Source of the DNA: Halorussus salilacus
GTDB taxonomy: Archaea; Halobacteriota; Halobacteria; Halobacteriales; Haladaptataceae
Assembly: GCF_024138125.1 (NCBI RefSeq)
Contig: NZ_CP099993.1
Span: 2,232,001 to 2,296,000, forward strand
DNA length: 64,000 bases
Direction of reading: 5' to 3'
Positions 1-64,000 of this stretch are shown piece after piece. The position numbers were made by a program, and so were the translations under genes. The notes below the pieces were generated by a model. That model was given only the letters and a program-made list of their open reading frames with translations, was not told the DNA's origin and made no database searches. Position 1 is the first letter of the stretch, and every line of letters starts with the position of its first letter.

Positions 1-747
1 TCGGTGGTCGAGGAGTTCGAGGGGGTCGAGTACGTGCCGACCGAGCGCGACGAGGGGCCGCAGGCCGCCAGAAGCCTCGGCGCGGAGCGCGCGAGCGGGG
101 CGTACGTCCAGTTCCTCGACGACGACGACCGGCTCGCGCCCGACAAGCTTCGCAAGCAGGTCCCCCTGCTCGACCCCCCCGTCGGGGTGGTCTACTCCGG
201 GATGGTGGACGAGGACCGGGGCGAACTCCTCCCGAACCCCGAGGTCCGGGGCGACGTGCTGGAGTACGCGCTGGAGATGCGGACGTTCCCCTGCATCAAC
301 TCCACGATGCTGATCGACGCCGACGTGCTGGCGAAGATTCTCCCGCTCGGCCACCGCCACGGGGCCGACGACACGGGCACGAAGATCGAACTCGCGCTCC
401 ACACGGAGTTCGACTTCGTGAACGAACCCCTCGTCCACCGCGGCCGGACCGACTCGTCGTTGTCGGACTCGTGGGCGTATCTGGAGGGTCGCAAGCGAGT
501 GATAGAGACCTTCGCCGACGTGTATCGCCGATTTCCGCCGCGGGTCCGGCGGCGCGCGCTCCGGGAGACCCACTATCAGGCCGGGCGGAAGCTCATCGAC
601 GAACAGGGCTGGTCGCCGAGGGCGACCGCCGAGTTCGCCCGCGCGGCGTACTACACCCCCGACCGCCGGGCCGACTACGTCGGCGAGTGCCTCGGGTCGG
701 TGCTGGGTCGGCCGGGCGTGCGCGCGGCCGACCGACTGCTGTCTTGA
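1..747 (+). CDS. Glycosyltransferase family 2, 5' truncated by window edge
   Basis: The reading frame is open from base 1, so the true start lies upstream of the window. The remaining 248 residues contain the second half of a GT-A fold: an ARSLG segment followed by YVQFLDDDDRLAPDKL, the acidic DxD-type metal and nucleotide-sugar site. The visible part lacks membrane segments, so it is probably a cytoplasmic or peripheral transferase that adds a sugar from a nucleotide donor. The acceptor cannot be read from the sequence. The C-terminal 100 residues are Arg/Tyr-rich helices, as in other haloarchaeal GT2 proteins. The gene converges on the kinase gene that follows. Confidence 0.85.
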   Translation, partial: SVVEEFEGVEYVPTERDEGPQAARSLGAERASGAYVQFLDDDDRLAPDKLRKQVPLLDPPVGVVYSGMVDEDRGELLPNPEVRGDVLEYALEMRTFPCINSTMLIDADVLAKILPLGHRHGADDTGTKIELALHTEFDFVNEPLVHRGRTDSSLSDSWAYLEGRKRVIETFADVYRRFPPRVRRRALRETHYQAGRKLIDEQGWSPRATAEFARAAYYTPDRRADYVGECLGSVLGRPGVRAADRLLS

Positions 748-777
748 ATCGCTGTCCTGAATCTGCTGTCCTGAATC
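738..777. repeat. Three short direct repeats at the GT2 3' end
   Basis: The 13-base unit gctgtcctgaatc occurs at 738-750 (one mismatch), 751-763 and 765-777. The first copy overlaps the stop codon of the GT2 gene, so the repeat may have arisen by slippage and supplies repeated tga triplets. Confidence 0.7.
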
Positions 778-790
778 GACGCTCGGCGTC

Positions 791-1321
791 TCAGACGCTG
801 GCGTCGCCCACAGCGGTCGCCGACGTCGGGAAGTGTTCGTCGACCTGCCGGAGGGTCGATTCGAGGCCGTCGGAGTTGTCGACCGTGACGTGGTCGCGCG
901 CGAGCGGGTCGAACGTCTCGCGGTACATCTCGTGGACCTCGAAGTCGGCGTCGCTCTCGTCGCCCTCGCGGCTCCGGATGCGCTTTTTCACGACGCCCAC
1001 GTCGCACTCGACCTTGACCAGTCGGAACTCCGCGTCGAGGACCTCCGAGAGGGACGCCGCCTTCTCTCGGCGTTCCTCGTCCTGGAACGTGCCGTCGAGG
1101 ACGACGCTGTCACCGCCCTCGATGGTCGCACGCGCGCGGCCGAACAGTTCGTCGTACACCATCCGGGACTCCTCCTCGGTGTAGTCGGGGTCGGTGAGTA
1201 TCTCCTTGCGGACCACGTCGGTCCGGAGGAGTCGGCCGTCGACGCGGTCGGCGATGGTCTCGGCGACGGTGGTCTTGCCGACGCCGGGCAGCCCGCACAC
1301 CACGACCAGCGAGTCGGTCAT
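791..1321 (-). CDS. Predicted P-loop kinase (AAA/zeta-toxin-like, COG0645 type)
   Basis: This 176-residue protein starts with a hydrophobic strand and a perfect Walker A motif, GLPGVGKTTVA, at about residues 9-19. A LLRTDVVRKEI segment follows, as in small-molecule and gluconate-type kinases where that Asp binds substrate. VVLDGTFQDEERR, near residue 75, is the typical second strand with a substrate-binding Asp. The start was set at the ATG at 1321 because the Walker strand begins only five residues later; a longer in-frame extension is Arg/Ser-rich and unlike a haloarchaeal protein. The substrate is unknown. It is divergent from the PLP gene at 1609. Confidence 0.8.
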   Translation of the reverse strand: MTDSLVVVCGLPGVGKTTVAETIADRVDGRLLRTDVVRKEILTDPDYTEEESRMVYDELFGRARATIEGGDSVVLDGTFQDEERREKAASLSEVLDAEFRLVKVECDVGVVKKRIRSREGDESDADFEVHEMYRETFDPLARDHVTVDNSDGLESTLRQVDEHFPTSATAVGDASV

Positions 1322-1578
1322 CGGTACCACCGTCCGGCGTTCGGACGCCTCGTGCCAGCGACTGGGGGTCCCCGGGTCATCCTGATTACCGTTATTCTGG
1401 CGAGGGACCCCTAATGAATGTGTGGTACTCGATTCGCCACTTGCGGTTCGGAAACACGTTTCGATGCTCGGGACGCGAGTGACCGTCCTTCGGTCGCGGG
1501 AGAAGGGACTCTGGTTTTTCGAATCACTACCCCGGATTTCGAAACGAATTCGAAGTGTCATTGGTTCGATGACCGGAA

Positions 1579-1583
1579 TTTAT
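1579..1583 (+). promoter_or_regulatory. TATA-like box of the PLP gamma-lyase/synthase gene
   Basis: The sequence tttat is centred 28 bases above the ATG at 1609 within a GC-rich setting. This spacing fits transcription starting at or next to the start codon (leaderless mRNA). Confidence 0.5.
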
Positions 1584-1608
1584 CACGGCGGTGTTCCCAG
1601 TCGTATCC

Positions 1609-2769
1609 ATGGACGACCACCACCGGTTCGAGACCAAAGAGGTCCACGCGGGCGGGAACGACGACCAGCACGGCGCGCTCAACACGCCCATCTACGCGAC
1701 CTCGACCTACGAGTACGAGACGCCGACCGAACTGGAGGGCGACCACCGATACTCTAGGATGTCGGAACCGACCCGCGACGACCTCGAAGCCGCGTTCGCC
1801 GACCTCGAAGGCGGCGAGCACGCCTCGGCGTTCGCCAGCGGCATGGCCGCCATCGACGCCGTGTTCTCGTTGCTCTCGGCGGGCGACCACGTAGTCGCGG
1901 GCCGGAACCTCTACGCCGAGACCCACGAACTCCTGACGAAGGTCTACGCCGACTACGGGGTCGAACTGACGACCGTGGACGTGACCGACGCCGACGCCGT
2001 CGCCGACGCGGTCCGGCCCGAGACCGCGATGGTGTACGTCGAGACGCCGACCAACCCGATGCTCCGCATCGCCGACATCGAGGCGGCGGCCGAGGCCGCC
2101 CACGCCCACGACGCGGTCCTCGCGGTCGACAACACCTTCTCGTCGCCCGCCCTCCAGCGACCGCTCGAACTCGGTGCCGACATCGTGGTCGAGTCGATGA
2201 CGAAGTACCTCGGGGGCCACTCCGACGTGCTCGCGGGCGCGGTCGCCATCCGCGACGACGACCTCGCCGAGCGAATCGCCTACTACCAGTACGCCCGCGG
2301 CGGGATTCCGAGCCCCTTCGACTGCTTTCTGGTCCGGCGGGGAATCCGGACCCTCTCGGCCCGGATGGAGCGCCACTGCCGGAACGGCCGCGCCGTGGCC
2401 GAGTTCCTCGACGACCACCCGAAGGTCGAGCGCGTCTACTACCCCGGTCTGGAGTCGCACCCGAACCACGAGGTCGCCGACCGCCAGATGGCCGACTTCG
2501 GCGGGATGGTGAGCTTCGAACTCGCGGGCGGCATCTCGGAGGCCAGCGCGTTCGTCTCGAACCTCGAAGTCGTGGCGCTCGCCGAGAGTCTGGGCGGGGT
2601 CGAGAGCCTCGCCGAACAGCCAGCGACGATGACCCATCAGGACTTCTCGGAGGCGGAACTGGCCGAGGCTGGCATCCCGGCGAGCCTCGTCCGACTCAGC
2701 GTCGGCACCGAACACGAAGACGACCTCCTCGACGACGTGGGGCAGGCGCTCGACGCCGCCTTCGAGTGA
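1609..2769 (+). CDS. Cys/Met metabolism PLP enzyme (cystathionine gamma-synthase/lyase family)
   Basis: This 386-residue protein is normal length for the family. The PLP-binding lysine is K199 in SMTKYLGGHSDVLAG. The strand AVDNTFSSP near residue 172 carries the Asp that contacts the PLP nitrogen, and YSRMSEPT near residue 48 corresponds to the usual YSR.GNPT phosphate-binding segment. The enzyme acts on sulfur amino acids (cystathionine, homocysteine or methionine) in the cytoplasm; synthase and lyase activity cannot be separated from sequence. The ATG at 1609 is preferred over the GTG at 1591 because of the TATA spacing. The M20 peptidase gene follows after two bases, so the two are probably co-transcribed. 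Confidence 0.9.
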   Translation: MDDHHRFETKEVHAGGNDDQHGALNTPIYATSTYEYETPTELEGDHRYSRMSEPTRDDLEAAFADLEGGEHASAFASGMAAIDAVFSLLSAGDHVVAGRNLYAETHELLTKVYADYGVELTTVDVTDADAVADAVRPETAMVYVETPTNPMLRIADIEAAAEAAHAHDAVLAVDNTFSSPALQRPLELGADIVVESMTKYLGGHSDVLAGAVAIRDDDLAERIAYYQYARGGIPSPFDCFLVRRGIRTLSARMERHCRNGRAVAEFLDDHPKVERVYYPGLESHPNHEVADRQMADFGGMVSFELAGGISEASAFVSNLEVVALAESLGGVESLAEQPATMTHQDFSEAELAEAGIPASLVRLSVGTEHEDDLLDDVGQALDAAFE

Positions 2770-2771
2770 CC

Positions 2772-3932
2772 ATGGCGAGCGAACTGGCCGAACTCGCGGC
2801 CGACCTCGTCCGCATCGAGACCGAGAACCCGCCGGGCGACGAGGCCCCCTGCGCGGAGTTCGTGGCCGAGTGGTTCGACGAGTGCGGCGTCGACGCCGCG
2901 CTCGTCGAGGAACCGGACCCCGAGCGCCCGCAGGCGGTCGCGACGGTCGGGGACCCCGAGGGCGAGGGCCCGACGCTCGTCCTCAACGGCCACACCGACG
3001 TTGTGCCCGCGGGCGACCGCGAGGCGTGGAGTCACGACCCCTACGCCGGTGAAATCACCGACGGCCGTCTCTACGGCCGGGGCGCGGTCGACATGAAGAC
3101 CGGCCTCGCACTCGCGATGCTCGCGGCGCGGGACCTCGCGCCCGACATCGAGTCGGGCGACCTCGACGGCGCGCTCCGGGTCCACGCCGCGATGGGCGAG
3201 GAGACCGGCGACCCCGGCACCCGCGCGCTCCTCGACGCGGGCTACGGCGGCGACGTCGCGGTCGTCCTCGAACCCACCGACTTCCGGGTCGCCACCCGGG
3301 CGAAGGGGGTCGCCACCTACCGGGTCGGCGTCTCGGGCGCGGCCTCCCACGCCAGCCACCCCGACGAGGGGACGAACGCGCTCGATTCGGCCCGGCCCGT
3401 GCTCGACGCCATCGACGCCTACGACGCCCGGCTCCGCGAGCGCGAGGACGACCTCTGCGGCCGGGCGTACGCCACCGTCACCGAGTTCGAGGCGGGCACC
3501 GACTCGAACATGGCCGTCATCCCCGAGCGCGCGGAGTTCCTGCTCGACCGGCGCATCCTCCCCGACGAGGAGTTCGGGGCGGTCGAGGACGAACTCGACG
3601 ACCTGTTCGCGAGCGTCGAGCGCGAGGCGGGCGTCGAGACCCACCGCGAACTGGTCCAGCACTACGCCTCCGCGGGGATTCCCGACGACGCGCCGGTCGC
3701 CCGGCGATTCAGGGCGCTGTCGGCCGAGCTGGCCGACGCCCCCGACGAGCCGTGGGGGATGGAGGCCGCGACCGACGCCCGGGAGTTCGTGAAAGACGGT
3801 ACCGACGCCATCATCTGGGGGCCGGGGAACCTCTCGCAGGCCCACGCCGCCGACGAGTACGTCGAACTCGACGACGCCGCGCTCGGTCTGGAGATTCTCG
3901 AACGGGCGGCGCGCGAACTGCTGTCGGCGTAG
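2772..3932 (+). CDS. M20 family metallopeptidase (ArgE/DapE type)
   Basis: This 386-residue protein shows the full di-zinc set of the ArgE/DapE family: NGHTDVVP (H74, D76), GAVDMKTG (D107), AMGEETGDPG (catalytic and metal Glu at 143-144), and a late AHAADEY histidine. The dimerisation domain lies at about 175-290 and includes GAASHASHPDEG. It probably removes an acyl group from an amino acid such as N-succinyl-diaminopimelate or N-acetyl-ornithine; the exact substrate is not readable. A GTG at 2766 overlaps the upstream stop codon, but the ATG at 2772 is a more conventional start. Confidence 0.88.
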   Translation: MASELAELAADLVRIETENPPGDEAPCAEFVAEWFDECGVDAALVEEPDPERPQAVATVGDPEGEGPTLVLNGHTDVVPAGDREAWSHDPYAGEITDGRLYGRGAVDMKTGLALAMLAARDLAPDIESGDLDGALRVHAAMGEETGDPGTRALLDAGYGGDVAVVLEPTDFRVATRAKGVATYRVGVSGAASHASHPDEGTNALDSARPVLDAIDAYDARLREREDDLCGRAYATVTEFEAGTDSNMAVIPERAEFLLDRRILPDEEFGAVEDELDDLFASVEREAGVETHRELVQHYASAGIPDDAPVARRFRALSAELADAPDEPWGMEAATDAREFVKDGTDAIIWGPGNLSQAHAADEYVELDDAALGLEILERAARELLSA

Positions 3933-4013
3933 CGGGCCGGGTCGGGCGACGCTCGGCTCGACCTTCGTCGGGGAACCGCAACCGTAATTGTCGCCCCGCG
4001 AACCGTCACCAGT

Positions 4014-4667
4014 ATGCTGACGGAACTCGCCCGAGCGTACTCGGCGGTGTTCGCGCCCGAGCTGTTCGTCCTCGTCTGCACGCTCGCGCTCGCCGCCTAC
4101 GAGCTGCGCGCCGGGTCGGCCGCGACGCGGCCGACCCGGCGCGAATCCGAGACGACCCGGCGCGAATCCGGGTCTCGCATCGCCTCGCTGGTCGCTCGCG
4201 TCGGCCCGCGCCTGCTCACCGTGGTCGTCGGGTGGGCGGTCGCGTTCGCCATCTACCAGTCGACCGACCTCCTGTTCGACCCCGTCCCGGCGTGGGGGTC
4301 GGACCTCACCGGGAGCCTCGGGGTCGGAATCGGCATGCTCCTCATCGGCGTCGCGTGGTGGGCCCGCGGGTGGGGGACTCACGTCCCGCGGTTCGCCGCG
4401 GTGCTGTTCGCGGTCACGGTCGTCCACGCCGCGGTGACGCCGTTCTGGGACGCGTCGAGCCACGTCGCGTACACCGCGGCTCCGGCGGGCTACCTCGCGG
4501 TGGCCGACCGGCGGTTCGCGCCCGTGCTGGCGGTGCCGGTCGGCATGGTCGCGGCCCGACCGCTCGCTGGCGCGCACACATGGCTCGAATCGGTCGGGGG
4601 GTTCGCACTCGCGGCCGTCTTCGTCGCCGCGGTGCTCGTCCGGTCGCCCGCGGCTCGCGCGGAGTGA
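4014..4667 (+). CDS. Multi-pass membrane protein, possibly degenerate PAP2-like
   Basis: This 217-residue protein has about six hydrophobic segments and an Arg/Glu-rich duplicated loop (TRRESETTRRES) near residue 42. The order SSHV ... RPLAGAHTWLESVGGFALA in the last third resembles the PSGH and SRxxxxxHxxxD motifs of PAP2 phosphatases, but the residues do not match well, so catalytic activity is doubtful. No other family is recognised. It follows the M20 gene by about 80 bases with its own start. Confidence 0.6.
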   Translation: MLTELARAYSAVFAPELFVLVCTLALAAYELRAGSAATRPTRRESETTRRESGSRIASLVARVGPRLLTVVVGWAVAFAIYQSTDLLFDPVPAWGSDLTGSLGVGIGMLLIGVAWWARGWGTHVPRFAAVLFAVTVVHAAVTPFWDASSHVAYTAAPAGYLAVADRRFAPVLAVPVGMVAARPLAGAHTWLESVGGFALAAVFVAAVLVRSPAARAE

Positions 4668-4692
4668 CCCGCGCTCCCCGCGGTCGGCGACT

Positions 4693-5412
4693 TCAGAGCG
4701 ACACGTCGGAGAGGTCGGCGTCCAGCTCCGCGACGTGGTCGTTGAACGCCTCGACGAACTCCCCCACGTCCTCCGCGAGCTTGCGAACGTCGCGCGCTGA
4801 GGGATGTTCGTACTGCGAGAGGAGGTAGACGCCGCCCTCGCCGCCGACCCGGAGGTACGACGCGCCGTCGCGGTTCCACTTGAGCTCCCACCGGGTGCCC
4901 GACACCCTGGTCGAGAAGGTGCCGTACTCCTCGCCCTCGTATCGGGAGAGTTCGAGCGCCATCCTGTCTGCGGCGTCGCGCACGCGGTCGAGGATGCGGT
5001 CGCGCTCGGCCACCACCGACTCGGTCGAGGCCACCTCGGGGAAGTCGGCCGACACGTCGTCGAGGACGCCCTCCAGCGACGCGACGTACTCGTTGTACGA
5101 CTCGACGAACGCGGCGTAGTCGTCCATCGCGGTCGCGAGGTCCTCTGGGTCGGGCGGGTGCTTTGTCGAGACGACGTACGTCTCCGCCGACCCGCCGTCG
5201 AACCGGAGGTACTGGAGCGCCCCGGCCTCGTACTTGAGCGTCCACTCGCCCGCGTCGGTCGCGAACGTCCGCGACCCGTAGTCGCCGCCCTGCAGGAGCG
5301 CGAGTTCGCGGGCCATCTCTCCGGCGTGGTCGGCGACTTCGGCGACCACCGCGTCGCGGCGCTCGGCGGCGTCGTCGGTCGACGCGACCGGCTTCTCGGT
5401 CGGCTCGGTCAT
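4693..5412 (-). CDS. Haloarchaeal protein of unknown function built from two tandem domains
   Basis: This 239-residue acidic soluble protein has no signal peptide or membrane segment. It consists of two copies of a domain of about 105 residues. Each copy runs: a helix with RDxxxxxVxDxAxxMAxEL, a GxxYG turn, a strand with WxLKxxxxxxxYLR, a YxxSxxHP strand-turn, and a last helix ending in LxxxLxDVS. The copies begin near residues 19 and 127. The duplication suggests a pseudo-dimer. The start at 5412 was chosen because upstream codons are Arg-rich and non-haloarchaeal in composition. No function can be assigned. Confidence 0.7.
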   Translation of the reverse strand: MTEPTEKPVASTDDAAERRDAVVAEVADHAGEMARELALLQGGDYGSRTFATDAGEWTLKYEAGALQYLRFDGGSAETYVVSTKHPPDPEDLATAMDDYAAFVESYNEYVASLEGVLDDVSADFPEVASTESVVAERDRILDRVRDAADRMALELSRYEGEEYGTFSTRVSGTRWELKWNRDGASYLRVGGEGGVYLLSQYEHPSARDVRKLAEDVGEFVEAFNDHVAELDADLSDVSL

Positions 5413-5597
5413 CGTCGGTTCGAGGGACGCTGGGGGTATAAGCGCCGCGTCTCGCCCGGCCGAGCGAGTGCCGGACGGGAAACGCGACGGGGCCGGGGAA
5501 ACGTCTGTGGACCGATAGATTTTACGGCGGCGCGTTAGAAGCGCCGCGTGAGCGCCCGCGCGACGCCACTCGGCACATCCGCGACCTCCCCACACCC

Positions 5598-6902
5598 ATG
5601 ACTGGCTCACCCAGACGGCTCCTCGACAGATTCGCGTTCGTCGGGCTGTTCGGCGCGGTGATCGCCTACGGACTCGTCCGAAGCCTCGACGTGCTCACGT
5701 TCCGACTCGACCTCGTGGTGGTTGTCCTCGTCGTCGTCGTCCTCCAGGCCGTGCTCTCGCAGGTCGTGTTCTCGGGGTTCATCTCGGTCTCGTCGGCGCT
5801 GTTGGCCGGGAAGGTGCTGTGGTCCTCGCGGGGCGGCCCGCCGACGCCCACCGACGAACCGGTCGACGCAATCGTCCCGGTCTACCGGGACGCCAACGTC
5901 CTCGACGTGAGCGTCGGCCACCTGCTCGACTCGACCCAGCCCGTTCGCGTGACCGTGGTGGTCGAGCCCGACGACGCCCCGAGCCTGCGCCGCGCCCGCG
6001 AACTCGCGGCCGCCCACGGGGCGGTCGAGTGTCTGGTCAACACCCGCTCCCCCGGTTCGAAGGCTGGCGCGGTGAACTACGCCGCCGAGGTCACCGATTC
6101 GGAGTACCTCGCGGTGTTCGACGCCGACGAGGCGGTCGACCCCGACTTCCTCGCGGGGGCGGTCGCCGAGCTCGGCGAGTACGACGTGGTTCAGGGCCGG
6201 ACGGTGCCCCGTGCGACGGGCCTCGTCGAGTCGCTGGCGTACTACGAGTCGGTCCTGCTGAGCTACGCGGGACGGCGGCTGTTGAGCCTGTTCACGGGGT
6301 TCCAGATGGCCGCGAGTCGGGCGGTCGTCATGCGCCGGTCGGCGTTCGAGCGCGTCGGCGGGTACGACACCGGGGCGCTGACCGAGGACTATCGATTCGC
6401 CCACCAGTGCTACCGCAACCGACTCGCGGTCCGGGAGCTACTCGCGCACCCCTCGCGCATCGAGGCCGCCCACACCCTCCGGGACTGGTGGGGCCAGCGA
6501 AAGCGCTGGATGACGGGCTACGCCCAGGTGCTCCGGCTCCAGACCCGCGCGGCGGTCCCGCCGCGGGACCGCCGCGACCTCTTCAGCGTCGCCATCTGCG
6601 CGGGGTCGGTCGTGGGAAGCCTGCTGCTGGTCTCCGTGCTGGTGAAGTTCACGGTGTTCGCGCTCGCGGTCGACGCACCGTTCTCGGCGCTGCCGGTCGT
6701 CGCGGTCGTGGCGTCGGCCGGGACGCTCCGAGTCGCCGACCGCCTGACCGGCGCGGTCGAGCGGGTGGGGTGGGTGTGGGTGCTCGCGCCGCTGGTGTTC
6801 CCGCTGTACGGGCTCGCGGCGACGAAGGCGCTGGTCGAGTACGCGTTCAGCTGGAGCGGCGAGTGGTACCACGCCGAGAAGCGGGCCGACGAGGGGGTCT
6901 GA
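5598..6902 (+). CDS. Processive family 2 glycosyltransferase (cellulose/hyaluronan synthase-like)
   Basis: This 434-residue protein has two N-terminal membrane helices (about 11-75), a cytoplasmic GT-A domain and three C-terminal helices. The domain carries the processive GT2 signature: VYRD near 95, DAD at 175-177 (metal and UDP-sugar), TED at 262-264 (catalytic base) and QRKRW at 300-304 (nascent polymer site). It is therefore likely to polymerise or transfer sugars from UDP-sugars at the membrane and perhaps extrude the product. No partner synthase or export gene lies next to it. Confidence 0.85.
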   Translation: MTGSPRRLLDRFAFVGLFGAVIAYGLVRSLDVLTFRLDLVVVVLVVVVLQAVLSQVVFSGFISVSSALLAGKVLWSSRGGPPTPTDEPVDAIVPVYRDANVLDVSVGHLLDSTQPVRVTVVVEPDDAPSLRRARELAAAHGAVECLVNTRSPGSKAGAVNYAAEVTDSEYLAVFDADEAVDPDFLAGAVAELGEYDVVQGRTVPRATGLVESLAYYESVLLSYAGRRLLSLFTGFQMAASRAVVMRRSAFERVGGYDTGALTEDYRFAHQCYRNRLAVRELLAHPSRIEAAHTLRDWWGQRKRWMTGYAQVLRLQTRAAVPPRDRRDLFSVAICAGSVVGSLLLVSVLVKFTVFALAVDAPFSALPVVAVVASAGTLRVADRLTGAVERVGWVWVLAPLVFPLYGLAATKALVEYAFSWSGEWYHAEKRADEGV

Positions 6903-6912
6903 GGGCTCTGCC

Positions 6913-8214
6913 CTACGCCCGCCACCGGAGGTAGCCGCCACCGCCGACCAGCCCGAGCGAGACCAGACTCAGCCCGAGCTGGACGCCGGTGAACCAGTAG
7001 GGGAGCGCCGGAACCGCGCCCCTGAGCAGGCTCACCGCGGGGTCGAGGACCGGAATCCGGTCGGCGTCGGCGGTGTTGACGGTGCCGTATCGCTCGCCGG
7101 TCGGGCGTTCGCCCTCGGGGAGGCGGTCGGCCTCGTAGGGAATCTGGTCGGTGGTGGCGCTCCAGACGACCGTCCCGTTCCGGTCGACCTCGACGACGCG
7201 CTTGTTGAGGGTGTCGGTGACCAGCGTGTTGCCGTTGTCGAGTCGGTCGGCGTCGCGGGGCCAGTCGAGCGCGATTCCGCCCACGGTGTCGAGTTCCCAC
7301 GCGACTTCCCACTCGTCGGTCGACTCGTTCAGGTGGAGTTCGACGATGCGGTTGTTGTCGCTGTCGGCGACCAGCACTGCGCCCTCGCCGAGCCACTGGG
7401 GATTGTGCTGGTGGTCGAGCACCTCGGGGTCGCCACACCGCACGTCGCCGTCGCCGTCGGTGTCTCGGAGCTGATTGTTCCGGGTACACGAGTCGTCGTC
7501 GCCGCCGTCGTCCTCGTTGATGACCTCGACGACGCCCTCGCCGCGCTCGACCACGAGTATCTGGTTGGCGTTGCGCACCGACACGAGGTATCGCCCGTCG
7601 CCGACGACGTCCACGTCGTTGAAGTGGAGCCAGTCGGTCCTCGTGGGGTCGTCGGGCGCGTCGTAGAACTCCTCGCCGCGCCACTCCCAGACGACCTCGC
7701 CGTCCTCGACGACCGCGAGTCGCTCGTGCTCCATGTCGGTGACGAGGTACTCGCCGTCGCCCAGTCGCTCGACGTCGTGGAGTTCGCTGTTCGTCGGGGT
7801 CCGGACCGGGAACGAGTACTCCGAGACGATCTCGGGGTCGGGGTCCGACTCCGAACCGGGGTCAATGACACGGAAGCCGGTGTGGGTGCAGGGCGAGTCG
7901 TAGGGCCCACAGTCGTCGTATCCGGCCTGCATGAACCCGGCCGTCACGCTGCCGTTGTCGAGCATCGTCACGTCGAAGTAGCTGTCGGTGCCGCCCGACT
8001 CCCACGCGAGGTCGGTCCCCTCGAACAGCGCGACGCTCCCGTGGTCGTGCCACCCCGGACCGCCGCCCTGTATTCCGACGAGGGTTCGGAGCGTCTCGTC
8101 TTCGCCGGTATCGACGCTCCGGTCGGGGGTGACGAGCGCGCTGACCGCGAGCGTCGAGGCGAGGAGGACGACGCCGAGAACGACGAGGACCGTACTGCGC
8201 GTCCGTGTGTCCAT
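6913..8214 (-). CDS. Arylsulfotransferase (ASST)-like beta-propeller, membrane-anchored
   Basis: This 433-residue protein has an N-terminal hydrophobic segment (residues 8-27) and a C-terminal membrane helix (about 405-428). Between them are repeated HDV/HFNDV/HQHNPQWL and LDNGNTLVTD blades, with VxEVDxxGxVVW repeats typical of ASST-family propellers. His-containing blade motifs such as HNP resemble the sulfotransferase active-site region, but the exact catalytic His is not certain. The propeller probably faces outside the cell. An extracellular binding or scaffolding role is an alternative. The gene converges on the processive GT2 gene. Confidence 0.75.
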   Translation of the reverse strand: MDTRTRSTVLVVLGVVLLASTLAVSALVTPDRSVDTGEDETLRTLVGIQGGGPGWHDHGSVALFEGTDLAWESGGTDSYFDVTMLDNGSVTAGFMQAGYDDCGPYDSPCTHTGFRVIDPGSESDPDPEIVSEYSFPVRTPTNSELHDVERLGDGEYLVTDMEHERLAVVEDGEVVWEWRGEEFYDAPDDPTRTDWLHFNDVDVVGDGRYLVSVRNANQILVVERGEGVVEVINEDDGGDDDSCTRNNQLRDTDGDGDVRCGDPEVLDHQHNPQWLGEGAVLVADSDNNRIVELHLNESTDEWEVAWELDTVGGIALDWPRDADRLDNGNTLVTDTLNKRVVEVDRNGTVVWSATTDQIPYEADRLPEGERPTGERYGTVNTADADRIPVLDPAVSLLRGAVPALPYWFTGVQLGLSLVSLGLVGGGGYLRWRA

Positions 8215-8286
8215 CTACCGAGCTATGCTCAGCGCCCTCGTGAAAAACCTTCGAAGTCGCTGGTCGGAGGTCGAATCCGGGCGCTC

Positions 8287-8500
8287 CGCTCGGCGTTCGT
8301 TGAGTGCGGGAAGAAGTGGGCCGGCGCAGATGTCGAACTCGCCGAGACGGTCCGGGCGTGTGGCGCTTCGCGCCATTCCGGGCGTGCGACTCGTCTGCTC
8401 GAATCTGCTCGGCGTCACGATTCCCGCACTCGGAACGCCTCGCTGTCGCTCGGCGTTCGTTGAGTGCGGGAAAGGTAGTGGGCCGGCGCAGATTCGAACT
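8287..8500. repeat. Duplicated tRNA-Pro 3' end with flanking DNA, enclosing an inverted repeat
   Basis: A block of 26 identical bases starting cgctcggcgttcgttgagtg occurs at 8287-8312 and 8447-8472. In both places it is followed by gtgggccggcgcagat and a near-identical tcgaact, which is the 3' end of the tRNA gene. The copies are about 160 bases apart. In addition 8421-8439 and about 8452-8472 form an imperfect inverted repeat (ttcccgcact ... agtgcgggaa). Duplicated tRNA 3' ends are typical of integrase attachment sites, but the interval is tiny and has no gene. Confidence 0.7.
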
Positions 8501-8551
8501 GCGGTTACGGCCACCCGAAGGCCGAAGGATACCAAGCTACCCCACCGGCCC
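8479..8551 (-). tRNA. tRNA-Pro (anticodon CGG)
   Basis: Read on the minus strand, the 73 bases fold as a complete cloverleaf. The acceptor stem pairs GGGCCGG with CCGGCCC, the anticodon stem pairs CGGCC with GGCCG around the loop TTCGGGT, and the T arm is CGCAG-TTCGAAT-CTGCG. The loop gives anticodon CGG, reading CCG proline codons. The discriminator base is A and no CCA is encoded. There is no intron. Confidence 0.93.
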
Positions 8552-8578
8552 GCAGGTCGAACAAGGCGTGGGCCGCCT

Positions 8579-9046
8579 TTAACGCTTCCGAAATTCTGCG
8601 CCGTCTCCGACCGCGGATTCGACGTACGCGACCGCCTCTCGGGGCGTCTCGACGGCCTCGACGCCCGGCGCGTCGTGGGTCTCCAGCCCGGCGACCGGGC
8701 GGTCGAACACGCCCGCGAATCCGAGTTCCGAGAGGGTGCCCGGCCCGCCGTCGATTGCGATGGCGGCGTCGCCGTTCATCACGACCAGTCCGTTCCGGGC
8801 GTGGCCCAGTCCGGTGGCGATGGGGATGTCAACGTGGGGGTTGGCGGCCCGGCGGTCCTCGCCCGGGAGGATGCCGACGGTCCGGCCGCCAGCCTCGCTC
8901 GCGCCGCGGCAGGCGGCCTCCATGACGCCGCCGAGGCCGCCACAGACCACCTCGTGGCCGCGCTCGCCGAGCAGTCTGCCGACCTCCTCGGCGAGTTCTG
9001 CCTCGCTCTCGGTGACGGTCCCGCCGCCGATGACGCTGACTCGCAT
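8579..9046 (-). CDS. LOG-like/TIGR00725 family SLOG-fold protein
   Basis: This 155-residue protein opens with MRVSVIGGG, a Rossmann-like nucleotide-binding strand. It also has CGGLGGVMEAACRGA near 35-49 and DGGPGTLSEL near 98-107, which correspond to the PGGxGTxxE signature of LOG/lysine-decarboxylase-like proteins. The family binds or hydrolyses nucleotides; the exact ligand is unknown. The start is ATG at 9046. It lies just downstream of nothing co-directional, with the tRNA-Pro gene after its stop. Confidence 0.82.
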   Translation of the reverse strand: MRVSVIGGGTVTESEAELAEEVGRLLGERGHEVVCGGLGGVMEAACRGASEAGGRTVGILPGEDRRAANPHVDIPIATGLGHARNGLVVMNGDAAIAIDGGPGTLSELGFAGVFDRPVAGLETHDAPGVEAVETPREAVAYVESAVGDGAEFRKR

Positions 9047-9421
9047 GTGCGTGACTGTTCGGTGGTTCCTGTTGAGTGTGTCGTTCGGTCGCGTGATTCG
9101 GTCGGCCTCCGGACGAACGGAGTCGGTGTCGCCGTCGTTCGAGACGACCGAGGTGCGAGACGACCGAGGTGCGAGACGACCGAGGTGCGAGACGACCGAG
9201 GTGCGAGACGACCGCGGTGCGAGACGGCAAAGGTGCGACGTGTCGCTAGCTACTCCCGGTACCTATGAGACCGCACCGCACAGCACCGCGACCGCACCGC
9301 GACCGCGACCGCACCGCGCCCCGTGCCTCCCCGCGTGCGCTCGCGGCCTCCGCGAGGCCGCGAGCGCGGCGCGTCCCGTGGTCGGTGAAAATTCACGGAA
9401 TCCGTGGTCTGCGTCGGACGC
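9047..9421. other. 375-base gene-free stretch rich in simple repeats
   Basis: No credible gene is seen on either strand. The stretch holds the 16-base tandem array at 9141-9236 and then a low-complexity run of accgcg/caccgc triplets around 9270-9325. Promoter elements of the LOG-like gene probably lie at its left end. Confidence 0.7.
9141..9236. repeat. Six tandem copies of a 16-base unit
   Basis: The unit gagacgaccgaggtgc is repeated head to tail at 9141, 9157, 9173 and 9189 without change. A fifth copy at 9205 has one substitution, and a sixth at 9221 has more changes. The period is exactly 16 bases with no spacers, so this is a tandem repeat rather than CRISPR. Decay toward one end suggests slippage from the left. 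Confidence 0.9.
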
Positions 9422-10018
9422 TCAGTACTCGGTGAACCCCTCGGTGTCCAGATAGTTGTGGGCCACCGTGATGGCGTGGTCGGCGTGGAGGAGTTCCGGC
9501 CCGAGTCGGACGCGCTCGTCGGCGGCGTCGGCGAGCAGGGCCGCCTCGTCGTCCCCGAAATCGTGGTGGTCCGAGAGGACGAACACGGGGTCCTCGGGCG
9601 GTTCCACGTCCACGACCGGGTCGCCGTCCTCGTGGAGCTGGACCACGGTCCCGTCGCGGGCGGCGTCTTCGAGGACGGGCTCGAACCCGCGCTTCGAGAG
9701 GTGGACGCCCGGCGAGCTCTCGACCGCCATGTGACCGATGGCCTCGCCCTTCTGGTCGAGCGCCTTGCGGACCAGCGCCGCGGTACTGCGCTCGTCGGGG
9801 TTGAGGTGCCGGAGGTCGGCCCCCTCGAAGCGAACCGTCACCTCGTCCCGCAGGACGAGGTGGACCCGCACGTCCTCGCGGATGTCGTGCGAGAGGAAAA
9901 AGGCGGAGTTGACGCAGCGACACAGCACGTCGAGTCGGCCCGCACCGCCCGCGAGGTCGTCGAGCGAGAAGTCGGGGGTCGTCGGCGCGTCGTGCCCGAG
10001 GACGATGAACTGTCGCAT
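9422..10018 (-). CDS. trmY: tRNA (pseudouridine(54)-N(1))-methyltransferase TrmY
   Basis: This 198-residue protein begins [22 protein letters not shown], the characteristic N-terminus of the archaeal SPOUT methyltransferase TrmY. It continues with [31 protein letters not shown] and, near the C-terminus, [13 protein letters not shown], which forms part of the knotted SAM pocket. The enzyme methylates pseudouridine 54 in the T loop of archaeal tRNAs. The length is typical. The ATG at 10018 fits the family N-terminus exactly. Confidence 0.93.
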
Positions 10019-10403
10019 GGGTCGGAGTAGTCGGGCGGGGATAATACGCGCGTCGAAGGCGGTCGGGGTCGAACGACATCCAATTCCGCCGCGAATCGGT
10101 CCGTTTCAGACGGTGCTTACGGCGTCGAGTGTCCCTGGAATCGCAGAGATGAAGCGCGGATATCCGATTGTGCGAGGTGGAAGGTGGGACCGATTCTCGT
10201 CGGCGATAAAGACCGCCTGAAGCACGCGAGCGGAGCGTGTCCCCGACGGCGACCCTCGTGTGGCCCGCCCTGAACCCCGATGTGCCGCCGCATAACAATG
10301 TGCGTGTCGGCCGACGGTTGGCGATACGAGCCGATAACGCGACGCTAACCCTCCCGATGACCGGGGTAGCGTGGGATTATCGGCGTTACGGAGGCACCAA
10401 AAT
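10019..10403. other. 385-base gene-free region between divergent trmY and cetZ
   Basis: No supported gene is seen. The region must hold the promoters of both genes. A short palindromic motif, cacgcgagcggagcgtg, lies near 10222. A gattatc segment near 10375 sits about 27 bases above the cetZ ATG. Confidence 0.6.
10390..10394 (+). promoter_or_regulatory. Shine-Dalgarno-like ggagg of cetZ
   Basis: The sequence ggagg ends nine bases before the ATG at 10404. Such sites are not common in this window, where many genes look leaderless. It supports the start MKLAMIGFGQ over the longer in-frame ATG at 10371. Confidence 0.55.
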
Positions 10404-11567
10404 ATGAAGCTCGCAATGATCGGCTTCGGGCAGGCAGGCGGCAAGATAGTGGACAAGTTCGTCGAGTACGACCGACGCACCGGGAGCGAGGTCGTCCGGT
10501 CGGCGGTCGCGGTCAACACCGCGAAGGCCGACCTCGCGGGGCTCGAAAACGTCCCCGAGCGAAACCGCGTCCTCATCGGGCAGGCCCGGGTGAAGGGCCA
10601 CGGCGTGGGCGCAGACAACGAACTCGGCGCGGAGATCGCCGAGGAGGACATCGACGAGGTGCAGGGCGCGATAGACGAGGTCCCGGTCCACGAGATCGAC
10701 GCGTTCCTCGTGGTCGCGGGGCTGGGCGGCGGCACCGGTTCGGGCGGTGCGCCCGTCCTCGCCAGCCACCTCACGCGCCTCTACACCGAGCCCGTCTACG
10801 GTCTCGGCGTCCTGCCAGCGCAGGACGAAGGGGGAATTTACACGCTCAACGCCGCCCGCTCGTTCAAGACGTTCGTCGACGAGGTCGACAACTTGCTGGT
10901 GTTCGACAACGACGCGTGGCGCGAGACCGGCGAGTCGGTCCGGGGCGGCTACGACCGCATCAACGAGGAGATCGTCCGGCGGTTCGGCGTCCTCTTCTCG
11001 GCGGGCGAGGTCGGCGCGAGCGAGCAGGTCGCCGAAAGCGTGGTCGATTCCAGCGAGATAATCAACACGCTCGCCTGCGGCGGGGTCTCGACCGTCGGCT
11101 ACGCGACCGAGGAGGTCGACGCTCCGGGCGGCGGTCTCCTCGGGCGGTTCACGGACGCGGAGATAGACGCCACCCAGACCACCAACCGCATCACCAGCCT
11201 CGTCCGGAAGGCGGCGCTCGGACGGCTCACCCTGCCCTGCGACATCGAGAGCACCGAGCGCTCGCTCGTGGTCACCAGCGGCCCGCCGAACTACCTCAAC
11301 CGCAAGGGCATCGAGCGCGGGCGAAAGTGGCTCGAAAACGAGACCCGCTCGATGGAGGTCCGGGGCGGCGACTACCCCATCCGGGGAGCCGACCGCGTCG
11401 GCGCGGTGGCCCTGCTTTCGGGCGTGACCGACGTGCCCCGGATCAAGGACCTGCAGGGCGTCGCGGTCGAGACGCAGGACAACATCGAGGACATCCGGGA
11501 CGAGAGCGAGCGGAACCTCGAACAGTTAGTCCACGACGACGCCGGGGAGCTGGAAGCGCTGTTCTGA
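10404..11567 (+). CDS. cetZ1: CetZ1 tubulin/FtsZ superfamily GTPase
   Basis: This 387-residue protein starts MKLAMIGFGQAGGKIVDKF and carries the tubulin signature GLGGGTGSGGAP at about 107-117, which binds GTP phosphates. The later segment AQDEGGIYTLNAARSF contains conserved sugar- and T7-loop-type residues. CetZ proteins form cytoskeletal filaments that control cell shape and motility in haloarchaea; CetZ1 is the most conserved member. Paralogue assignment rests on the N-terminus and is likely but not proved. The gene is transcribed alone. Confidence 0.92.
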   Translation: MKLAMIGFGQAGGKIVDKFVEYDRRTGSEVVRSAVAVNTAKADLAGLENVPERNRVLIGQARVKGHGVGADNELGAEIAEEDIDEVQGAIDEVPVHEIDAFLVVAGLGGGTGSGGAPVLASHLTRLYTEPVYGLGVLPAQDEGGIYTLNAARSFKTFVDEVDNLLVFDNDAWRETGESVRGGYDRINEEIVRRFGVLFSAGEVGASEQVAESVVDSSEIINTLACGGVSTVGYATEEVDAPGGGLLGRFTDAEIDATQTTNRITSLVRKAALGRLTLPCDIESTERSLVVTSGPPNYLNRKGIERGRKWLENETRSMEVRGGDYPIRGADRVGAVALLSGVTDVPRIKDLQGVAVETQDNIEDIRDESERNLEQLVHDDAGELEALF

Positions 11568-11608
11568 GCGCGGCCGCGAGGGGTCCGTCGCCGACCGGGG
11601 TCGGGCGC

Positions 11609-11773
11609 TCACCAGACGCGGGCCGCAGGGGTGTCACACTCCTCGCAGACGACTGCGTCGTCGCCCTTGAACTCCCCGCGCGCCAGCGTCCCCCTCGCAC
11701 ACCAGTTGCAATCGTCGCCGACGAGCGCGGCGAGCAGCGAGTCCGTCCGGGTCCCCCGAGAGGTTCCTTGCAT
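11609..11773 (-). CDS. Small zinc-finger protein (54 residues)
   Basis: The product has two Cys pairs, CNWC near residue 17 and CEEC near residue 43, spaced as in a haloarchaeal mini zinc finger, and ends PAARVW. The start at ATG 11773 leaves a compact protein; the longer in-frame extension has no Cys and looks like upstream DNA. Very small proteins with two CPxCG-like motifs are common in haloarchaea and often affect growth or stress phenotypes, but no specific function is known here. It converges on cetZ1 and lies just downstream of the MFS gene. Confidence 0.75.
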   Translation of the reverse strand: MQGTSRGTRTDSLLAALVGDDCNWCARGTLARGEFKGDDAVVCEECDTPAARVW

Positions 11774-11891
11774 CGTTCGGAACGCTACGACGCCACCGCA
11801 TAAACGTGTCGGTTCGACGAGAACACGTCGGGTCTCGCTCGGAACCCACGGCGCTTGGCGGGCGCTCCGGACGGAGACCGACACCCGGGGC

Positions 11892-13100
11892 CTACCGCCG
11901 CACGAGGGCGTACGCGGCGACGCCCGAACTCACGACGACCAGTCCCGAGACCAGCAGGAGGACCCGGTAGCCCGCCAGCGACGAGGCGAAGGCGGTCTCG
12001 GCGACGAACGTGAACGACACCGGGCCGAGGGTCTGGCCGAGTCGGAGCATGCTGGTCCGCATCCCCATCATCCCCGCGCGGAGCCGACCCGAGACGAGTG
12101 TGACGACGGTCGTGTCGACCGAGGGCATCACGATGCCGAAGCCGACGCCGAACGCGAGCAGCGACGCGCCGACGAAGACCGGCGACGGCGCGAGCCAGAC
12201 GCCGAGCAGGCTCGTCCCGTAGGCGACGAACCCGAGCGCGAGGAGCTCGGGCGCGGTCCGCCACTCCGAGACCCGGCCGTACTGGGAGGAGACGGTCGCG
12301 CTCGCGACCGACACCATCGCCAGCACCGGCCCGATCTGCTCGGCCGAGAGGCCGAACTCGTCGCTGAGCAGGAGTGGCAGCGCGGTGAGGACCGCGCCGT
12401 AGAACACGAAGAACGCCGCGAAGATGGCGGCGAAGATGGCGAGTGCTTCCGGGAGCAGGACCACGTCGCGGATGCGCCCGACGTACTCCCGGACGCCGGT
12501 CGCCTCCCGCGTCTCGGGTTCGTCGAGCGCCACGACCGCGACGAGGCCGACGAGGACGGCGACGCCGAAGAAGACGAACGGGACGTTCCACCGGACTCCG
12601 GCGAGCGCCCCGCCGACGAGAGGGTAGACCGCCGCGCCGGTGCCGATCATGCTGCCGTTGAGGCCCATGACCGCGTTCCGGCGACCGCCCTCGTAGAAGT
12701 CACCGATGAGCGTGACCGCGAGCGTGACGAGCGCGCTCGCGCCGACCCCCTGGAGGAATCTGAGGGCCAGCACCTCGGCGAAGCTCCCCGCGACCGAGAT
12801 TCCCGCGCCCGCGAGGCCGAAGACGAACAACAGCGGGACGATGACCCGCCTGCGGCCGACCCGGTCGGCGACGAGGCCGATGAACGGCGTCAGGAAGACG
12901 CCGGGCAGGGTGTAGGCGGTGATGACCAGTCCGACCTGCGCGTCCGAGACGCCGAAGACCGCCCGGAGGTCCGGTAGCACGGGGCTGATGAGCGAGACGC
13001 CCATCACGCCGATGAGCGAACTCGACAGGATGACGTAGAGCGCGCTCGACCCCCATGGAATCGTCGAGGGGGCGGTGGTCTCGGAGGTGGTGGCGGGCAT
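11892..13100 (-). CDS. MFS transporter (drug/metabolite exporter-like)
   Basis: This 402-residue protein has about twelve hydrophobic helices. The loop between helices 2 and 3 reads GLVADRVGRRRV, the standard MFS motif A (GxxxDRxGRR). RFLQGVGASALVTLAVTLIGD resembles the proton antiport motif region of DHA1-type exporters. A central hydrophilic loop containing PETREATGVREY divides the halves. Substrate unknown. The start is ATG 13100; it is divergent from the C45 peptidase gene. Confidence 0.87.
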   Translation of the reverse strand: MPATTSETTAPSTIPWGSSALYVILSSSLIGVMGVSLISPVLPDLRAVFGVSDAQVGLVITAYTLPGVFLTPFIGLVADRVGRRRVIVPLLFVFGLAGAGISVAGSFAEVLALRFLQGVGASALVTLAVTLIGDFYEGGRRNAVMGLNGSMIGTGAAVYPLVGGALAGVRWNVPFVFFGVAVLVGLVAVVALDEPETREATGVREYVGRIRDVVLLPEALAIFAAIFAAFFVFYGAVLTALPLLLSDEFGLSAEQIGPVLAMVSVASATVSSQYGRVSEWRTAPELLALGFVAYGTSLLGVWLAPSPVFVGASLLAFGVGFGIVMPSVDTTVVTLVSGRLRAGMMGMRTSMLRLGQTLGPVSFTFVAETAFASSLAGYRVLLLVSGLVVVSSGVAAYALVRR

Positions 13101-13179
13101 TCGGAGGGGTCACCTCGGAGATGGGCACCTGGCCACTTATCGCCCCGGTTTCGGGCCTCCGGTTGCCCCCACTCGAACC

Positions 13180-13185
13180 TTTATC
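13180..13185 (+). promoter_or_regulatory. TATA-like box of the C45 peptidase gene
   Basis: The sequence tttatc lies 25-30 bases above the ATG at 13210 in GC-rich surroundings, matching a leaderless archaeal promoter. Confidence 0.5.
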
Positions 13186-13209
13186 TCCCCGGCCGACCCC
13201 ATCTCCCCC

Positions 13210-14430
13210 ATGGCCGAGTTCGAGCGCGTGGTATTGACAGGCACGCCTCACGAACGCGGGCGCGAACACGGCGAGCGGTTCGCCGACGCGGTCGCGTCCA
13301 ACGTCGAACTGTACCGCGAGCGGTTCGCCCACGAGGGGGTGGACGTGGACGGGATTCGGGACCACGCCGCCGACTACGTCGAGGTCATCGAGCGCGACAA
13401 CCCCGAGTACGCCGCGGAGATGCGCGGGGTCGCAGAAGGGAGCGACGTTCCCCTCGCCGACGTGGCGATGCTCAACGTCCGGTGGGAGGTCATCTACCCC
13501 GCGTGGAAGGACCGGGCGGAGAGCGAGGAGCGAGAGAAGGGACGAACGCGAGAGAACGAAGGGGCGCGAGAGAGGGGAGAGACGGGAGAGACGGGAGAGA
13601 CGGGGAACGAAGAGACCACTCGCGAAGGAGCCCCGCCGTCGACCGGCGGCTCGCCGCCGGTCGACGGCTGCACCAGCTTCGGCGTGCTCCCCTCGGCGAC
13701 CGCCGACGGCACGACCTACGTCGGACAGAACTGGGACTGGCTCGCGCCCGTGGCCGACAATCTCTTCCTGATGGAGTTGCGCCGCGAGGACGCGCCCGAC
13801 CTGCTGGCGATGACCGAGGCGGGCATCGTCGGCGGGAAGGTCGGCGTCAACGAGCACGGTATCGGCCTCGCGGTCAACGGTCTCATCTCCGCGGAGGACG
13901 GCCGCAACGAGTTCCGCAAGCCCTACCACGTCCGGTTCCGCGAGGTGCTCGACGCCGACCGGTTCGACGACGCGCTCGCCCCGATACTGGAGACCGACCG
14001 GGTCTGCTCGGCGAACGTCCTCGTCGGCCACGCCGAGGGGGAGGTCATCGACCTCGAAGCCGCGCCCGGACTCGTCAATCCGGTGTATCCCGAGGAGGGC
14101 GTCCTCGCGCACGCCAACCACTTCGAGACCGACGCCGTCGAGAGCCTGAACGAGAAGCGCGGGCCGAGCACGCTCTACCGGGCCGAGCGCCTGCGACGCC
14201 TGCTCGCCGAGGACGCCGACGCGGGAGGCGTCGATTCGGCCGCCGTCCGGGCCGCGCTCCGGGACCACTTCGGGAGGCCGTCGAGCATCTGCAGTCACGT
14301 CGACGAGTCGCTCCCGGAGGTCGAGTACGGCCAGACCAACGCGAGCATCGTCATCGACCTGCAGGAGCGGAAATTGCTCGGCCAGCGCGGGCCGCCCTGC
14401 GAGGGAGAGTACCACGAGTACGCCCTCTGA
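13210..14430 (+). CDS. C45 family autoproteolytic acyltransferase/hydrolase (AAT-like Ntn hydrolase)
   Basis: This 406-residue protein has the C45 layout: GTPHERGREHGERFAD near the start, MLNVRWEV near 90, then a Gly-Cys cleavage site VDGCTSFG with the catalytic nucleophile C154. GQNWDW follows near 175, then GGKVGVNEHGIGLAVNGL, and HANHF in the C-terminal half. In this family the precursor cuts itself before the Cys and then hydrolyses or transfers acyl amides. A low-complexity insert (about residues 100-150) just before C154 is encoded by tandem gagacggga units and a perfect inverted repeat. No partner gene shows the substrate. Confidence 0.85.
   Translation: MAEFERVVLTGTPHERGREHGERFADAVASNVELYRERFAHEGVDVDGIRDHAADYVEVIERDNPEYAAEMRGVAEGSDVPLADVAMLNVRWEVIYPAWKDRAESEEREKGRTRENEGARERGETGETGETGNEETTREGAPPSTGGSPPVDGCTSFGVLPSATADGTTYVGQNWDWLAPVADNLFLMELRREDAPDLLAMTEAGIVGGKVGVNEHGIGLAVNGLISAEDGRNEFRKPYHVRFREVLDADRFDDALAPILETDRVCSANVLVGHAEGEVIDLEAAPGLVNPVYPEEGVLAHANHFETDAVESLNEKRGPSTLYRAERLRRLLAEDADAGGVDSAAVRAALRDHFGRPSSICSHVDESLPEVEYGQTNASIVIDLQERKLLGQRGPPCEGEYHEYAL
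13568..13602 (+). repeat. Tandem gagacggga units inside the C45 gene
   Basis: The nine-base unit gagacggga recurs three times with flanking variants, giving GETGETGET in the protein. Because the unit is a multiple of three, copy-number change keeps the frame. Confidence 0.7.
13636..13667 (+). repeat. Perfect inverted repeat with 15-base arms upstream of the catalytic Cys codon
   Basis: ccgtcgaccggcggc at 13636-13650 is the exact reverse complement of 13653-13667, with a two-base loop. It encodes PSTGGSPPVDG, ending one codon before the Cys154 codon at 13669. A strong hairpin in the mRNA is expected. Confidence 0.85.
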
Positions 14431-14439
14431 GGTCGCGGC

Positions 14440-15585
14440 TCACATCGCGGCCCGAGGCGAGACGAGGCTCCCCGCCTCGCGGCGCACCTGCAACGCGGTC
14501 GCCAAATCGGCCGCGGTGATGACGCCGACCGTTTCCCCGCGCTCCTCGACGACCGCGGCGTCGGCCCCCGAGCGGTTCATCAGCGCGATGACCTCGAACA
14601 GCGGCAGGTCGCGCTCGACCCGCGGGACCTCCGCGTCGACGACCTGCCCGACCGTGGTCGCCTCCCGGTTTCGCTTCGCCCGGAGGTCGCCCAGCGAGAC
14701 CACGCCGACGACCGACCCGGCCTCGGTCACGGGGTAGGTCGTCCGGCGCTCGGTCATCATCCGGTCGAGGAGGGCCGATATCGACTCGTCGGCCGCCACG
14801 CCCTCGACTCCGGCGGTCATCGCGTCGGCGGCGGTGACGCCGTCGAGCAGGGCGTCGAGCGCGACCAGCCGGGACTCGCTGGTGGCCGCGGCGTAGACGA
14901 ACAGCGCGAGCAGGAGGAGGAGGGGGCTGAACGACAGGACGCCCAGAATCGCGAACCCCAGCGCGAACAGCGACCCGATGCGCGCGGCGGTCCGGGTCGC
15001 GGTCGCGTAGGGCTGTGAGCGCGCGAGCAGCGCCCGGAGGACCCGGCCGCCGTCCATCGGGAACGCCGGGAGGAGATTGAACACCGTGAGGACGACGTTG
15101 GTGACGACGAGCCAGCCGAAGACGAACGTCGCGACCGGGACCGACCCTGGCAACGCGAGCACGACGGCGTAACAGGCCGCGGCCGTCACCACGCTCGCGG
15201 CGGGTCCGGCGAGCGCGATCCACAGTTCGCGGTTCCACTCGCGGGGCATCGACTGGAGGCTGGCGAGGCCGCCGAGCAACCAGAGCGTGATGGATTCGGT
15301 GTGGATGCCGTACCGGCGGGCGGCCCACGCGTGGCCGAGTTCGTGGACCGCTACGCTGGCGAACAGGCCGACCGCCGCGGCCGACCCGACGAGCCACGGC
15401 GTGTTCCCGGCCGCGAGCGCGTCGCGGTCGAGGGTCGCTGGCGCGAAGCCGTCGATGATGTCGGCGTAGAACGCGATCTGCTCGCCGCTCCCGATGAGCC
15501 ACGCCAGCACCGGGAGGAAGACGATGAGCGAGATGTTGATCCGAATCGGGATGCCCCAGACGCTCGCGATGTCGTAGTTCCGCAT
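14440..15585 (-). CDS. Site-2 protease family (M50) membrane metalloprotease with CBS domains
   Basis: This 381-residue protein starts with an amphipathic N-terminus that reads WGIPIRINISLIVFLP, then has HELGH at 81-85 (zinc ligands and catalytic Glu) in a membrane helix. A NLLPAFPMDGGRVLRA motif (about 170-184) supplies the third zinc ligand D178. About six helices make the protease core, and the last 130 residues form a CBS pair (MTAGVEGVAADESISALLDRM and later VPRVERDLPLFEVIALM), which may sense adenine nucleotides. Such proteases cut membrane substrates in regulated proteolysis. The ATG at 15585 was chosen because the longer frame upstream is repetitive, Arg-rich sequence. Confidence 0.9.
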   Translation of the reverse strand: MRNYDIASVWGIPIRINISLIVFLPVLAWLIGSGEQIAFYADIIDGFAPATLDRDALAAGNTPWLVGSAAAVGLFASVAVHELGHAWAARRYGIHTESITLWLLGGLASLQSMPREWNRELWIALAGPAASVVTAAACYAVVLALPGSVPVATFVFGWLVVTNVVLTVFNLLPAFPMDGGRVLRALLARSQPYATATRTAARIGSLFALGFAILGVLSFSPLLLLLALFVYAAATSESRLVALDALLDGVTAADAMTAGVEGVAADESISALLDRMMTERRTTYPVTEAGSVVGVVSLGDLRAKRNREATTVGQVVDAEVPRVERDLPLFEVIALMNRSGADAAVVEERGETVGVITAADLATALQVRREAGSLVSPRAAM

Positions 15586-15659
15586 ACCGAGGCATAGAGA
15601 CGGGGGAGGGTTGTAGTTGGTGGTGCGCGCGACCCGCTCGCCGAGCGAGCGGGTCGCGC

Positions 15660-15743
15660 TCGGAACGGCCCGGGGAGGTGCCAGAACGCCCCGAAAAGGG
15701 ACCAGAACGCCCCGAAAGAGATCGGAACGCCCCGAAAGAGGGG
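15660..15743. repeat. Four degenerate tandem copies of a 21-base unit
   Basis: Copies begin at 15660, 15681, 15702 and 15723. The core is ggaacgccccgaaagag or agaacgccccgaaaag. The array ends at the stop codon of the amidase gene and lies upstream of the M50 protease start. Confidence 0.8.
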
Positions 15744-16661
15744 CTAGAACGGCTCGGAGAGGTACTCGCTCGGAATCGCGTTGCGCGCGGTCACGAGCGG
15801 GTCGACCACCTGACTGACCTCCAGCCCGCCGACGAGGCTGGCGAACATGTAGGCGTCGGTCGCGTCGAAGCCGTGTTCGCGCCCCAGCAGTTCGAGCAGG
15901 TCGCGGTGGGCCAGCCGACACGCGTCTTCGAGGGTCTCGGCGCTCGCGACCGTCTTCCACGCGCTCCCGGTGTCGACGAGCGGTCGGTCGAGCGAGACCG
16001 CGGGGTCATCGAGGAGTTCGAGGGTCACGTCGATGTCGGTGCCGATCTCCGCGCCGGTCCCGCACATCTCGCCGTCGGCCATCGCGGCCTTCGAGTCGCC
16101 CATCGCGAGCATCGCGCCCTCCTGAAAGACGGGGAAGTAGACCGTGGAACCGGTCGTGACGTCGGTCGTGTCGAGGTTCCCGCCGTGGTCGTGGGGGACC
16201 AGCGTGGTGTAGGACTCGGATTCGGGCGCGACCCCGATGGTCCCGATGACCGGGTCGATGTCGACGCTCAGCCCTCCGAAGTCGATGGTCTCCCCGTCGC
16301 CGTCGCCCTCGACCGGGGTGATGCGGCTCCGGGGTTCCTCGATGTCGTCGGCCTCGCGGAGGAAGCCGAAGCCGGGAATCGTCGTGACTCGCCCGCGGTC
16401 CTCGTTGACGCGGACGTCCTCTACGTGGACCGCGAGGACGTCGCCGGGTTCGGCCCCCTCGACCGCGATTGGGCCGGTCGCGCCGTTGACCTCGTCGGGG
16501 ACCTCGTCGATCACGTCCGACTCCGCCTGTACCGCCCCGCCGAGGCTGTCCACCGTCTCTATCGTGAGCGACTCGCCGCTGGCGGCGGTGTAGGCGGCGT
16601 CGAGGTCGGGCGAGAACTCGTAGACGATGCCGTCGTCGGCCGAGACCGTGGTCCGTGACAT
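15744..16661 (-). CDS. Acetamidase/formamidase family protein
   Basis: This 305-residue soluble protein has the FmdA_AmdA hallmarks: GPIAVEGAEPGDVLAVHVEDV near 65-85, GTIGVAPE near 140, the HDHGGNLDT metal-binding loop near 155-163, and FPVFQEGAMLAMGDSKAAMADGEMCGTGAEI near 175-205. It likely hydrolyses short amides such as formamide or acetamide, releasing ammonia. The ATG at 16661 gives the normal N-terminus. It is divergent from an AbgB-like amidohydrolase, 97 bases apart, so the two may share control. Confidence 0.9.
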   Translation of the reverse strand: MSRTTVSADDGIVYEFSPDLDAAYTAASGESLTIETVDSLGGAVQAESDVIDEVPDEVNGATGPIAVEGAEPGDVLAVHVEDVRVNEDRGRVTTIPGFGFLREADDIEEPRSRITPVEGDGDGETIDFGGLSVDIDPVIGTIGVAPESESYTTLVPHDHGGNLDTTDVTTGSTVYFPVFQEGAMLAMGDSKAAMADGEMCGTGAEIGTDIDVTLELLDDPAVSLDRPLVDTGSAWKTVASAETLEDACRLAHRDLLELLGREHGFDATDAYMFASLVGGLEVSQVVDPLVTARNAIPSEYLSEPF

Positions 16662-16758
16662 GGTAGTGGTTGTCACTCGCTCGTCCATAAGTGTGCGGTC
16701 CGCGGAAGTTCGAGGGGGCCGAGCCAACGTTGATGGTCCCGCCGCGCCATCCGAGACC

Positions 16759-18177
16759 ATGGCGAAATCGGACGTGTACGAGGCGGTCGAGAGCGAGCGC
16801 GAGCGACTCCGGTCGATGGCCCGAGAAATCTGGGAGACGCCCGAGCTGGGCCTCCACGAGGAGGAGTCGGCGCAGGTGCTTATCGACCGACTGGAAGCGG
16901 AGGGCTTCGAAATCGAGGTCGGCGTCGGCGGGATGCCCACGGCGTTCGTGGCCTCCTACGGAACCGGCGACCCGACGGTCGGGATTCTGGGCGAGTACGA
17001 CGCGTTGCCGGACCTCTCCCAGACCGTCTCGGCCGAGCGCGACCCCGTCGAGGAGGGCGCGCCGGGTCACGGCTGCGGGCACAACCTCTTCGGCGTCGCG
17101 GGCGTCGGCGCGGCGGTAGGGGTGAAGCGCGCAATCGAGCGCGGCGACCTGACCGGGACCGTCCGGTTCTACGGCTGTCCGGCCGAGGAGACGCTGGTCG
17201 GGAAGGTGTTCATGGCCCGCGACGGCGCGTTCGACGACCTCGACGCCGCGGTTACGTGGCACCCCTCGACCAAGAGCACGCCCGACGTGAGCTCGTCGCT
17301 CGCGCTCGACTCGGTCCAGTTCACCTTCGAGGGCGTCTCGGCCCACGCCGCGGCCTCTCCCGAGTCGGGGCGGTCGGCGCTCGACGCGGTCGAACTCCTC
17401 AACTCGGGCGTCGAGTACATGCGCGAGCACGTCCCCGAGTCGGCCCGCATCCACTACGTCATCACCGAGGGCGGGGACGCCCCGAACGTGGTCCCCGCGG
17501 AGGCGACCGTCTGGTACTACGTCCGCGCGCCCGAGCGCGCCGAGGTCGACCGTCTCACCGACTGGGTGACCGACATCGCGGAGGCGGCCGCCGCGATGAC
17601 CCGGACCGAGGTCGACAGGCGGTACATCACCGGCTGTTGGGACTACCTCGCGAACCCGACCGTGAGCGAGGTCATCTGGGAGACGATGCGCGAGCTCGGT
17701 CCCGTGGGGTACGACGACGAGGACCGCGCGTTCGCGGCCGACCTCAAGGAGACCATCCCCGACGAGCAGGTCGAGTCGAGCCTCGAAGACCTCCCCGAGG
17801 AACACGCCGAGGCGATGCGCGAGTCAGCGCTCTACGACGAACCGGTCCCGCCACACGCCGAGGGCGAGGTCGGCGGCGGCTCGACCGAGGTCGGCGACGT
17901 GAGCTGGATCACCCCGACCGCCCAGTTCCGCGCGGCGACGTGGGCGGTCGGGACCCCCGCCCATACGTGGCAGGCGACCGCGGCGAACGGGGACTTCGGT
18001 GAGAAGGGCGCGGTGTACGCCGCGAAGGTGCTCGGGGGAACCGTCCACGACCTGCTCGACGACCCGGACCTCGTCGAGCGCGCGAACGAGGAGTTCGACG
18101 AGACGACCGGCGACCGGAGCTACGAGACGCCGCTCCCGCCCGAGGCCGAACCGCCGTTCGACGTGACCGCCGAGTGA
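16759..18177 (+). CDS. M20 amidohydrolase, p-aminobenzoyl-glutamate hydrolase subunit B-like
   Basis: This 472-residue protein has the M20D layout: GEYDALPDLSQ near 79-89, GAPGHGCGHNLFG near 100-112 with metal-binding His/Cys (H104, C106, H108), CPAEETLVGK near 136, the dimerisation domain with FEGVSAHAAASPESGRSALDA near 191, and a late GTPAHTWQ motif with the last metal His. The family includes AbgB and IAA-amino acid hydrolases that cleave amide bonds between an aromatic acid and an amino acid. The start ATG at 16759 lies 97 bases from the divergent amidase gene. Confidence 0.87.
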   Translation: MAKSDVYEAVESERERLRSMAREIWETPELGLHEEESAQVLIDRLEAEGFEIEVGVGGMPTAFVASYGTGDPTVGILGEYDALPDLSQTVSAERDPVEEGAPGHGCGHNLFGVAGVGAAVGVKRAIERGDLTGTVRFYGCPAEETLVGKVFMARDGAFDDLDAAVTWHPSTKSTPDVSSSLALDSVQFTFEGVSAHAAASPESGRSALDAVELLNSGVEYMREHVPESARIHYVITEGGDAPNVVPAEATVWYYVRAPERAEVDRLTDWVTDIAEAAAAMTRTEVDRRYITGCWDYLANPTVSEVIWETMRELGPVGYDDEDRAFAADLKETIPDEQVESSLEDLPEEHAEAMRESALYDEPVPPHAEGEVGGGSTEVGDVSWITPTAQFRAATWAVGTPAHTWQATAANGDFGEKGAVYAAKVLGGTVHDLLDDPDLVERANEEFDETTGDRSYETPLPPEAEPPFDVTAE

Positions 18178-18196
18178 GGGGTTCGGGCGGTCTGCG

Positions 18197-18224
18197 GTGT
18201 CGGGCCGACCGGTCGGCCCGACAC
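18197..18224. terminator. Perfect 28-base palindrome between convergent genes
   Basis: gtgtcgggccgacc is followed directly by its reverse complement. It lies 20 bases beyond the AbgB-like stop codon and before the aminotransferase 3' end. No T-run follows, so it may be a bidirectional RNA hairpin rather than a classic terminator. Confidence 0.5.
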
Positions 18225-18275
18225 TGCCCGCGCTATCGCGGTCGCGGCCCGACACCGCCCGCGCTACCGCGGTCG
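18215..18275. repeat. Pair of 30-base direct repeats overlapping the aminotransferase 3' end
   Basis: 18215-18244 and 18246-18275 match except at two positions; the first half of the unit is ggcccgacactgcccgcgct. The second copy extends over the stop codon of the aminotransferase gene, so duplication has probably shaped its C-terminus. Confidence 0.75.
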
Positions 18276-19520
18276 GCGCTCTCGGAGCGCCGACCGCGTC
18301 GCCCGGGCCAGCGCCTCGATTCCCCGCTCCATCTCGTCGAGCGAGACGTAGCTGAACGACAGCCGCAGGCCGTTCTCGCCCCGGTCGTCGGGGAAGAACA
18401 TCTCGCCCGGGAGGTAGGTGACTCCCTCATCGGCCGCTCTCGGGAGCAGTTCCTCGGCGTCGATTCCCTCGGGGAGTTCGACCCAGACGAAGAAGCCGCC
18501 GTCGGGGTCGGTCCACTCGGCGGCCTCGGGCATGTGGTCGTCGAGGCACGCGAGGATGTGGTCCCGGCGCTTTTCGTAGGCCGCGCGTAGCTCCGCGACG
18601 TTCCCCTCGAACCCGCCCTCGGTGCAGTAGTACCCGAGGACGCTCTGGGTGAAGGTGTTCGTCCCGCCAGCCCGAATCCGCCCGACCGTGTCGAGGGGCT
18701 CGTCGTCGCCGAGTATCCACCCGGTCCGGACGCCGGGCGCGACCGTCTTCGAGAAGGTGCCCACGCGGACGACTCGCCCCGTCTCGTCGAGCGCCTTGAG
18801 GGGGGCAACGTCGTCGCCGCCGTACCGGAGGTCGCCGTAGGCGTCGTCTTCGACCACGACGAAGTCGTACTCCTCGGCGAGGTCGAGCAGGCGCTCGCGC
18901 CGGTCGCGCGACAGCGTGGTGCCGGTGGGGTTCTGGAACGTCGGAATCGTGTACAGTAGCTTCGGGAGGGGTCGGCCCTCGGCGGTCCGGGATTCGAGTT
19001 CCGCCGCGACCGCCCCGACGTCGAGGCCCTCGTCGTCGGTCTCGAAGCCCGCGACCTCGACGCCGTAGTTCGCGAACAGCTTCAGCGTCCCCATGAACGT
19101 CGGAGCCTCCACGAAGACGTGGTCGCCGCGGTCGAGGAACGCGTGGGCGACCACGTCGATGGCGTGGGTCGCGCCGTTGGTCAGCAGGACGTTCCCGGCG
19201 TCGCAGTCGATGCCCCGGTCGCGCTCGCGCTCGGCGATTGCCTCTGCGAGTCGGTCGGCGTACTCGCCGCCGCCGTACTGCATCGCCGCGCCGCCCTCCG
19301 CCTCGAAGACGGCCTCGGCGGCCGCCGCGAGTTCGTCGTTCGGGAACGACTCCGGGAAGGGGAAGCCGAAGCTCAGCGACACCGCGTCGGGGGCGTCGAT
19401 GGCCCGCCAGCTCCCGTAGCCCGCCTCGCCGAGGCCGTCCCGGACCGCGGGCGTGAACAGGTGGTCGAACGCGCCGGGTCGGCCGCCGTCGTCGTCCGTC
19501 GTGGGCGTGTCCTCGGCCAT
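18264..19520 (-). CDS. PLP-dependent class I/II aminotransferase (2-aminoadipate/MocR-like fold)
   Basis: This 418-residue protein has GGGEYADRLAEAI near 83, TNGATHAIDVVAHAFLDRGDHVFVEAPTF (120-145), YTIPTFQNPTG near 195, the PLP-pyridine Asp in VVVEDDAYGDLRY near 225, and the PLP lysine in GTFSKTVAPGVRTGWI near 256. It is a single-domain aminotransferase with no DNA-binding domain. The upstream TPP enzyme ends two bases before it, so the pair form an operon; a 2-oxo acid made here could be decarboxylated by that enzyme. Confidence 0.9.
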   Translation of the reverse strand: MAEDTPTTDDDGGRPGAFDHLFTPAVRDGLGEAGYGSWRAIDAPDAVSLSFGFPFPESFPNDELAAAAEAVFEAEGGAAMQYGGGEYADRLAEAIAERERDRGIDCDAGNVLLTNGATHAIDVVAHAFLDRGDHVFVEAPTFMGTLKLFANYGVEVAGFETDDEGLDVGAVAAELESRTAEGRPLPKLLYTIPTFQNPTGTTLSRDRRERLLDLAEEYDFVVVEDDAYGDLRYGGDDVAPLKALDETGRVVRVGTFSKTVAPGVRTGWILGDDEPLDTVGRIRAGGTNTFTQSVLGYYCTEGGFEGNVAELRAAYEKRRDHILACLDDHMPEAAEWTDPDGGFFVWVELPEGIDAEELLPRAADEGVTYLPGEMFFPDDRGENGLRLSFSYVSLDEMERGIEALARATRSALRERRPR

Positions 19521-19522
19521 GG

Positions 19523-21174
19523 TCAGAAGTCGACGGGTATCTCGACGACCGTCGGCCGGTCGCGCGCGAACGCCTCGTCGAGCGCCGCGGGCAGTTCCGC
19601 TTCGACCGCCGACGCGTCGATGCGGGCTCCGGCCGCGCCGAACGCCCGCGCCAGCGCGACGAAGTCGGGGTTCTCGATGTCGGTGCCGACGATGCGGCCG
19701 TAGTCGCGGCGCTGAACGTCTTCGAGGATGCCGTAGCTCTCGTCGTTGACCACGACGACCGGGACCCCGAGGCCGTACCGGACCGCGGTCGCGAGCGACT
19801 GGACCGTGAACAGGAAGCCGCCGTCGCCGACCAGCGACACCACCTGCCGGTCGGGGTCGCCGACCGCCGCGCCGAACGCCGCGGGCGGGCTGAACCCGAG
19901 CGTGCCGTAGCCGCTGGGAAAGAGGAAGGTGTCGGGTTCGTAGGCGGGGAACTCGCTCTTGGCCTCGTAGCACACCTTCGTCATGTCGTTGACCACCACG
20001 GCGTCGTCGTCGAGCGCCGCCCGCAGCGTCTCTAGGATGCGGTGGCGGTCGTCGCGCTCGTCCTCGGGGACTTCGATGTCGGCCCGGAGGTCGGCGACCG
20101 CCTCGCGCGGGGCGTCGCCGAACGCGACGCCCCGCGCCTCGACCCGGTCGGCGAGTTCGCCCAGCGCGACCGCCGCGTCGGCGACGACGCCGATCTCGAC
20201 GGGGAAGGTCTTCCCGAGGTTGGCGTAGTCGAGGTCGACCTGTATCAGATTCTCGGGGAGTTCGACGTCGCGCACCTCACGCGGGCTGAGTTCCGTGCCG
20301 ACCGCGAGGAGGAGGTCCCGGGACTCGACGAACGCCGCGACCGCCTCCTCGCCGAGGGTCGCGCCGAGCGCGAGCGGGTGGTCGGCGGGAACGACGCCCT
20401 TCCCGGCGACCGTCGAGACGACCGGAATCCCGGTCGTCTCGACGAGGCGGCGCGCCTCCTCGGCCGCGCCCGACGCGCCCCCGCCGACCAGAAGCAGGGG
20501 CGGTCGGCCGCCGCGAGGCGGTCGGCCGCCGCGTCGAGTCGCTCGGCGTCGACCGGGGCGGTCAGCGAGTCGGGGCCGTCGTCGGTCGGCGAATCGGCGG
20601 CGGAAGCCGCCGATTCGCCGCCTCCTCGCGGGGCGTCCCGGTTCGGGAGGCTCACCGGCTCCTCGCGCGCCAGCACGTCGGTCGGAATCTGGAGGTGGAC
20701 CGGACGCGGCCGCTCGGTTTCGAGGTACTCGAACGCCTCGGCGACGGCGGCCGGAACGTCGGCCACCCGGTCGACCCGCTCGCTGTAGGCCGCGATGCTG
20801 TCCATCGCGGCCTGCTGGTCCTTGAGTTCGTGGAGGTAGCCCTTCCCGCGGTCGGCCTCGTTTGTCTCGTTCTGGCTGGAGATGACGAGCATCGGCGAGG
20901 AGTCCGAGTACGCCTGCCCGATGGCCGTCGCGGCGTTCGTCAGTCCGGGCCCGGTGATGACCAGCGCGACCCCGACCCGGCCCGTCGTCCGGGCGTAGCC
21001 GTCGGCCATGAACCCCGCGCCCTGCTCGTGGCGGGTGGTGACGTGGTCGATGTCGCTGTCGAGCAGCGCGTCGTAGATGTCCAGCGTGTGGACGCCGGGC
21101 ATGCCGAACGCCACGTCGACGCCCTCCCGTTCGAGCTGTTCGACGACCGCCTGTCCGCCCGTCAGTCGTGGCAT
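19523..21174 (-). pseudogene. TPP-dependent enzyme (acetolactate synthase/2-keto acid decarboxylase family) with one frameshift
   Basis: The N-terminal reading frame (21174 down to about 20500) starts MPRLTGGQAVVEQLEREGVD and includes RHEQGAGFMADGYAR, with the conserved TPP-activating Glu. Near 20497-20500 the frame breaks at a run of four C (minus strand). Adding one C restores an uninterrupted protein: LLLVGGGASGAAEEARRLVE, then GIPVVSTVAGKGVV and the C-terminal half with GDGGFLFTVQS and VVNDESYGI (the TPP GDG...N motif). The restored protein would be about 550 residues, normal for the family. It may be a genuine inactivation or a homopolymer sequencing error. GxPGVHTLDIYDAL resembles AruI-like 2-ketoarginine decarboxylases. 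Confidence 0.85.
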
Positions 21175-21406
21175 TTGGTATCTCTCCTCGATATTGGGTC
21201 GGAGCGATATAAATGTCGGACTGCCCCGTCAGTCTTGCCGTCTTCCGCCGGGCCGAGCGTCGGGGTCCGAGTCGAGGTCCAGTTGGGGGCAGTGGTCGGG
21301 GGATGCCAGCCCCGGGATGACAGATACCGGCCGAAGTCTCTGCATGCGGGGAATTAGTACGCTCCGGAATAAGCGTTCTCTCCTGACAGACGGGTCGGTC
21401 GGGTTC

Positions 21407-21829
21407 CTACGCCTCGACGACCTCGACGAGGTTGTCCTCGGGGTCGCGCAGGAACAAAATCTTCGTCCCGCTCGCCGTCGTCCGGGGCTCGCTCGTGGTC
21501 TCCACGTCCGACGGGAGCCCCTCGTAGAAGGCGTCGAGGTCGTCGACCGCGAATCCGAGGTGCTTCGCGCCGGGCTGGTTCACGGTCTCGGCCGACCGGG
21601 GTCGCCCTTCGGGGTCGTACTCGACGAGTTCGATGCGCGCGCCGTCGGCGTCGAGGTGGGCGAAGTTCCCGGTGGCCCCGTCGACGCCGACGGCATCCGA
21701 GAACGCCCCGCCGGAGACGGTGAACCGGTCGAGCACGTCGAGGTCGAGGACCTCGCGGTAGAACTCGACCGCGCGGTCGAGGTCGGTCACCGTCACGCCG
21801 ACGTGGTGTGCGGTCGGTGTCGAGGACAT
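21407..21829 (-). CDS. VOC/glyoxalase family protein
   Basis: This 140-residue protein has the two beta-alpha-beta-beta-beta units of the VOC fold: HHVGVTVTDLDRAVEFYREVLDLDVL at the start, ARIELVEYDP near 65, KHLGFAVDDLDAFYEGL near 89 and a C-terminal ILFLRDPEDNLVEVVE. H8, E67, H90 and E137 are placed as metal ligands. It resembles lactoylglutathione lyase or dioxygenase-like members; the substrate is unknown. Confidence 0.85.
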   Translation of the reverse strand: MSSTPTAHHVGVTVTDLDRAVEFYREVLDLDVLDRFTVSGGAFSDAVGVDGATGNFAHLDADGARIELVEYDPEGRPRSAETVNQPGAKHLGFAVDDLDAFYEGLPSDVETTSEPRTTASGTKILFLRDPEDNLVEVVEA

Positions 21830-21914
21830 ACCCGGCGTTATCGGACGCGGAGAAAATCCCTTTCGGTCGGTGCGACGGCGGTCGGCGGCCTCTGCATCCG
21901 ACGGGAACTGCCGG

Positions 21915-22211
21915 TCACCGCAGGTCGGTCGCCTCGTAGACGCCCGCGACCGCCGTCTCTTCGACGGTCGCGGTCACCTCCTCGCCCTCGCTCGGGGCCG
22001 TCTCGGCCACGAGCGTCACCGGCTCGATGGGTCGTCGGAGGAGGAACGACCGCACGCGCTCGACCCACGAGGGCGACCCGCCCTTCCGGCAGACGAGGAC
22101 GTACCGCGACTCCGCGAGCGCCTGCAGGTCGTCGGTGAGTTCGTGCTCGTCGAGTTCGTCGGGCGGGACGACGTGGAGGACCTGTCCTCGAATCGTCTCG
22201 GGCATATCCAT
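21915..22211 (-). CDS. Conserved haloarchaeal protein of unknown function
   Basis: This acidic product of 98 residues starts MDMPETIRGQVLHVVPPDELDE and ends VAGVYEATDLR. It has no membrane helix, signal or known motif. ATG codons at 22211 and 22205 are both possible. Alternating strands and the segment YVLVCRKGGSPSWVERVRSFLLRRP suggest a small alpha/beta domain. It lies between the VOC gene and a small zinc-ribbon gene; nothing indicates a function. Confidence 0.6.
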   Translation of the reverse strand: MDMPETIRGQVLHVVPPDELDEHELTDDLQALAESRYVLVCRKGGSPSWVERVRSFLLRRPIEPVTLVAETAPSEGEEVTATVEETAVAGVYEATDLR

Positions 22212-22318
22212 CGCAGGTGCTCGGGCCAGATGGGTCTTTCCGGTCGGCGGCGAGTGACCGGCCGGTCCGGTATTACCGGAATTCATGTATCGTTGCGGCC
22301 GTATAATCCGTTTGAAGG

Positions 22319-22324
22319 TATTTA
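22319..22324 (+). promoter_or_regulatory. TATA-like box of the zinc-ribbon gene
   Basis: tattta is 25-30 bases above the ATG at 22349. Confidence 0.5.
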
Positions 22325-22348
22325 GGCGTCCGTGCCCTACGTTCGCGT

Positions 22349-22540
22349 ATGGTTGCGAGCACCTCGCCGCCCATCGGATTCGACCACCCGACGGCCGACC
22401 CCCACTCGAACGCCGCCTCGGGACGCGGGCGCTCCGACCGCTGTGCGTGTACCGACTGCGACTACACGGTCGAAACCGACGGCGGGGTCCCCCCGAAGTG
22501 CCCCGCCTGCGGTGGCGCGCTCACGCTCGTTCTCCCGTAG
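22349..22540 (+). CDS. Small zinc-ribbon protein (63 residues)
   Basis: The C-terminal half carries CACTDCDYTVETDGG followed by PKCPACGGALTLVLP. Two CxxC pairs 16 residues apart form a rubredoxin-like zinc ribbon. The N-terminal 28 residues are polar and probably disordered. Such small haloarchaeal zinc-ribbon proteins are common but mostly uncharacterised. The TATA-like box supports the chosen start. Confidence 0.7.
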   Translation: MVASTSPPIGFDHPTADPHSNAASGRGRSDRCACTDCDYTVETDGGVPPKCPACGGALTLVLP

Positions 22541-22584
22541 CTCGCGTCCGGAGGACTCGACGCCGGTCCGACTGCCGAGGCGGT

Positions 22585-22782
22585 TCACTCGATTCTCGTC
22601 TCGTCTATCGCCAGCAGGTCCGACAGCGCGCCCTCCCTCTCGGACGCGCCCGCGAACGCGATGCGTTTCCACTCGTCGGTTTCGGCGACCGTGACCAGTT
22701 CCGCCTCGGCGAGTTTCGGCAGGTGGAGGTGATGGAGCGATATCGTAACCCACTCGGAGTCGCGCGGCGCGTCGCTCGGCCG
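22585..22782 (-). pseudogene. C-terminal fragment of a haloarchaeal winged-helix regulator (DUF7344-like)
   Basis: Directly after the crtB stop codon, in the same frame, 65 codons encode a product including WVTISLHHLHLPKLAEAEL and a Val/Glu-rich tail, ending at TGA 22585-22587. The HHxHLPKLxxAxLV segment is the recognition-helix end of a haloarchaeal winged-helix family that normally has about 60 more N-terminal residues. No ATG or GTG start is present in the frame between the crtB stop and the motif, so this is a truncated remnant, perhaps translated only by readthrough. Confidence 0.65.
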
Positions 22783-23811
22783 CTACGACCGGAGGATGTC
22801 GACGGCCCGTCCCAGCGGACTCCGGAGCGCTCGTCCGAGCCGGTGGCCCGCCGGTTCGGTCGGCGTCGCCGACGGCGGGTCGGTTTCGGCGTCCGAGTCG
22901 GTCTCGGCCTCTCGCGAAACCGCGCTCGCCCGGTAGAAGGCCGCCTCGGGGTCGCGCTCGCGCCGCCAGTGCCACCAGGTCCGCGCGAGGACCCGGAGGT
23001 AGTCGCCGAGACCGAGGCTCGGCGTCGCGGAGACCACGTCGTAGCCGCGCTCGCGGATGAGTCGGTGGTGCTCGGCGTACAGCACCGCCGAAAGCAACAC
23101 GGGGAACTGGCAGTCCTCCGGAAGGTACTCGATTCCGGCGACGCCCTCGCGGTAGCGCTCCTCGGTCCGGCGGAGCTCTGCGCGCACGGCGGCCGTGACG
23201 CCCGCCGAGTGGCGCAGGTCGGCGATGTCGTCGGTCGAGGCCCCGTGGGCCTGCAGGGTCTCGCGCGGGATGTAGATGCGGCCGTACTCGGTCACGTCCT
23301 CGCGGACGTCCCGGAGGAAGTTCGTCAGCTGGAACGCCTCTGCCAGCGCCCTCGCGTGGGGTCTGGCCGCCTCCGAGTCCTCGGGGTCCATCACGGCGAG
23401 CATCATGTAGGCGACCGCGACCGACGACCCCCGGAGGTAGCTCCTGAGGTCCTCGTAGGTGTCGTAACCGTCGGGCTCCACGTCGGCCTCCATCGCGGCC
23501 ACGAACTCCTCGACCTCCCGGTCCGGGATGCCGTGGCGCTCGCGCATCTCGTCGAACGCCGCGAGCACCGGGTCGTCGGTCTCTCGCTCGCCCGTCGCCG
23601 CCTCGCGCAGTCGGGCGAGCTCGGCCCGAAGCTCCTCCGGGGGACCCGGGTCGGGGTCGTCGACGACCTCGTCAGCCACGCGGAAGAACGCGTAGAGGAC
23701 GTACGTCGGGTAGCGCGCACGCTCGGGGAGAAACCGGGTCGCGACGTGGAAGGTCCGGCCGGTCCGGCGCTGTATCGCCCTGCTCGCCCGGAGTTGCTCG
23801 TCCGTTACCAT
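22783..23811 (-). CDS. crtB: Phytoene synthase
   Basis: This 342-residue protein is a squalene/phytoene synthase. It has the two Asp-rich motifs RVADEVVDD near 44-52 and NFLRDVREDVTEYGRIYIP near 168-186, which bind magnesium and the diphosphates, and the YMMLAVMD helix between them. It condenses two geranylgeranyl diphosphates to phytoene, the first committed step to bacterioruberin and, through beta-carotene, to retinal. The C-terminal 40 residues are a Thr/Glu/Pro-rich tail. It is read in the same direction as the Bat-like gene upstream, an arrangement also known from haloarchaeal bat-crtB loci. Confidence 0.93.
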   Translation of the reverse strand: MVTDEQLRASRAIQRRTGRTFHVATRFLPERARYPTYVLYAFFRVADEVVDDPDPGPPEELRAELARLREAATGERETDDPVLAAFDEMRERHGIPDREVEEFVAAMEADVEPDGYDTYEDLRSYLRGSSVAVAYMMLAVMDPEDSEAARPHARALAEAFQLTNFLRDVREDVTEYGRIYIPRETLQAHGASTDDIADLRHSAGVTAAVRAELRRTEERYREGVAGIEYLPEDCQFPVLLSAVLYAEHHRLIRERGYDVVSATPSLGLGDYLRVLARTWWHWRRERDPEAAFYRASAVSREAETDSDAETDPPSATPTEPAGHRLGRALRSPLGRAVDILRS

Positions 23812-23920
23812 CTCTCTCGCCTCCGTCTCGGTCGGGTCGGCCGCCTCCGCGTCGGCCGGGTCGGGCGAGCGCGCCCAGTCCCGCGGCTCCGCGGGACTGG
23901 GCGCACCGGCGCGCCGCCGG

Positions 23921-24067
23921 TCATGATTCGGCCCTGCTCAGGGCCACCTCGGCGATGCCCGCGTTCGCGGCGCAGTCGGGACAGGCGTGTATCCGCCCGC
24001 GCTCGTCGGCGAAGACCCGGGCGAACGCGTTCGAAACGTAGCTCTCGCAGTGATTACAGTTCGGCAT
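23921..24067 (-). CDS. Small zinc-finger protein (48 residues)
   Basis: The product starts MPNCNHCESYVSNAFARVF, and ends with CPDCAANAGIAEVA. CxxC pairs at residues 4-7 and about 30-33 form one zinc site. The motif MPxCxxCxxxVxxxFARVFA is a recurring haloarchaeal mini-protein pattern. The start at 24067 is favoured because the Cys pair follows at once. It lies between bat and crtB in the same direction and could be co-transcribed with them. Confidence 0.75.
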   Translation of the reverse strand: MPNCNHCESYVSNAFARVFADERGRIHACPDCAANAGIAEVALSRAES

Positions 24068-24174
24068 GGGTTCGTTCCGGGAGCCCTCGACGCGGTCGGG
24101 GTTGGGGGCAGTGGGCCGGGCCGATGGCTCCATTGGCGTACACCGACGAGACCCACCCACCAGAAAGCTATACC

Positions 24175-25770
24175 TCACCAGTCAGGTACTTCGTCGAAGA
24201 GCTCGCCGATCAGCTTGCGCTCGGCCGCCCGGAGGTGCTGGTGGAACGTCGCCCGCGAGATGTCCATCGACTCGGCCAGTTCGTCGCCCGTCGTCGAGCG
24301 GTTCGGGTCGTAGTAGCCGCCGAGGTAGGCCTTCTGCAGGGCCGTGACCTGCCGGTCGGTGAGTCGGTCCTCCAGTCGCGCGACGAACTCCCCCTCCGTG
24401 GTGGCCGGACGCTCGCGTTCCCGGTAGGTGACGAGTTCGCTCCCGGGAACCCGGTCCCGGACCAGGTTCGCGATCTCCCGCGAGTCGATCTCGGTCGGGA
24501 ACTCCAGCGCCACCCGCCCGACCCCGTCTTCCGCCACGAGCGAACGGGTCCGCACGCCGCGCTCGGCCAGGTCGGCGACCACCGAGCCCTCGGCGATTCG
24601 GAACTCGAAGAGGTTCGACTCCTCGTCGCCGCTGACCAGCACCGCGCGTTCGACCTCTGGGAGGTCGGCGGCCGAGTCGACCATCCTCGACGGTCGGGCG
24701 TCCGTGGTGAAGAACATCGAGAGACCCTCGCCCTCGCGGTTCACCGACCCCCGGTATTCGAGTCGGCGACGGGTGCGCTCAGAGAGGTCGACGAAGAACA
24801 GTCCGGGACCGCTCGCCTCGAACTCGAGTTCGACGACGTTGTCGGCGGTGAGCGCCCGGCGGCTCTCTCGGGCGTTCAGCGCGGTCCCCACGGTCCGACC
24901 CAGCGCCTCCATCACGACGGTCTCGCGCTCGTCGAACGCGTCGCGACCGTCGGCGTACACCGTCAGCACGCCGTAGACCGTATCCCGGTACGCGACCGGG
25001 ACCGCGGCCATCGACCGCGCGTCCGGAACCCGCCCGGCGCAGGCACTGCCCTCGACATCGGCGGTGCGGAACGCCCGGGCGTCGAACGCTCGGGCCGTCG
25101 GGTCGTCGGCGTCGACGCCGATCTCGATTCCCTCGACCGAACCGCCCTCGCCCGCCCACGCCGACGGCACGATGGTCTCGGCGACCAGGTCGAGTTCGCC
25201 GAACCACGCGAACACGTACGGGTCGGCCGCGGCGATCCGCTCGGTCACCCCGCGGACGTCCTCCTCTCGCGAGGTCGAGCGCATCAGCGTCTCGGTGACG
25301 TCCTTCAGCAGGCCGTTGATTCGCCCCACGAGGTGTTCGAGGTCGCGCTTCCGCCGCTCGACCTCGAGTTCGGCCTCCTTGCGCGCGGTGACGTCGTCTT
25401 GAAAGCCGACGAAGTTCGTGACCTCGCCGTCGTCGTCTCTGAGGGGCGCGATGGTGACCTCGTTCCAGAACGCTTCGCCGTCGGCCCGGTAGTTCAGGAC
25501 CTCGACCGACACCGGCTCGGCGGCGTCGATGGCCTCGGCCATCTCCGCGACGGTCTCGGGGGCGGTCTCCTCGCCCTGTAGGAACCGGCAGTTCCGCCCG
25601 AGCACCTCCTCGCGCGGGTAACCGGTCACGTCCTCGAACGCCTCGTTGACGTATATCAACGGATTGCCCTCGCGGTCGGGGTCGGAGATCACGATCCCGA
25701 CGGGCGCTTCGTCCATCGCGCGCTCCTTGAGCTCGAAGCCGACCTCCGGCTCTCCCTCGGTCTCGGCCAT
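24175..25770 (-). CDS. Bat-type transcriptional regulator with LOV, GAF and HTH_10 domains
   Basis: This 531-residue protein begins with a PAS domain that is a canonical LOV photosensor: GRNCRFLQG with C61 (FMN adduct Cys), N93, N103 in the FWNEVTIAPL strand and Q124 in FVGFQDDV, all key flavin contacts. A linker helix with EVERRKRDLEHLV follows, then a GAF domain (about 170-310), a bacterio-opsin-activator associated domain (about 320-465) and an HTH_10 domain (LTDRQVTALQKAYLGGYYDP ... ISRATFHQHLRAAERKL, about 473-525). It probably binds DNA in response to blue light or redox and regulates crtB or retinal genes downstream. Start at ATG 25770. Confidence 0.9.
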   Translation of the reverse strand: MAETEGEPEVGFELKERAMDEAPVGIVISDPDREGNPLIYVNEAFEDVTGYPREEVLGRNCRFLQGEETAPETVAEMAEAIDAAEPVSVEVLNYRADGEAFWNEVTIAPLRDDDGEVTNFVGFQDDVTARKEAELEVERRKRDLEHLVGRINGLLKDVTETLMRSTSREEDVRGVTERIAAADPYVFAWFGELDLVAETIVPSAWAGEGGSVEGIEIGVDADDPTARAFDARAFRTADVEGSACAGRVPDARSMAAVPVAYRDTVYGVLTVYADGRDAFDERETVVMEALGRTVGTALNARESRRALTADNVVELEFEASGPGLFFVDLSERTRRRLEYRGSVNREGEGLSMFFTTDARPSRMVDSAADLPEVERAVLVSGDEESNLFEFRIAEGSVVADLAERGVRTRSLVAEDGVGRVALEFPTEIDSREIANLVRDRVPGSELVTYRERERPATTEGEFVARLEDRLTDRQVTALQKAYLGGYYDPNRSTTGDELAESMDISRATFHQHLRAAERKLIGELFDEVPDW

Positions 25771-26056
25771 GACGCGGATAATGGGACCGACGGTTTGTAA
25801 GTTCTCCTCCGCGCGCGGTCGAATTTGCTCTCGGCGAACACTCCACTCGAACTGATATCTCGGGAGTTCTGCCGCGACCGACTCGCACTGATTCACTGTA
25901 CTTCGGGGTGAACGCTTCCGAATCCAATGAGGTGAATCAGGTGATGGACGTTATCACTTCTCAGAACTCGTAGAACGTCTGCCAGTTCGAATTTTCGTTC
26001 CGATTTCGATTGGTTTCGGTCCGGTCACCGCCCCCGTTTGACGAATTGAGACCGGG
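25771..26056. other. Gene-free spacer of about 285 bases upstream of the Bat-like gene
   Basis: No reading frame here has a supported start and family motif. It should contain the Bat promoter and the 3' end of the epimerase transcript that runs in the same direction. Confidence 0.5.
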
Positions 26057-26989
26057 TTAGACGAGTGACGCCAGTCCCTCTCGGAGAGAGACCGTCGGTT
26101 CGTAATCGAGTTCCTCGTGAGCCTTCGACACGTCGGCACAACTGCGTTCGATGTCGCCCTCTCGGGAGTCGCGGTGGACGATTGTTGCATCCGTTTGCGC
26201 CATATCGCGAATCGTTTCAGCGAGTTCCCGAATCGTCGTCTCGGTTCCCGTTCCAACGTTATAGGCAGTCCCGACCCTCTCTGTCGTCGCCGCCAGTAGA
26301 TTTGCACGAACGACATCGTTTACGTGGACGAAGTCGCGTGTTTGCGTGCCATCGCCTTCGACGGTGAGCGGGCCACCGTTTCTCGCTTGTTCCTGGAAAA
26401 TGCTGACGACGCCGCTGTACTCACCGCCGGACTGTCCGGGTCCGTATACGTTGAAGTAACGGAGGGCAACCGTTGGAATGTCGTACAAACGGTTGTAGAG
26501 TCGAGTGTAGTGGTCAACGGTGAGTTTCTCTAGCCCATACGGCGAATTGGGTTGCTTGGGATGAGATTCCGAGAGTGGAACCGATTCAGGTGACCCATAG
26601 ATAGCACAACTCGATGCGACGACGACGCGGGCGTCGTGGGTACGGGCCGCTTCGAGTACGTTCAGCGTTCCACCGACGTTCACCGAGTGACTTCGTCCCG
26701 GTGTTTCGATACTACGCTGAACGCTCACTTCGGCCGCTTCGTGAAAGACGATGTCTGTCTCCGCGACGAGGTCGTCGACTAGTGGTTCATCTCGAACATC
26801 GCCGTCGACGACCGTGACGGACTCCGGGTGATACTCCGCCGCGGGTGCGGGGTTGGAACCGTCATCGAGTACCACGATATCGTTGTGTGTTGCAAGTACC
26901 CGGCAAAGATGACTGCCGATAAAACCACGGCCACCGGTCACTAAAATGTCCTTCTCTTGCGGGCCGATTTCTGAATCTATCTCGTCCAT
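26057..26989 (-). CDS. NAD-dependent sugar epimerase/dehydratase (extended SDR)
   Basis: This 310-residue protein has the Rossmann motif LVTGGRGFIGSHLCRVLA near 16-33, VASSCAIYGSP near 121 with the catalytic Ser, YGLEK near 149 with the Tyr-x3-Lys pair, and RYFNVYGPGQ. GDGTQTRDFVHVNDVVRA near 207 is typical of UDP-sugar epimerases. It probably interconverts or modifies a UDP-sugar for the glycosylation cluster. Its AT-richer sequence than the preceding genes marks the left end of the surface island. It is divergent from the STT3-like gene. Confidence 0.87.
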   Translation of the reverse strand: MDEIDSEIGPQEKDILVTGGRGFIGSHLCRVLATHNDIVVLDDGSNPAPAAEYHPESVTVVDGDVRDEPLVDDLVAETDIVFHEAAEVSVQRSIETPGRSHSVNVGGTLNVLEAARTHDARVVVASSCAIYGSPESVPLSESHPKQPNSPYGLEKLTVDHYTRLYNRLYDIPTVALRYFNVYGPGQSGGEYSGVVSIFQEQARNGGPLTVEGDGTQTRDFVHVNDVVRANLLAATTERVGTAYNVGTGTETTIRELAETIRDMAQTDATIVHRDSREGDIERSCADVSKAHEELDYEPTVSLREGLASLV

Positions 26990-27237
26990 TTCTATCCCTT
27001 TGAGACAGGTGGTACGCCCCGTTAAGATTTGTTATTATCGCAGCTTGGTCTTCTGCCTACGTCGCCTTCGTGTCTTCGGTAGCCGACGCCGTCAATTGGG
27101 ACTGTTGCGCGATTACGCGAGGAGACGGCTGGCTGAAAATGCGATACTATTCGAACGCTACGTTGATATATGCGGACCTCGCTGTTGCGTGAATCAAAGA
27201 CCTTCGACTCGTGTTCTAGGACCGGATGTTCGTAGGC

Positions 27238-27243
27238 TTTATG
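27238..27243 (+). promoter_or_regulatory. TATA-like box of the STT3/AglB-like gene
   Basis: tttatg is centred about 28 bases above the ATG at 27268. It supports that start over the upstream in-frame ATGs at 27226 and 27241. Confidence 0.5.
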
Positions 27244-27267
27244 CACCCATCACGTTATTCGCCTCTC

Positions 27268-29676
27268 ATGACTGACGTGCGCGAGGCGACCGACGACCTC
27301 CTCGCGGAGAAACCCGATCTCGAATCCGACCTCCGCGACGTCCTCGCGGTCGACGACCGCGAGGACGGCTGGACGTTCGACGACGTGCCCCTCGACTCGG
27401 GGACGTTCGGCGAACTCGTCTCCCGGGACATCGTCGTCAAGTCCGACGGCGAGTACGAGGTCGCCGACCCCGCGGCCGTCCGCGCGAGTCTGAACGGCGA
27501 CCCGACCGACGACGAGGAGGGTCTCTCGCGTCCGTCCGTCGAGCGGCCGTCGCTCGCGCTACCGTCGCTCTCCGGCCTGCTCTCGGGGGACGTGTCGCTG
27601 TCGGAGAGACAGACGACCGCGGGCGCGCTCGGGGGCGCGTTGCTGTTCGTCGTCCTGATGCGGGCGTACTTCGTCGGCCACGTTCTCCGTCCCGATGGCG
27701 TCCTGTTGTCGTCGAACGACCCCTACGCCTATCGCTACTGGGTCGAATACCTCACGTCGGACGCCTACGGCGTCTTCGACTTCAGCGTCCTCTCCGATCT
27801 TCCGGGATGGGTCGCGAATGGCGAACCATTGATGGTCGCTACACTCTGGTGGATAACTGACTTCTTCGGCGGTGCTGATGCCGCGGGCGTCGTACTGGCG
27901 TGGTACCCCGTCGTCTCGGCGCTCGTGGTCTCTCTCTTCGTCTACGCCATCGCGAAGCGGCTCACCGGCGACGACCGGGTCGCGCTCGCGTCGGTGCTGG
28001 TGCTGGCGGTGATCCCGGCGTTCGCCTACCGGACGGGACTCGGCTTCTCGGACCACCACGCGTTCGACTACCCGTGGCTCGCGGCGACCGCCTACGCGCT
28101 GGTCCGACTCGCCGACGTGGACCGCGAGGACCTCCGCGAGCCCGCGACGTGGGCGTTCGCGGGACTCCTCGGCGTCGCGGTGGCCGGACAGGTGCTGGCG
28201 TGGGAGGCCGGGCCGCTGCTCGTCGCGGCTATCGGGCTCTACGTCGCGGTGCGGACGGTGGCGGACGTTCGCGCTGGTCGGTCGTCGCTGGCCGGAAACG
28301 CACCTATCGCTGGTGGGGTCGCGCTCGCGGCAGTGCTCTCGCATCTCGCGCACACCGGCTTTGGGTGGCATTCCGGCGTGGTCGCGTACTCGCCCGCCCT
28401 GCTGTTGGTCGGCGTGGTCGCGGTCTCGCTCGTCGGCGAAGCGGTCCACCGGGCCGAGATGCCCGCGTTCGTTCTCGGCACGACCGAGGTCGCGGGCGCG
28501 CTGGGTGGTCTTGGAATCATCCAGCTGTTTCTTCCGGCGTACGCCGCTGAGTTGAACTCGCGGCTCGATTTTCTCCTCTTCCGGACTGGCATCGCGGAGA
28601 ACAAGTCGATGTTCGCCGGGTCGCTCGGTCCGCTACTCGGCCCGATATTCGAACTCGGCTTCGCCTGGCTCCTAGGCGTTCCCGTGCTCGTGTACGCGAG
28701 CTGGCGGGCGTATCACGGCAACCGACCGAGCTGGCTGGTCGTGACCACCTACGCGTGGTACTTCCTCGTGCTGGCGACGCTCCAGCGCCGGTTCGTCGGC
28801 GAGCTCGCACCCTTCTTCGCCATTCTGGCCGGGTGGGGATTCGTCGCGCTCGCGGCGCGAATCGACGTGACCGCCCCGCCGGTGTTCGACAGCAGGGAGA
28901 CCGGCCGCTCGGGCGGCACGCCGTCGGCTGAGCGGCCGTCGCTCCGGATACCCAGCAAGGCCACGCTCGTCACGCTCGCCGTGTTATTCCTGTTCGTGGC
29001 GAGCGCGGGCGCGATGCAGACCACGGTGCGCCACGAGCAGGTCAAGATAGACGGCCAGAAGTACGAGGCCGCCCAGTGGATGGGCGAGTACGCCGACCAG
29101 CAGGAGTGGGAGTACCCCGAGGACCGCGTGCTGAGCAAGTGGGGCCGGAACCGAGTGTACAACTACTACGTGAACGGGGAAGCGCGGTCGTACGGGTTCG
29201 CCGACCGAAACTACGAGTCGTTCCTGAGTTCGGCGAACCCCGAGGAGAAGTACGATGAACTGCACGACGACGTCGGGTTCATCGTCACGAAGGACCTCGA
29301 CCTCGTCCGGCCCGCGCCCGAGGAGTCGATGCACGCACGCCTGCACTTCCGATACGGGAGCGAAGGCGAGGGCGTCGACGGCGTCGGCAACTACCGGGCG
29401 GTCTACGCCAGCGAGGACGGCTCCGTCAAGGTGTTCACGCTCGTGCCCGGCGCGAACGTCACCGGGACCGCCTCCGCGGGCGAGACCGTGACCGTCGAGA
29501 AGACCGTCGACATCGAGGGCGCGCAGTTCGAGTACGAGCGGAGCGTCGAGGCCGATTCGGACGGCGAGTTCGCGGTGACCGTGCCGTACCCCGGCGAGTA
29601 CGCGGTCGGCGACGAGACGGTGACGGTGTCCGAGAGCGAGGTCCACGAGGGCGGGAACGTCAGCGTGGGCGCGTAG
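27268..29676 (+). CDS. STT3/AglB-like membrane protein lacking the WWDYG motif
   Basis: This 802-residue protein has a soluble N-terminal domain (about 1-85, winged-helix-like), then roughly a dozen membrane helices and an extracellular C-terminal domain from about 580. It keeps the luminal acidic motifs of oligosaccharyltransferases: NDPYAYRYW (D151) and GFSDHHAFDY (D262), and a Glu in TGIAENKSM. At the place of WWDYG it has KWGRN (K624-N628). AglB transfers lipid-linked glycans to Asn of S-layer glycoproteins and archaellins. Without WWDYG this paralogue may have different acceptor use. The sugar genes aglM and aglF are next to it. Confidence 0.8.
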   Translation: MTDVREATDDLLAEKPDLESDLRDVLAVDDREDGWTFDDVPLDSGTFGELVSRDIVVKSDGEYEVADPAAVRASLNGDPTDDEEGLSRPSVERPSLALPSLSGLLSGDVSLSERQTTAGALGGALLFVVLMRAYFVGHVLRPDGVLLSSNDPYAYRYWVEYLTSDAYGVFDFSVLSDLPGWVANGEPLMVATLWWITDFFGGADAAGVVLAWYPVVSALVVSLFVYAIAKRLTGDDRVALASVLVLAVIPAFAYRTGLGFSDHHAFDYPWLAATAYALVRLADVDREDLREPATWAFAGLLGVAVAGQVLAWEAGPLLVAAIGLYVAVRTVADVRAGRSSLAGNAPIAGGVALAAVLSHLAHTGFGWHSGVVAYSPALLLVGVVAVSLVGEAVHRAEMPAFVLGTTEVAGALGGLGIIQLFLPAYAAELNSRLDFLLFRTGIAENKSMFAGSLGPLLGPIFELGFAWLLGVPVLVYASWRAYHGNRPSWLVVTTYAWYFLVLATLQRRFVGELAPFFAILAGWGFVALAARIDVTAPPVFDSRETGRSGGTPSAERPSLRIPSKATLVTLAVLFLFVASAGAMQTTVRHEQVKIDGQKYEAAQWMGEYADQQEWEYPEDRVLSKWGRNRVYNYYVNGEARSYGFADRNYESFLSSANPEEKYDELHDDVGFIVTKDLDLVRPAPEESMHARLHFRYGSEGEGVDGVGNYRAVYASEDGSVKVFTLVPGANVTGTASAGETVTVEKTVDIEGAQFEYERSVEADSDGEFAVTVPYPGEYAVGDETVTVSESEVHEGGNVSVGA

Positions 29677-30969
29677 CTACCACGTCAGCCCCTCGTAGGT
29701 GATACCCTCGCGGCGCTCGACGATGCGGCGGCCGTCGACCACGACCGGGTCGGCCATCGCGTCGAACGCCTGGTCGAGCGCGGCGAACTCGTCCCAGTCG
29801 GTGACGACGACCGCGCCGTGGGCGTCTTCGAGCGCCTCGGCGGCCGAGGCGGCGTACTCGATGTCGGGGAAGTGCTCGCGCATGTTCTCGGTCGCGACCG
29901 GGTCGTAGGCGACGACGGTCGCTCCGCGATTCTGTAGCCCCTCGATGACCGGGATGGCCCGGGAGTTGCGGACGTCGTCGGTCCCGGGCTTGAACGAGAG
30001 GCCGAGGACGGCCACTCGCTTGTCGGCGGGGTCGATGTGAGATGCGAGCAGGTCGAGCAGGCGCTCGGGCTGTCCGTCGTTCACGTCGACCGCGGCCTCC
30101 AGCAGGGAGGGGTCGTACCCGGCATTGCGGGCGGCCGCGATGAGCGCGGCGACGTCCTTCGGGAAGCAACTGCCGCCCCAGCCGACCCCCGACCGGAGGA
30201 ACCGCTCGCCGATGCGGTCGTCGAGGCCGACGGCCTCGGCGACCTCGTAGGCGTCGACGCCATACTCCTTGCAGATGTTCCCGAGTTCGTTGACGAGGCT
30301 GACCTTCGACGCGAGGAAGGCGTTGTTGGCGTACTTTATCATCTCGGCCTCCCGGATTCCGGTCTCGACGACCGCGGCGTCCGAGTCGGCGAGCAGGGGG
30401 TCGAACACCTCCCGGAGTCGGTCGCGGGCCGCGTCGGTCCGCGTTCCGAACACGACCTTGTCGGGGTTCTCGAAATCGGAGACGGCGCTTCCCTCCCGGA
30501 GGAACTCGGGGTTCATCGCGACGTGGAGGTCCGAATCGAGGGTCTTCCCGGAGGTCTCGGCCAGAATCGGGGCGACGATGTCCTCGGTGGTGCCCGGAAT
30601 CACGGTGGACTTGACCACGACGAGGTGGTCGTCGTCCTTCGACGCGAGGGCCTCGCCGAGCGAGCGAGCGCCCGCTTTCATGACGTCGAGGTGGATGCTA
30701 CCGTCCTCGCGGGAAGGCGTCGGGAGCGCGAGGAAGGTCACGTCGGTGTCCCGGACCGCGGCGTAGTCGGTGGTCGCGCGCAGGCGGTCGCCGCCGTACG
30801 CGGCGACCAGGTCGTCGAGGCCGGGTTCGTGGACGGGTGCCTCGCCCGCCTCGATGGCCGCGACGATCCCCTCGTCGATGTCGACGTTCGTCACCTCGTG
30901 GCCGTAGTCGGCCAGACACGCCGCGACCGTGGTCCCGACGTAGCCGCTACCGACGATGCTGACGTTCAT
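29677..30969 (-). CDS. aglM: UDP-glucose 6-dehydrogenase AglM-like
   Basis: This 430-residue protein starts [26 protein letters not shown] (NAD Rossmann motif). It has PTPSREDG near 83, [24 protein letters not shown] near 152, the central helix with [19 protein letters not shown], and the catalytic Cys268 in [12 protein letters not shown]. The C-terminal UDP-binding domain has [14 protein letters not shown]. It oxidises UDP-glucose (or a related UDP-hexose) to the uronic acid using two NAD+. AglM of Haloferax supplies UDP-glucuronate for S-layer N-glycosylation. It converges on the STT3-like gene and is divergent from aglF. Confidence 0.9.
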
Positions 30970-31026
30970 CGTCCGAACGGTCGAGTCGCCGTCCCTTGAG
31001 CATTCGGGATTCTCCGATTCTAAAGC

Positions 31027-31034
31027 TATTTAAC
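31027..31034 (+). promoter_or_regulatory. TATA-like box of aglF
   Basis: tatttaac is centred 28 bases above the ATG at 31058, a leaderless-type arrangement. Confidence 0.6.
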
Positions 31035-31057
31035 ACTCGGGTGACTGTCCGACGCAC

Positions 31058-31819
31058 ATGAAGGCAGTTGTGCTAGCCGCGGGGAAGGGAACGCGCCTCC
31101 GGCCGCTGACCGACGACAAGCCCAAGGGGATGGTCGAGGTGGACGGCAAGCCCATCCTGACCCACTGTTTCGAGCAACTGGCCGAGTTGGGTGCCGACGA
31201 GTTCGTCGTCGTGGTGGGGTATCGCAAGCAGGACATCATCGACCACTACGGCGACGCGTTCGAGGACATCCCGATGACCTACGCCCACCAGCGCGAGCAG
31301 AAGGGGCTGGCTCACGCTCTCCTGACGGTCGAGGAGCACATCGACGAGGAGTTCATGCTGATGCTGGGCGACAACGTCTTCGACGCGAATCTGGGCGACG
31401 TGGTGAACCGCCAGCAGGAGGACCGCGCGGATGCGGCGTTCCTCGTCGAGGAGGTGCCCTACGAGGAGGCCGGGCGGTACGGCGTGTGTAACACCAACAA
31501 GTACGGCGAGATTACGGACGTGGTCGAGAAGCCCGAGAACCCCCCGAGCAATCTGGTGATGACCGGCTTCTACACCTTCACGCCCGCCATCTTCCACGCC
31601 TGCCACCTCGTCCAGCCCTCGAACCGCGGCGAGTACGAGATCAGCGAGGCCATCGACCTCCTCATCCAGAGCGGTCGGACCATCGACGCGATTCGGATGG
31701 ACGGCTGGCGCGTCGACGTCGGCTACCCCGAGGACCGCGAGAAGGCGGAGGACTTGTTACAGGGTGAAGACACGAGCACCGAAGGTGACGCGAAAGCGAT
31801 CAAGAATTCGAAGGACTGA
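31058..31819 (+). CDS. aglF: Sugar-1-phosphate nucleotidyltransferase AglF-like
   Basis: This 253-residue protein starts MKAVVLAAGKGTRLRPLTDDKPKG, the NTP-transferase signature. It then has LMLGDNVFD near 103-111 with the magnesium-binding Asp, EKPENPPSN near 164-172 with the phosphate-binding Lys, GFYTFTPAIF and a C-terminal GWRVDVGYPEDREKAE with the second metal Asp. It makes UDP-glucose (or dTDP-glucose) from glucose-1-phosphate and UTP; AglF and AglM act in sequence in Haloferax. Divergent from aglM with an 88-base gap. Confidence 0.9.
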   Translation: MKAVVLAAGKGTRLRPLTDDKPKGMVEVDGKPILTHCFEQLAELGADEFVVVVGYRKQDIIDHYGDAFEDIPMTYAHQREQKGLAHALLTVEEHIDEEFMLMLGDNVFDANLGDVVNRQQEDRADAAFLVEEVPYEEAGRYGVCNTNKYGEITDVVEKPENPPSNLVMTGFYTFTPAIFHACHLVQPSNRGEYEISEAIDLLIQSGRTIDAIRMDGWRVDVGYPEDREKAEDLLQGEDTSTEGDAKAIKNSKD

Positions 31820-32115
31820 ACGATATCTCATCTCCGATTTTGTCGTCGCGGCACTATCTAGTTGAGCCCGTCTGAGGAACGAGCGGGCCGTTGAGCGTCT
31901 CGGCCCGGACGCTCACAGACCTGCTCACGAGGGCTATGAGGCGGGGTTAGAAGAATCTTGGGAGGTGGACGGCGACGCCAATGTTGTGGCCTTCGGATAG
32001 CCCGTGGAACGAGCACAGTACGTCGCGATAGCGTTCGCGCCCGCTTGCGAGTCGTTCTGGAAATTCCGGAAACGAGCCCTCCTCTTTATGTGCTATCGGC
32101 CAGATACCGCAACCA
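31820..32115. other. 296-base gene-free spacer, possible decayed mobile-element sequence
   Basis: No complete gene is seen. One short frame ends WEVDGDANVVAFG (stop near 31998), which loosely resembles haloarchaeal transposase C-termini, but the match is too short to call. ggaaattccggaaac near 32060 is a weak palindrome before the Orc1-like gene. Confidence 0.4.
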
Positions 32116-33144
32116 ATGATAACCGATGCTCGCGTTCTCCGGACCGGGTTCGTCCCCCACGAAGTCGAGCATCGAGACGCGGAAGTCACCCACCTCACCG
32201 AGATTCTCGCCCCGCTCACCGACGGCGACCCGGCCGACACGACGCTCCTGCTGGGTCCCTCGGGCGTCGGGAAGACGTGCCTCGCGAAGCACACCGCCCA
32301 GAAGCTCCGTCAAGAAGTCCTCGACGTCGAGTACCAGTACGTCAACTGCTGGCAGAACTTCTCGGAGTTCCGGACCCTCTATCGCATCCTCGAAGGTCTG
32401 GGCAAGACCATCGACATCCACCGCCAGTCGACGCCGCGCGACGAACTCTTCGAGCGCCTCCGGACGTACGACGGTCCGCCCTGCGTGGTCATCCTCGACG
32501 AGGCCGACCAACTGGAGGACAAGAACCTTCTCTACCACCTCCACGAACTCCCGCAGTTCTCGATGCTCCTCATCGCCAACCGCGAACAAGAACTATTTGC
32601 GAGCGCCGACGAGCGCCTGACCAGTCGGCTCACGGGCTGTGAGCGCGTCCGCTTCGACCGGTACGCCCCCGACGAACTCGTCTCGATCATGGACGCGCGG
32701 GTTCGTGCAGGCCTCGAAGACGACGTGATCTCCCGCGAGCAGTTGCGGCGGGTCGCCGACGCCGCCGCGGGCGACGCTCGCGTGGCGCTCAGCATCCTTC
32801 GCACGGCCGCTCGACAGGCGCATCGGAACTACGAACCCGAGATTACGGACGAAATCGTCGATGCGTCGATTCCGCGAGCGCGTGCCGAACGCCACCAGAA
32901 GGACGTCGAGACGCTCAAGCCTCACCAGCGGACGCTCTACGAGATCATCGAGGAACACGGCGAAATCTCCCCGAGCGACCTCTACGAGGAGTACAAGTCC
33001 CGGATGGACGACCCGAAGACCGACCGGACCGTCCGGAACTACCTCTCGAAGATGGACCAGTACGACGTGATCGAGGCCGAGGGCACGAGCCGGGACCGCA
33101 CGTACCGGGCGGTTTCGGAATCGTTCGGAAACGTCGATATATGA
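32116..33144 (+). CDS. Orc1/Cdc6-family AAA+ ATPase
   Basis: This 342-residue protein has a Walker A GPSGVGKT at 47-54, Walker B VVILDEAD at 123-130, a sensor-1 region MLLIANRE and a sensor-2 Arg in GDARVALSILRTAAR. A C-terminal winged helix (about 255-330: LKPHQRTLYEIIEEHGEISPSDLYEEY) follows. This order is that of archaeal initiators, but it is short compared with the usual 400 or so residues. It may bind DNA and act in replication or as a locus-specific regulator. No clear repeated origin boxes are seen beside it. Confidence 0.85.
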   Translation: MITDARVLRTGFVPHEVEHRDAEVTHLTEILAPLTDGDPADTTLLLGPSGVGKTCLAKHTAQKLRQEVLDVEYQYVNCWQNFSEFRTLYRILEGLGKTIDIHRQSTPRDELFERLRTYDGPPCVVILDEADQLEDKNLLYHLHELPQFSMLLIANREQELFASADERLTSRLTGCERVRFDRYAPDELVSIMDARVRAGLEDDVISREQLRRVADAAAGDARVALSILRTAARQAHRNYEPEITDEIVDASIPRARAERHQKDVETLKPHQRTLYEIIEEHGEISPSDLYEEYKSRMDDPKTDRTVRNYLSKMDQYDVIEAEGTSRDRTYRAVSESFGNVDI

Positions 33145-33224
33145 CTTTGAACACCAAGGTCGAGGTGGGTCGTGCTCCCGCTACTTATTTATGAGATTGC
33201 TGAGACGATTCGCACACTGAGAGA

Positions 33225-34829
33225 ATGCCGTCGACATCAGCGTTATCAACACGTTTCTACGTTCTCTGTGGTGATTGCCTTGCGCTCCTCAGCATTGCTG
33301 GCGTCATCGCTGCAATTCACTTTTTTGTGCCCGCTCAAATCCGCTGGCAATACGCGCTGGACCATGCTGAACCCACTCTTTTGACGATGTGGACATCCAC
33401 ATTTATTCATACCGGCTGGCCCCATCTCGTGGGGAATCTAGTCACGTATGGGCTCGCGGTCTTTCCCGCATGGCTACTTGCACTCCGCCAACGGAGCCGC
33501 ACGAATTTCTGGATTTGCACCCTTACGGTCCTCGTCGTATTTCCATTGCCTCTCGGATTCATCACCGATTTCGCCTTCCAACATCTCTTTCCTGCACTTT
33601 CGACAACGGCCTCGGCCGGTTTCTCCGGTATCGTCGCTAGCTATATCGGTGTCCTCTTTGCGTTCCTCACGACGTATCTCCACCGGCGATATGACGCACG
33701 AACTGCAATCATCGGTACCGTACTCATCATCCTCCTCTCACTCGGGACCCTGCTCGAAACGCACCCACTTACGGACGTGCTCTGGCTGAAAGGGATGATT
33801 CTCGCGAGTCTCGTTGCTGGCAGTGGATTCCTCGCACTCTCGCGGTGGAACCCAAACACGAGTTCTCTTCAGCTTCTTTCCGTTGTGCGCACGCATGGGT
33901 GGTCGCTGGGACTCATCGGAGGTTGTTGTGTGGTAGTGGTGTTCCAAATTGTACTTCTGTTCCCGCACCCATCGAGTGCACTCGGATATATCCCGAACGT
34001 TGTCGCTCACGCGAGTGGACTCGTTGGTGGCTATGCAGTCGCGCTTCTCGTCCGGGCGGCCCACTCGCCACCCCCCATTTCGGTCTCTCCAGAGACGACA
34101 TCTCAGACGCCCACAGATTCTGCCTTCACTGCTCGTCGACCATCACGACCGGATGATTCACCCCCTGCTCGCATCGATTTCGAACGGACATGGTCCGTCG
34201 TCCCCGAGCAGTGTCCACAGACGCTTCCTGTCGAGACGAACCATGAGTTCGTTCGTCCAGTCGTCGCTCATTGGCTCAAAATCACGTATCGAAGCCCGAA
34301 CGACGTTCCACTCCGGTTTCGCATCCAACAACGGAACTCTTCGTGTTGGTCTGGGACGATGCAACTGCCATCGACCGGCGGGCACACCCGGACAACGACG
34401 GTTACCCTCGCGAAGACGTACCTCTCGACGACGTTCTTCCCAAAAACCCACCTGTACAACCGGCATGTCGAACGAACCATTTCAGCTCTCGGCAAATTCA
34501 AAATCCAGTCTGAGCCGTCTGGGACGGTAGAGACACGACCCCCGGGAAGCAAAGACCAGCTAGATACGCAGACGTATACGTGGCTGGGCGCTACCGGTGA
34601 CGGGGACGGACCGAATCATCGGGGCTCCGAGTGGACTCGCCTTTCTGATAGTCCGTCTACTATCGCGGTCCAGACGGGACAGAACGAACGCTCTGAGTCG
34701 AAATTCACGCTAGGTTCGGGGTTCTCGACTCACGGCCGGGCCGTTGCAACAACACAGACATGGGACCCAGCATGGACGCACTACCAACCGCTCTGTGATA
34801 TCTTACAGCATCTCTTAGCGCGGGAGTGA
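33225..34829 (+). CDS. Rhomboid family intramembrane protease with a long C-terminal extension
   Basis: This 534-residue protein has seven or so helices in the first 285 residues. It has the rhomboid features [13 protein letters not shown] (N71) in the early helices, AGFSGI with the nucleophile S134, and [11 protein letters not shown] with the partner H262. Residues 286-534 are a Ser/Thr/Pro/Arg-rich soluble tail with no known domain. Its codon use and composition (many ca-, tct- and at-rich codons) differ from flanking genes, suggesting acquisition. Substrates are unknown; surface proteins encoded next door are possible. Confidence 0.8.
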
Positions 34830-35025
34830 CATCGTCGGCGAGACGACAGTTATTCCCCCCGTTCTAACCGGGATTCTATATAACGGTCTTTTTACCCGAG
34901 AAGTTGATTGTTCCTTCTGCTACTTTCGATGGGATACATGGCTGAGCGACCTAATTATCAGCGATGATATCAGGCCTGTGGTTATTTATCCCTTCTGTCT
35001 AAAAGGCGAGATAGTCAAGCGTCCA

Positions 35026-36417
35026 ATGTGGATGCTTGCGAGAACAATGATACGGAATACACTAAAAAAGCGGTTCGACGGTATCGGTGACCGGTTCCCC
35101 ACCACATGGGAACGCGGTCAAGTGGGTATCGGTACCCTGATCGTGTTCATCGCTATGGTTCTCGTGGCAGCCATCGCCGCGGGGGTCCTCATCAACACGG
35201 CAGGCTTCCTGCAGTCGAGCGCCGAGCAGACCGGCGAGGAGAGCAGTGCGCAGGTGACGAATCAGCTTCAGGTCATCACGTCGACGGGACAGGTGACGAC
35301 TGGAGCCACTGCGGCAGAGGACACCAGTCACCTCGTCACCTTCGAAGGGGACAGTGGTACGACTGAGGACTTCCTCGGAGAAACGACGATAACCGCCACT
35401 GCAACTAACGATGGCGATACAATCGGAGACGGCTCCGGGGACTCGGATAACCAGATCGAAACCACCACTGGAGGGACTGACTTAGTCTTCAGCCCCATCA
35501 ACGAAAGCGCATACGAAGTGTCTGAAGAGGGCGGTGACGCTTCGTTCGTCGTCAACCTGGATGAGGGCGATGAGCTTACTGCCTCCGGCGGAGACATCAC
35601 TCTCGCACTCCCCGACGGTCAAGGCAGTACCTCCGATGTCACCCTCGCTGATGGGACGCCGCTCGCTACGGAAACCGTCGAGCTGAAGACCGCACAGCTC
35701 ACCTACGACGACGGCACCAGCTCGATCGACGTCCTCGACGAGGGCGAGTTCACCCTCTCGGCGCAGTCGTCCTCGGTCGACATCGAGAACGGTGCCGGAG
35801 ACTCCGTCACGGTCGACACGTCCGACGATGTCGATATTCAGGTCGAAGTTCTCGAACCCGACAGCGACCTCAGCGACAACACCTACCGCCTGACGACGCC
35901 CGAAGGCGATTCCATCGAAGTCGACTTCGATAACGGAGACGCGGTCCAATTCACCCAAGACGTCGTGCTGAGCAACGACGGAACCGAAGTGCAGGTTAGC
36001 GATGGTAGCAACTTCGCTGACGAATCCCTCGGACTCGTCGACGCCGACGACGCTGGCAAGGAATCCGCAGTCGGTCAGCTCGAAGTCGTCGTCACCCGCT
36101 CGCCGGGTGCGGACGACATCGACATGGAGAAGACGACCATCAGCTTCATCGCTCCCGACGGCAGCCACGACCTGACCTACACCGACGACGAGTCGCCCGA
36201 GGAGGACAGCGAGTTCGCCGTCTCCGCGATCAAGGACGACGACGACACCGACCCCGTCCTCTCGTCCGGCGACCGCTTCAAGGTCCTCATCAACCCCGGG
36301 ACGCTCGACGCCGGAGCGAACGCCGAGCTCTCGATGACGACGCCGTCCGGCGCGACGAAGGACGTGTTGCTCCGCGTCCCCGACTCGATCTCGGGTCAGG
36401 AAGCAGTCTCGATCTAA
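35026..36417 (+). CDS. Oversized archaellin (archaeal flagellin)
   Basis: This 463-residue protein carries the unmistakable archaellin N-terminal core: ERG then [20 protein letters not shown] and [21 protein letters not shown]. The prearchaellin peptidase would cut between Gly31 and Gln32. Typical archaellins are around 200 residues; here the outer domain is more than doubled and very rich in Asp, Ser and Thr with strand-like repeats (GDxxxxDxxD). ATG codons at 35032 and 35047 are alternative starts with shorter leaders. No arl assembly or motor genes lie nearby, so it may be an accessory filament or adhesin subunit. Confidence 0.87.
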
Positions 36418-36505
36418 CCGACGCGCCTTTTCTTTTCGTACCGACACGGCGATAGATGACGTAACTTTACGTACACCCGAGAGACACACATTACGATACG
36501 AATCA

Positions 36506-38209
36506 ATGACCTCCGCCCTCAGTACCCGACTCGCCGTGACTGCCGTCTGTCTGCTCGTCGTCTGTGCGAGCGTCGGACCCGTCGTGACCGCACGGTCGAA
36601 CGCCGACACGTCCTCGTCGGCGCGAATCGACGGGGCCGTCGCCGCGGCCGACTTCGACGAGAACGTCGTCCGGGTCACGCAGGGCGAAAGCGTCAACTTT
36701 TCGGTATCTTCCGACGCCGACGCGACCTTGAACATCGGCTCGCCCGAGATGGGATTCTGGGCGCAGTCGAACGTGAGCGGGTCGTCGGAGGTCACCCTCG
36801 ACACCTACGAGACCGACGCCGACGACATCGTCAGAGGCGACATCGACCCCGACCTCCGGACCGAGCCGCTCGACAGCCCGCTCGAACCCGGCACGTACGA
36901 CATGAACCTCACCGTCAATGGCAAACAGACCGCACTCGCCAAGCTCATCGTCGAACCGAAGGGCGAGCCCGGGCTCGGCAACGACGTCGACCGGTGGATT
37001 CTCCCGTCGGGCACGGAACTCGACGACGTCGAGGAACCCAGCGAGGTCGACGGTGCGGTCTCGGTCGCGTCCGACGAGGAGTTGCGGGTCGCACAGGGGC
37101 GGTGGGTCGCGTTCGGCGTGAATACCTCCGAGTTCAGCGCGGGGTTCGTGGGCTCGTCCTCGAATGCCACCGACCTGTTTGGCGCGGAGTTTACCGAGAC
37201 CGACCCGGAGATGAATACGGAGGAAAACAGGTTCAACGCCGCCAACCTCGAGAAGGTCGTCCACGTACGCGAAGACGGCTCGGTGTACTTCTTCGTGAAC
37301 ACCGCTCAGCATGGGATCGATGCTAACGAGACGTATCGCGCGAACGTGAGCGTCGTCGGTGACAGTCCGTTCCTCGACGGGCCGGAGTGGGTGCAATCGA
37401 GCTTCAGTGTAGTCCCCCCAAAGGCGGAACTCGTTCATGCTGGCGAGCCAATTCAGCTGAACGCGACCGAAACGCTCCGTGGTGAGACGACGTTACCCCC
37501 CGGTGAGACGGTCAACGTCACGGCTAGCTATGACGGTGTGCCTCCATTCGTCGAGCCCAAAGAGGCAACCGTCGAGTCGAATCAGAGTTTCGCCGTCGAG
37601 TTCGACTTCAGCGATGTGCGTCGGGGGGAGACGGTGGAAATCGCGTTGCCTGACCAGCAGAAAACCTACGACGGTGTCCGAATCTGGGAGGTCCGAATCG
37701 ACCATACTGGCGAGAAAGTCGAGCTCACGAAAGATGCAACGATCACCGGAGACACGAAGTTAGAGCCCGGTTCGGAGTTCGACATGGAGGTCGCCTACAC
37801 TGGCGAGTCTTCGAGTTTCACGAAGCAGAAGACGGTTATCGTTAACCAAGACGGCGAGTTCAGCGCAGACTTTGACCTAGACGATGCGTCCGAAGACGGG
37901 AATCTCTCCATCTCGATTCCGGAATACAACAAGACCGTCCCGGCGATTCTTACGAGCCAAGAAACAACAGATACGCCAGCATCCACTACAACTTCGACGC
38001 CGTCGAGTACAACGACCGAAACGTCAACGACAACCCAAGAGACCACGACGACCGATGAACCCACAGAAGAGACAGACACCGCGACGGAGTCGCCACTGAC
38101 CCAGCAGACTATCCAGGAAAATCAATCCGTCCCCGGCTTTACTCTCGTGAGCACGCTTTTTGTCCTCCTCGCGGCTATCCTTCTGGGTGTCCGCCGGGCC
38201 CAACAATAG
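36506..38209 (+). CDS. Secreted surface protein with BGTF-like domain and PGF-CTERM anchor
   Basis: This 567-residue protein has a Sec signal (VTAVCLLVVCASVGPVVTA), beta-rich extracellular domains, about a dozen NxS/T sequons, a Thr/Ser/Glu-rich stretch (about 485-535) suited to O-glycosylation, and a C-terminal tripartite signal: PGF at 543-545, a hydrophobic helix, and RR. That is the PGF-CTERM signal processed by archaeosortase A, which links proteins to an archaeal lipid. The VRVTQGESVNFSVSSDAD region resembles BGTF/S-layer glycoprotein domains. It follows the archaellin gene by 88 bases. Confidence 0.85.
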   Translation: MTSALSTRLAVTAVCLLVVCASVGPVVTARSNADTSSSARIDGAVAAADFDENVVRVTQGESVNFSVSSDADATLNIGSPEMGFWAQSNVSGSSEVTLDTYETDADDIVRGDIDPDLRTEPLDSPLEPGTYDMNLTVNGKQTALAKLIVEPKGEPGLGNDVDRWILPSGTELDDVEEPSEVDGAVSVASDEELRVAQGRWVAFGVNTSEFSAGFVGSSSNATDLFGAEFTETDPEMNTEENRFNAANLEKVVHVREDGSVYFFVNTAQHGIDANETYRANVSVVGDSPFLDGPEWVQSSFSVVPPKAELVHAGEPIQLNATETLRGETTLPPGETVNVTASYDGVPPFVEPKEATVESNQSFAVEFDFSDVRRGETVEIALPDQQKTYDGVRIWEVRIDHTGEKVELTKDATITGDTKLEPGSEFDMEVAYTGESSSFTKQKTVIVNQDGEFSADFDLDDASEDGNLSISIPEYNKTVPAILTSQETTDTPASTTTSTPSSTTTETSTTTQETTTTDEPTEETDTATESPLTQQTIQENQSVPGFTLVSTLFVLLAAILLGVRRAQQ

Positions 38210-38443
38210 GTATCAGGTCTGACTCGGAACGCGTGAGCAGAGGCGGACCCGTAATTAGAAGGAGAACATTTGGAGAATATAGGGTCTACGTTATAGCTGT
38301 GGACGGTTCCGGTAACTTCTGGAAAGAGAACAGAATCCCAGTTGTCGGCCCGTAACCATCCCGATAGGGAACGTCGGCTCCGTTTTGGAAGTTCTGGAAG
38401 TAGCGCGCCGACGCTTAACCCCGTACCCCGACAATCCGTATCC
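38210..38443. other. Gene-free spacer of 234 bases upstream of the PolB operon
   Basis: No gene is seen. It contains cttaac at 38414-38419, about 27 bases above the operon ATG, a plausible TATA-like box, and repeats of a ttctggaag motif at 38318 and 38391. Confidence 0.5.
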
Positions 38444-39145
38444 ATGCGACCGAACTCACAGACGAGGGGGACCCCGGAACCGGAGCTCCCCGAACTGGAC
38501 GCCGGAGTCCGTTTGCTGAACATCGAGGGCACCGACCGCGCGACCGAGCCGCTTCACTCGCTCGTCCTCGACCACCTCCTGCTGAACGAGGGAACCGCAG
38601 TCTGGGTGGACGCGGGCGGGCACGCGGTCACCCAATCGCTCGCGTCGCTCGCACCGAGTACGCGCGCGCTCGACCGGATTCGCGTCGCGCGAGCGTTCAC
38701 GGCTCACCAGCACTACCGACTCGTCCGACGACTCCGCGAGCAGGTCGGCGAGGAGACGACGTTGCTCGTCTGTCCGGAACTCGACCGGTTCTACCGGGAG
38801 GCCGAAACGTACGCCGACGAGGGCGAGGACCTCCTGCTCAGAACGCTGGCGACGATTGCCGGAATAGCCGACCGCCACGACGTTCCCGTCCTCGTGACGC
38901 GAGCGACGGCGGACTCGTTCTCGAACCCTATCGAAGCGGCCGCCGAGGAGACGATTCGGTGCGAGCGGACGAAATTCGGGCCGCGGTTCGTCGGCGCGGA
39001 GTTCGAGACGCTGGTCTACCCGATGGAAGGCGGCACGGTCCAGACGACGCTGGCGTTCTGGAAGCGCGTGCTGAAAGCGCGCGCAACGGCCTCCGACGCC
39101 GTGGCTACCCCGACACCGGAGGTGACCGTCGATGGGGCGTACTAA
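38444..39145 (+). CDS. RecA/RadA-like protein without a working Walker A
   Basis: This 233-residue protein has the order of RecA-fold strands. A strand LLNIEGTDRATEPLH at about 24-37 is where a P-loop GxxGxGKT should be, but Gly/Lys/Thr are missing. TTLLVCPELDRFYR (105-118) is at the Walker B position. VPVLVTRATADSF, then FGPRFVGAEFETLVYPMEGG resemble the last RecA strands. It would not hydrolyse ATP normally. It overlaps the next gene by 14 bases and begins an operon ending in a divergent DNA polymerase, an arrangement that suggests a polymerase accessory role. Confidence 0.75.
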   Translation: MRPNSQTRGTPEPELPELDAGVRLLNIEGTDRATEPLHSLVLDHLLLNEGTAVWVDAGGHAVTQSLASLAPSTRALDRIRVARAFTAHQHYRLVRRLREQVGEETTLLVCPELDRFYREAETYADEGEDLLLRTLATIAGIADRHDVPVLVTRATADSFSNPIEAAAEETIRCERTKFGPRFVGAEFETLVYPMEGGTVQTTLAFWKRVLKARATASDAVATPTPEVTVDGAY

Positions 39146-39422
39146 CCCGACCTTCCGGGACGTGCTCCGGTCGCTCCGCGATAGCTGGGAGGACTATCGG
39201 CGGGCGCTTCGACGACCCGACCAGGACCGGTTCGACCGACTGTTCGAGGACGCCCGCCAGTACGCCGACGCGGGCGGCTACCTCAACCACCAGAACCCGA
39301 TGGTCGTGGTGCTGTTCTCCATCAGCCTCGCCCAGCAGAAGCGAATCGAGGACCTCGAAGCCGAACTCGAAGGCGAACGGTCCGACGCGCCGGTCGACGA
39401 GACGAGCGAGGACCCCTCGTAG
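39132..39422 (+). CDS. Small helical protein of the PolB operon
   Basis: This 96-residue acidic protein has an amphipathic helix-rich N-terminal half (FRDVLRSLRDSWEDYRRALR, then FDRLFEDARQYADAGGYLNH). A hydrophobic stretch (PMVVVLFSISLAQQKRIEDL) runs into a coiled-coil-like Glu-rich tail. It overlaps the RecA-like gene by 14 bases and ends five bases before the polymerase ATG, so it is translationally coupled to both. No family is recognised; it is likely an adaptor between the two neighbours. Confidence 0.75.
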   Translation: MGRTNPTFRDVLRSLRDSWEDYRRALRRPDQDRFDRLFEDARQYADAGGYLNHQNPMVVVLFSISLAQQKRIEDLEAELEGERSDAPVDETSEDPS

Positions 39423-39427
39423 GACGG

Positions 39428-41539
39428 ATGCCGTACAAAATCGACTTCTTCGACGACGAGGTCGTCGAGTGGTCGCTCACCGACGACGGAGCAGACGCCG
39501 AGCAGGTGCTGGACTACACGCCGACGTTCTACGTCGGCCGTGGAGAGGGCGACCGCGATTCGCTCGCGGACGCCCGGGACGCCCTGAAGCGGTTCCCGAC
39601 CGTGGCCCGGACGGCGTTTGAGGAGTGGCGGCCGGGATTCCGCCACGATGCAGAGTCCGTCCTTCGCGTGGACGTGACGAGCGTCGAGGAGGTCTCCCGG
39701 ATGGCGCGCTGGATTCGCGAGTGGGGCGAGCCCGGCGAGTACCGGTGTTTCAACGTCGACTTCTCGCGGGAGTTCCGGTACTGTCTGGAGAACGGACTCG
39801 ACCCGACGCCGTCGCGCGACCTCCGGACGCTTTCCATCGAGGGGCGAGCCAGCGAGTTCACCGCGGCGGAACTCCCCGCGCTGACGGTCGGCGGCGGGCC
39901 CGTCGCCCGGTCGCCGGTGGCCGCGCTCCCGGAACTGGAACGGCGCATCGACCGCGCCGACCCCGACGTGCTGGTCGTCGACTCGGCGAAGATACTGGCG
40001 GGCCTCCACGAGGTGGCCGAGGGTCTCGGATACGACCTCCAGTTGGGTCGGCAGCCGGGATTCCAGAAGCTGGCCGGTCGGTCCACCTACACCAGCTACG
40101 GACGCGTCGGCCACTCGCCCGCGCGATACAACGTCCCCGGACGGGCGATAATCGACCGCTCGAACACGTTCCTCTACGCGAAGTCGAACCTCGCGGGCTG
40201 TCTGTCCCTCGTGGGTCGGTCGTGGAAGCCGATTCAGGAACTCGGGTGGGCGTCCATCGGCAACGTCCTGACCGCGATTCAGATCCGAGAGGCGCTCGAC
40301 CGGAACGTCCTCGTCCCGTGGAAGGCGTGGCGGCCCGAGCTGTTCAAGTCTATGGGCCAACTCCACGAGGCCGACCGCGGTGGGTTCACCTTCTCGCCCG
40401 ACGTCGGCCTGCACGAGGGCGTCCACGAACTCGACTTCTCGTCGCTGTATCCCAACATCATCTGCACGCGGAACGTGAGCCCCGAGACGATTCGGTGTGC
40501 GTGCCACTCCGAGCGGGACGACGTGCCGGGAATCGGGTACAGCATCTGCGACGACCCCGGATACCTGCCGGACGTCTTGGCACCGCTCATCGACGACCGC
40601 GACGAGACCAAGGGCGAGCTACGGGTGACCGACGACGAGGAGCGACGCCGAGAGCTGGAGGGGCGCTCGGACGCCATCAAGTGGATTCTGGTGTCGTGTT
40701 TCGGCTATCAGGGATTCTCGAACGCGAAGTTCGGGCGCATCGAGTGCCACGAGGCCATCAACGCGTTCGCCCGCGAGATTCTCCTCGACGCGAAGGAAGC
40801 GCTGGAGGCGGGCGGATGGCGCATCGTCCACGGCATCGTCGATAGCGTCTGGGTGACCGCGCGGGAGAACGACGACCAGCGGCCGCTCGACGAACTCGCA
40901 AGCGAAATCTCCGAGGACGTGGGCATTCGCCTGGAGTACGAGGCCGCGTACGACTGGGTCGCGTTCGTTCCCCTGCGCGATAGCGAGGCGGGAGCGCTCA
41001 CCAAGTACTTCGGCGCGCTCTCGGGAGGCGGTGACGACCGGCAGTTCAAGTATCGGGGTATCGAGTGTCGCCAGCGGAGCACGCCGCCGTTCGTCGCGGA
41101 CGTACAGGAGGACCTCGTGGCGGTCCTCGACGAGACGCGCTCGCCGGAGGCGGTCACAGACCGCCTCCGGCGAGCGCTCGGGGCGTTACGGGAGGGCCGC
41201 GTCGACCCGGGCGAACTGGTCGTCGAGCAACGCACCTCGAAACGAGCCGACGAGTACGCCCGTGCGACGCGGACGGTCGCCGCGCTCGAACGCGCGACCG
41301 GCGACGGGCGGGACGTTCGGCCCGGGCAGGGGGTCGAGTACGTCGTGGTCGACGACTCGAAGCGGTCGCGCGAGCGAGTCCAGTTGGCCGACGAGGCGGA
41401 GACGTACGACGCGGAGTTCTACGTCGGGGAGGTGCTTCGTGCGGCCGAGAGCGTCCTGTCGCCGTTGGGGTGGCGGCGTGAGTACATCGAGGCGTGTCTC
41501 GCGGAACGGACGGACGCGAGTCTCGGTTCGTACGGGTAG
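39428..41539 (+). CDS. Divergent family B DNA polymerase (PolB2-like)
   Basis: This 703-residue protein has motif A as HELDFSSLYPNII with D336, a motif B-like region KWILVSCFGYQG (K418 to G429), and motif C as HGIVDSVWV with D472. The usual YxDTDS is changed, so the first Asp is lost but the metal-binding second Asp remains. The N-terminal exonuclease region is degenerate (VDFSREF instead of DIET; no clear Exo II or III). It matches the archaeal PolB2 type, often described as inactivated or specialised for damage bypass. The gene ends an operon with the RecA-like and helical proteins. Confidence 0.85.
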   Translation: MPYKIDFFDDEVVEWSLTDDGADAEQVLDYTPTFYVGRGEGDRDSLADARDALKRFPTVARTAFEEWRPGFRHDAESVLRVDVTSVEEVSRMARWIREWGEPGEYRCFNVDFSREFRYCLENGLDPTPSRDLRTLSIEGRASEFTAAELPALTVGGGPVARSPVAALPELERRIDRADPDVLVVDSAKILAGLHEVAEGLGYDLQLGRQPGFQKLAGRSTYTSYGRVGHSPARYNVPGRAIIDRSNTFLYAKSNLAGCLSLVGRSWKPIQELGWASIGNVLTAIQIREALDRNVLVPWKAWRPELFKSMGQLHEADRGGFTFSPDVGLHEGVHELDFSSLYPNIICTRNVSPETIRCACHSERDDVPGIGYSICDDPGYLPDVLAPLIDDRDETKGELRVTDDEERRRELEGRSDAIKWILVSCFGYQGFSNAKFGRIECHEAINAFAREILLDAKEALEAGGWRIVHGIVDSVWVTARENDDQRPLDELASEISEDVGIRLEYEAAYDWVAFVPLRDSEAGALTKYFGALSGGGDDRQFKYRGIECRQRSTPPFVADVQEDLVAVLDETRSPEAVTDRLRRALGALREGRVDPGELVVEQRTSKRADEYARATRTVAALERATGDGRDVRPGQGVEYVVVDDSKRSRERVQLADEAETYDAEFYVGEVLRAAESVLSPLGWRREYIEACLAERTDASLGSYG

Positions 41540-41583
41540 GGAGATATTTAGTCGTTGAGAGATACGAGGCGAGTACGAGCACC

Positions 41584-42140
41584 ATGGCCGTCTTGGACGA
41601 CCTCTCCGGGTTCGAATTCGAGGACCTGATGGAGGACGCGTTCCGGAACCTCGGCTACGAGAACGTTCGCCAAGCCGAGAAAACGGCCGACGAGGCTCTC
41701 GTCGAAAAGTACGTCGGAGACGCCGACGTGATTTTCCATCAGGCCGCGCAGGCGGGTGTTCGGACGAGCGTCGAACAGCCCCAGAAGGTCAGCGATATCA
41801 ACATCAGCGGGACGCTCAACGTGCTGGAGGCCGCTCGCGATTTGGAGACGAGCGGGTGGCCGTCGCGACCTCCTCGTCGGTGTACGGCACGCCCGAGTAC
41901 CTCCCCTACGACGAAGAGTATCCGACGATGCCCATGAGCCCGTACGGTGCGTCGGATCTGGCCGAGGAGACCCGAGACCCGCTCGCGCCGGACCTGCAGT
42001 ACGCCGAGCGCCGCAACGCCGACGCAGAATACACGCATGTGGACATCTCGAAGGCGAACGAGCTAATTTGGTACGGGCCGACGACGATTCAGGACGGAGT
42101 CGAGAAGCTCACAGAGTGGTATCGGAAGAATCCTGGCTGA
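41584..42140 (+). pseudogene. Chimeric remnant: Mrr-like endonuclease start fused to a decayed sugar epimerase
   Basis: From ATG 41584 the first 37 codons (MAVLDDLSGFEFEDLMEDAF ... KTADE) look like the start of an Mrr-type restriction endonuclease. The frame then joins, near 41694, an SDR epimerase from its middle (DADVIFHQAAQAGVRTSVEQ). Near 41855 a one-base loss shifts the frame, and the epimerase continues as VAVATSSSVYGTPEYLPYDE. YGASD replaces the YxxxK pair, and about 120 residues are missing before the normal epimerase end (ADAEYTHVDISKANELI ... EWYRKNPG). So at least three lesions are present. Confidence 0.8.
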
Positions 42141-42203
42141 TACGAATCGCTGGTTCAGCAGTTGTAGACTGCAAATACTGACATCGACGGTTCACTTCAC
42201 AGC

Positions 42204-42210
42204 TTTTAAG
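42204..42210 (+). promoter_or_regulatory. TATA-like box of the sugar-phosphate transferase gene
   Basis: ttttaag is centred 29 bases above the ATG at 42236. Confidence 0.55.
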
Positions 42211-42235
42211 CGAACTCCCCGAGCGAAGTAGTCTG

Positions 42236-43642
42236 ATGGTCTCCGGCCACCGCTATCGTGTTATGAGTGTCGCGGGTACCGTTGCCGTCGCGATACTCGG
42301 TGTTATCGTTGGGAATACTCAGTTCGTCCAATCGGTAGTGACCTCTGTTGCACCGGTGGTTCGACGGCTTTCACCAGTCGTATTAGAGGGCGATGACCTG
42401 GTAATCGCTCTTGCGACGACAGTGCTCGTGGCGACAGCGAGCTTTATCCCGTTGTTCAAGCCTCGCCCGCGACGTTTTCTGGACACGGTTCTCTTGGTCC
42501 AGAAGCGCGTGCTGCTTACGGGATTCGCACTCGCCGCGATAGGCTATTTCAACTACACCTACCGGCTACCGCGCGCCACGCTGGGGGTCGCCATCGCGAC
42601 GATGCTGGTCGTCCTTCCGGCGTGGTTCGTCGCGATTCGTCGCCAGCCCTCCGGTAGCGAACGAGCCGTCATCGTGGGCGACGATATCGAGGAGATTCTG
42701 GAGGTGCGCGAGGGCATCGACGTACCGGTCGTCGGCTACGTCGCCCCACCGAGCCCGTATCAGGTGAGTGGGGAGTCCGAGAACGAAGCCGTTGCGGTCG
42801 CCGATGGCGGAAGCGAATCCTTGAACGGGCTAGAGCGACTCGGCGGACTCTCGCGACTCAACGAGGTGTTGATAGAGTACGACGTCGATACGGCAGTTCT
42901 AGCCTTCGATCAGGCGGACCGGGCGGAGTTCTTCGGTACTCTCCATACCTGTCATGAACAGGGCGTCAAGACGATGGTGCACGGTAAGCACTCCGATACC
43001 GTGTTAACTCCGGCCGATGCGAAGAGTTCTATCGTCGAAATCGACCTCGAACCCTGGGACTGGCAGGACCGAATGCTGAAGCGGCTATTCGATGTGGCAT
43101 TCGCCGGGACAGCGTTGCTCGTTCTTTCCCCGGTCGTCTTCCTCATCGCACTTGCCATCAAGGTCGAGGGGAACGGTCCCGTGTTCTTCACTCAGGAACG
43201 AACATATAGGTTTGGGGACACTTTCAGGATATACAAGTTCCGGACGCTCAAACCCGAACCCGAGGGGCAAGTGAGCCTAGATATCGAACGCGACCGAAAG
43301 ACGCCGCTCGGTGAGTTCCTCCGGAAGACTCATCTGGACGAGATTCCGCAACTCTGGTCTATTCTCAACGGAGACATGAGTGTCGTCGGCCCTCGACCTG
43401 CAATCACGGAACTCGAACCGGAGTACGTCTCAGAGGTGGACATCTGGCGACAACGATGGTTCGTCAAGCCCGGACTGACTGGACTCGCACAGGTCAACGA
43501 CGCGACCGGCAAGGAACCGGACCGGAAGATAAAGTACGACGTCGAGTACATCCGAAAGCAGTCGCTCCGATTCGACTTGAAAATCGTACTCCGACAATTT
43601 TGGCAGGTATTCGAAGACGTGGTCTCGTTCAAATCGGGTTGA
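42236..43642 (+). CDS. Polyprenyl glycosylphosphotransferase (initiating sugar transferase)
   Basis: This 468-residue protein has four or five N-terminal membrane helices, a Rossmann-like CoA-binding-type middle domain (ERAVIVGDDIEEILEV ...), and a C-terminal bacterial-sugar-transferase domain. The latter starts KRLFDVAFAGTALLVLSPVV and contains FFTQERTYRFGDTFRIYKFRT, LGEFLRKTHLDEIPQLWSIL and GDMSVVGPRPA. It moves a sugar-1-phosphate from a UDP-sugar to a lipid phosphate carrier (dolichol phosphate in archaea), the first step in repeat-unit assembly. It is transcribed toward the converging dehydrogenase gene. Confidence 0.9.
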   Translation: MVSGHRYRVMSVAGTVAVAILGVIVGNTQFVQSVVTSVAPVVRRLSPVVLEGDDLVIALATTVLVATASFIPLFKPRPRRFLDTVLLVQKRVLLTGFALAAIGYFNYTYRLPRATLGVAIATMLVVLPAWFVAIRRQPSGSERAVIVGDDIEEILEVREGIDVPVVGYVAPPSPYQVSGESENEAVAVADGGSESLNGLERLGGLSRLNEVLIEYDVDTAVLAFDQADRAEFFGTLHTCHEQGVKTMVHGKHSDTVLTPADAKSSIVEIDLEPWDWQDRMLKRLFDVAFAGTALLVLSPVVFLIALAIKVEGNGPVFFTQERTYRFGDTFRIYKFRTLKPEPEGQVSLDIERDRKTPLGEFLRKTHLDEIPQLWSILNGDMSVVGPRPAITELEPEYVSEVDIWRQRWFVKPGLTGLAQVNDATGKEPDRKIKYDVEYIRKQSLRFDLKIVLRQFWQVFEDVVSFKSG

Positions 43643-43668
43643 GGCGAGGAATAGTGTTCTCGGTCGCC

Positions 43669-45021
43669 TTACTGGTCGAGTTTCGAACTAACGTGTCCGG
43701 TTCGATACGATGTTCTGGACCCGTCTGTCTCGGCTGTTTCGTCACCAAGCGTGACGATTTCTGTACTCCCCTCCGTAGAGACCGCGTCGCGAGTATCGAA
43801 GAGGAGCGATGCGCGCTCGGTAATCTCGTGTAGGTCGAAGTCGCGATGGTCGACGAGTAGCACGACGAGGTCCGCCTCCTCCAGCGGGACATCCGCCGTC
43901 GACTCGGCAACCGCCAGATCACCGTCGACCTCGTTCACATACGGGTCGACAGCGATGACGTCTCCCATGTCGTCGAGTCGCTTCGAGATCTCGAGCGCTG
44001 GCGAACGGCGAGTATCTCCGACGTCGGATTTGTACGCGAGGCCGAGCGTCACGATGGAGGCCCGTCCGGGTTCGATTCCCCGCGTATCGAGGATTCGTTC
44101 GATGCGGTTGACGACCACCGAGGGCATCCACTCGTTGATCCGCTGGGCCTCGTCGACCAGCGAGAGCTCGGTCCCGAGCTCGGACGCTCGCCAGGTGAGG
44201 AACTGCGGGTCGATGGGGATGCAGTGGCCGCCGACGCCGGGCCCGGGGTAGAACGCCTGGAAGCCGAACGGCTTGGTCGAGGCGGCCGCTATCGCGTCCC
44301 AGACGTCCGCGTCGAACTGCTCGGCGAACGCGGTGAGCTCGTTCACGAGCGCGATGTTCACCATCCGGTAGGTGTTCTCCAGCGTCTTCGCCAACTCGGC
44401 GGTCGTCGTGGCGTCGACGGGATAGGTCTCGGCCACGAACGACTCGAACATCGTGCAGGCGGCCGAGCGAGCGATCTCGTCGTCCGCGCCGACGATGAGC
44501 GGAATCTCCTCGATGGGGTAGTCGCCGCCGGGGTTCAGCCGCTCGGGGACCATCGCCACGCGTGTCCGGTCGGGGTCGAGTCGTTCGTGGAGGAGCGGGG
44601 CGACCTCCTCGTTCGTCGCTCCGGGATAAACGGTGCTACTGACGACGACGAGCGTTTCCCTGTCGCCCGCCTGCTCGGCGATGGTCCGGGTCGCCGACCG
44701 AATCGCCCCCATCTCGGGTTCGCCGTTCGAAACGCCAGTCGGTACCGCGATAACGTACGCGTCGCAGTCTGCGACGACCGACGGGTCGTCGTCGGGCGTG
44801 AACCCCGATTCGAGGGCCTCCGCGAGTCGCTCGTCGGTCACGTCGTCGACGTAGCTCTCGGCGTTCCGGAGCGAGGCCACGCGGTCGGCGTCGATGTCGA
44901 AGCCCGCGACGTCGTAGCCCGCGCCCGTGAATTTCAGGCTCAGGGGGAGGCCGACGTAGCCGAGTCCGATGACGCCGACTCGCGCCTCCCGCTCTTCGAG
45001 TCGAGTCAGGAGGTCCGTCAT
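43669..45021 (-). CDS. Nucleotide-sugar dehydrogenase (UDP-HexNAc/UDP-ManNAc dehydrogenase type)
   Basis: This 450-residue protein starts with VGVIGLGYVGLPLSLKFTGAGYDV (NAD site), has SSTVYPGATNEEVAPLL, VPERLNPGG near 158, and the catalytic C267 in GPGVGGHCIPIDP. This motif is typical of UDP-N-acetylhexosamine 6-dehydrogenases such as WecC/TviB rather than AglM. Its start overlaps the stop of the epimerase gene by four bases (ATGA), so the two are translationally coupled and probably act one after the other on a UDP-sugar. The C-terminal 40 residues are a polar tail. Confidence 0.9.
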   Translation of the reverse strand: MTDLLTRLEEREARVGVIGLGYVGLPLSLKFTGAGYDVAGFDIDADRVASLRNAESYVDDVTDERLAEALESGFTPDDDPSVVADCDAYVIAVPTGVSNGEPEMGAIRSATRTIAEQAGDRETLVVVSSTVYPGATNEEVAPLLHERLDPDRTRVAMVPERLNPGGDYPIEEIPLIVGADDEIARSAACTMFESFVAETYPVDATTTAELAKTLENTYRMVNIALVNELTAFAEQFDADVWDAIAAASTKPFGFQAFYPGPGVGGHCIPIDPQFLTWRASELGTELSLVDEAQRINEWMPSVVVNRIERILDTRGIEPGRASIVTLGLAYKSDVGDTRRSPALEISKRLDDMGDVIAVDPYVNEVDGDLAVAESTADVPLEEADLVVLLVDHRDFDLHEITERASLLFDTRDAVSTEGSTEIVTLGDETAETDGSRTSYRTGHVSSKLDQ

Positions 45022-45998
45022 CGGGCGGCGACCTCCTCGGCCGTTCGCTCGTCGATTACGTCCGTCAGGATGCGTTCGAGGTCCGCCTCCGGAGCCCAGC
45101 CGATGGTCTCGCGGAGCTTGGTCACGTCGGGTTCCCGCTCGTCCGGCTCCTCGAAGCCCTCGCCGTAGGCCTCCTCGAAGGGAATGTGCGTGATTTTAGA
45201 GTCGGAGCCAGTGAGTTCGATGACTCGCTCCGCGAGGTCGTTGATCGAGGTCGGGTCGGGCGCACCGATGTTGAAGACCTCGCCGTGAGCCTCTTCGGTG
45301 GCGAGGAGCTCGTGCGTGATTTCGACCGCGTCGGCGACGTGGGTGAAGCTTCGGGTCTGGGTGCCGTCGCCGTAGACCGTGAGGTCCTCGCCCGCGAGCG
45401 CCTGCTCGACGAACGTCGGGATTACCATGCCGTACTGGCCGGTCTGGCGCGGGCCGACGATGTTGAAGTACCGTCCCACGACGACCGGGAGGTCGTGTTC
45501 GTCGTGGTACGCGAGCGCGAGGAATTCGTCTACGGCTTTCGCCGTCGCGTAGCCCCAGCGAGGCGTCGTCGTTGGGCCGTATACTGCGTTATCGCGCTCG
45601 CTGAAGGGGACGTCCTCGGACTTGCCGTAGACCTCCGAGGAGGAGGCGAGGAAGACGGGGGTTCCGTCCTCGGCGGCGGCTTCGAGGACGTTCTCTGTTC
45701 CCCGGAGGTTGGTTTCGAGGGAGGTAAGGGGGTTTTCGACGATGTGTTTCACGCCGACTGCAGCTGCTAGGTGATAGACGGCATCGGCGTCGGTGACGGC
45801 GTTCGCGACGGTTTCGGTGTCGCGGACATCGGCACGGAGAACTTCGACGCGAGTGTCGTCTCGCAGATGTTCGATGTTCGATTCTGTTCCCGTAGAAAAA
45901 ATATCGAGCAAGACAATTTCTTCGGCAGTTTCCGCAAGTAGCTGGTCGGCGAGGTGAGACCCGATAAACCCGCCTCCGCCAGTGATCAGGTGTGTCAT
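45018..45998 (-). CDS. NAD-dependent UDP-sugar epimerase/decarboxylase (extended SDR)
   Basis: This 326-residue protein has LITGGGGFIGSHLADQLLAE at the start, LASSSEVYGKSED near 117 with the catalytic Ser, and YATAK near 151 with the Tyr/Lys pair. RYFNIVGPRQTGQYGMVIPTFV resembles UDP-glucuronate decarboxylases and UDP-HexNAc C4 epimerases. It overlaps the dehydrogenase downstream by four bases. Both could convert a UDP-HexNAc uronate or related sugar for the polysaccharide. Confidence 0.88.
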   Translation of the reverse strand: MTHLITGGGGFIGSHLADQLLAETAEEIVLLDIFSTGTESNIEHLRDDTRVEVLRADVRDTETVANAVTDADAVYHLAAAVGVKHIVENPLTSLETNLRGTENVLEAAAEDGTPVFLASSSEVYGKSEDVPFSERDNAVYGPTTTPRWGYATAKAVDEFLALAYHDEHDLPVVVGRYFNIVGPRQTGQYGMVIPTFVEQALAGEDLTVYGDGTQTRSFTHVADAVEITHELLATEEAHGEVFNIGAPDPTSINDLAERVIELTGSDSKITHIPFEEAYGEGFEEPDEREPDVTKLRETIGWAPEADLERILTDVIDERTAEEVAAR

Positions 45999-46098
45999 TG
46001 TTCGCTCCCAATCACTTGCCCCATATAATTATAGCGAACATTGGCGACGTAGTTGAGAGAAGGCAAAACTCATTATGCCCACTTAGACACTACTTTCT

Positions 46099-47394
46099 AT
46101 GGCGGATTCCGAAGATGGCGCTTCGTTGTTGGTCGTTACGCAGTACTTCCCGCCGGAGACGGGGGCTCCCGCATCTCGGTTCGACGAACTCACGAAGCGG
46201 TGGTCCGAGTCGGGTAACGACGTTACGGTTCTCACGTCGGCCCCCGACTATCCGGAAGGTGAACTCTACGACGGGTACCAGAACGAGTGGCTCCATCGTG
46301 AACGGAGAGATGGTGTTGACGTCGTAATGACTAAGACGTTCCCTGCGTCGAACGTCGGGTTCTTTCGACGTGCGCTCAAGTTCATGTGGTTTATGATTAT
46401 CTCGGTCCTCGTTGGAGTTCGGCTCGAGAAACCGGACGTGGTCGTTGCAACGTCCCCGCAACCGCTCGTTGGCGTTTCGGGATGGTTAGTTGCCCGGGTG
46501 AGACGCGCCAAGTTCGTCTTCGAGGTCAGAGATCTCTGGCCGGAGTCGATCTCCGCAGCAGGTGACGTGGACAACAGATTACTATATGCATCGCTCGAAG
46601 CGATATCGTCGTTCCTGTACCGACATGCAGATCGAGTCGTCGTCGTGTCACAAGAGTTCGAGAGATCGATAGTAGCGGCTGGAGCATCTTCGGAAGATAT
46701 CCTCTACCATCCAAATGGCGTGGACGTGTCGTTCTTCGAAGACGCCAGCGAACCTGAATTTGCTAATCGGTCGCTCTCCGACTACTTCGTCGTATCGTAC
46801 ATCGGGACAATCGGGCGAGCGCACGGATTATCCGTCGTTCTGGATTCGGCGGCGGAACTACCATCCGAGTCGAAGTACGATGATGTTCTCTTTCTGTTCG
46901 TCGGATTCGGTGCACAAGCCGAGACACTACAGAGACGAGCCTCCGAACAGGGGCTCGACAACGTCGTCTTTGCTGGCAGAAGGCCGAAGGAAGAAGTTCC
47001 CGAATTCCTGTCTGTTTCGGACGTCTCTCTGGTGCATCTCAAGGATCGCGACCTGTTTAGGACGGTTATCCCTTCGAAGATGTTCGAGTCGATGGCTGCG
47101 GGCGTGCCGATAGTCCTTGGCGTGAAGGGTGAGGCGAAGCGTATCCTTACCGAGGCAAACGCAGGTGTGACGATGGAACCGGAAGATCCACAGGACTTGA
47201 CCTCTGCAGTACGGCATCTTTACGACGAGAGTGGGCGCCGGACTGAGTTTGGTTCGAATGGAGCCGACTTCGTCCGAGAGAACTTCGATTGGGACGCCAT
47301 CGCTACGGAGTACGAACAGGACCTGTTAGTGCTCGCATCTTCTCGTACCGAGGCGTCAGAGCCGAATGTCGGGGAGCCAAATAACACCGCTTAA
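46099..47394 (+). CDS. Glycosyltransferase family 4 (WbuB/WcaI-like)
   Basis: This 431-residue protein starts LLVVTQYFPPETGAPASRFDEL, the GT4 N-terminal acceptor domain. A hydrophobic membrane-associating segment (FMWFMIISVLVGV) is at about 95-107, VFEVRDLWPES at about 140-150 is typical of WbuB-type deoxy-aminosugar transferases, and SKMFESMAAGVPIVLGVKGEA at about 330-350 carries the nucleotide-sugar E-x7-E region. It retains the donor configuration and acts on the lipid-linked repeat unit at the inner face. It starts a run of co-directional genes to 55449. Confidence 0.88.
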   Translation: MADSEDGASLLVVTQYFPPETGAPASRFDELTKRWSESGNDVTVLTSAPDYPEGELYDGYQNEWLHRERRDGVDVVMTKTFPASNVGFFRRALKFMWFMIISVLVGVRLEKPDVVVATSPQPLVGVSGWLVARVRRAKFVFEVRDLWPESISAAGDVDNRLLYASLEAISSFLYRHADRVVVVSQEFERSIVAAGASSEDILYHPNGVDVSFFEDASEPEFANRSLSDYFVVSYIGTIGRAHGLSVVLDSAAELPSESKYDDVLFLFVGFGAQAETLQRRASEQGLDNVVFAGRRPKEEVPEFLSVSDVSLVHLKDRDLFRTVIPSKMFESMAAGVPIVLGVKGEAKRILTEANAGVTMEPEDPQDLTSAVRHLYDESGRRTEFGSNGADFVRENFDWDAIATEYEQDLLVLASSRTEASEPNVGEPNNTA

Positions 47395-47427
47395 GTAGTC
47401 GTAGTGGCCACCGGGTGCGTAGTAGCA

Positions 47428-48555
47428 ATGGATGACAGCCAACCCGAAGTTACATTCGTTCTAGGCACCCGTCCGGAGATCATCAAGCTCAGCCCGCTTA
47501 TCCGCGAATGTGAGCGTCGAAACCTTTCATTTAGTATTATCCATACTGGACAGCACTATTCCGACTCGCTTGACGAAGTCTTCTTCAGCCGTCTCGATCT
47601 CCCAGACCCGGACCACAATCTCCAGGTTGGGTCCAAGTCACAGGGTCAACAGACGGGTGAGATGATAATCGGAATCGAGCGGATTCTGACGGAGGAACGG
47701 CCCGACGTCGTACTGGTTCAGGGGGACACGAACTCGGTGTTAGCAGGGGGAATCGCCACCAGTAAACTGGATATCGCACTCGGCCATGTCGAGGCCGGGC
47801 TACGGAGTTTCGACAGGCAGATGCCCGAAGAGATAAACCGGGTCGTCACCGACCACGTCGCGGACTACCTGTTCGCTCCGACGGAAAATTCTCGGGAATA
47901 CCTTCAGACGGAGAACGTCCCGAATAACCAGATATACGTCACGGGAAACACGATTGTCGATGCGGTTGCGGAACATACGGAACTTGCTGACGAGAAGAGT
48001 ACGGTGCTTTCAGATTTGGAACTGACCGCTGGTGAGTTCGTTCTCCTGACCGCCCATCGCGCCGAGAACGTTGATGATGAAGCGCGGTTCGCCGATCTTC
48101 TGGAAGGTGTCACACGGTTCGCCAAGCAACACAATCTGCCTGTCGTGTATCCGATTCATCCGAGGGCGGAAAATCGACTCGAAGCGTTCGGATTAAGTGT
48201 CCCCAACTGGATTCGGTGCGTCGAACCCCAAGGCTTCCTCGATTTCCTAAAACTGGAACAGTCGGCCAGGTTGATACTCACTGACTCGGGGGGCGTTCAG
48301 GAGGAAGCCTGTATTCTCGGAACGCCGTGTGTAACCCTCCGGGAAAATACCGAGCGCCCAGAGACGATCGATGTCGAGGCGAACCGACTTGCGGGAACCG
48401 ATCCGGACAGTATCGTATCTCACGCCTCAGCGATGTACAGACGGAACGATATCTGGAAGAACCCCTTCGGTGACGGAGACGCCGCCGTGCAGATATTAGA
48501 GACGCTAGATTCGGAACTCGACCTAGAGACACCACGGGAGGTCAATCAGCTGTGA
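47428..48555 (+). CDS. wecB: UDP-N-acetylglucosamine 2-epimerase (non-hydrolysing)
   Basis: This 375-residue protein has all WecB motifs: GTRPEIIKLSPLI, HTGQHYSDSL, QGDTNSVLAGG, HVEAGLRSFDRQMPEEINR, TAHRAENVDD, PIHPR and the UDP-binding TDSGGVQEEACILG. It converts UDP-GlcNAc to UDP-ManNAc. The ATG at 47428 is preferred over the GTG/ATG upstream. The next gene overlaps it by four bases (GTGA) and encodes the matching dehydrogenase, so together they make UDP-ManNAcA. Confidence 0.92.
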   Translation: MDDSQPEVTFVLGTRPEIIKLSPLIRECERRNLSFSIIHTGQHYSDSLDEVFFSRLDLPDPDHNLQVGSKSQGQQTGEMIIGIERILTEERPDVVLVQGDTNSVLAGGIATSKLDIALGHVEAGLRSFDRQMPEEINRVVTDHVADYLFAPTENSREYLQTENVPNNQIYVTGNTIVDAVAEHTELADEKSTVLSDLELTAGEFVLLTAHRAENVDDEARFADLLEGVTRFAKQHNLPVVYPIHPRAENRLEAFGLSVPNWIRCVEPQGFLDFLKLEQSARLILTDSGGVQEEACILGTPCVTLRENTERPETIDVEANRLAGTDPDSIVSHASAMYRRNDIWKNPFGDGDAAVQILETLDSELDLETPREVNQL

Positions 48556-49802
48556 CGGTCTGCGTCCACGGACTCGGATACATCGGTCTCCCGACCGCCG
48601 CGGTGTTGGCCAACGCCGGGGAGAGGGTTTTGGGATACGACGCGTCGCAATCGGTTCGAGAGTCGCTCAAGAACGGGACGGTACACGTAGACGAGCCGGG
48701 ACTGACGGGACTCGTCAAGCGTGAAGTCGAAACGGGGAACCTCGAGGTTGTCACAGAGCCCGAATCTGCGGATGTACACGTCGTCTGCGTGCCGACACCG
48801 TTCGACGAGGACCGCAAGGAACCCGACCTCAGTTACGTCGAGCAATGCGGCGAGACCATCGCAGAGATTCTTCGGCCCGGCGACACTGTCGTCCTCGAAT
48901 CGACTGTTCCGCCCGGAACGACGACCGACGTATTTCGACCGCTCCTCGAATCTTCGGGCCTCGTCGCAGGCGAGGACTTCGGGCTCGCTCACTGCCCGGA
49001 GACAGTGCTTCCCGGGAACATACTCACCGAACTGAAACGGAACGACCGGGTAATCGGTGGCGTCGATGCGGCATCGTGTGACGTTGCGATTGCATTGTAC
49101 GAAACGTTCGTCGATGGTGATTTGCGGACGACCGACGCTACGACCGCGGAGTTCGTGAAGTTGATCCAGAATACCTTCCGTGACACGAACATTGCATTTG
49201 CAAACGAGGTAGCGAAGATAGCCGCCGAACACGGGATCGACTCCCGTACCGCCATCGAACTCGCAAACGAACATCCCCGCGTCGGCATTCTCAACCCCGG
49301 TCCGGGCGTTGGCGGGCATTGTCTCCCGGTCGACCCGTGGTTCTTAGTGCAATCTTCAACCACGTCGGAACTTATCGAGACGGCTCGACAGGTGAACCAT
49401 TCGATGATCGACTACGTCATCGACGAACTCGATCAGCGTGTCGATGGACTCGCTGGACGGCAAATCGCCGTTCTCGGTGTCGCCTACAAGGGTGATGTGG
49501 ACGATGCCCGTCGGAGTCCGGGACTCGATCTCAGTCAAAAGCTACAACAACGAACCGACGGCAGAATCGACGTTCGTCTCCATGACCCACACGTCGTCGA
49601 TCAGGTTCTCGACCTACAACCGCTCGAACGGGCGCTCGACGGTGCGGATGCAACCGTTATCGTGACCGACCACAGCGACTTCGCGGAACTACGCCCGACG
49701 GAGGTCGCCGAGCAGATGGCGGGGACCCTCGTGTTCGATACGAGAGCTATGCTCGACGCCCCGAAGTGGGAGTCAGCTGGGCTCGAAATAGTTCGGATTT
49801 GA
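48552..49802 (+). CDS. wecC: UDP-N-acetyl-D-mannosamine dehydrogenase
   Basis: This 416-residue protein begins at GTG 48552, overlapping wecB by four bases. It has the NAD site VCVHGLGYIGLPTAAVLANAG, PTPFDEDRKEPDL, STVPPGTTTDVFRPL, HCPETVLPGNILTEL (WecC-type), QNTFRDTNIAFANEVAKIA and the catalytic C257 in GPGVGGHCLPVDPWF. The C-terminal domain has GVAYKGDVDDARRSPG. It oxidises UDP-ManNAc to UDP-ManNAcA, an acidic sugar donor. The sulfatase-like gene follows after two bases. Confidence 0.92.
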   Translation: MTVCVHGLGYIGLPTAAVLANAGERVLGYDASQSVRESLKNGTVHVDEPGLTGLVKREVETGNLEVVTEPESADVHVVCVPTPFDEDRKEPDLSYVEQCGETIAEILRPGDTVVLESTVPPGTTTDVFRPLLESSGLVAGEDFGLAHCPETVLPGNILTELKRNDRVIGGVDAASCDVAIALYETFVDGDLRTTDATTAEFVKLIQNTFRDTNIAFANEVAKIAAEHGIDSRTAIELANEHPRVGILNPGPGVGGHCLPVDPWFLVQSSTTSELIETARQVNHSMIDYVIDELDQRVDGLAGRQIAVLGVAYKGDVDDARRSPGLDLSQKLQQRTDGRIDVRLHDPHVVDQVLDLQPLERALDGADATVIVTDHSDFAELRPTEVAEQMAGTLVFDTRAMLDAPKWESAGLEIVRI

Positions 49803-49804
49803 AT

Positions 49805-51217
49805 ATGAAACGAAACGTCGTCTACATTACGGTTGATTCGATCCGGGCCGACCACGTCGGGTACGTGGGATACGACGAACCGACGACGCCGAACATCGAC
49901 GAGTTGGCTGCAGAAGGAACGACGTACTCACGGACCATCGCCAACGGAATCCCAACATATTATTCGTTCAAATCGTTACTCGGTGGCGTCCACTCGTTGA
50001 GTCACAGTCGGGACATCGGACTGCCACAAGACGCGACCTCCATAGCGGAGGTGTTCGAACGAGCAGGATATGAGACCGCTGGGTTCAACGCTGGAAATCC
50101 GTGGTTGACGCGGAACTACGGATACCATCGGGGATTCGATACGTTTCGGGACTTCATGACCGATGACGTGGACGAACCCGGAGTGAGCGGAGAGACGTTC
50201 GAGCAGTTGAAACAGTATTGCAAAAAAGCGGTCGACGGGAGCGATTGGCTGACCGATAAGCTCGGGTTCGCAGGACGGCTCTTCTGTGCCATCAACGGCC
50301 ACATCCCCCTCGAAACGGCCGAGACGGTTACGGAGCACGCGACAGACTGGCTTGCTCGGGACGACATCGAGCAACCATTTTTCCTCTGGATACACTACAT
50401 GGACCCTCACTACCCGTGGGTACCGCCGTCCGAGTATCTGACACCATTCGGTGACGATGACATCTCCACCTACGATATCGGACGGCTTTGGCATCTCGTT
50501 GCACACCTCCACGAGAACGACCCGACGGATGTCTCTGAGCGGAATGTCGAGAAAATACGGACCCTATACGACGCGGAGATCCGTCGGACGGATGCGGCTA
50601 TCGGCCGAGTCGTGGACGAACTGAAGCGACAGGGTGTGTACGACGAGACGGTCATTAGCGTCGCCGGGGACCACGGCACCGAGCTGTACGACCACGGCAA
50701 GTTCAGTCACGGTCCGCGAACGTTGTTCGACGAAATTGTCAACGTCCCGTTGGTTCTCAAGGGACCGGGGATTCCGTCGGACGAACACGAGAGGGCCCAA
50801 CTCGTCGACGTACCGCCTACGCTTGCGAGCAAGGCTGGTCTGTCTCAGGGGCTCATTGCGGAGTTCGAGGGGGACGACCTCTTCGACCGACGCCCCGACG
50901 GCGTGACGACGGAGGTGGTGTACGATTACGACCCCGCCTTGGGAAAGAACCGAGACAACGACCTCCTGCAGGCCCGAACGTGTTGGCCCTGGAAACTCGT
51001 CAGAAACCTCGAAACAGGCGAAACTCGACTCTATCACCTCGAATCGGACCCCGGCGAGTACGAGGACGTGAGTGAAGACCACCCCGAAACGGTACAAGAA
51101 CTGGGCAACGAACTCGACGAGTTCCGGCGTAGGGTGGTGCGGCGGAACGAAACGCTGGCCGAAAAGCGGTGGGTCAGAGAGCGACTCGCGACATTGCGGG
51201 ACGAGGGCGTGGTGTGA
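49805..51217 (+). CDS. Sulfatase/alkaline-phosphatase superfamily enzyme with Thr at the nucleophile position
   Basis: This 470-residue protein has metal-binding DSIRADHVGYVGYDEPTTPN at the start and AGDHGTELYDHGKFSHGP near 295-312. The segment normally holding CxPSRxSLLTG reads TYYSFKSLLGG, so T51 sits where sulfatases need Cys or Ser. Thr is used by phosphoethanolamine and phosphoglycerol transferases of the same fold, so it may transfer or remove a phosphoryl substituent rather than a sulfate. No membrane helix is visible. It is tightly packed between wecC and the heparinase-like gene. Confidence 0.83.
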   Translation: MKRNVVYITVDSIRADHVGYVGYDEPTTPNIDELAAEGTTYSRTIANGIPTYYSFKSLLGGVHSLSHSRDIGLPQDATSIAEVFERAGYETAGFNAGNPWLTRNYGYHRGFDTFRDFMTDDVDEPGVSGETFEQLKQYCKKAVDGSDWLTDKLGFAGRLFCAINGHIPLETAETVTEHATDWLARDDIEQPFFLWIHYMDPHYPWVPPSEYLTPFGDDDISTYDIGRLWHLVAHLHENDPTDVSERNVEKIRTLYDAEIRRTDAAIGRVVDELKRQGVYDETVISVAGDHGTELYDHGKFSHGPRTLFDEIVNVPLVLKGPGIPSDEHERAQLVDVPPTLASKAGLSQGLIAEFEGDDLFDRRPDGVTTEVVYDYDPALGKNRDNDLLQARTCWPWKLVRNLETGETRLYHLESDPGEYEDVSEDHPETVQELGNELDEFRRRVVRRNETLAEKRWVRERLATLRDEGVV

Positions 51218-51218
51218 G

Positions 51219-53051
51219 ATGACGGGTACCGGACGACCCCGAGAGTTAGTTTTCAAGACGGCGATCAACAAGCGCCCAGTACAGTTGGCGGGGATAATCG
51301 AGCGAAAGTTGCGGAATGCGATACTCCCGCAGTTACCGTTCGACTTCGACGCCCGATATGAACAGCGGATACCTGGAACGATACGGCCGACTCCAGACCC
51401 GATTCGGGCGAATATCATCACTCTCCACGATGCGCTATCGAACGACGAGCGACGGGAGTACGGACGAAAAGCGGCGGCTTTCGCAGACGGAGACGTCACG
51501 TTCCTCAATCGAACGCTGTCGTTCGACGGTCCCAGCGACATCAGCACCGGCGACAATCGGGTAGAGTCGCTTCCGCGGTTGTGGAAGCTGAAACTCGACG
51601 CCTTCGAACCGGCGTCGTGGGCCATCTTAGGTTCTCACGATTCCGATGTAACCGAGGAGGTCGGCGATGTCGTCGAAGCTTGGACGGACTCGTGGCTGGC
51701 GAGTAATCGAATCGGGAACAGGGAGGGCTATCTTCGCCGCGCGTGGACGCCATACGCAGTGTCGCTCCGAATTATGAACTGGTGTCGGTACTGTGCGTGG
51801 CGCGGGCCGCAGGCTGTAGACGAGTCTCTCCTTCGAGCCGTGTACAAGAACGCACTGTTCCTCTCGAATCACGTCGAGTGGGACGTAGACGGCAACCATC
51901 TCGTCGAGAACGGGGCCGCACTAGTCATGGCGGGTATTTTCTTCGAGGAGCACGACCAGAACTGGATCGAAGCGGGACTGGAGGTGTTAGAGAGCGTCGC
52001 CAGAACACAGTTCTGCGAGGATGGCTGTCACTTCGAGCGAAGCCCGATGTATCATATACTAGTACTGACGCGTCTCCTGACAGTCCTCGACCTGCTGTCT
52101 GAAACTTCGCGGGCTTGGCCAGCGAAGCTCGAAGCGACTGCCAGCGTAGCGACCGGATTCCTCTCGGCGATTCGACCACCAGACGGCAGGATACCTCTAC
52201 TCAACGATTCGGTGTTCGGCGAAGCGTTCGAACTGGACTCCTGTCTCCGATACGCTGACGAGGTCGGGGTGTCTAGTGAGGAGTCTCAGTCGACGCTCAA
52301 CGGGTCCGGATACTGTTGGCTCGGGGAGGGTGGGGATCGACTCCTGTTCGACTGCGGCGCGTCCGGTCCGTCCCACCTCCTCGCACACGCGCACAACGAC
52401 GCCCTCTCTGTCTTGGCGTGGGTGGACGGCGACCGGGTTCTGACGGACACTGGATGCTTCGACTACAAACCGGGGAGACGCAGGACAGCGGCCCGAAGCG
52501 TCGAAGGACACAACACGGTCCAAGTCGGCGAGAAGGAACCTGCGGACATCGGTCATCGGTTTCTGATGAGCCACCGAGTCGAACCCGAAGCCACGCATGT
52601 CGACGGAGACATAGAGGTCGTCGAAGGTCACTACCAAGCCGAAAGTGGGTACTGTCACCGCCGGCGGGTGTATTACGATGACGACTGGTGGCTTGTCGAA
52701 GACGAGGTCACGGATACGGACGACCCGATAGTAAGCCGACTCCACGTCCATCCAGCCGTCGAATCGACCGGGACGACCCCTATCGAGTTGTCAAGAGACG
52801 GCGTCTCGAGGGGTCAAATCTGGCCCCTCGACGTAGAAGAAATCGACCAGACGACGAGCGAGTACTATCCGCGGTTTGGGGTCGCCGAGACGCGATCCGT
52901 GATCGAGTTCACCACTTTCGACGGCGTCTCTCGCTACTTGTTCAGTTCGACACGACGTTCGGAGGTGGAGGTCGAAGCTAACGCCGACGGGACGGGGACG
53001 ATAGCAATCGACGGCGTAAAGTACGAACTTCCGAGAAAGGAGTCGATATGA
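51219..53051 (+). CDS. Heparinase II/III family protein
   Basis: This 610-residue protein has an N-terminal alpha/alpha toroid (about 90-380, WKLKLDAFEPASWA ... NHLVENGAALVMAGIFF) and a C-terminal beta-sandwich. The junction LLAHAHNDALSVLAWVDGDRVLTDTGCFDY (about 398-427) is the heparinase II/III signature, with catalytic-type His and Tyr. The family are lyases that cut uronic-acid polymers by beta-elimination and are often found in exopolysaccharide loci. No signal peptide is apparent. It starts one base after the sulfatase stop and overlaps the next gene by four bases (ATGA). Confidence 0.85.
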   Translation: MTGTGRPRELVFKTAINKRPVQLAGIIERKLRNAILPQLPFDFDARYEQRIPGTIRPTPDPIRANIITLHDALSNDERREYGRKAAAFADGDVTFLNRTLSFDGPSDISTGDNRVESLPRLWKLKLDAFEPASWAILGSHDSDVTEEVGDVVEAWTDSWLASNRIGNREGYLRRAWTPYAVSLRIMNWCRYCAWRGPQAVDESLLRAVYKNALFLSNHVEWDVDGNHLVENGAALVMAGIFFEEHDQNWIEAGLEVLESVARTQFCEDGCHFERSPMYHILVLTRLLTVLDLLSETSRAWPAKLEATASVATGFLSAIRPPDGRIPLLNDSVFGEAFELDSCLRYADEVGVSSEESQSTLNGSGYCWLGEGGDRLLFDCGASGPSHLLAHAHNDALSVLAWVDGDRVLTDTGCFDYKPGRRRTAARSVEGHNTVQVGEKEPADIGHRFLMSHRVEPEATHVDGDIEVVEGHYQAESGYCHRRRVYYDDDWWLVEDEVTDTDDPIVSRLHVHPAVESTGTTPIELSRDGVSRGQIWPLDVEEIDQTTSEYYPRFGVAETRSVIEFTTFDGVSRYLFSSTRRSEVEVEANADGTGTIAIDGVKYELPRKESI

Positions 53052-54157
53052 ACGTACCACCGCTTTTCACCGAAACGATACGGGACATCCGCGGAATCGA
53101 GACGACACCGAGAGCCGATAGCGAACACCTCCAGTCGGCAATCCAGTGGCTGTACCGGACGCAGGACGTGACCGACTGCGCTGGCTCGGCTGCGGGATAC
53201 AATCTGGTTCTCGGTTGGTCCGGTCCCTACCCCGAGACGTCTGGGTACATCGTTCCGACCCTCTACGATTACGCGGAGGCAACGGGGGCGACGGAGGCGC
53301 GCGAGCGGGCGCGTCGGATGGCGTCGTGGCTCGTCACGTTACAACTCGATTCAGGCGGGTTTCCTGCTGGCGTCGATCCCGGTCCAGATCCGGAGCCGAG
53401 CGTCTTCAACACCGGTCAGATACTTCTCGGACTCGTCCGTGCGTACCGTGAAACAGGCGATGAAACGTACCGTGAGGCGGCACGTCGGGCAAGTGAATGG
53501 CTCGTCAGCGTTCAGCACGAGGACGGATACTGGGACCGGTTCGATTACCGCGACGAGATACACGTCTACTGTTCCCGGGTGGCGTGGTCACTACTAGAAG
53601 TCTACGAGATAACGGGCGTTTCGGAGTTCCGTGACGCCGCAGTCAACCACCTCTCCTGGGTTGTGAGTCAGCAACGGTCGAATGGTTGGTTCGAGTATTG
53701 CGGATTCAGTCCTGGTGAGACGCCCTTCCTCCATACTATTGCGTACACTATCCGAGGACTGTTGGAAGGCGGTGCGCTCCTCGACGATGGAACGTTCATC
53801 GATGCCGCTCGGACCGCCGCCGAAAAGCTCCGAACGATTCAGCGACAGCGTGGTCCGCTGACGGGGGCGTACGATTCCAACTGGTCAGGGGCGTCGTATT
53901 ACTGTCTCACGGGGAACGCTCAGATGTCGGTCGTGTGGTTCCGGTTATCGAACCTCTGTGGAGACGAAGCGTACGGCGACGCCGCCACCGAGGCTCTCCG
54001 ATTTCTGAAGGCGAAACAACGGTTGACCGGACCAGAGCAAGTACGGGGGGCTATACGGGGATCGCATCCGGTCTGGGGGCCGTACATGCGCCTTCGTTAT
54101 CCGAACTGGGCTACGAAGTTCTTCGCCGATGCCGTGTTGGCGCAAACCCAAAAGTAA
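53048..54157 (+). CDS. Alpha/alpha-toroid protein, glycoside-active or C5-epimerase-like
   Basis: This 369-residue protein has repeated helical-hairpin units of about 50 residues, such as ARRMASWLVTLQLDSGGFPAG, ARRASEWLVSVQHEDGYWDR and AVNHLSWVVSQQRSNGWFEY. This is an (alpha/alpha)6 toroid as in glucuronyl C5-epimerases, unsaturated glucuronyl hydrolases and prenyltransferase-type proteins. There is no signal peptide. Coupling to the heparinase gene by an ATGA overlap suggests it acts on the same uronate polymer. The exact activity is unknown. Confidence 0.75.
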   Translation: MNVPPLFTETIRDIRGIETTPRADSEHLQSAIQWLYRTQDVTDCAGSAAGYNLVLGWSGPYPETSGYIVPTLYDYAEATGATEARERARRMASWLVTLQLDSGGFPAGVDPGPDPEPSVFNTGQILLGLVRAYRETGDETYREAARRASEWLVSVQHEDGYWDRFDYRDEIHVYCSRVAWSLLEVYEITGVSEFRDAAVNHLSWVVSQQRSNGWFEYCGFSPGETPFLHTIAYTIRGLLEGGALLDDGTFIDAARTAAEKLRTIQRQRGPLTGAYDSNWSGASYYCLTGNAQMSVVWFRLSNLCGDEAYGDAATEALRFLKAKQRLTGPEQVRGAIRGSHPVWGPYMRLRYPNWATKFFADAVLAQTQK

Positions 54158-54187
54158 ATTCACCCGTGAGAAGAATCTTCGTTCGAG

Positions 54188-54400
54188 ATGGCAGTTGAGG
54201 GACCACAAATTGAACTTCCGCAGGAGTTACACGAACAGTGTGCCGCGCATATCAAGGGCACGGAGTTCGAAAGTGTCGACGAGTATGTGGCGTTCGTGTT
54301 AGAAGCACTCTTTGAACAGGACAGTGATAACGGAACTGTGGAACGACATACCACTGACGAAGCAACGAAGAAACGTCTAGAGTCGCTCGGATATATCTAA
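54188..54400 (+). CDS. Small acidic protein, RHH-like, of unknown function (70 residues)
   Basis: The protein contains IELPQELHEQCAAHI and FESVDEYVAFVLEALF, a pattern like a ribbon-helix-helix or small binding domain. A flexible Asp/Asn linker and a C-terminal ATKKRLESLGYI follow, a tail also seen at the ends of sulfatase-fold proteins. It sits 30 bases after the toroid gene and five bases before a GT4 gene, so it belongs to the operon. No function is assigned. Confidence 0.6.
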   Translation: MAVEGPQIELPQELHEQCAAHIKGTEFESVDEYVAFVLEALFEQDSDNGTVERHTTDEATKKRLESLGYI

Positions 54401-54405
54401 TACTG

Positions 54406-55449
54406 ATGACGGGAAAGACAATCCAATTTTATGCACAAGTCGGGGACGAATCCCTTCTCGAACAGACTTCATATTATAAATTCGACATTGAAGTCCTGAG
54501 AGAGATAGCCGACGAACACGACTGTGAGCTACGAATTGGAACGTCTCCGAAAGATCTTCTCTCTAGTGCAGATTTATACTTCGCGTGGTGGGGGACCACT
54601 GGCATCACTCCAGTCATCCGGTCGAAACTTGCACAGTCACCCAGTATCGTCGTCGCGGGAGGATCTGAAGTCGTCAGTTCCCTCCCCGAAGACCTCCCGA
54701 TTATGTATTCTTCGAAGCCACTCTGGCAGAAACTTGTTATCCGAACGTGTGTCAACGCGGCGAGCGTTACGATCACACCGTCTCAACACATGGCCGAGGA
54801 GGCCAGATCTCTCGGCGTGAATGATCCCAAAGTCGTCCCTAACTGCATCGATACCTCCGTTTACACCCCGAAAGAACCCGACCCGGCGTATCTCCCGTAC
54901 GAGCCTGACGAATACTATCTCACGATAGCCAAGTACGCGCCGAGTAGCCTCAGTCGAAAAGAGCTGTTTACGCTCCTCGATGGACTCAAACAGGTGGACA
55001 CGGATTTACCGCTCGTCTTTGCAGGCGGATTAGTTTCGGAGGAAGTCTATGACCGAGTCACCGGGTACGCCGAGCAAATCGGTGTTTCCGACCGAGTTAC
55101 CTTCCTGACCGATATTTCCAAGCGACAGAAAATCGAGTTGTTACGTGGTGCTCGCCTCTACCTCCAACCCACACTCCACGAAGCATTCGGCGTGGCGCTC
55201 ACCGAGGCGATGGCGTGTGAGACGCCGGTGGTGAGTACGCGACGAGGTGCCGTTCCAGAAGTTGTCGACGACACCGGCTACTTTGCGGCGGTCGGCGACT
55301 CGACAGACCTCGCCTCAACCATCGGGACCGCTTCGGTTGACCCCGAGCGAACCGAGAAGGCAGTTGCTGCTCGCGAACGTGTCGTCGAGAAATTCTCACT
55401 TTCCGTACGAAAGGAAGAACTCTCGAAACTCGTCACGACATACCTGTGA
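54406..55449 (+). CDS. Glycosyltransferase family 4 (group 1)
   Basis: This 347-residue protein is a GT-B fold transferase. The middle has VTITPSQHMAEEARSLG and VPNCIDTSVY, and the C-terminal donor domain has LPLVFAGGLVSEE, VTFLTDIS and EAFGVALTEAMACETPVVSTRRGAVPEVV (E-x7-E region near 265-275). It is shorter at the N-terminus than usual, with a compact acceptor domain. It probably adds one sugar to the lipid-linked repeat. It ends the co-directional run from 46099. Confidence 0.85.
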   Translation: MTGKTIQFYAQVGDESLLEQTSYYKFDIEVLREIADEHDCELRIGTSPKDLLSSADLYFAWWGTTGITPVIRSKLAQSPSIVVAGGSEVVSSLPEDLPIMYSSKPLWQKLVIRTCVNAASVTITPSQHMAEEARSLGVNDPKVVPNCIDTSVYTPKEPDPAYLPYEPDEYYLTIAKYAPSSLSRKELFTLLDGLKQVDTDLPLVFAGGLVSEEVYDRVTGYAEQIGVSDRVTFLTDISKRQKIELLRGARLYLQPTLHEAFGVALTEAMACETPVVSTRRGAVPEVVDDTGYFAAVGDSTDLASTIGTASVDPERTEKAVAARERVVEKFSLSVRKEELSKLVTTYL

Positions 55450-55728
55450 AACATACTATTAAAAATATGGTGTAATTTAATTTTGCCATTGAGGCCAAGG
55501 GTTCCATGTCTCGTTTGTAAGCGGTACTCTAGCCGTTCAAGAATTTAAATTCAATATATTAGTATCGGAACTAATTATGGGGGCTAAAAATACAGCTAGA
55601 AAGTATAGTGAGGGATAGCATAAACGGCAACAGTAATTCTCAGATTGACCAGAATCAGAATGTAACCGTCTGGTCGGATGAATCCAGTACCAGCCGCTTT
55701 ATTACGCCATGGGCAGATAGATTCAAAT
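55450..55728. other. AT-rich gene-free stretch between convergent genes
   Basis: No gene is seen in about 280 bases that are clearly more AT-rich than anything to the left (for example attaaaaatatggtgtaa). It contains the perfect palindrome gaatttaaattc at 55541-55552. Such AT-rich, T-tract DNA may serve as terminator for both converging operons. Confidence 0.6.
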
Positions 55729-57486
55729 CTACCTCTTTGGTTCATCTGAAAATGCTTGATAGACTGTGGCGTTCTTTATAAGGTTGCGCGTTATCGAGTT
55801 TTCCCATCCTCGTTTCAACCTGCTAATCGCCTCAATAATATTATAATTAATAGTGACTAGGGAACGCCACATTCCCGACTTCGTTACTGTGGCACGTAAC
55901 CGTGGACTTTGGAAAGTATGATCAATTAGGGCAACGATTTGAGATGTCTTTGTGGCTGCACTAATTTGGAGGATGCTATGACAAAATAATGATGAATTAA
56001 ATTTCGGTTGGGATGTTACCCGTCGGAAGTCCAACGTTGTAAGCACGATAACACCGCCTATGAGGGAAAACCGGAAAAAGTGCTTCGTAAAGAGTGCGAT
56101 AAAGTCCTGCTCCATTACGAAAAAGAACGATGGAAACATGATGCCGACAAATGTTGCGTACCCAGCGTGATTTTGGGTTTCAACGAGATAGCTGTTAAGC
56201 ATTCGCCAGATAATGCCGACTAGGACCATTCCGAGTGCGACACCCGCGAGATTGGCGCTCCAGTAGAGCTGTCCGGGTAGGGTAGGGGGGACGGCTTCCG
56301 CTGCCGCGTATTCCCCCGGCGGGATAATCAACTCGGTGTAGAGACGACCCATACTTGTCTGGGGTTTCTCTGGCCACAGAAGTCGCGGGACCATCGTCTG
56401 AGGAATGAGGAAGAAGTCCGTGCCATAGTAATGCGGAACTTGATCAGGGACGCGGTGAACCAAATACGAAAGAGTATTCGATCCAATAAGACGATGGCCA
56501 AGCGCCTTCACTAAACTCAGGGACTGAAACTTTGCGGCAACAGCAGACAGAGAAAGCGCGCCTTCATGCCGGTAGACAGTGACGAATGGGAACATCAATA
56601 CCATTATAATGAGAGTACTTATCCCAGCTGTAGCATACCGAACAGACTGCTTGTAAGATCGGTCCGATAGGAGGTAAACGGTCATAACCATGCCTAGAAG
56701 TAAAAATGGAACTGCACGCCGTCGGCCAGTTAGTAACTGGAACCCCAGCTCGGGAAGCAAAACGAGTGCGGTAGCGAAATAGAACCGCCAGTCGCGACCT
56801 CGAACCGCAACCGTGAGAAGCATAAATACTGCGAGGGATGATAGTTCGCCAATTATTTTCAAGTAGGTTGTGCCAGGAACACCGAGGAAGCGTTCAGTCG
56901 CAGGGGTGGCCAGCCACCCAAGGATGCCGCCAGATGCGAGATACATAATAGTAATGCGGGCAGTCCAGCCGACAGTAAGACAACCTGCGATAATCCACGG
57001 GAGACGGCTGTGACGCCAATCTGGTGCAAGGTCAGGGAGACGATTTGCAGTTCTATACCCAATAGGGAGGCTATAGCCGAACCAAAAACAGACAAACCCA
57101 ATGGTAGCGACGGAGAGGCCCGCACTGAGGGCTCCGACTATCGCGTCGTCGGGGAGAATGTTGATCGGGGGTCCACCGAACTGGAGGACATATAGCGTCC
57201 CGAGGACCATGTGGGCGAAGTAAAATGCGGTGAACCAGAGCCCGAGTTCGGCGACGTTGAACGATCCAGTCCGGAGCCGCAAAACGAGCGGCAGGACCGA
57301 TAGGGAGGTGAGCAGACCGAGGTTGAGCGCAACAAAGTACGGGCTTGTGAACGGGATACCGAACGCGAAGAGTACAAGCGCTGTAAGTTCGCCAATCAGA
57401 ATGACACCGAGGAGGAGTACGCGGTAGTAGCGGTTGCGTTCTCCCTCAACGTCTCGTAGCGAAGGCGAGATTGAGAACGTTACCAT
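55729..57486 (-). CDS. Oligosaccharide repeat-unit polymerase (Wzy-like)
   Basis: This 585-residue protein has about eleven membrane helices and a large extracytoplasmic loop (about 320-400) with DFFLIPQTMVPRLLWPEKPQT, typical of O-antigen polymerases. The last 90 residues are a polar, AT-rich, Ser/Thr/Arg-rich tail that looks added. It would link flipped repeat units on the outer face. A TATA-like gataaa (57512-57517) lies 28 bases above the ATG at 57486, and a 16-base perfect palindrome lies further upstream. Confidence 0.8.
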   Translation of the reverse strand: MVTFSISPSLRDVEGERNRYYRVLLLGVILIGELTALVLFAFGIPFTSPYFVALNLGLLTSLSVLPLVLRLRTGSFNVAELGLWFTAFYFAHMVLGTLYVLQFGGPPINILPDDAIVGALSAGLSVATIGFVCFWFGYSLPIGYRTANRLPDLAPDWRHSRLPWIIAGCLTVGWTARITIMYLASGGILGWLATPATERFLGVPGTTYLKIIGELSSLAVFMLLTVAVRGRDWRFYFATALVLLPELGFQLLTGRRRAVPFLLLGMVMTVYLLSDRSYKQSVRYATAGISTLIIMVLMFPFVTVYRHEGALSLSAVAAKFQSLSLVKALGHRLIGSNTLSYLVHRVPDQVPHYYGTDFFLIPQTMVPRLLWPEKPQTSMGRLYTELIIPPGEYAAAEAVPPTLPGQLYWSANLAGVALGMVLVGIIWRMLNSYLVETQNHAGYATFVGIMFPSFFFVMEQDFIALFTKHFFRFSLIGGVIVLTTLDFRRVTSQPKFNSSLFCHSILQISAATKTSQIVALIDHTFQSPRLRATVTKSGMWRSLVTINYNIIEAISRLKRGWENSITRNLIKNATVYQAFSDEPKR

Positions 57487-57511
57487 TGTGGAGGCGTTTA
57501 CCGAGGGAATT

Positions 57512-57517
57512 GATAAA
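57512..57517 (-). promoter_or_regulatory. TATA-like box of the Wzy-like gene
   Basis: Read on the minus strand as tttatc, centred about 28 bases above the ATG at 57486. Confidence 0.5.
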
Positions 57518-57540
57518 CCTTTACTAAGTCATTTCCATGT

Positions 57541-57556
57541 CGTTGGGTACCCAACG
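57541..57556. promoter_or_regulatory. Perfect 16-base palindrome upstream of the Wzy-like gene
   Basis: cgttgggtacccaacg is self-complementary. It lies about 27 bases above the TATA-like box, a place where an activator dimer could bind. A role as the 3' hairpin of the flippase transcript is the alternative. Confidence 0.5.
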
Positions 57557-57624
57557 TTGGCAGTGCATCCAATAAATAGCCACCCTCTTCGACGACTCTT
57601 GTAGGCCGTTGAGGTCCGGCAAAT

Positions 57625-59076
57625 CTATTCTATCGAGTCAAAGAGGATATTGTCACCCTCGTCGAAGCCGAGAAGCCAGACGATGGCAAAGAAAACGAGT
57701 AGAGAAAGCCCACCGATAGCGAAAACGCGAACGACACCCGGGACGGGTAATTGTCTTCCGAACCACATCACTAACGTCGCACAGCCGACTGCGAAGAACT
57801 CGCGGAGATATTTTAGAGAGTACGGCTGGATTCCGAGCAGGTACCAAACTTCCAGAAGCCGAAGCGTATTCACTAAAGCCAGAGATATTGCAGTGGCGAT
57901 GGCGGCACCGAGAAGTCCGAGGTGCTGAATAAGCACAAAATTGAGCGCGACATTCAATACGGCAACGATGGACGTGTTGACCGCTTCTAACCGTTCGTAA
58001 TCCGACATTATGAGGAAGTATCCGCTGACACCGGTACTTGCCGTAATCATCTGTCCCGCCCCCAGAACGACGAGCGCTACCTCCGTTTCTCTGGTCACCG
58101 TTCCGAACAGATTGAGAACCTCCTCTGAAAAGAGACAGAGAAACAAGAATCCGAGAACAGTTAAGACTGTTACCCACTTCGTCAGTGACGTGTATAGACG
58201 AGCGAGTTGTGTCTGTCTATCATTGTGAGTGAAGTCTGAGACCACCGACGGAAGGATCGTGTTTGCGGATTTTAGTACGAGGGTCAACAGGACTGACGTT
58301 TGATAGACGGCCTGATACCAGCCTGTTTCTGTCGCCGAAGTGAGAATACCAAGAAAGAAAATATCCGTCCACGATACCAGATATTGCATCGTAGCTGAAA
58401 GTAATAGCGGGAGCGAAAACACCAGCAGTTCCTGTGTATTCCACGATACGCTGTTCTGTATCGTGAAGACTTCCTCGACGTGAAGGAAGTAGATGACGAG
58501 AGCGATTCCCAAAAATAGAGAGATTAGATATCCAGCGATTACGTACTGAAGACTATCGAGCACGTATGCTCCACCACCAACTAGAAGTATTGCAAATCCA
58601 GATTGGCCGAAGTCCCTCGCGTAGACCGCGTATTTCGTCTCTTTGAGTCCCCGAGTTACGGCCAGACCGACCATCAGCGTTGCGAATAGTGGTATCCCGA
58701 GATAGAATAATTCCACCTGCGACCGCATCGTCACGTCGACGACCGCGAAGATGATGCCCTGACCAAAGTAGAAGACCAGAGCTAGGATGGTTCCGACCAG
58801 AAGGGGTATCCCGAGACAGAGGACTGCTGTTCCGGTAACCTTTGCGTCGTCCCCATTCGAACGATATATCGGGACGAACTTTTGTGCACCACCCTCTAAT
58901 CCGAAGCGGGCGAGGACACTCCCGGCTTTCATTACGACGAGTCCGAACGCAAAGATCCCCAGAGCATCGGTACCGAGTCCACGTGCGATAACGACATTGA
59001 GGGCGTATCGGAGACCTTTCCCAATTAGCGCCCCCAAAAACGCTATAGAGACCAGCTTCGTAATACTACGGCCCAT
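57625..59076 (-). CDS. Lipid-linked oligosaccharide flippase (Wzx/AglR-like MATE-type)
   Basis: This 483-residue protein has about fourteen membrane helices with the polysaccharide-biosynthesis flippase pattern. GKGLRYALNVVIARGLGTDALGIFAFG at the start and SLPLLLSATMQYLVSWTDIFFLGILTSATETGWYQAVYQ in the middle are typical of the family. It would flip the lipid-linked repeat unit across the membrane, with the Wzy-like enzyme acting next. It is read in the same direction as the Wzy-like gene 138 bases away. Confidence 0.88.
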   Translation of the reverse strand: MGRSITKLVSIAFLGALIGKGLRYALNVVIARGLGTDALGIFAFGLVVMKAGSVLARFGLEGGAQKFVPIYRSNGDDAKVTGTAVLCLGIPLLVGTILALVFYFGQGIIFAVVDVTMRSQVELFYLGIPLFATLMVGLAVTRGLKETKYAVYARDFGQSGFAILLVGGGAYVLDSLQYVIAGYLISLFLGIALVIYFLHVEEVFTIQNSVSWNTQELLVFSLPLLLSATMQYLVSWTDIFFLGILTSATETGWYQAVYQTSVLLTLVLKSANTILPSVVSDFTHNDRQTQLARLYTSLTKWVTVLTVLGFLFLCLFSEEVLNLFGTVTRETEVALVVLGAGQMITASTGVSGYFLIMSDYERLEAVNTSIVAVLNVALNFVLIQHLGLLGAAIATAISLALVNTLRLLEVWYLLGIQPYSLKYLREFFAVGCATLVMWFGRQLPVPGVVRVFAIGGLSLLVFFAIVWLLGFDEGDNILFDSIE

Positions 59077-59161
59077 CGATGCATTCCACGGGATAGCACA
59101 GAAAGTGGCCTCATAACTCTACCTAATTAGTCGTGGTCCCCTAAATGGGTGACTCAGAGAT

Positions 59162-61651
59162 TCAATCGCTATTACTTTGTTCTGACGGTGGCGCATCTTT
59201 GATGTTACCTCCCCAGTTTTTGTTCGGTTCTGGGCCAAGTTCCAGTTCGATTTCCCCACCAGCAGCAAGTTCCTCATGAGGGAACCACGGTCCATCTAAC
59301 ACCTCTCCATTTAGGCTAGCGGACTGGATGTACTGGTTGGCTGGCTCGTTATCGGTGGTCCGGATTGTGAAAGTGTCACCGCTGTAGTAATCGTCGTCAA
59401 GACGAATTGTAACTTCATCGAATATACACGAAGTGAGATCATAAATCGGGTTTGATGCTGCCCCACCGCGAACCGAGAAGAGTCCAAGGGCCATGAGCAC
59501 CCCCAGCGCCCCGATCTGTCCTTGGTCCTCATCGCCGTGGTAGCCAGCGTACGGCGAGACGTTCCCGTAGGCTTCCTCTTTGACTTGCCGAACCCATCTT
59601 TGAGTTTTCCACGGTTGACCGATATAATTGAACAAGTGAGCCATGTGCAACCCCGGCTGGTTCCCGAAGTCGATGGGGTGACTCGCACGTTCTTTATTCT
59701 CTGGAACGAAATCGTATTCTTTCCCTTCTCGGAATGCCTTATCGAGCCGTTCGGCGTACTTTTCGGGACTGCCGAAAAGTTCGGCTAATCCAGCGACGTC
59801 ATGCGGTACGAAGTTGGTATAGATAGCAGAGTTCGCTTCGGTGAAATCCTCTGTCTTATTTCCCTCGCCGAAAGGATGGAACGGTGTGAGCCACGACCCG
59901 TCTTTGTTTCTTGGACGCATGTACTTCCAATCGTCGTCCCAGAGATGCCGGTAGTTCTGGGCCCGTTCACGGAACTGTGTTGCGTCCTCCCGATGATCAA
60001 GCGAATCCGCGAGTTCGGCTAGACACCAATCTTGGTAGGCGTACTCCAGAGTCATCGATGCACCTTCTCGATGGTGGCCTCCAGCCTCGATGTCAGCCGG
60101 AACGTAACCCTGGTCTATGTAGTATTCCATTCCCCCACCGCGTGCGTCGTCAGTGTGTTCGTAGCCCGCATGATCGCGGATTCCACCCGGAAACGCATTC
60201 TTCCGCAACCCTTCGTAGGCCGCCTCGATGTCGAAATCACGGATACCCTTGTGCCACGCCGCGGCGATGAACGGTACTGCCTGATCGCCAATCATGACGT
60301 ACGTGTAATTACCCCCCGAAGGACCACGTGGTAGGAGCCCTCCGTCTTTGTACATACGGACCATCGAATTGCAGAAGCTCGACATTACCCGCGGATACGC
60401 AATCGACCAGAGAATATTGAGATTCCATTGGCTCCCCCACCAAGCATCGTGTTGATGATGAGGATAGCGAGGTCGACCTTCGCTGTCGAGTTCTACTCTG
60501 CGAACCGTCCTCTGACTACCGGTAAAATCACTGTACCGACCGTCGATATCGCTAACGATACGTCGCCCCTGTAGAGCGTGCCAAAGGTCTGTATAGAACT
60601 TCGTCTTCTGTTTGTCTGACCCACCTGATACTTCAACACGTCCAAGCCATTGGTTCCACTCTGCGACGGCGTCCGCCTGAATCTCGTCGAAGCCCGAATT
60701 GGAGAATTCGCCCTCTAAATTGCGTCGCGCTCCCTCGACGCTCGTATAAGAAATCCCGACCTTTACTATGATTGAATCACCCTCCGACGTGTCGTATCGA
60801 ACAGCGGCACCGGCGTCACTACCGGCTATCGAGTCGAAGTCCCCATCAAGTTGCTTCCCATCTTTCCATCCCTCAAAATCATTGAACGGTTCACTGAATT
60901 GGGCGACAAAGAATACGGGCGTCTCCTTCGGTCGCCGGAGTGTGCTATCGAGTAGCGAGTATCCCGCGATTTCTCTGTCGTTGACGCGCTGAACCTCGGT
61001 ATAAGATACGTCGCTTTGACCGATGTCAGCACCGGTGTCGAAGAGGACTCGACTTTCGTCGTCTTCAGGGAACGTATAGCGGTGGACGCCAACTCGGGTC
61101 GTAGATGTGAGCTCGGCTGTCACATCGTACGCTTCAAGCTCAACTCGGTGATATCCTGGCTTGACGACCTCGTCGTCGTGATTAAAACGCGACTCGTAGG
61201 AGTCCATCCCTTGGTGACCCTTGAACTCACCAGTCGTCGGCATGACTGGGATACCGGCCAGTTGCCACGCGTGAACGTGACTAAAACATCGCACGTATTC
61301 ACGGTCGTAGACGTAGCCAGCGTCCCATGTTCCGTCGGTGACTGTGTCGGGACTGAGGTTTACTAATCCGAACGGTCGACACGCTGAAGAAAAGTAAAAC
61401 CATCGCGTGTCGGACGTATCGATTCGTTGCTCAACCCATTCGGCTGGTTTCTTCCCATCTATATTTGGTTGGTGGGTGTTGTCATCGGGGGCAAGTTCCG
61501 ATCGATTTGGGAGGTTATCGTAATCAATCTCTTCCTCGTCAGTTTTGGAGCCGCTACAGCCAGCTAACCCAGCGATGACACTCGTCCCTAATCCTAGTAC
61601 TGCACGGCGGGTCAAATTTGTCTGCGGAATACAGGATTGGCGGTTCGTCAT
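59162..61651 (-). CDS. GH92 alpha-mannosidase-like Tat lipoprotein
   Basis: This 829-residue protein has a twin-arginine signal (TRRAVLGLGTSVIAGLAGC) ending in a lipobox Cys, so it is exported folded and anchored by lipid. It is a GH92 family exo-mannosidase: SSACRPFGLVNLSPDT near the start, SMTLEYAYQDWCLAELADS, TEANSAIYTNFVPHDVAGL, and YHGDEDQGQIGALGVLMALGLF, which holds the conserved calcium/base Asp region. The usual NEPSHH motif is NQPGLH, a notable change. It likely trims alpha-linked mannose from surface glycans or imported mannans. A strong TATA-like element supports the ATG at 61651. Confidence 0.87.
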   Translation of the reverse strand: MTNRQSCIPQTNLTRRAVLGLGTSVIAGLAGCSGSKTDEEEIDYDNLPNRSELAPDDNTHQPNIDGKKPAEWVEQRIDTSDTRWFYFSSACRPFGLVNLSPDTVTDGTWDAGYVYDREYVRCFSHVHAWQLAGIPVMPTTGEFKGHQGMDSYESRFNHDDEVVKPGYHRVELEAYDVTAELTSTTRVGVHRYTFPEDDESRVLFDTGADIGQSDVSYTEVQRVNDREIAGYSLLDSTLRRPKETPVFFVAQFSEPFNDFEGWKDGKQLDGDFDSIAGSDAGAAVRYDTSEGDSIIVKVGISYTSVEGARRNLEGEFSNSGFDEIQADAVAEWNQWLGRVEVSGGSDKQKTKFYTDLWHALQGRRIVSDIDGRYSDFTGSQRTVRRVELDSEGRPRYPHHQHDAWWGSQWNLNILWSIAYPRVMSSFCNSMVRMYKDGGLLPRGPSGGNYTYVMIGDQAVPFIAAAWHKGIRDFDIEAAYEGLRKNAFPGGIRDHAGYEHTDDARGGGMEYYIDQGYVPADIEAGGHHREGASMTLEYAYQDWCLAELADSLDHREDATQFRERAQNYRHLWDDDWKYMRPRNKDGSWLTPFHPFGEGNKTEDFTEANSAIYTNFVPHDVAGLAELFGSPEKYAERLDKAFREGKEYDFVPENKERASHPIDFGNQPGLHMAHLFNYIGQPWKTQRWVRQVKEEAYGNVSPYAGYHGDEDQGQIGALGVLMALGLFSVRGGAASNPIYDLTSCIFDEVTIRLDDDYYSGDTFTIRTTDNEPANQYIQSASLNGEVLDGPWFPHEELAAGGEIELELGPEPNKNWGGNIKDAPPSEQSNSD

Positions 61652-61670
61652 AGGGGTCCGTGCTGTTTGT

Positions 61671-61679
61671 ATATATAAA
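61671..61679 (-). promoter_or_regulatory. TATA box of the GH92 gene
   Basis: Minus-strand tttatatat is centred about 24 bases above the ATG at 61651. Confidence 0.6.
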
Positions 61680-61757
61680 CCGTTGTCGTATCGAAACACA
61701 ACAGTTTAGCGCCCAGGCCGAAAACAAGTCGAAACACGAAGACGGAGCCATGAATCT

Positions 61758-62276
61758 ATGAATATCATCGACGACAAGGGCCGACTCTTTGGCACGATTA
61801 ACATCATCGATGCGCTCGTTGTCCTACTCGTCTTCGCGGTCGTCGCTGGCGGGACGGCGTTCGTCCTTGGAACTGATGACCAGTCAACGAGTACCGACCA
61901 ACAGACTACGACCGTTACCCCCGACACGAGTACCGACCAACAGACTACGACCGTTACCCTCGACATAACCCACGTCCAACCCTACGTCGCAGACGCCATC
62001 CCTGAGGGCCGAATCAGCTCCGACGACGTAGCCATCGTGGAGAACAAGTCGGTTCGACCGGCGGAAGTAATCGTCGAGGATCAGGACGGCCAACTCCACG
62101 AGCAGACCCATCCGCGAAAGAAGACCGTCACCCTCGAACTCACACTTAACACGACAGAAACCGACGACGAACTCCTGTTCCGCGACGAGCCGCTTGAGGT
62201 CGGCCGCGAGCTGACCCTCGACCTCGGCCGCGTCACCGTCGACGGAACCGTCACGGAATTCCCGAACGAGGGCTGA
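61758..62276 (+). CDS. DUF4330-type membrane-anchored protein with a 13-residue tandem repeat
   Basis: This 172-residue protein starts MNIIDDKGRLFGTINIIDAL, the DUF4330 N-terminus, then one membrane helix (about 18-36) and an extracellular domain. A linker contains two copies of TSTDQQTTTVTxD, encoded by 34 identical bases 39 bases apart. An upstream ATG at 61750 meets a stop four codons later, so 61758 is the start. DUF4330 genes are often near glycosylation genes, but the function is unknown. Confidence 0.8.
   Translation: MNIIDDKGRLFGTINIIDALVVLLVFAVVAGGTAFVLGTDDQSTSTDQQTTTVTPDTSTDQQTTTVTLDITHVQPYVADAIPEGRISSDDVAIVENKSVRPAEVIVEDQDGQLHEQTHPRKKTVTLELTLNTTETDDELLFRDEPLEVGRELTLDLGRVTVDGTVTEFPNEG
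61887..61959 (+). repeat. Tandem 39-base repeat in the DUF4330 gene
   Basis: Bases 61887-61920 and 61926-61959 are identical over 34 positions; the repeat starts acgagtaccgaccaacagac. A period of 39 adds 13 residues in frame. Confidence 0.88.
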
Positions 62277-62333
62277 CGAGATCCGGTTTCGACCCTCTCC
62301 GAGGGATCGACCGAGTTCGAGCCGTCTCGATCT

Positions 62334-62432
62334 GGACGTGAGGTAGGGTTCGCCCTGCTGTTGAACGAATTCGACGGTAGAATCGGCTCCGCTGAACATG
62401 TCGGTGATGGCCGATGAGTCGAGAAACGTTAT
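62334..62432 (-). pseudogene. vapC-like PIN toxin N-terminal remnant
   Basis: The minus-strand frame reads ITFLDSSAITDMFSGADSTV, then EFVQQQGEPYLTS. This is the first 33 residues of a VapC PIN-domain ribonuclease, with the metal-binding Asp of LDSSAI. ATA stands where the start ATG is expected and the homology ends at about 62334, so three quarters of the gene are gone. Confidence 0.65.
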
Positions 62433-62491
62433 TGCTAGAGACTCTTTCGGGAGCGTTCCATGGCCTCGCGTGTCCGATAGGCGTCGTCGGC

Positions 62492-62572
62492 CTATGGGCC
62501 GATATCGATGAAATCCGCTGCGTAGCCCAGTCGGCTCAGGGATTCGTCCCACGTTTCGTCGTTCCGCTTCAA
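62492..62572 (-). pseudogene. vapB-like antitoxin remnant
   Basis: The minus-strand frame ending at TAG 62492-62494 encodes LKRNDETWDESLSRLGYAAD, resembling the LKRxDETWDEFLxRL region of haloarchaeal VapB/RHH antitoxins. No start codon or N-terminal part is present. It precedes the vapC remnant in the normal order. Confidence 0.55.
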
Positions 62573-62590
62573 TCAGAAGCGCCTGTCTGC

Positions 62591-63835
62591 TTACCCCTCG
62601 GGAACCAGCACCGACAACACCGCCGTAACCGCTCCCACACCCGCCAACAAGAAGAACGCCTCGTCGAAGTACCCCATATCGGCCAGCGCCCCCATCACGG
62701 TCGGACTCCCCGCACCCACCAGCATGTAGCCGGTCCGCAACGCCCCCAGACCGGTCCCCTGCACGTCATCGGGAAACGCGTCGGTCAGATACGTCAGCGT
62801 GATGGTGCCGTACCCCAGCAGACTGCTCGCGAGCGCGGTCACCGCGATAATCCCGACCAGCCCGTCGACCAGCGGGAGCGCGACCAGCGACGCCGTCAAC
62901 GCCACCAGCACGACCGGAAGAACCCGACGGAGCCCGCGGGCGTCGTAGGCCGACCCCGCGAGGGGCTTGACCAGAATACCCAGCGCGAAGAAGCCTCCGA
63001 ACAGCACGGTCGAAGTCGTCGGAGCCAGCTCCTTGACCTCGACGAGGTAGGTCGGGTAAAAGCCCGTGAACGCCTGCCAGACGCAGTAGCTCAGCGTCTG
63101 GATGGCGACCACGAGCGCGACCGGGCGACGCCACAGCGCGCCGCCGATTCGGCGTATCGTGTCGAACGCACCCCGGGAGTTCGCCCCGTCGCCCGTCGCG
63201 TCGGCCTCCGGTCGGGAATCGCTCGCATCGCTCGGCACCACGACGTGGATGCCGACCGCCGCGACCACGAGTAACGGAATCGCGAGTCCGAACCCGAGTT
63301 GCCACGCGAGCGCGACCGCGAGCGCCCCCGCAAGCGGGGGCAGGAGACTATTCCCTAAATCCCCCGCGGCCATCGTCAGCCCGATGGCGGTCCCGCCGCG
63401 CTCGGGGTACGTCGTCGTCAGAATCGTGAACCGGGCGACGCCGTACAGTGCGGTCGCGAACCCGAACAGCAGGGTCGCGCCGAACAGCACCGCCACCGAG
63501 TCGGCGACCACGACGAACGCCAGCGCGAGCGCCGAGACCACCGTACTCGCGACCAGCGTCCGCCCGCCCCCCAACCAGTCGTCGAGTATCCCGCCGGGAA
63601 GCTGGCCCAGCGCGTAGGCCACCCACAGTGCGGTGATGAGCAGGCCCGCGGTCGTCAGGTCGAGGGTGTAGGCCTCGCGCAACTGGGGCAGGACGGCGGG
63701 GTATATCATCCGGACGCCCAGCGAGAGGAACCACCCGCCCGCGACCGCGGCGAGGACCGGACCGCGGCCACCGCTCCAGAGTTCCCGGCCTAGGCGACGA
63801 AGGCTCCCGAGTCGGTCGGCGACACCAATCGGCAT
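62591..63835 (-). CDS. MFS transporter
   Basis: This 414-residue protein has about twelve membrane helices. The loop after helix 2 reads GQLPGGILDDWLGGGRT, an MFS motif A variant, and a hydrophilic central loop rich in Asp/Ser (about 200-225) splits the two halves. LLGYGTITLTYLTDAFPDDVQGTGLG resembles sialate/hexuronate-type or oxalate/formate-type transporters. The substrate is unknown. The ATG at 63835 follows naturally into the first helix. The high GC indicates return to core chromosome after the island. Confidence 0.85.
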   Translation of the reverse strand: MPIGVADRLGSLRRLGRELWSGGRGPVLAAVAGGWFLSLGVRMIYPAVLPQLREAYTLDLTTAGLLITALWVAYALGQLPGGILDDWLGGGRTLVASTVVSALALAFVVVADSVAVLFGATLLFGFATALYGVARFTILTTTYPERGGTAIGLTMAAGDLGNSLLPPLAGALAVALAWQLGFGLAIPLLVVAAVGIHVVVPSDASDSRPEADATGDGANSRGAFDTIRRIGGALWRRPVALVVAIQTLSYCVWQAFTGFYPTYLVEVKELAPTTSTVLFGGFFALGILVKPLAGSAYDARGLRRVLPVVLVALTASLVALPLVDGLVGIIAVTALASSLLGYGTITLTYLTDAFPDDVQGTGLGALRTGYMLVGAGSPTVMGALADMGYFDEAFFLLAGVGAVTAVLSVLVPEG

Positions 63836-64000
63836 GCTCGTGACTGCTCCCGTACCACGCTCTGGCTCTCCGCACGCTAAAACCCCGTCTTCGAGGCAAG
63901 GGGAACGGACTTCCTTAGCTACTCGGGGTGATTTATTATCTCCGTTTGCGTAAGGCCCAGTCTGATAATCTTCCGCTTGTGGCTTCCGTCGACTCCGACG

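Follow-up and report, generated by a model that had tools for sequence, protein, structure and literature searches.

The three genes at positions 38444–41539 of the window (the whole 64,000-nucleotide stretch of Halorussus salilacus DNA analyzed here) encode an ordinary haloarchaeal example of the published PolB2 mutasome, a kind of system that is already known. What is new, relative to the literature searched, is not the proteins but a conserved operator common to the mutasome operon and to a neighboring Orc1/Cdc6 gene. We hold with considerable confidence the joint claim that the trio has this identity and that the shared operator is real. A preliminary description of this DNA was confirmed in its observation and supported in substance in its interpretation; what deserves further work is the operator together with its candidate regulator.

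All three genes lie on the forward strand. iRadA (38444–39145, 233 aa), a RecA/Rad51-fold protein without a P-loop, was assigned by profile, model and motif evidence; PPB2 (39132–39422, 96 aa), a small arCOG07300-like protein starting with MGRTNPTFRD, by its ORF, alignment and the MGRT motif as in PMC11791011; and PolB2 (39428–41539, 703 aa) by profile, fold and alignment. ORF positions give a 14-nt overlap between iRadA and PPB2, stop codon included, and a gap of five bases between PPB2 and PolB2, so that the tight coupling and the 96-residue second protein that had been described were both found again at the same places. For iRadA, whose stop codon ends at 39145, an alternative longer ORF begins with a TTG at 38342. 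We consider the ATG at 38444 to be the correct start, because the conserved promoter, with its TATA element at about 38413–38419, falls inside the longer ORF. This putative element (GCTTAAC, forward strand, 38413–38419) is conserved in aligned Halorussus promoters and lies about 30 bp 5' of the ATG, from which position it probably directs a leaderless transcript. At 41494–41937 we observed a chimeric ORF, in which a start resembling an Mrr-type restriction endonuclease runs into a fragment of an NAD-dependent epimerase; it is probably a degraded junction.

PolB2 scored 1078.8 bits against the NCBIfam model NF004418 ("type B DNA-directed DNA polymerase", cut-off 692), and its structural model (pLDDT 82.8) gave a full-length fold match to archaeal PolB with an E value of about 1e-39, in agreement with the family B assignment already proposed. 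Across 47 homologues, D336, K418, and D472 are invariant. Motif C reads HGIVDS in the window and HG[I/V][V/I]DS in the homologues, the position of the first Asp being occupied by Ile470 in 46 of 47 sequences and by Val in one, which matches the earlier reading that motif A keeps D336 and that motif C keeps D472 but has lost its first Asp. The exonuclease motifs had been described as gone, and comparison with the family's own PolB3 bears this out: motif I is missing, a deletion has removed motif II, and Asn (42/47) or Gly stands where motif III should have its Asp. The conserved Asp of the D(K/R)-type motif, D243, is present in 47/47, with K or R as the next residue in 22/47.

Profile matches of iRadA were weak, at 3.9e-6 for RadB, far under the curated cut-off, and 6e-4 for Rad51. 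Its AlphaFold model (mean pLDDT 85.7), on the other hand, returned RadA, Rad51, and Dmc1 as the top PDB fold matches, with E values down to 1.3e-11, and the P-loop signature GK[ST] was absent from all 30 homologues checked. On the model and these homologues, the first protein has the RecA/Rad51 fold and has lost its ATP-binding site, as expected of a PolB2 mutasome and in line with the preliminary description. A PIP-like QTT[LIF]xxW motif is present in 30/30 homologues, but is sited at the start of the conserved C-terminal helix; some PolB2 mutasome members have a clamp-binding motif in iRadA or PolB2. The N-terminus of PPB2 carries the arm motif reported for the start of this protein by Timinskas and colleagues (PMC11791011), in a chain of about the expected 90 residues.

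The trio is conserved as a unit. In 78 of 110 loci, which were chosen by PolB2 similarity and are related to each other so that these counts are not independent, iRadA and PPB2 have the same orientation as PolB2 and lie no more than 4 kb from it. The exact 14-nt overlap of iRadA and PPB2 recurs in many genera, and the remaining loci show other fixed junctions. PPB2 was found in 191 of 293 haloarchaeal genomes, covering 67 of 78 genera. At the family level, all 22 genomes with a complete or nearly complete PolB2 carry PPB2 (in one of them, G021, PolB2 is split into two pieces), and four of the five genomes without PolB2 also lack PPB2. Co-occurrence of the three genes, a RecA fold in the first protein, and loss of the exonuclease in the third were the points on which the preliminary description had staked its interpretation, and on each the neighborhood survey, the model, and the alignment came out in its favor. 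Many PolB2 operons are plasmid-borne, with 89 plasmid records covering at least 80% of the protein, whereas the window copy is chromosomal. Viral contigs searched for relatives held none, and a viral origin of the trio was dropped.

Several lineages depart from the standard arrangement. In Haladaptatus-type genomes (G003, G001, G005, G009), PolB2 matches number as many as 42; most are fragments, frequently C-terminal and with stops, and together they form an unusual accumulation of broken copies. Four Haladaptatus loci (L044, L047, L052, L053) combine PolB2 copies with a short PPB2 that lacks the MGRT arm and have no iRadA, and retain the operator directly upstream of PPB2. In three further loci (L137, L143, and L147, in G017:C3, G022:C9, and G026:C1), the operator and the Orc1/Cdc6 paralog are present and iRadA is apparently missing, only about 200–270 bp separate the operator from PPB2, and no full PolB2 lies alongside; the PPB2 arm is changed in L137 (MGPANTAFRD) and L143 (MARTNPRFRD). 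These three are apparently decaying mutasomes or a mini-variant.

Another variation concerns an additional gene. In at least 11 loci, an RNase_H_2 protein of 213–221 residues, typically 214, starts inside the PPB2 stop codon, mostly with a 4-base overlap. Its motifs DIETTGF, NGGFD, and HxxxD form an intact-looking DEDD exonuclease set, and on this sequence evidence it may serve, as a stand-alone exonuclease, a mutasome in which the polymerase has no proofreading of its own. The gene was recorded in Halorubrum-type loci (L075, at 3624–4265, L082, L083, L089, L091, L093, L099, L102, L103, L104, L111, and L112), and in L063 it is placed between iRadA and PPB2. The H. salilacus genome has no homologue of this exonuclease, which therefore does not belong to the system in the window. 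Also recurrent is a DUF7342 HTH gene with a partner weakly resembling the toxin TumE; the pair runs in the opposite direction and separates the PPB2 side from a detached PolB2 (minus strand; L089, 6696–7937; L075, 4322–5404; L098, 6597–7741).

The operator became apparent when the regions upstream of iRadA were aligned, as a strongly conserved block immediately 5' of the BRE/TATA. The preliminary description mentions neither this element nor its presence before the upstream Orc1/Cdc6 gene as well. In the window, the proximal operator GGAAGTTCTGGAA (38387–38399, forward strand), found in aligned promoters and by pattern search, lies 57 bp 5' of the iRadA ATG, and the aligned promoters show a distal copy of the element, GGTAACTTCTGGAA, at 38311–38324 on the same strand. 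Pattern search located a further operator, GGAAATTCCGGAA (32059–32071, forward strand), likewise 57 bp 5' of the ATG of the Orc1/Cdc6 gene. The exact pattern GGAANTTCYGGAA has three sites in the 3.6-Mb genome: 38387, 32059, and one inside a liv permease gene. GGAANNTTCYGGAA, in which the spacer is two bases long, misses the proximal sites and was rejected; GGAANTTCYGGAA fits them. A slightly wider pattern matched in 17 of 18 genomes of the genus, and a reversed control pattern in none. Among the inspected matches, almost all in clear promoter position precede the Orc1/Cdc6 paralog or iRadA, and most of the others recur in the permease gene or fall in other reading frames.

In other genera, the Orc1/Cdc6 paralog is located upstream of iRadA, often as its immediate neighbor, and has a related element. 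Twelve loci have GGAA-N5-GGAA in each of the two promoters, at −57 to −63, against a background of 0.4% per 110 bp. The element of Halorubrum-type loci is CTGAAACGCGGAAGCGACACGCC; its core, [CT]GGAANNRACMC, occurs in 21 of 38 iRadA promoters of this type, nearly all the others being one base off. Across the loci, related elements precede the Orc1/Cdc6 paralog in 31 of 39 cases, against a background of 0.85% of 120-bp tiles. PolB2 itself provides the best internal control: against the same background, the element stands before 27 of 29 PolB2 genes that are detached from PPB2 and need a promoter of their own, and before none of the 51 that abut it. The Haladaptatus loci without iRadA, as noted, keep the operator before PPB2. 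Since the promoters belong to different genes, descent of one promoter is not a ready explanation of the sharing, although here too the loci are related to each other and the counts not independent. The literature searched, including text from PMC4104785 and PMC11791011, yielded no description of the shared operator or of its use before a detached PolB2. In L024, an exact TTTCACTTTCA replaces the GGAA repeat upstream of iRadA, with a near match in L064. TTTCACTTTCA is a motif of UV-induced genes in Halobacterium (PMC2556686), which like the operator stands 5' of the TATA about 50 bp before the start, but its sequence is not that of the GGAA repeat seen in the window and in most loci. Its presence in L024 would fit control by DNA damage.

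The neighboring gene (32116–33144, forward strand) encodes an Orc1/Cdc6-family AAA+ protein, an arORC2-type neighbor identified by profile and neighborhood, and is our candidate regulator. In the window it is separated from iRadA by a rhomboid-family gene, an archaellin-like secreted protein (34978–36417), and a surface-type protein (36506–38209), which together occupy 33225–38209; in L034, unlike in the window, the two genes are adjacent. In the genomes of the family, intact PolB2 was present in 18 of 19 with the paralog and in none of five without it (hypergeometric P about 1.4e-4, calculated by hand and ignoring relatedness). At the order level the match is looser, and the paralog and PPB2 are not strictly coincident at the cut-offs used. 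In Sulfolobus, Orc1-2 binds ANTTTC at its own promoter and at those of other damage-response genes (PMC9738581). The center of the operator reads ANTTYY in Halorussus, a short likeness to that element, and ANTTTC itself occurs in the Orc1/Cdc6 promoters of L036, L038, and L040. As regulation of the Sulfolobus type would have it, an Orc1-type gene and the mutasome operon here have a promoter element in common. With the same operator before the mutasome and the linked Orc1/Cdc6 gene, the paralog most likely activates both. Judging from these sequences and from the Sulfolobus analogy, we give roughly even chances that the paralog is itself the factor binding the operator, and by the same analogy the mutasome is likely switched on after DNA damage, either by the paralog or by some factor common to the two promoters.

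A working model can be assembled from these observations and from the literature on relatives, which supplies the extender activity, the role in mutagenesis, the damage induction, and the modeled complex. PolB2 would extend primer ends beyond DNA lesions without proofreading; iRadA, as a dead RadA, would contact it through a RadA-like oligomerization interface; and one PPB2 of a trimer would insert its MGRT arm between the two near the DNA. A single leaderless promoter, its operator in two parts, would drive the operon; the presumed operator-binding factor is the Orc1/Cdc6 paralog, which, with damage as the presumed signal, would activate its own gene and the mutasome like Sulfolobus Orc1-2. 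More broadly, we tentatively put forward, at a little under even chances, a dedicated, self-contained haloarchaeal circuit for damage mutagenesis. In it the paralog, turned transcription regulator, would act at GGAA-N5-GGAA to control both its own gene and the PolB2 mutasome; the circuit would often be plasmid-borne and play a role like that of LexA-umuDC or mucAB in bacteria. In some lineages the operon would add the DEDD-type RNase_H_2 exonuclease, translationally coupled to PPB2 and possibly supplying the missing proofreading.

A different account of the same data accepts the mutasome as real and assigns the operator to an unrelated regulator; it takes the Orc1/Cdc6 paralog for a replication initiator, connected with the mutasome only through co-regulation or through residence on plasmids. 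We regard this as plausible, if on the doubtful side. In its favor, Orc1/Cdc6 genes mark haloarchaeal origins, and many PolB2 operons are plasmid-borne. Yet the paralog's score against the orc1/cdc6 initiator-family model, 173.0 bits, does not reach the cut-off of 181.3, it adjoins iRadA in many loci, it shares the operator at the same spacing, and the copy in the window is chromosomal.

Other readings concern the polymerase itself. A PolB2 without catalytic activity, acting with the Orc1/Cdc6 protein as a scaffold or as a regulator of replication initiation, would agree with the loss of the first motif C Asp in all 47 sequences and with a role in replication initiation or regulation suggested in PMC4104785, but is hard to reconcile with the invariance of D336, K418, and D472. 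Sulfolobus Dpo2, which has likewise lost this Asp, lacks an exonuclease but is robustly active: it incorporates nucleotides as well as the replicase does and can extend ends that are mismatched (PMC8764526). It is also reported to be necessary for induced mutagenesis (PMC7390963). By analogy, the missing Asp need not imply that PolB2 is inactive, and the activity of Dpo2 makes a purely structural role less likely. We therefore judge a dead or structural polymerase improbable. For haloarchaeal PolB2, we found no biochemistry or expression data in the literature searched; Haloferax volcanii tolerates its deletion (unpublished note in PMC7776575). Of the earlier suggestion of a non-proofreading, possibly mutagenic or structural complex, the non-proofreading complex stands, with support from the literature on the family, and the purely structural option is the less likely one. 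The layout had also been said to recall the bacterial ImuA-ImuB system, on account of a RecA-like protein adjoining a divergent polymerase gene. This holds as an analogy and fails as homology. A homologue of the DnaE2-dependent ImuA-ImuB mutasome calls for a Y-family polymerase subunit, whereas PolB2 belongs to the B family by profile and fold, and we know of no counterpart of PPB2 in that system. We give this reading practically no credence; membership was rejected, and PolB2 mutasome is the proper name.

The shared operator matters because the literature searched yielded no description of a regulator for the DNA-damage response of haloarchaea. It provides a testable named DNA site, a candidate protein, and a target operon, and such a shared switch suggests how haloarchaea may turn on damage-induced mutation. 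If true, the Sulfolobus Orc1-2 idea would extend to a distant archaeal branch that uses a different DNA element.

Among known systems, bacterial Pol V (UmuD'2C-RecA) and ImuA-ImuB resemble the window's trio in pairing a RecA-family protein with a lesion-bypass polymerase, but differ in having Y-family polymerases and other small subunits. Another is the Sulfolobus Dpo2/Orc1-2 system (PMC7390963, PMC8764526, PMC9738581), with a PolB2 polymerase reported to have lost the first motif C Asp and an Orc1-type regulator of damage-response genes that also binds the promoter of its own gene. There, however, the element is ANTTTC rather than a GGAA direct repeat and the regulon is global, whereas in the H. 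salilacus genome the exact element, outside genes, is confined to the mutasome and the Orc1/Cdc6 gene. The match is best with the archaeal PolB2 mutasome, reported by Makarova in 2014 as an operon of PolB2, arCOG07300, and an inactivated RadA, with extra haloarchaeal copies and an arORC2 neighbor (PMC4104785), and modeled by Timinskas in 2025 as a PolB2-iRadA-PPB2(3) complex (PMC11791011). As these two papers present it, that system shares with the window the gene set, the order iRadA-PPB2-PolB2, the dead RadA-family protein, the MGRT start of PPB2, the changed motif C, the dead exonuclease, and the Orc1/Cdc6 (arORC2) neighbor; the proteins show no difference, and what the window adds is the shared operator.
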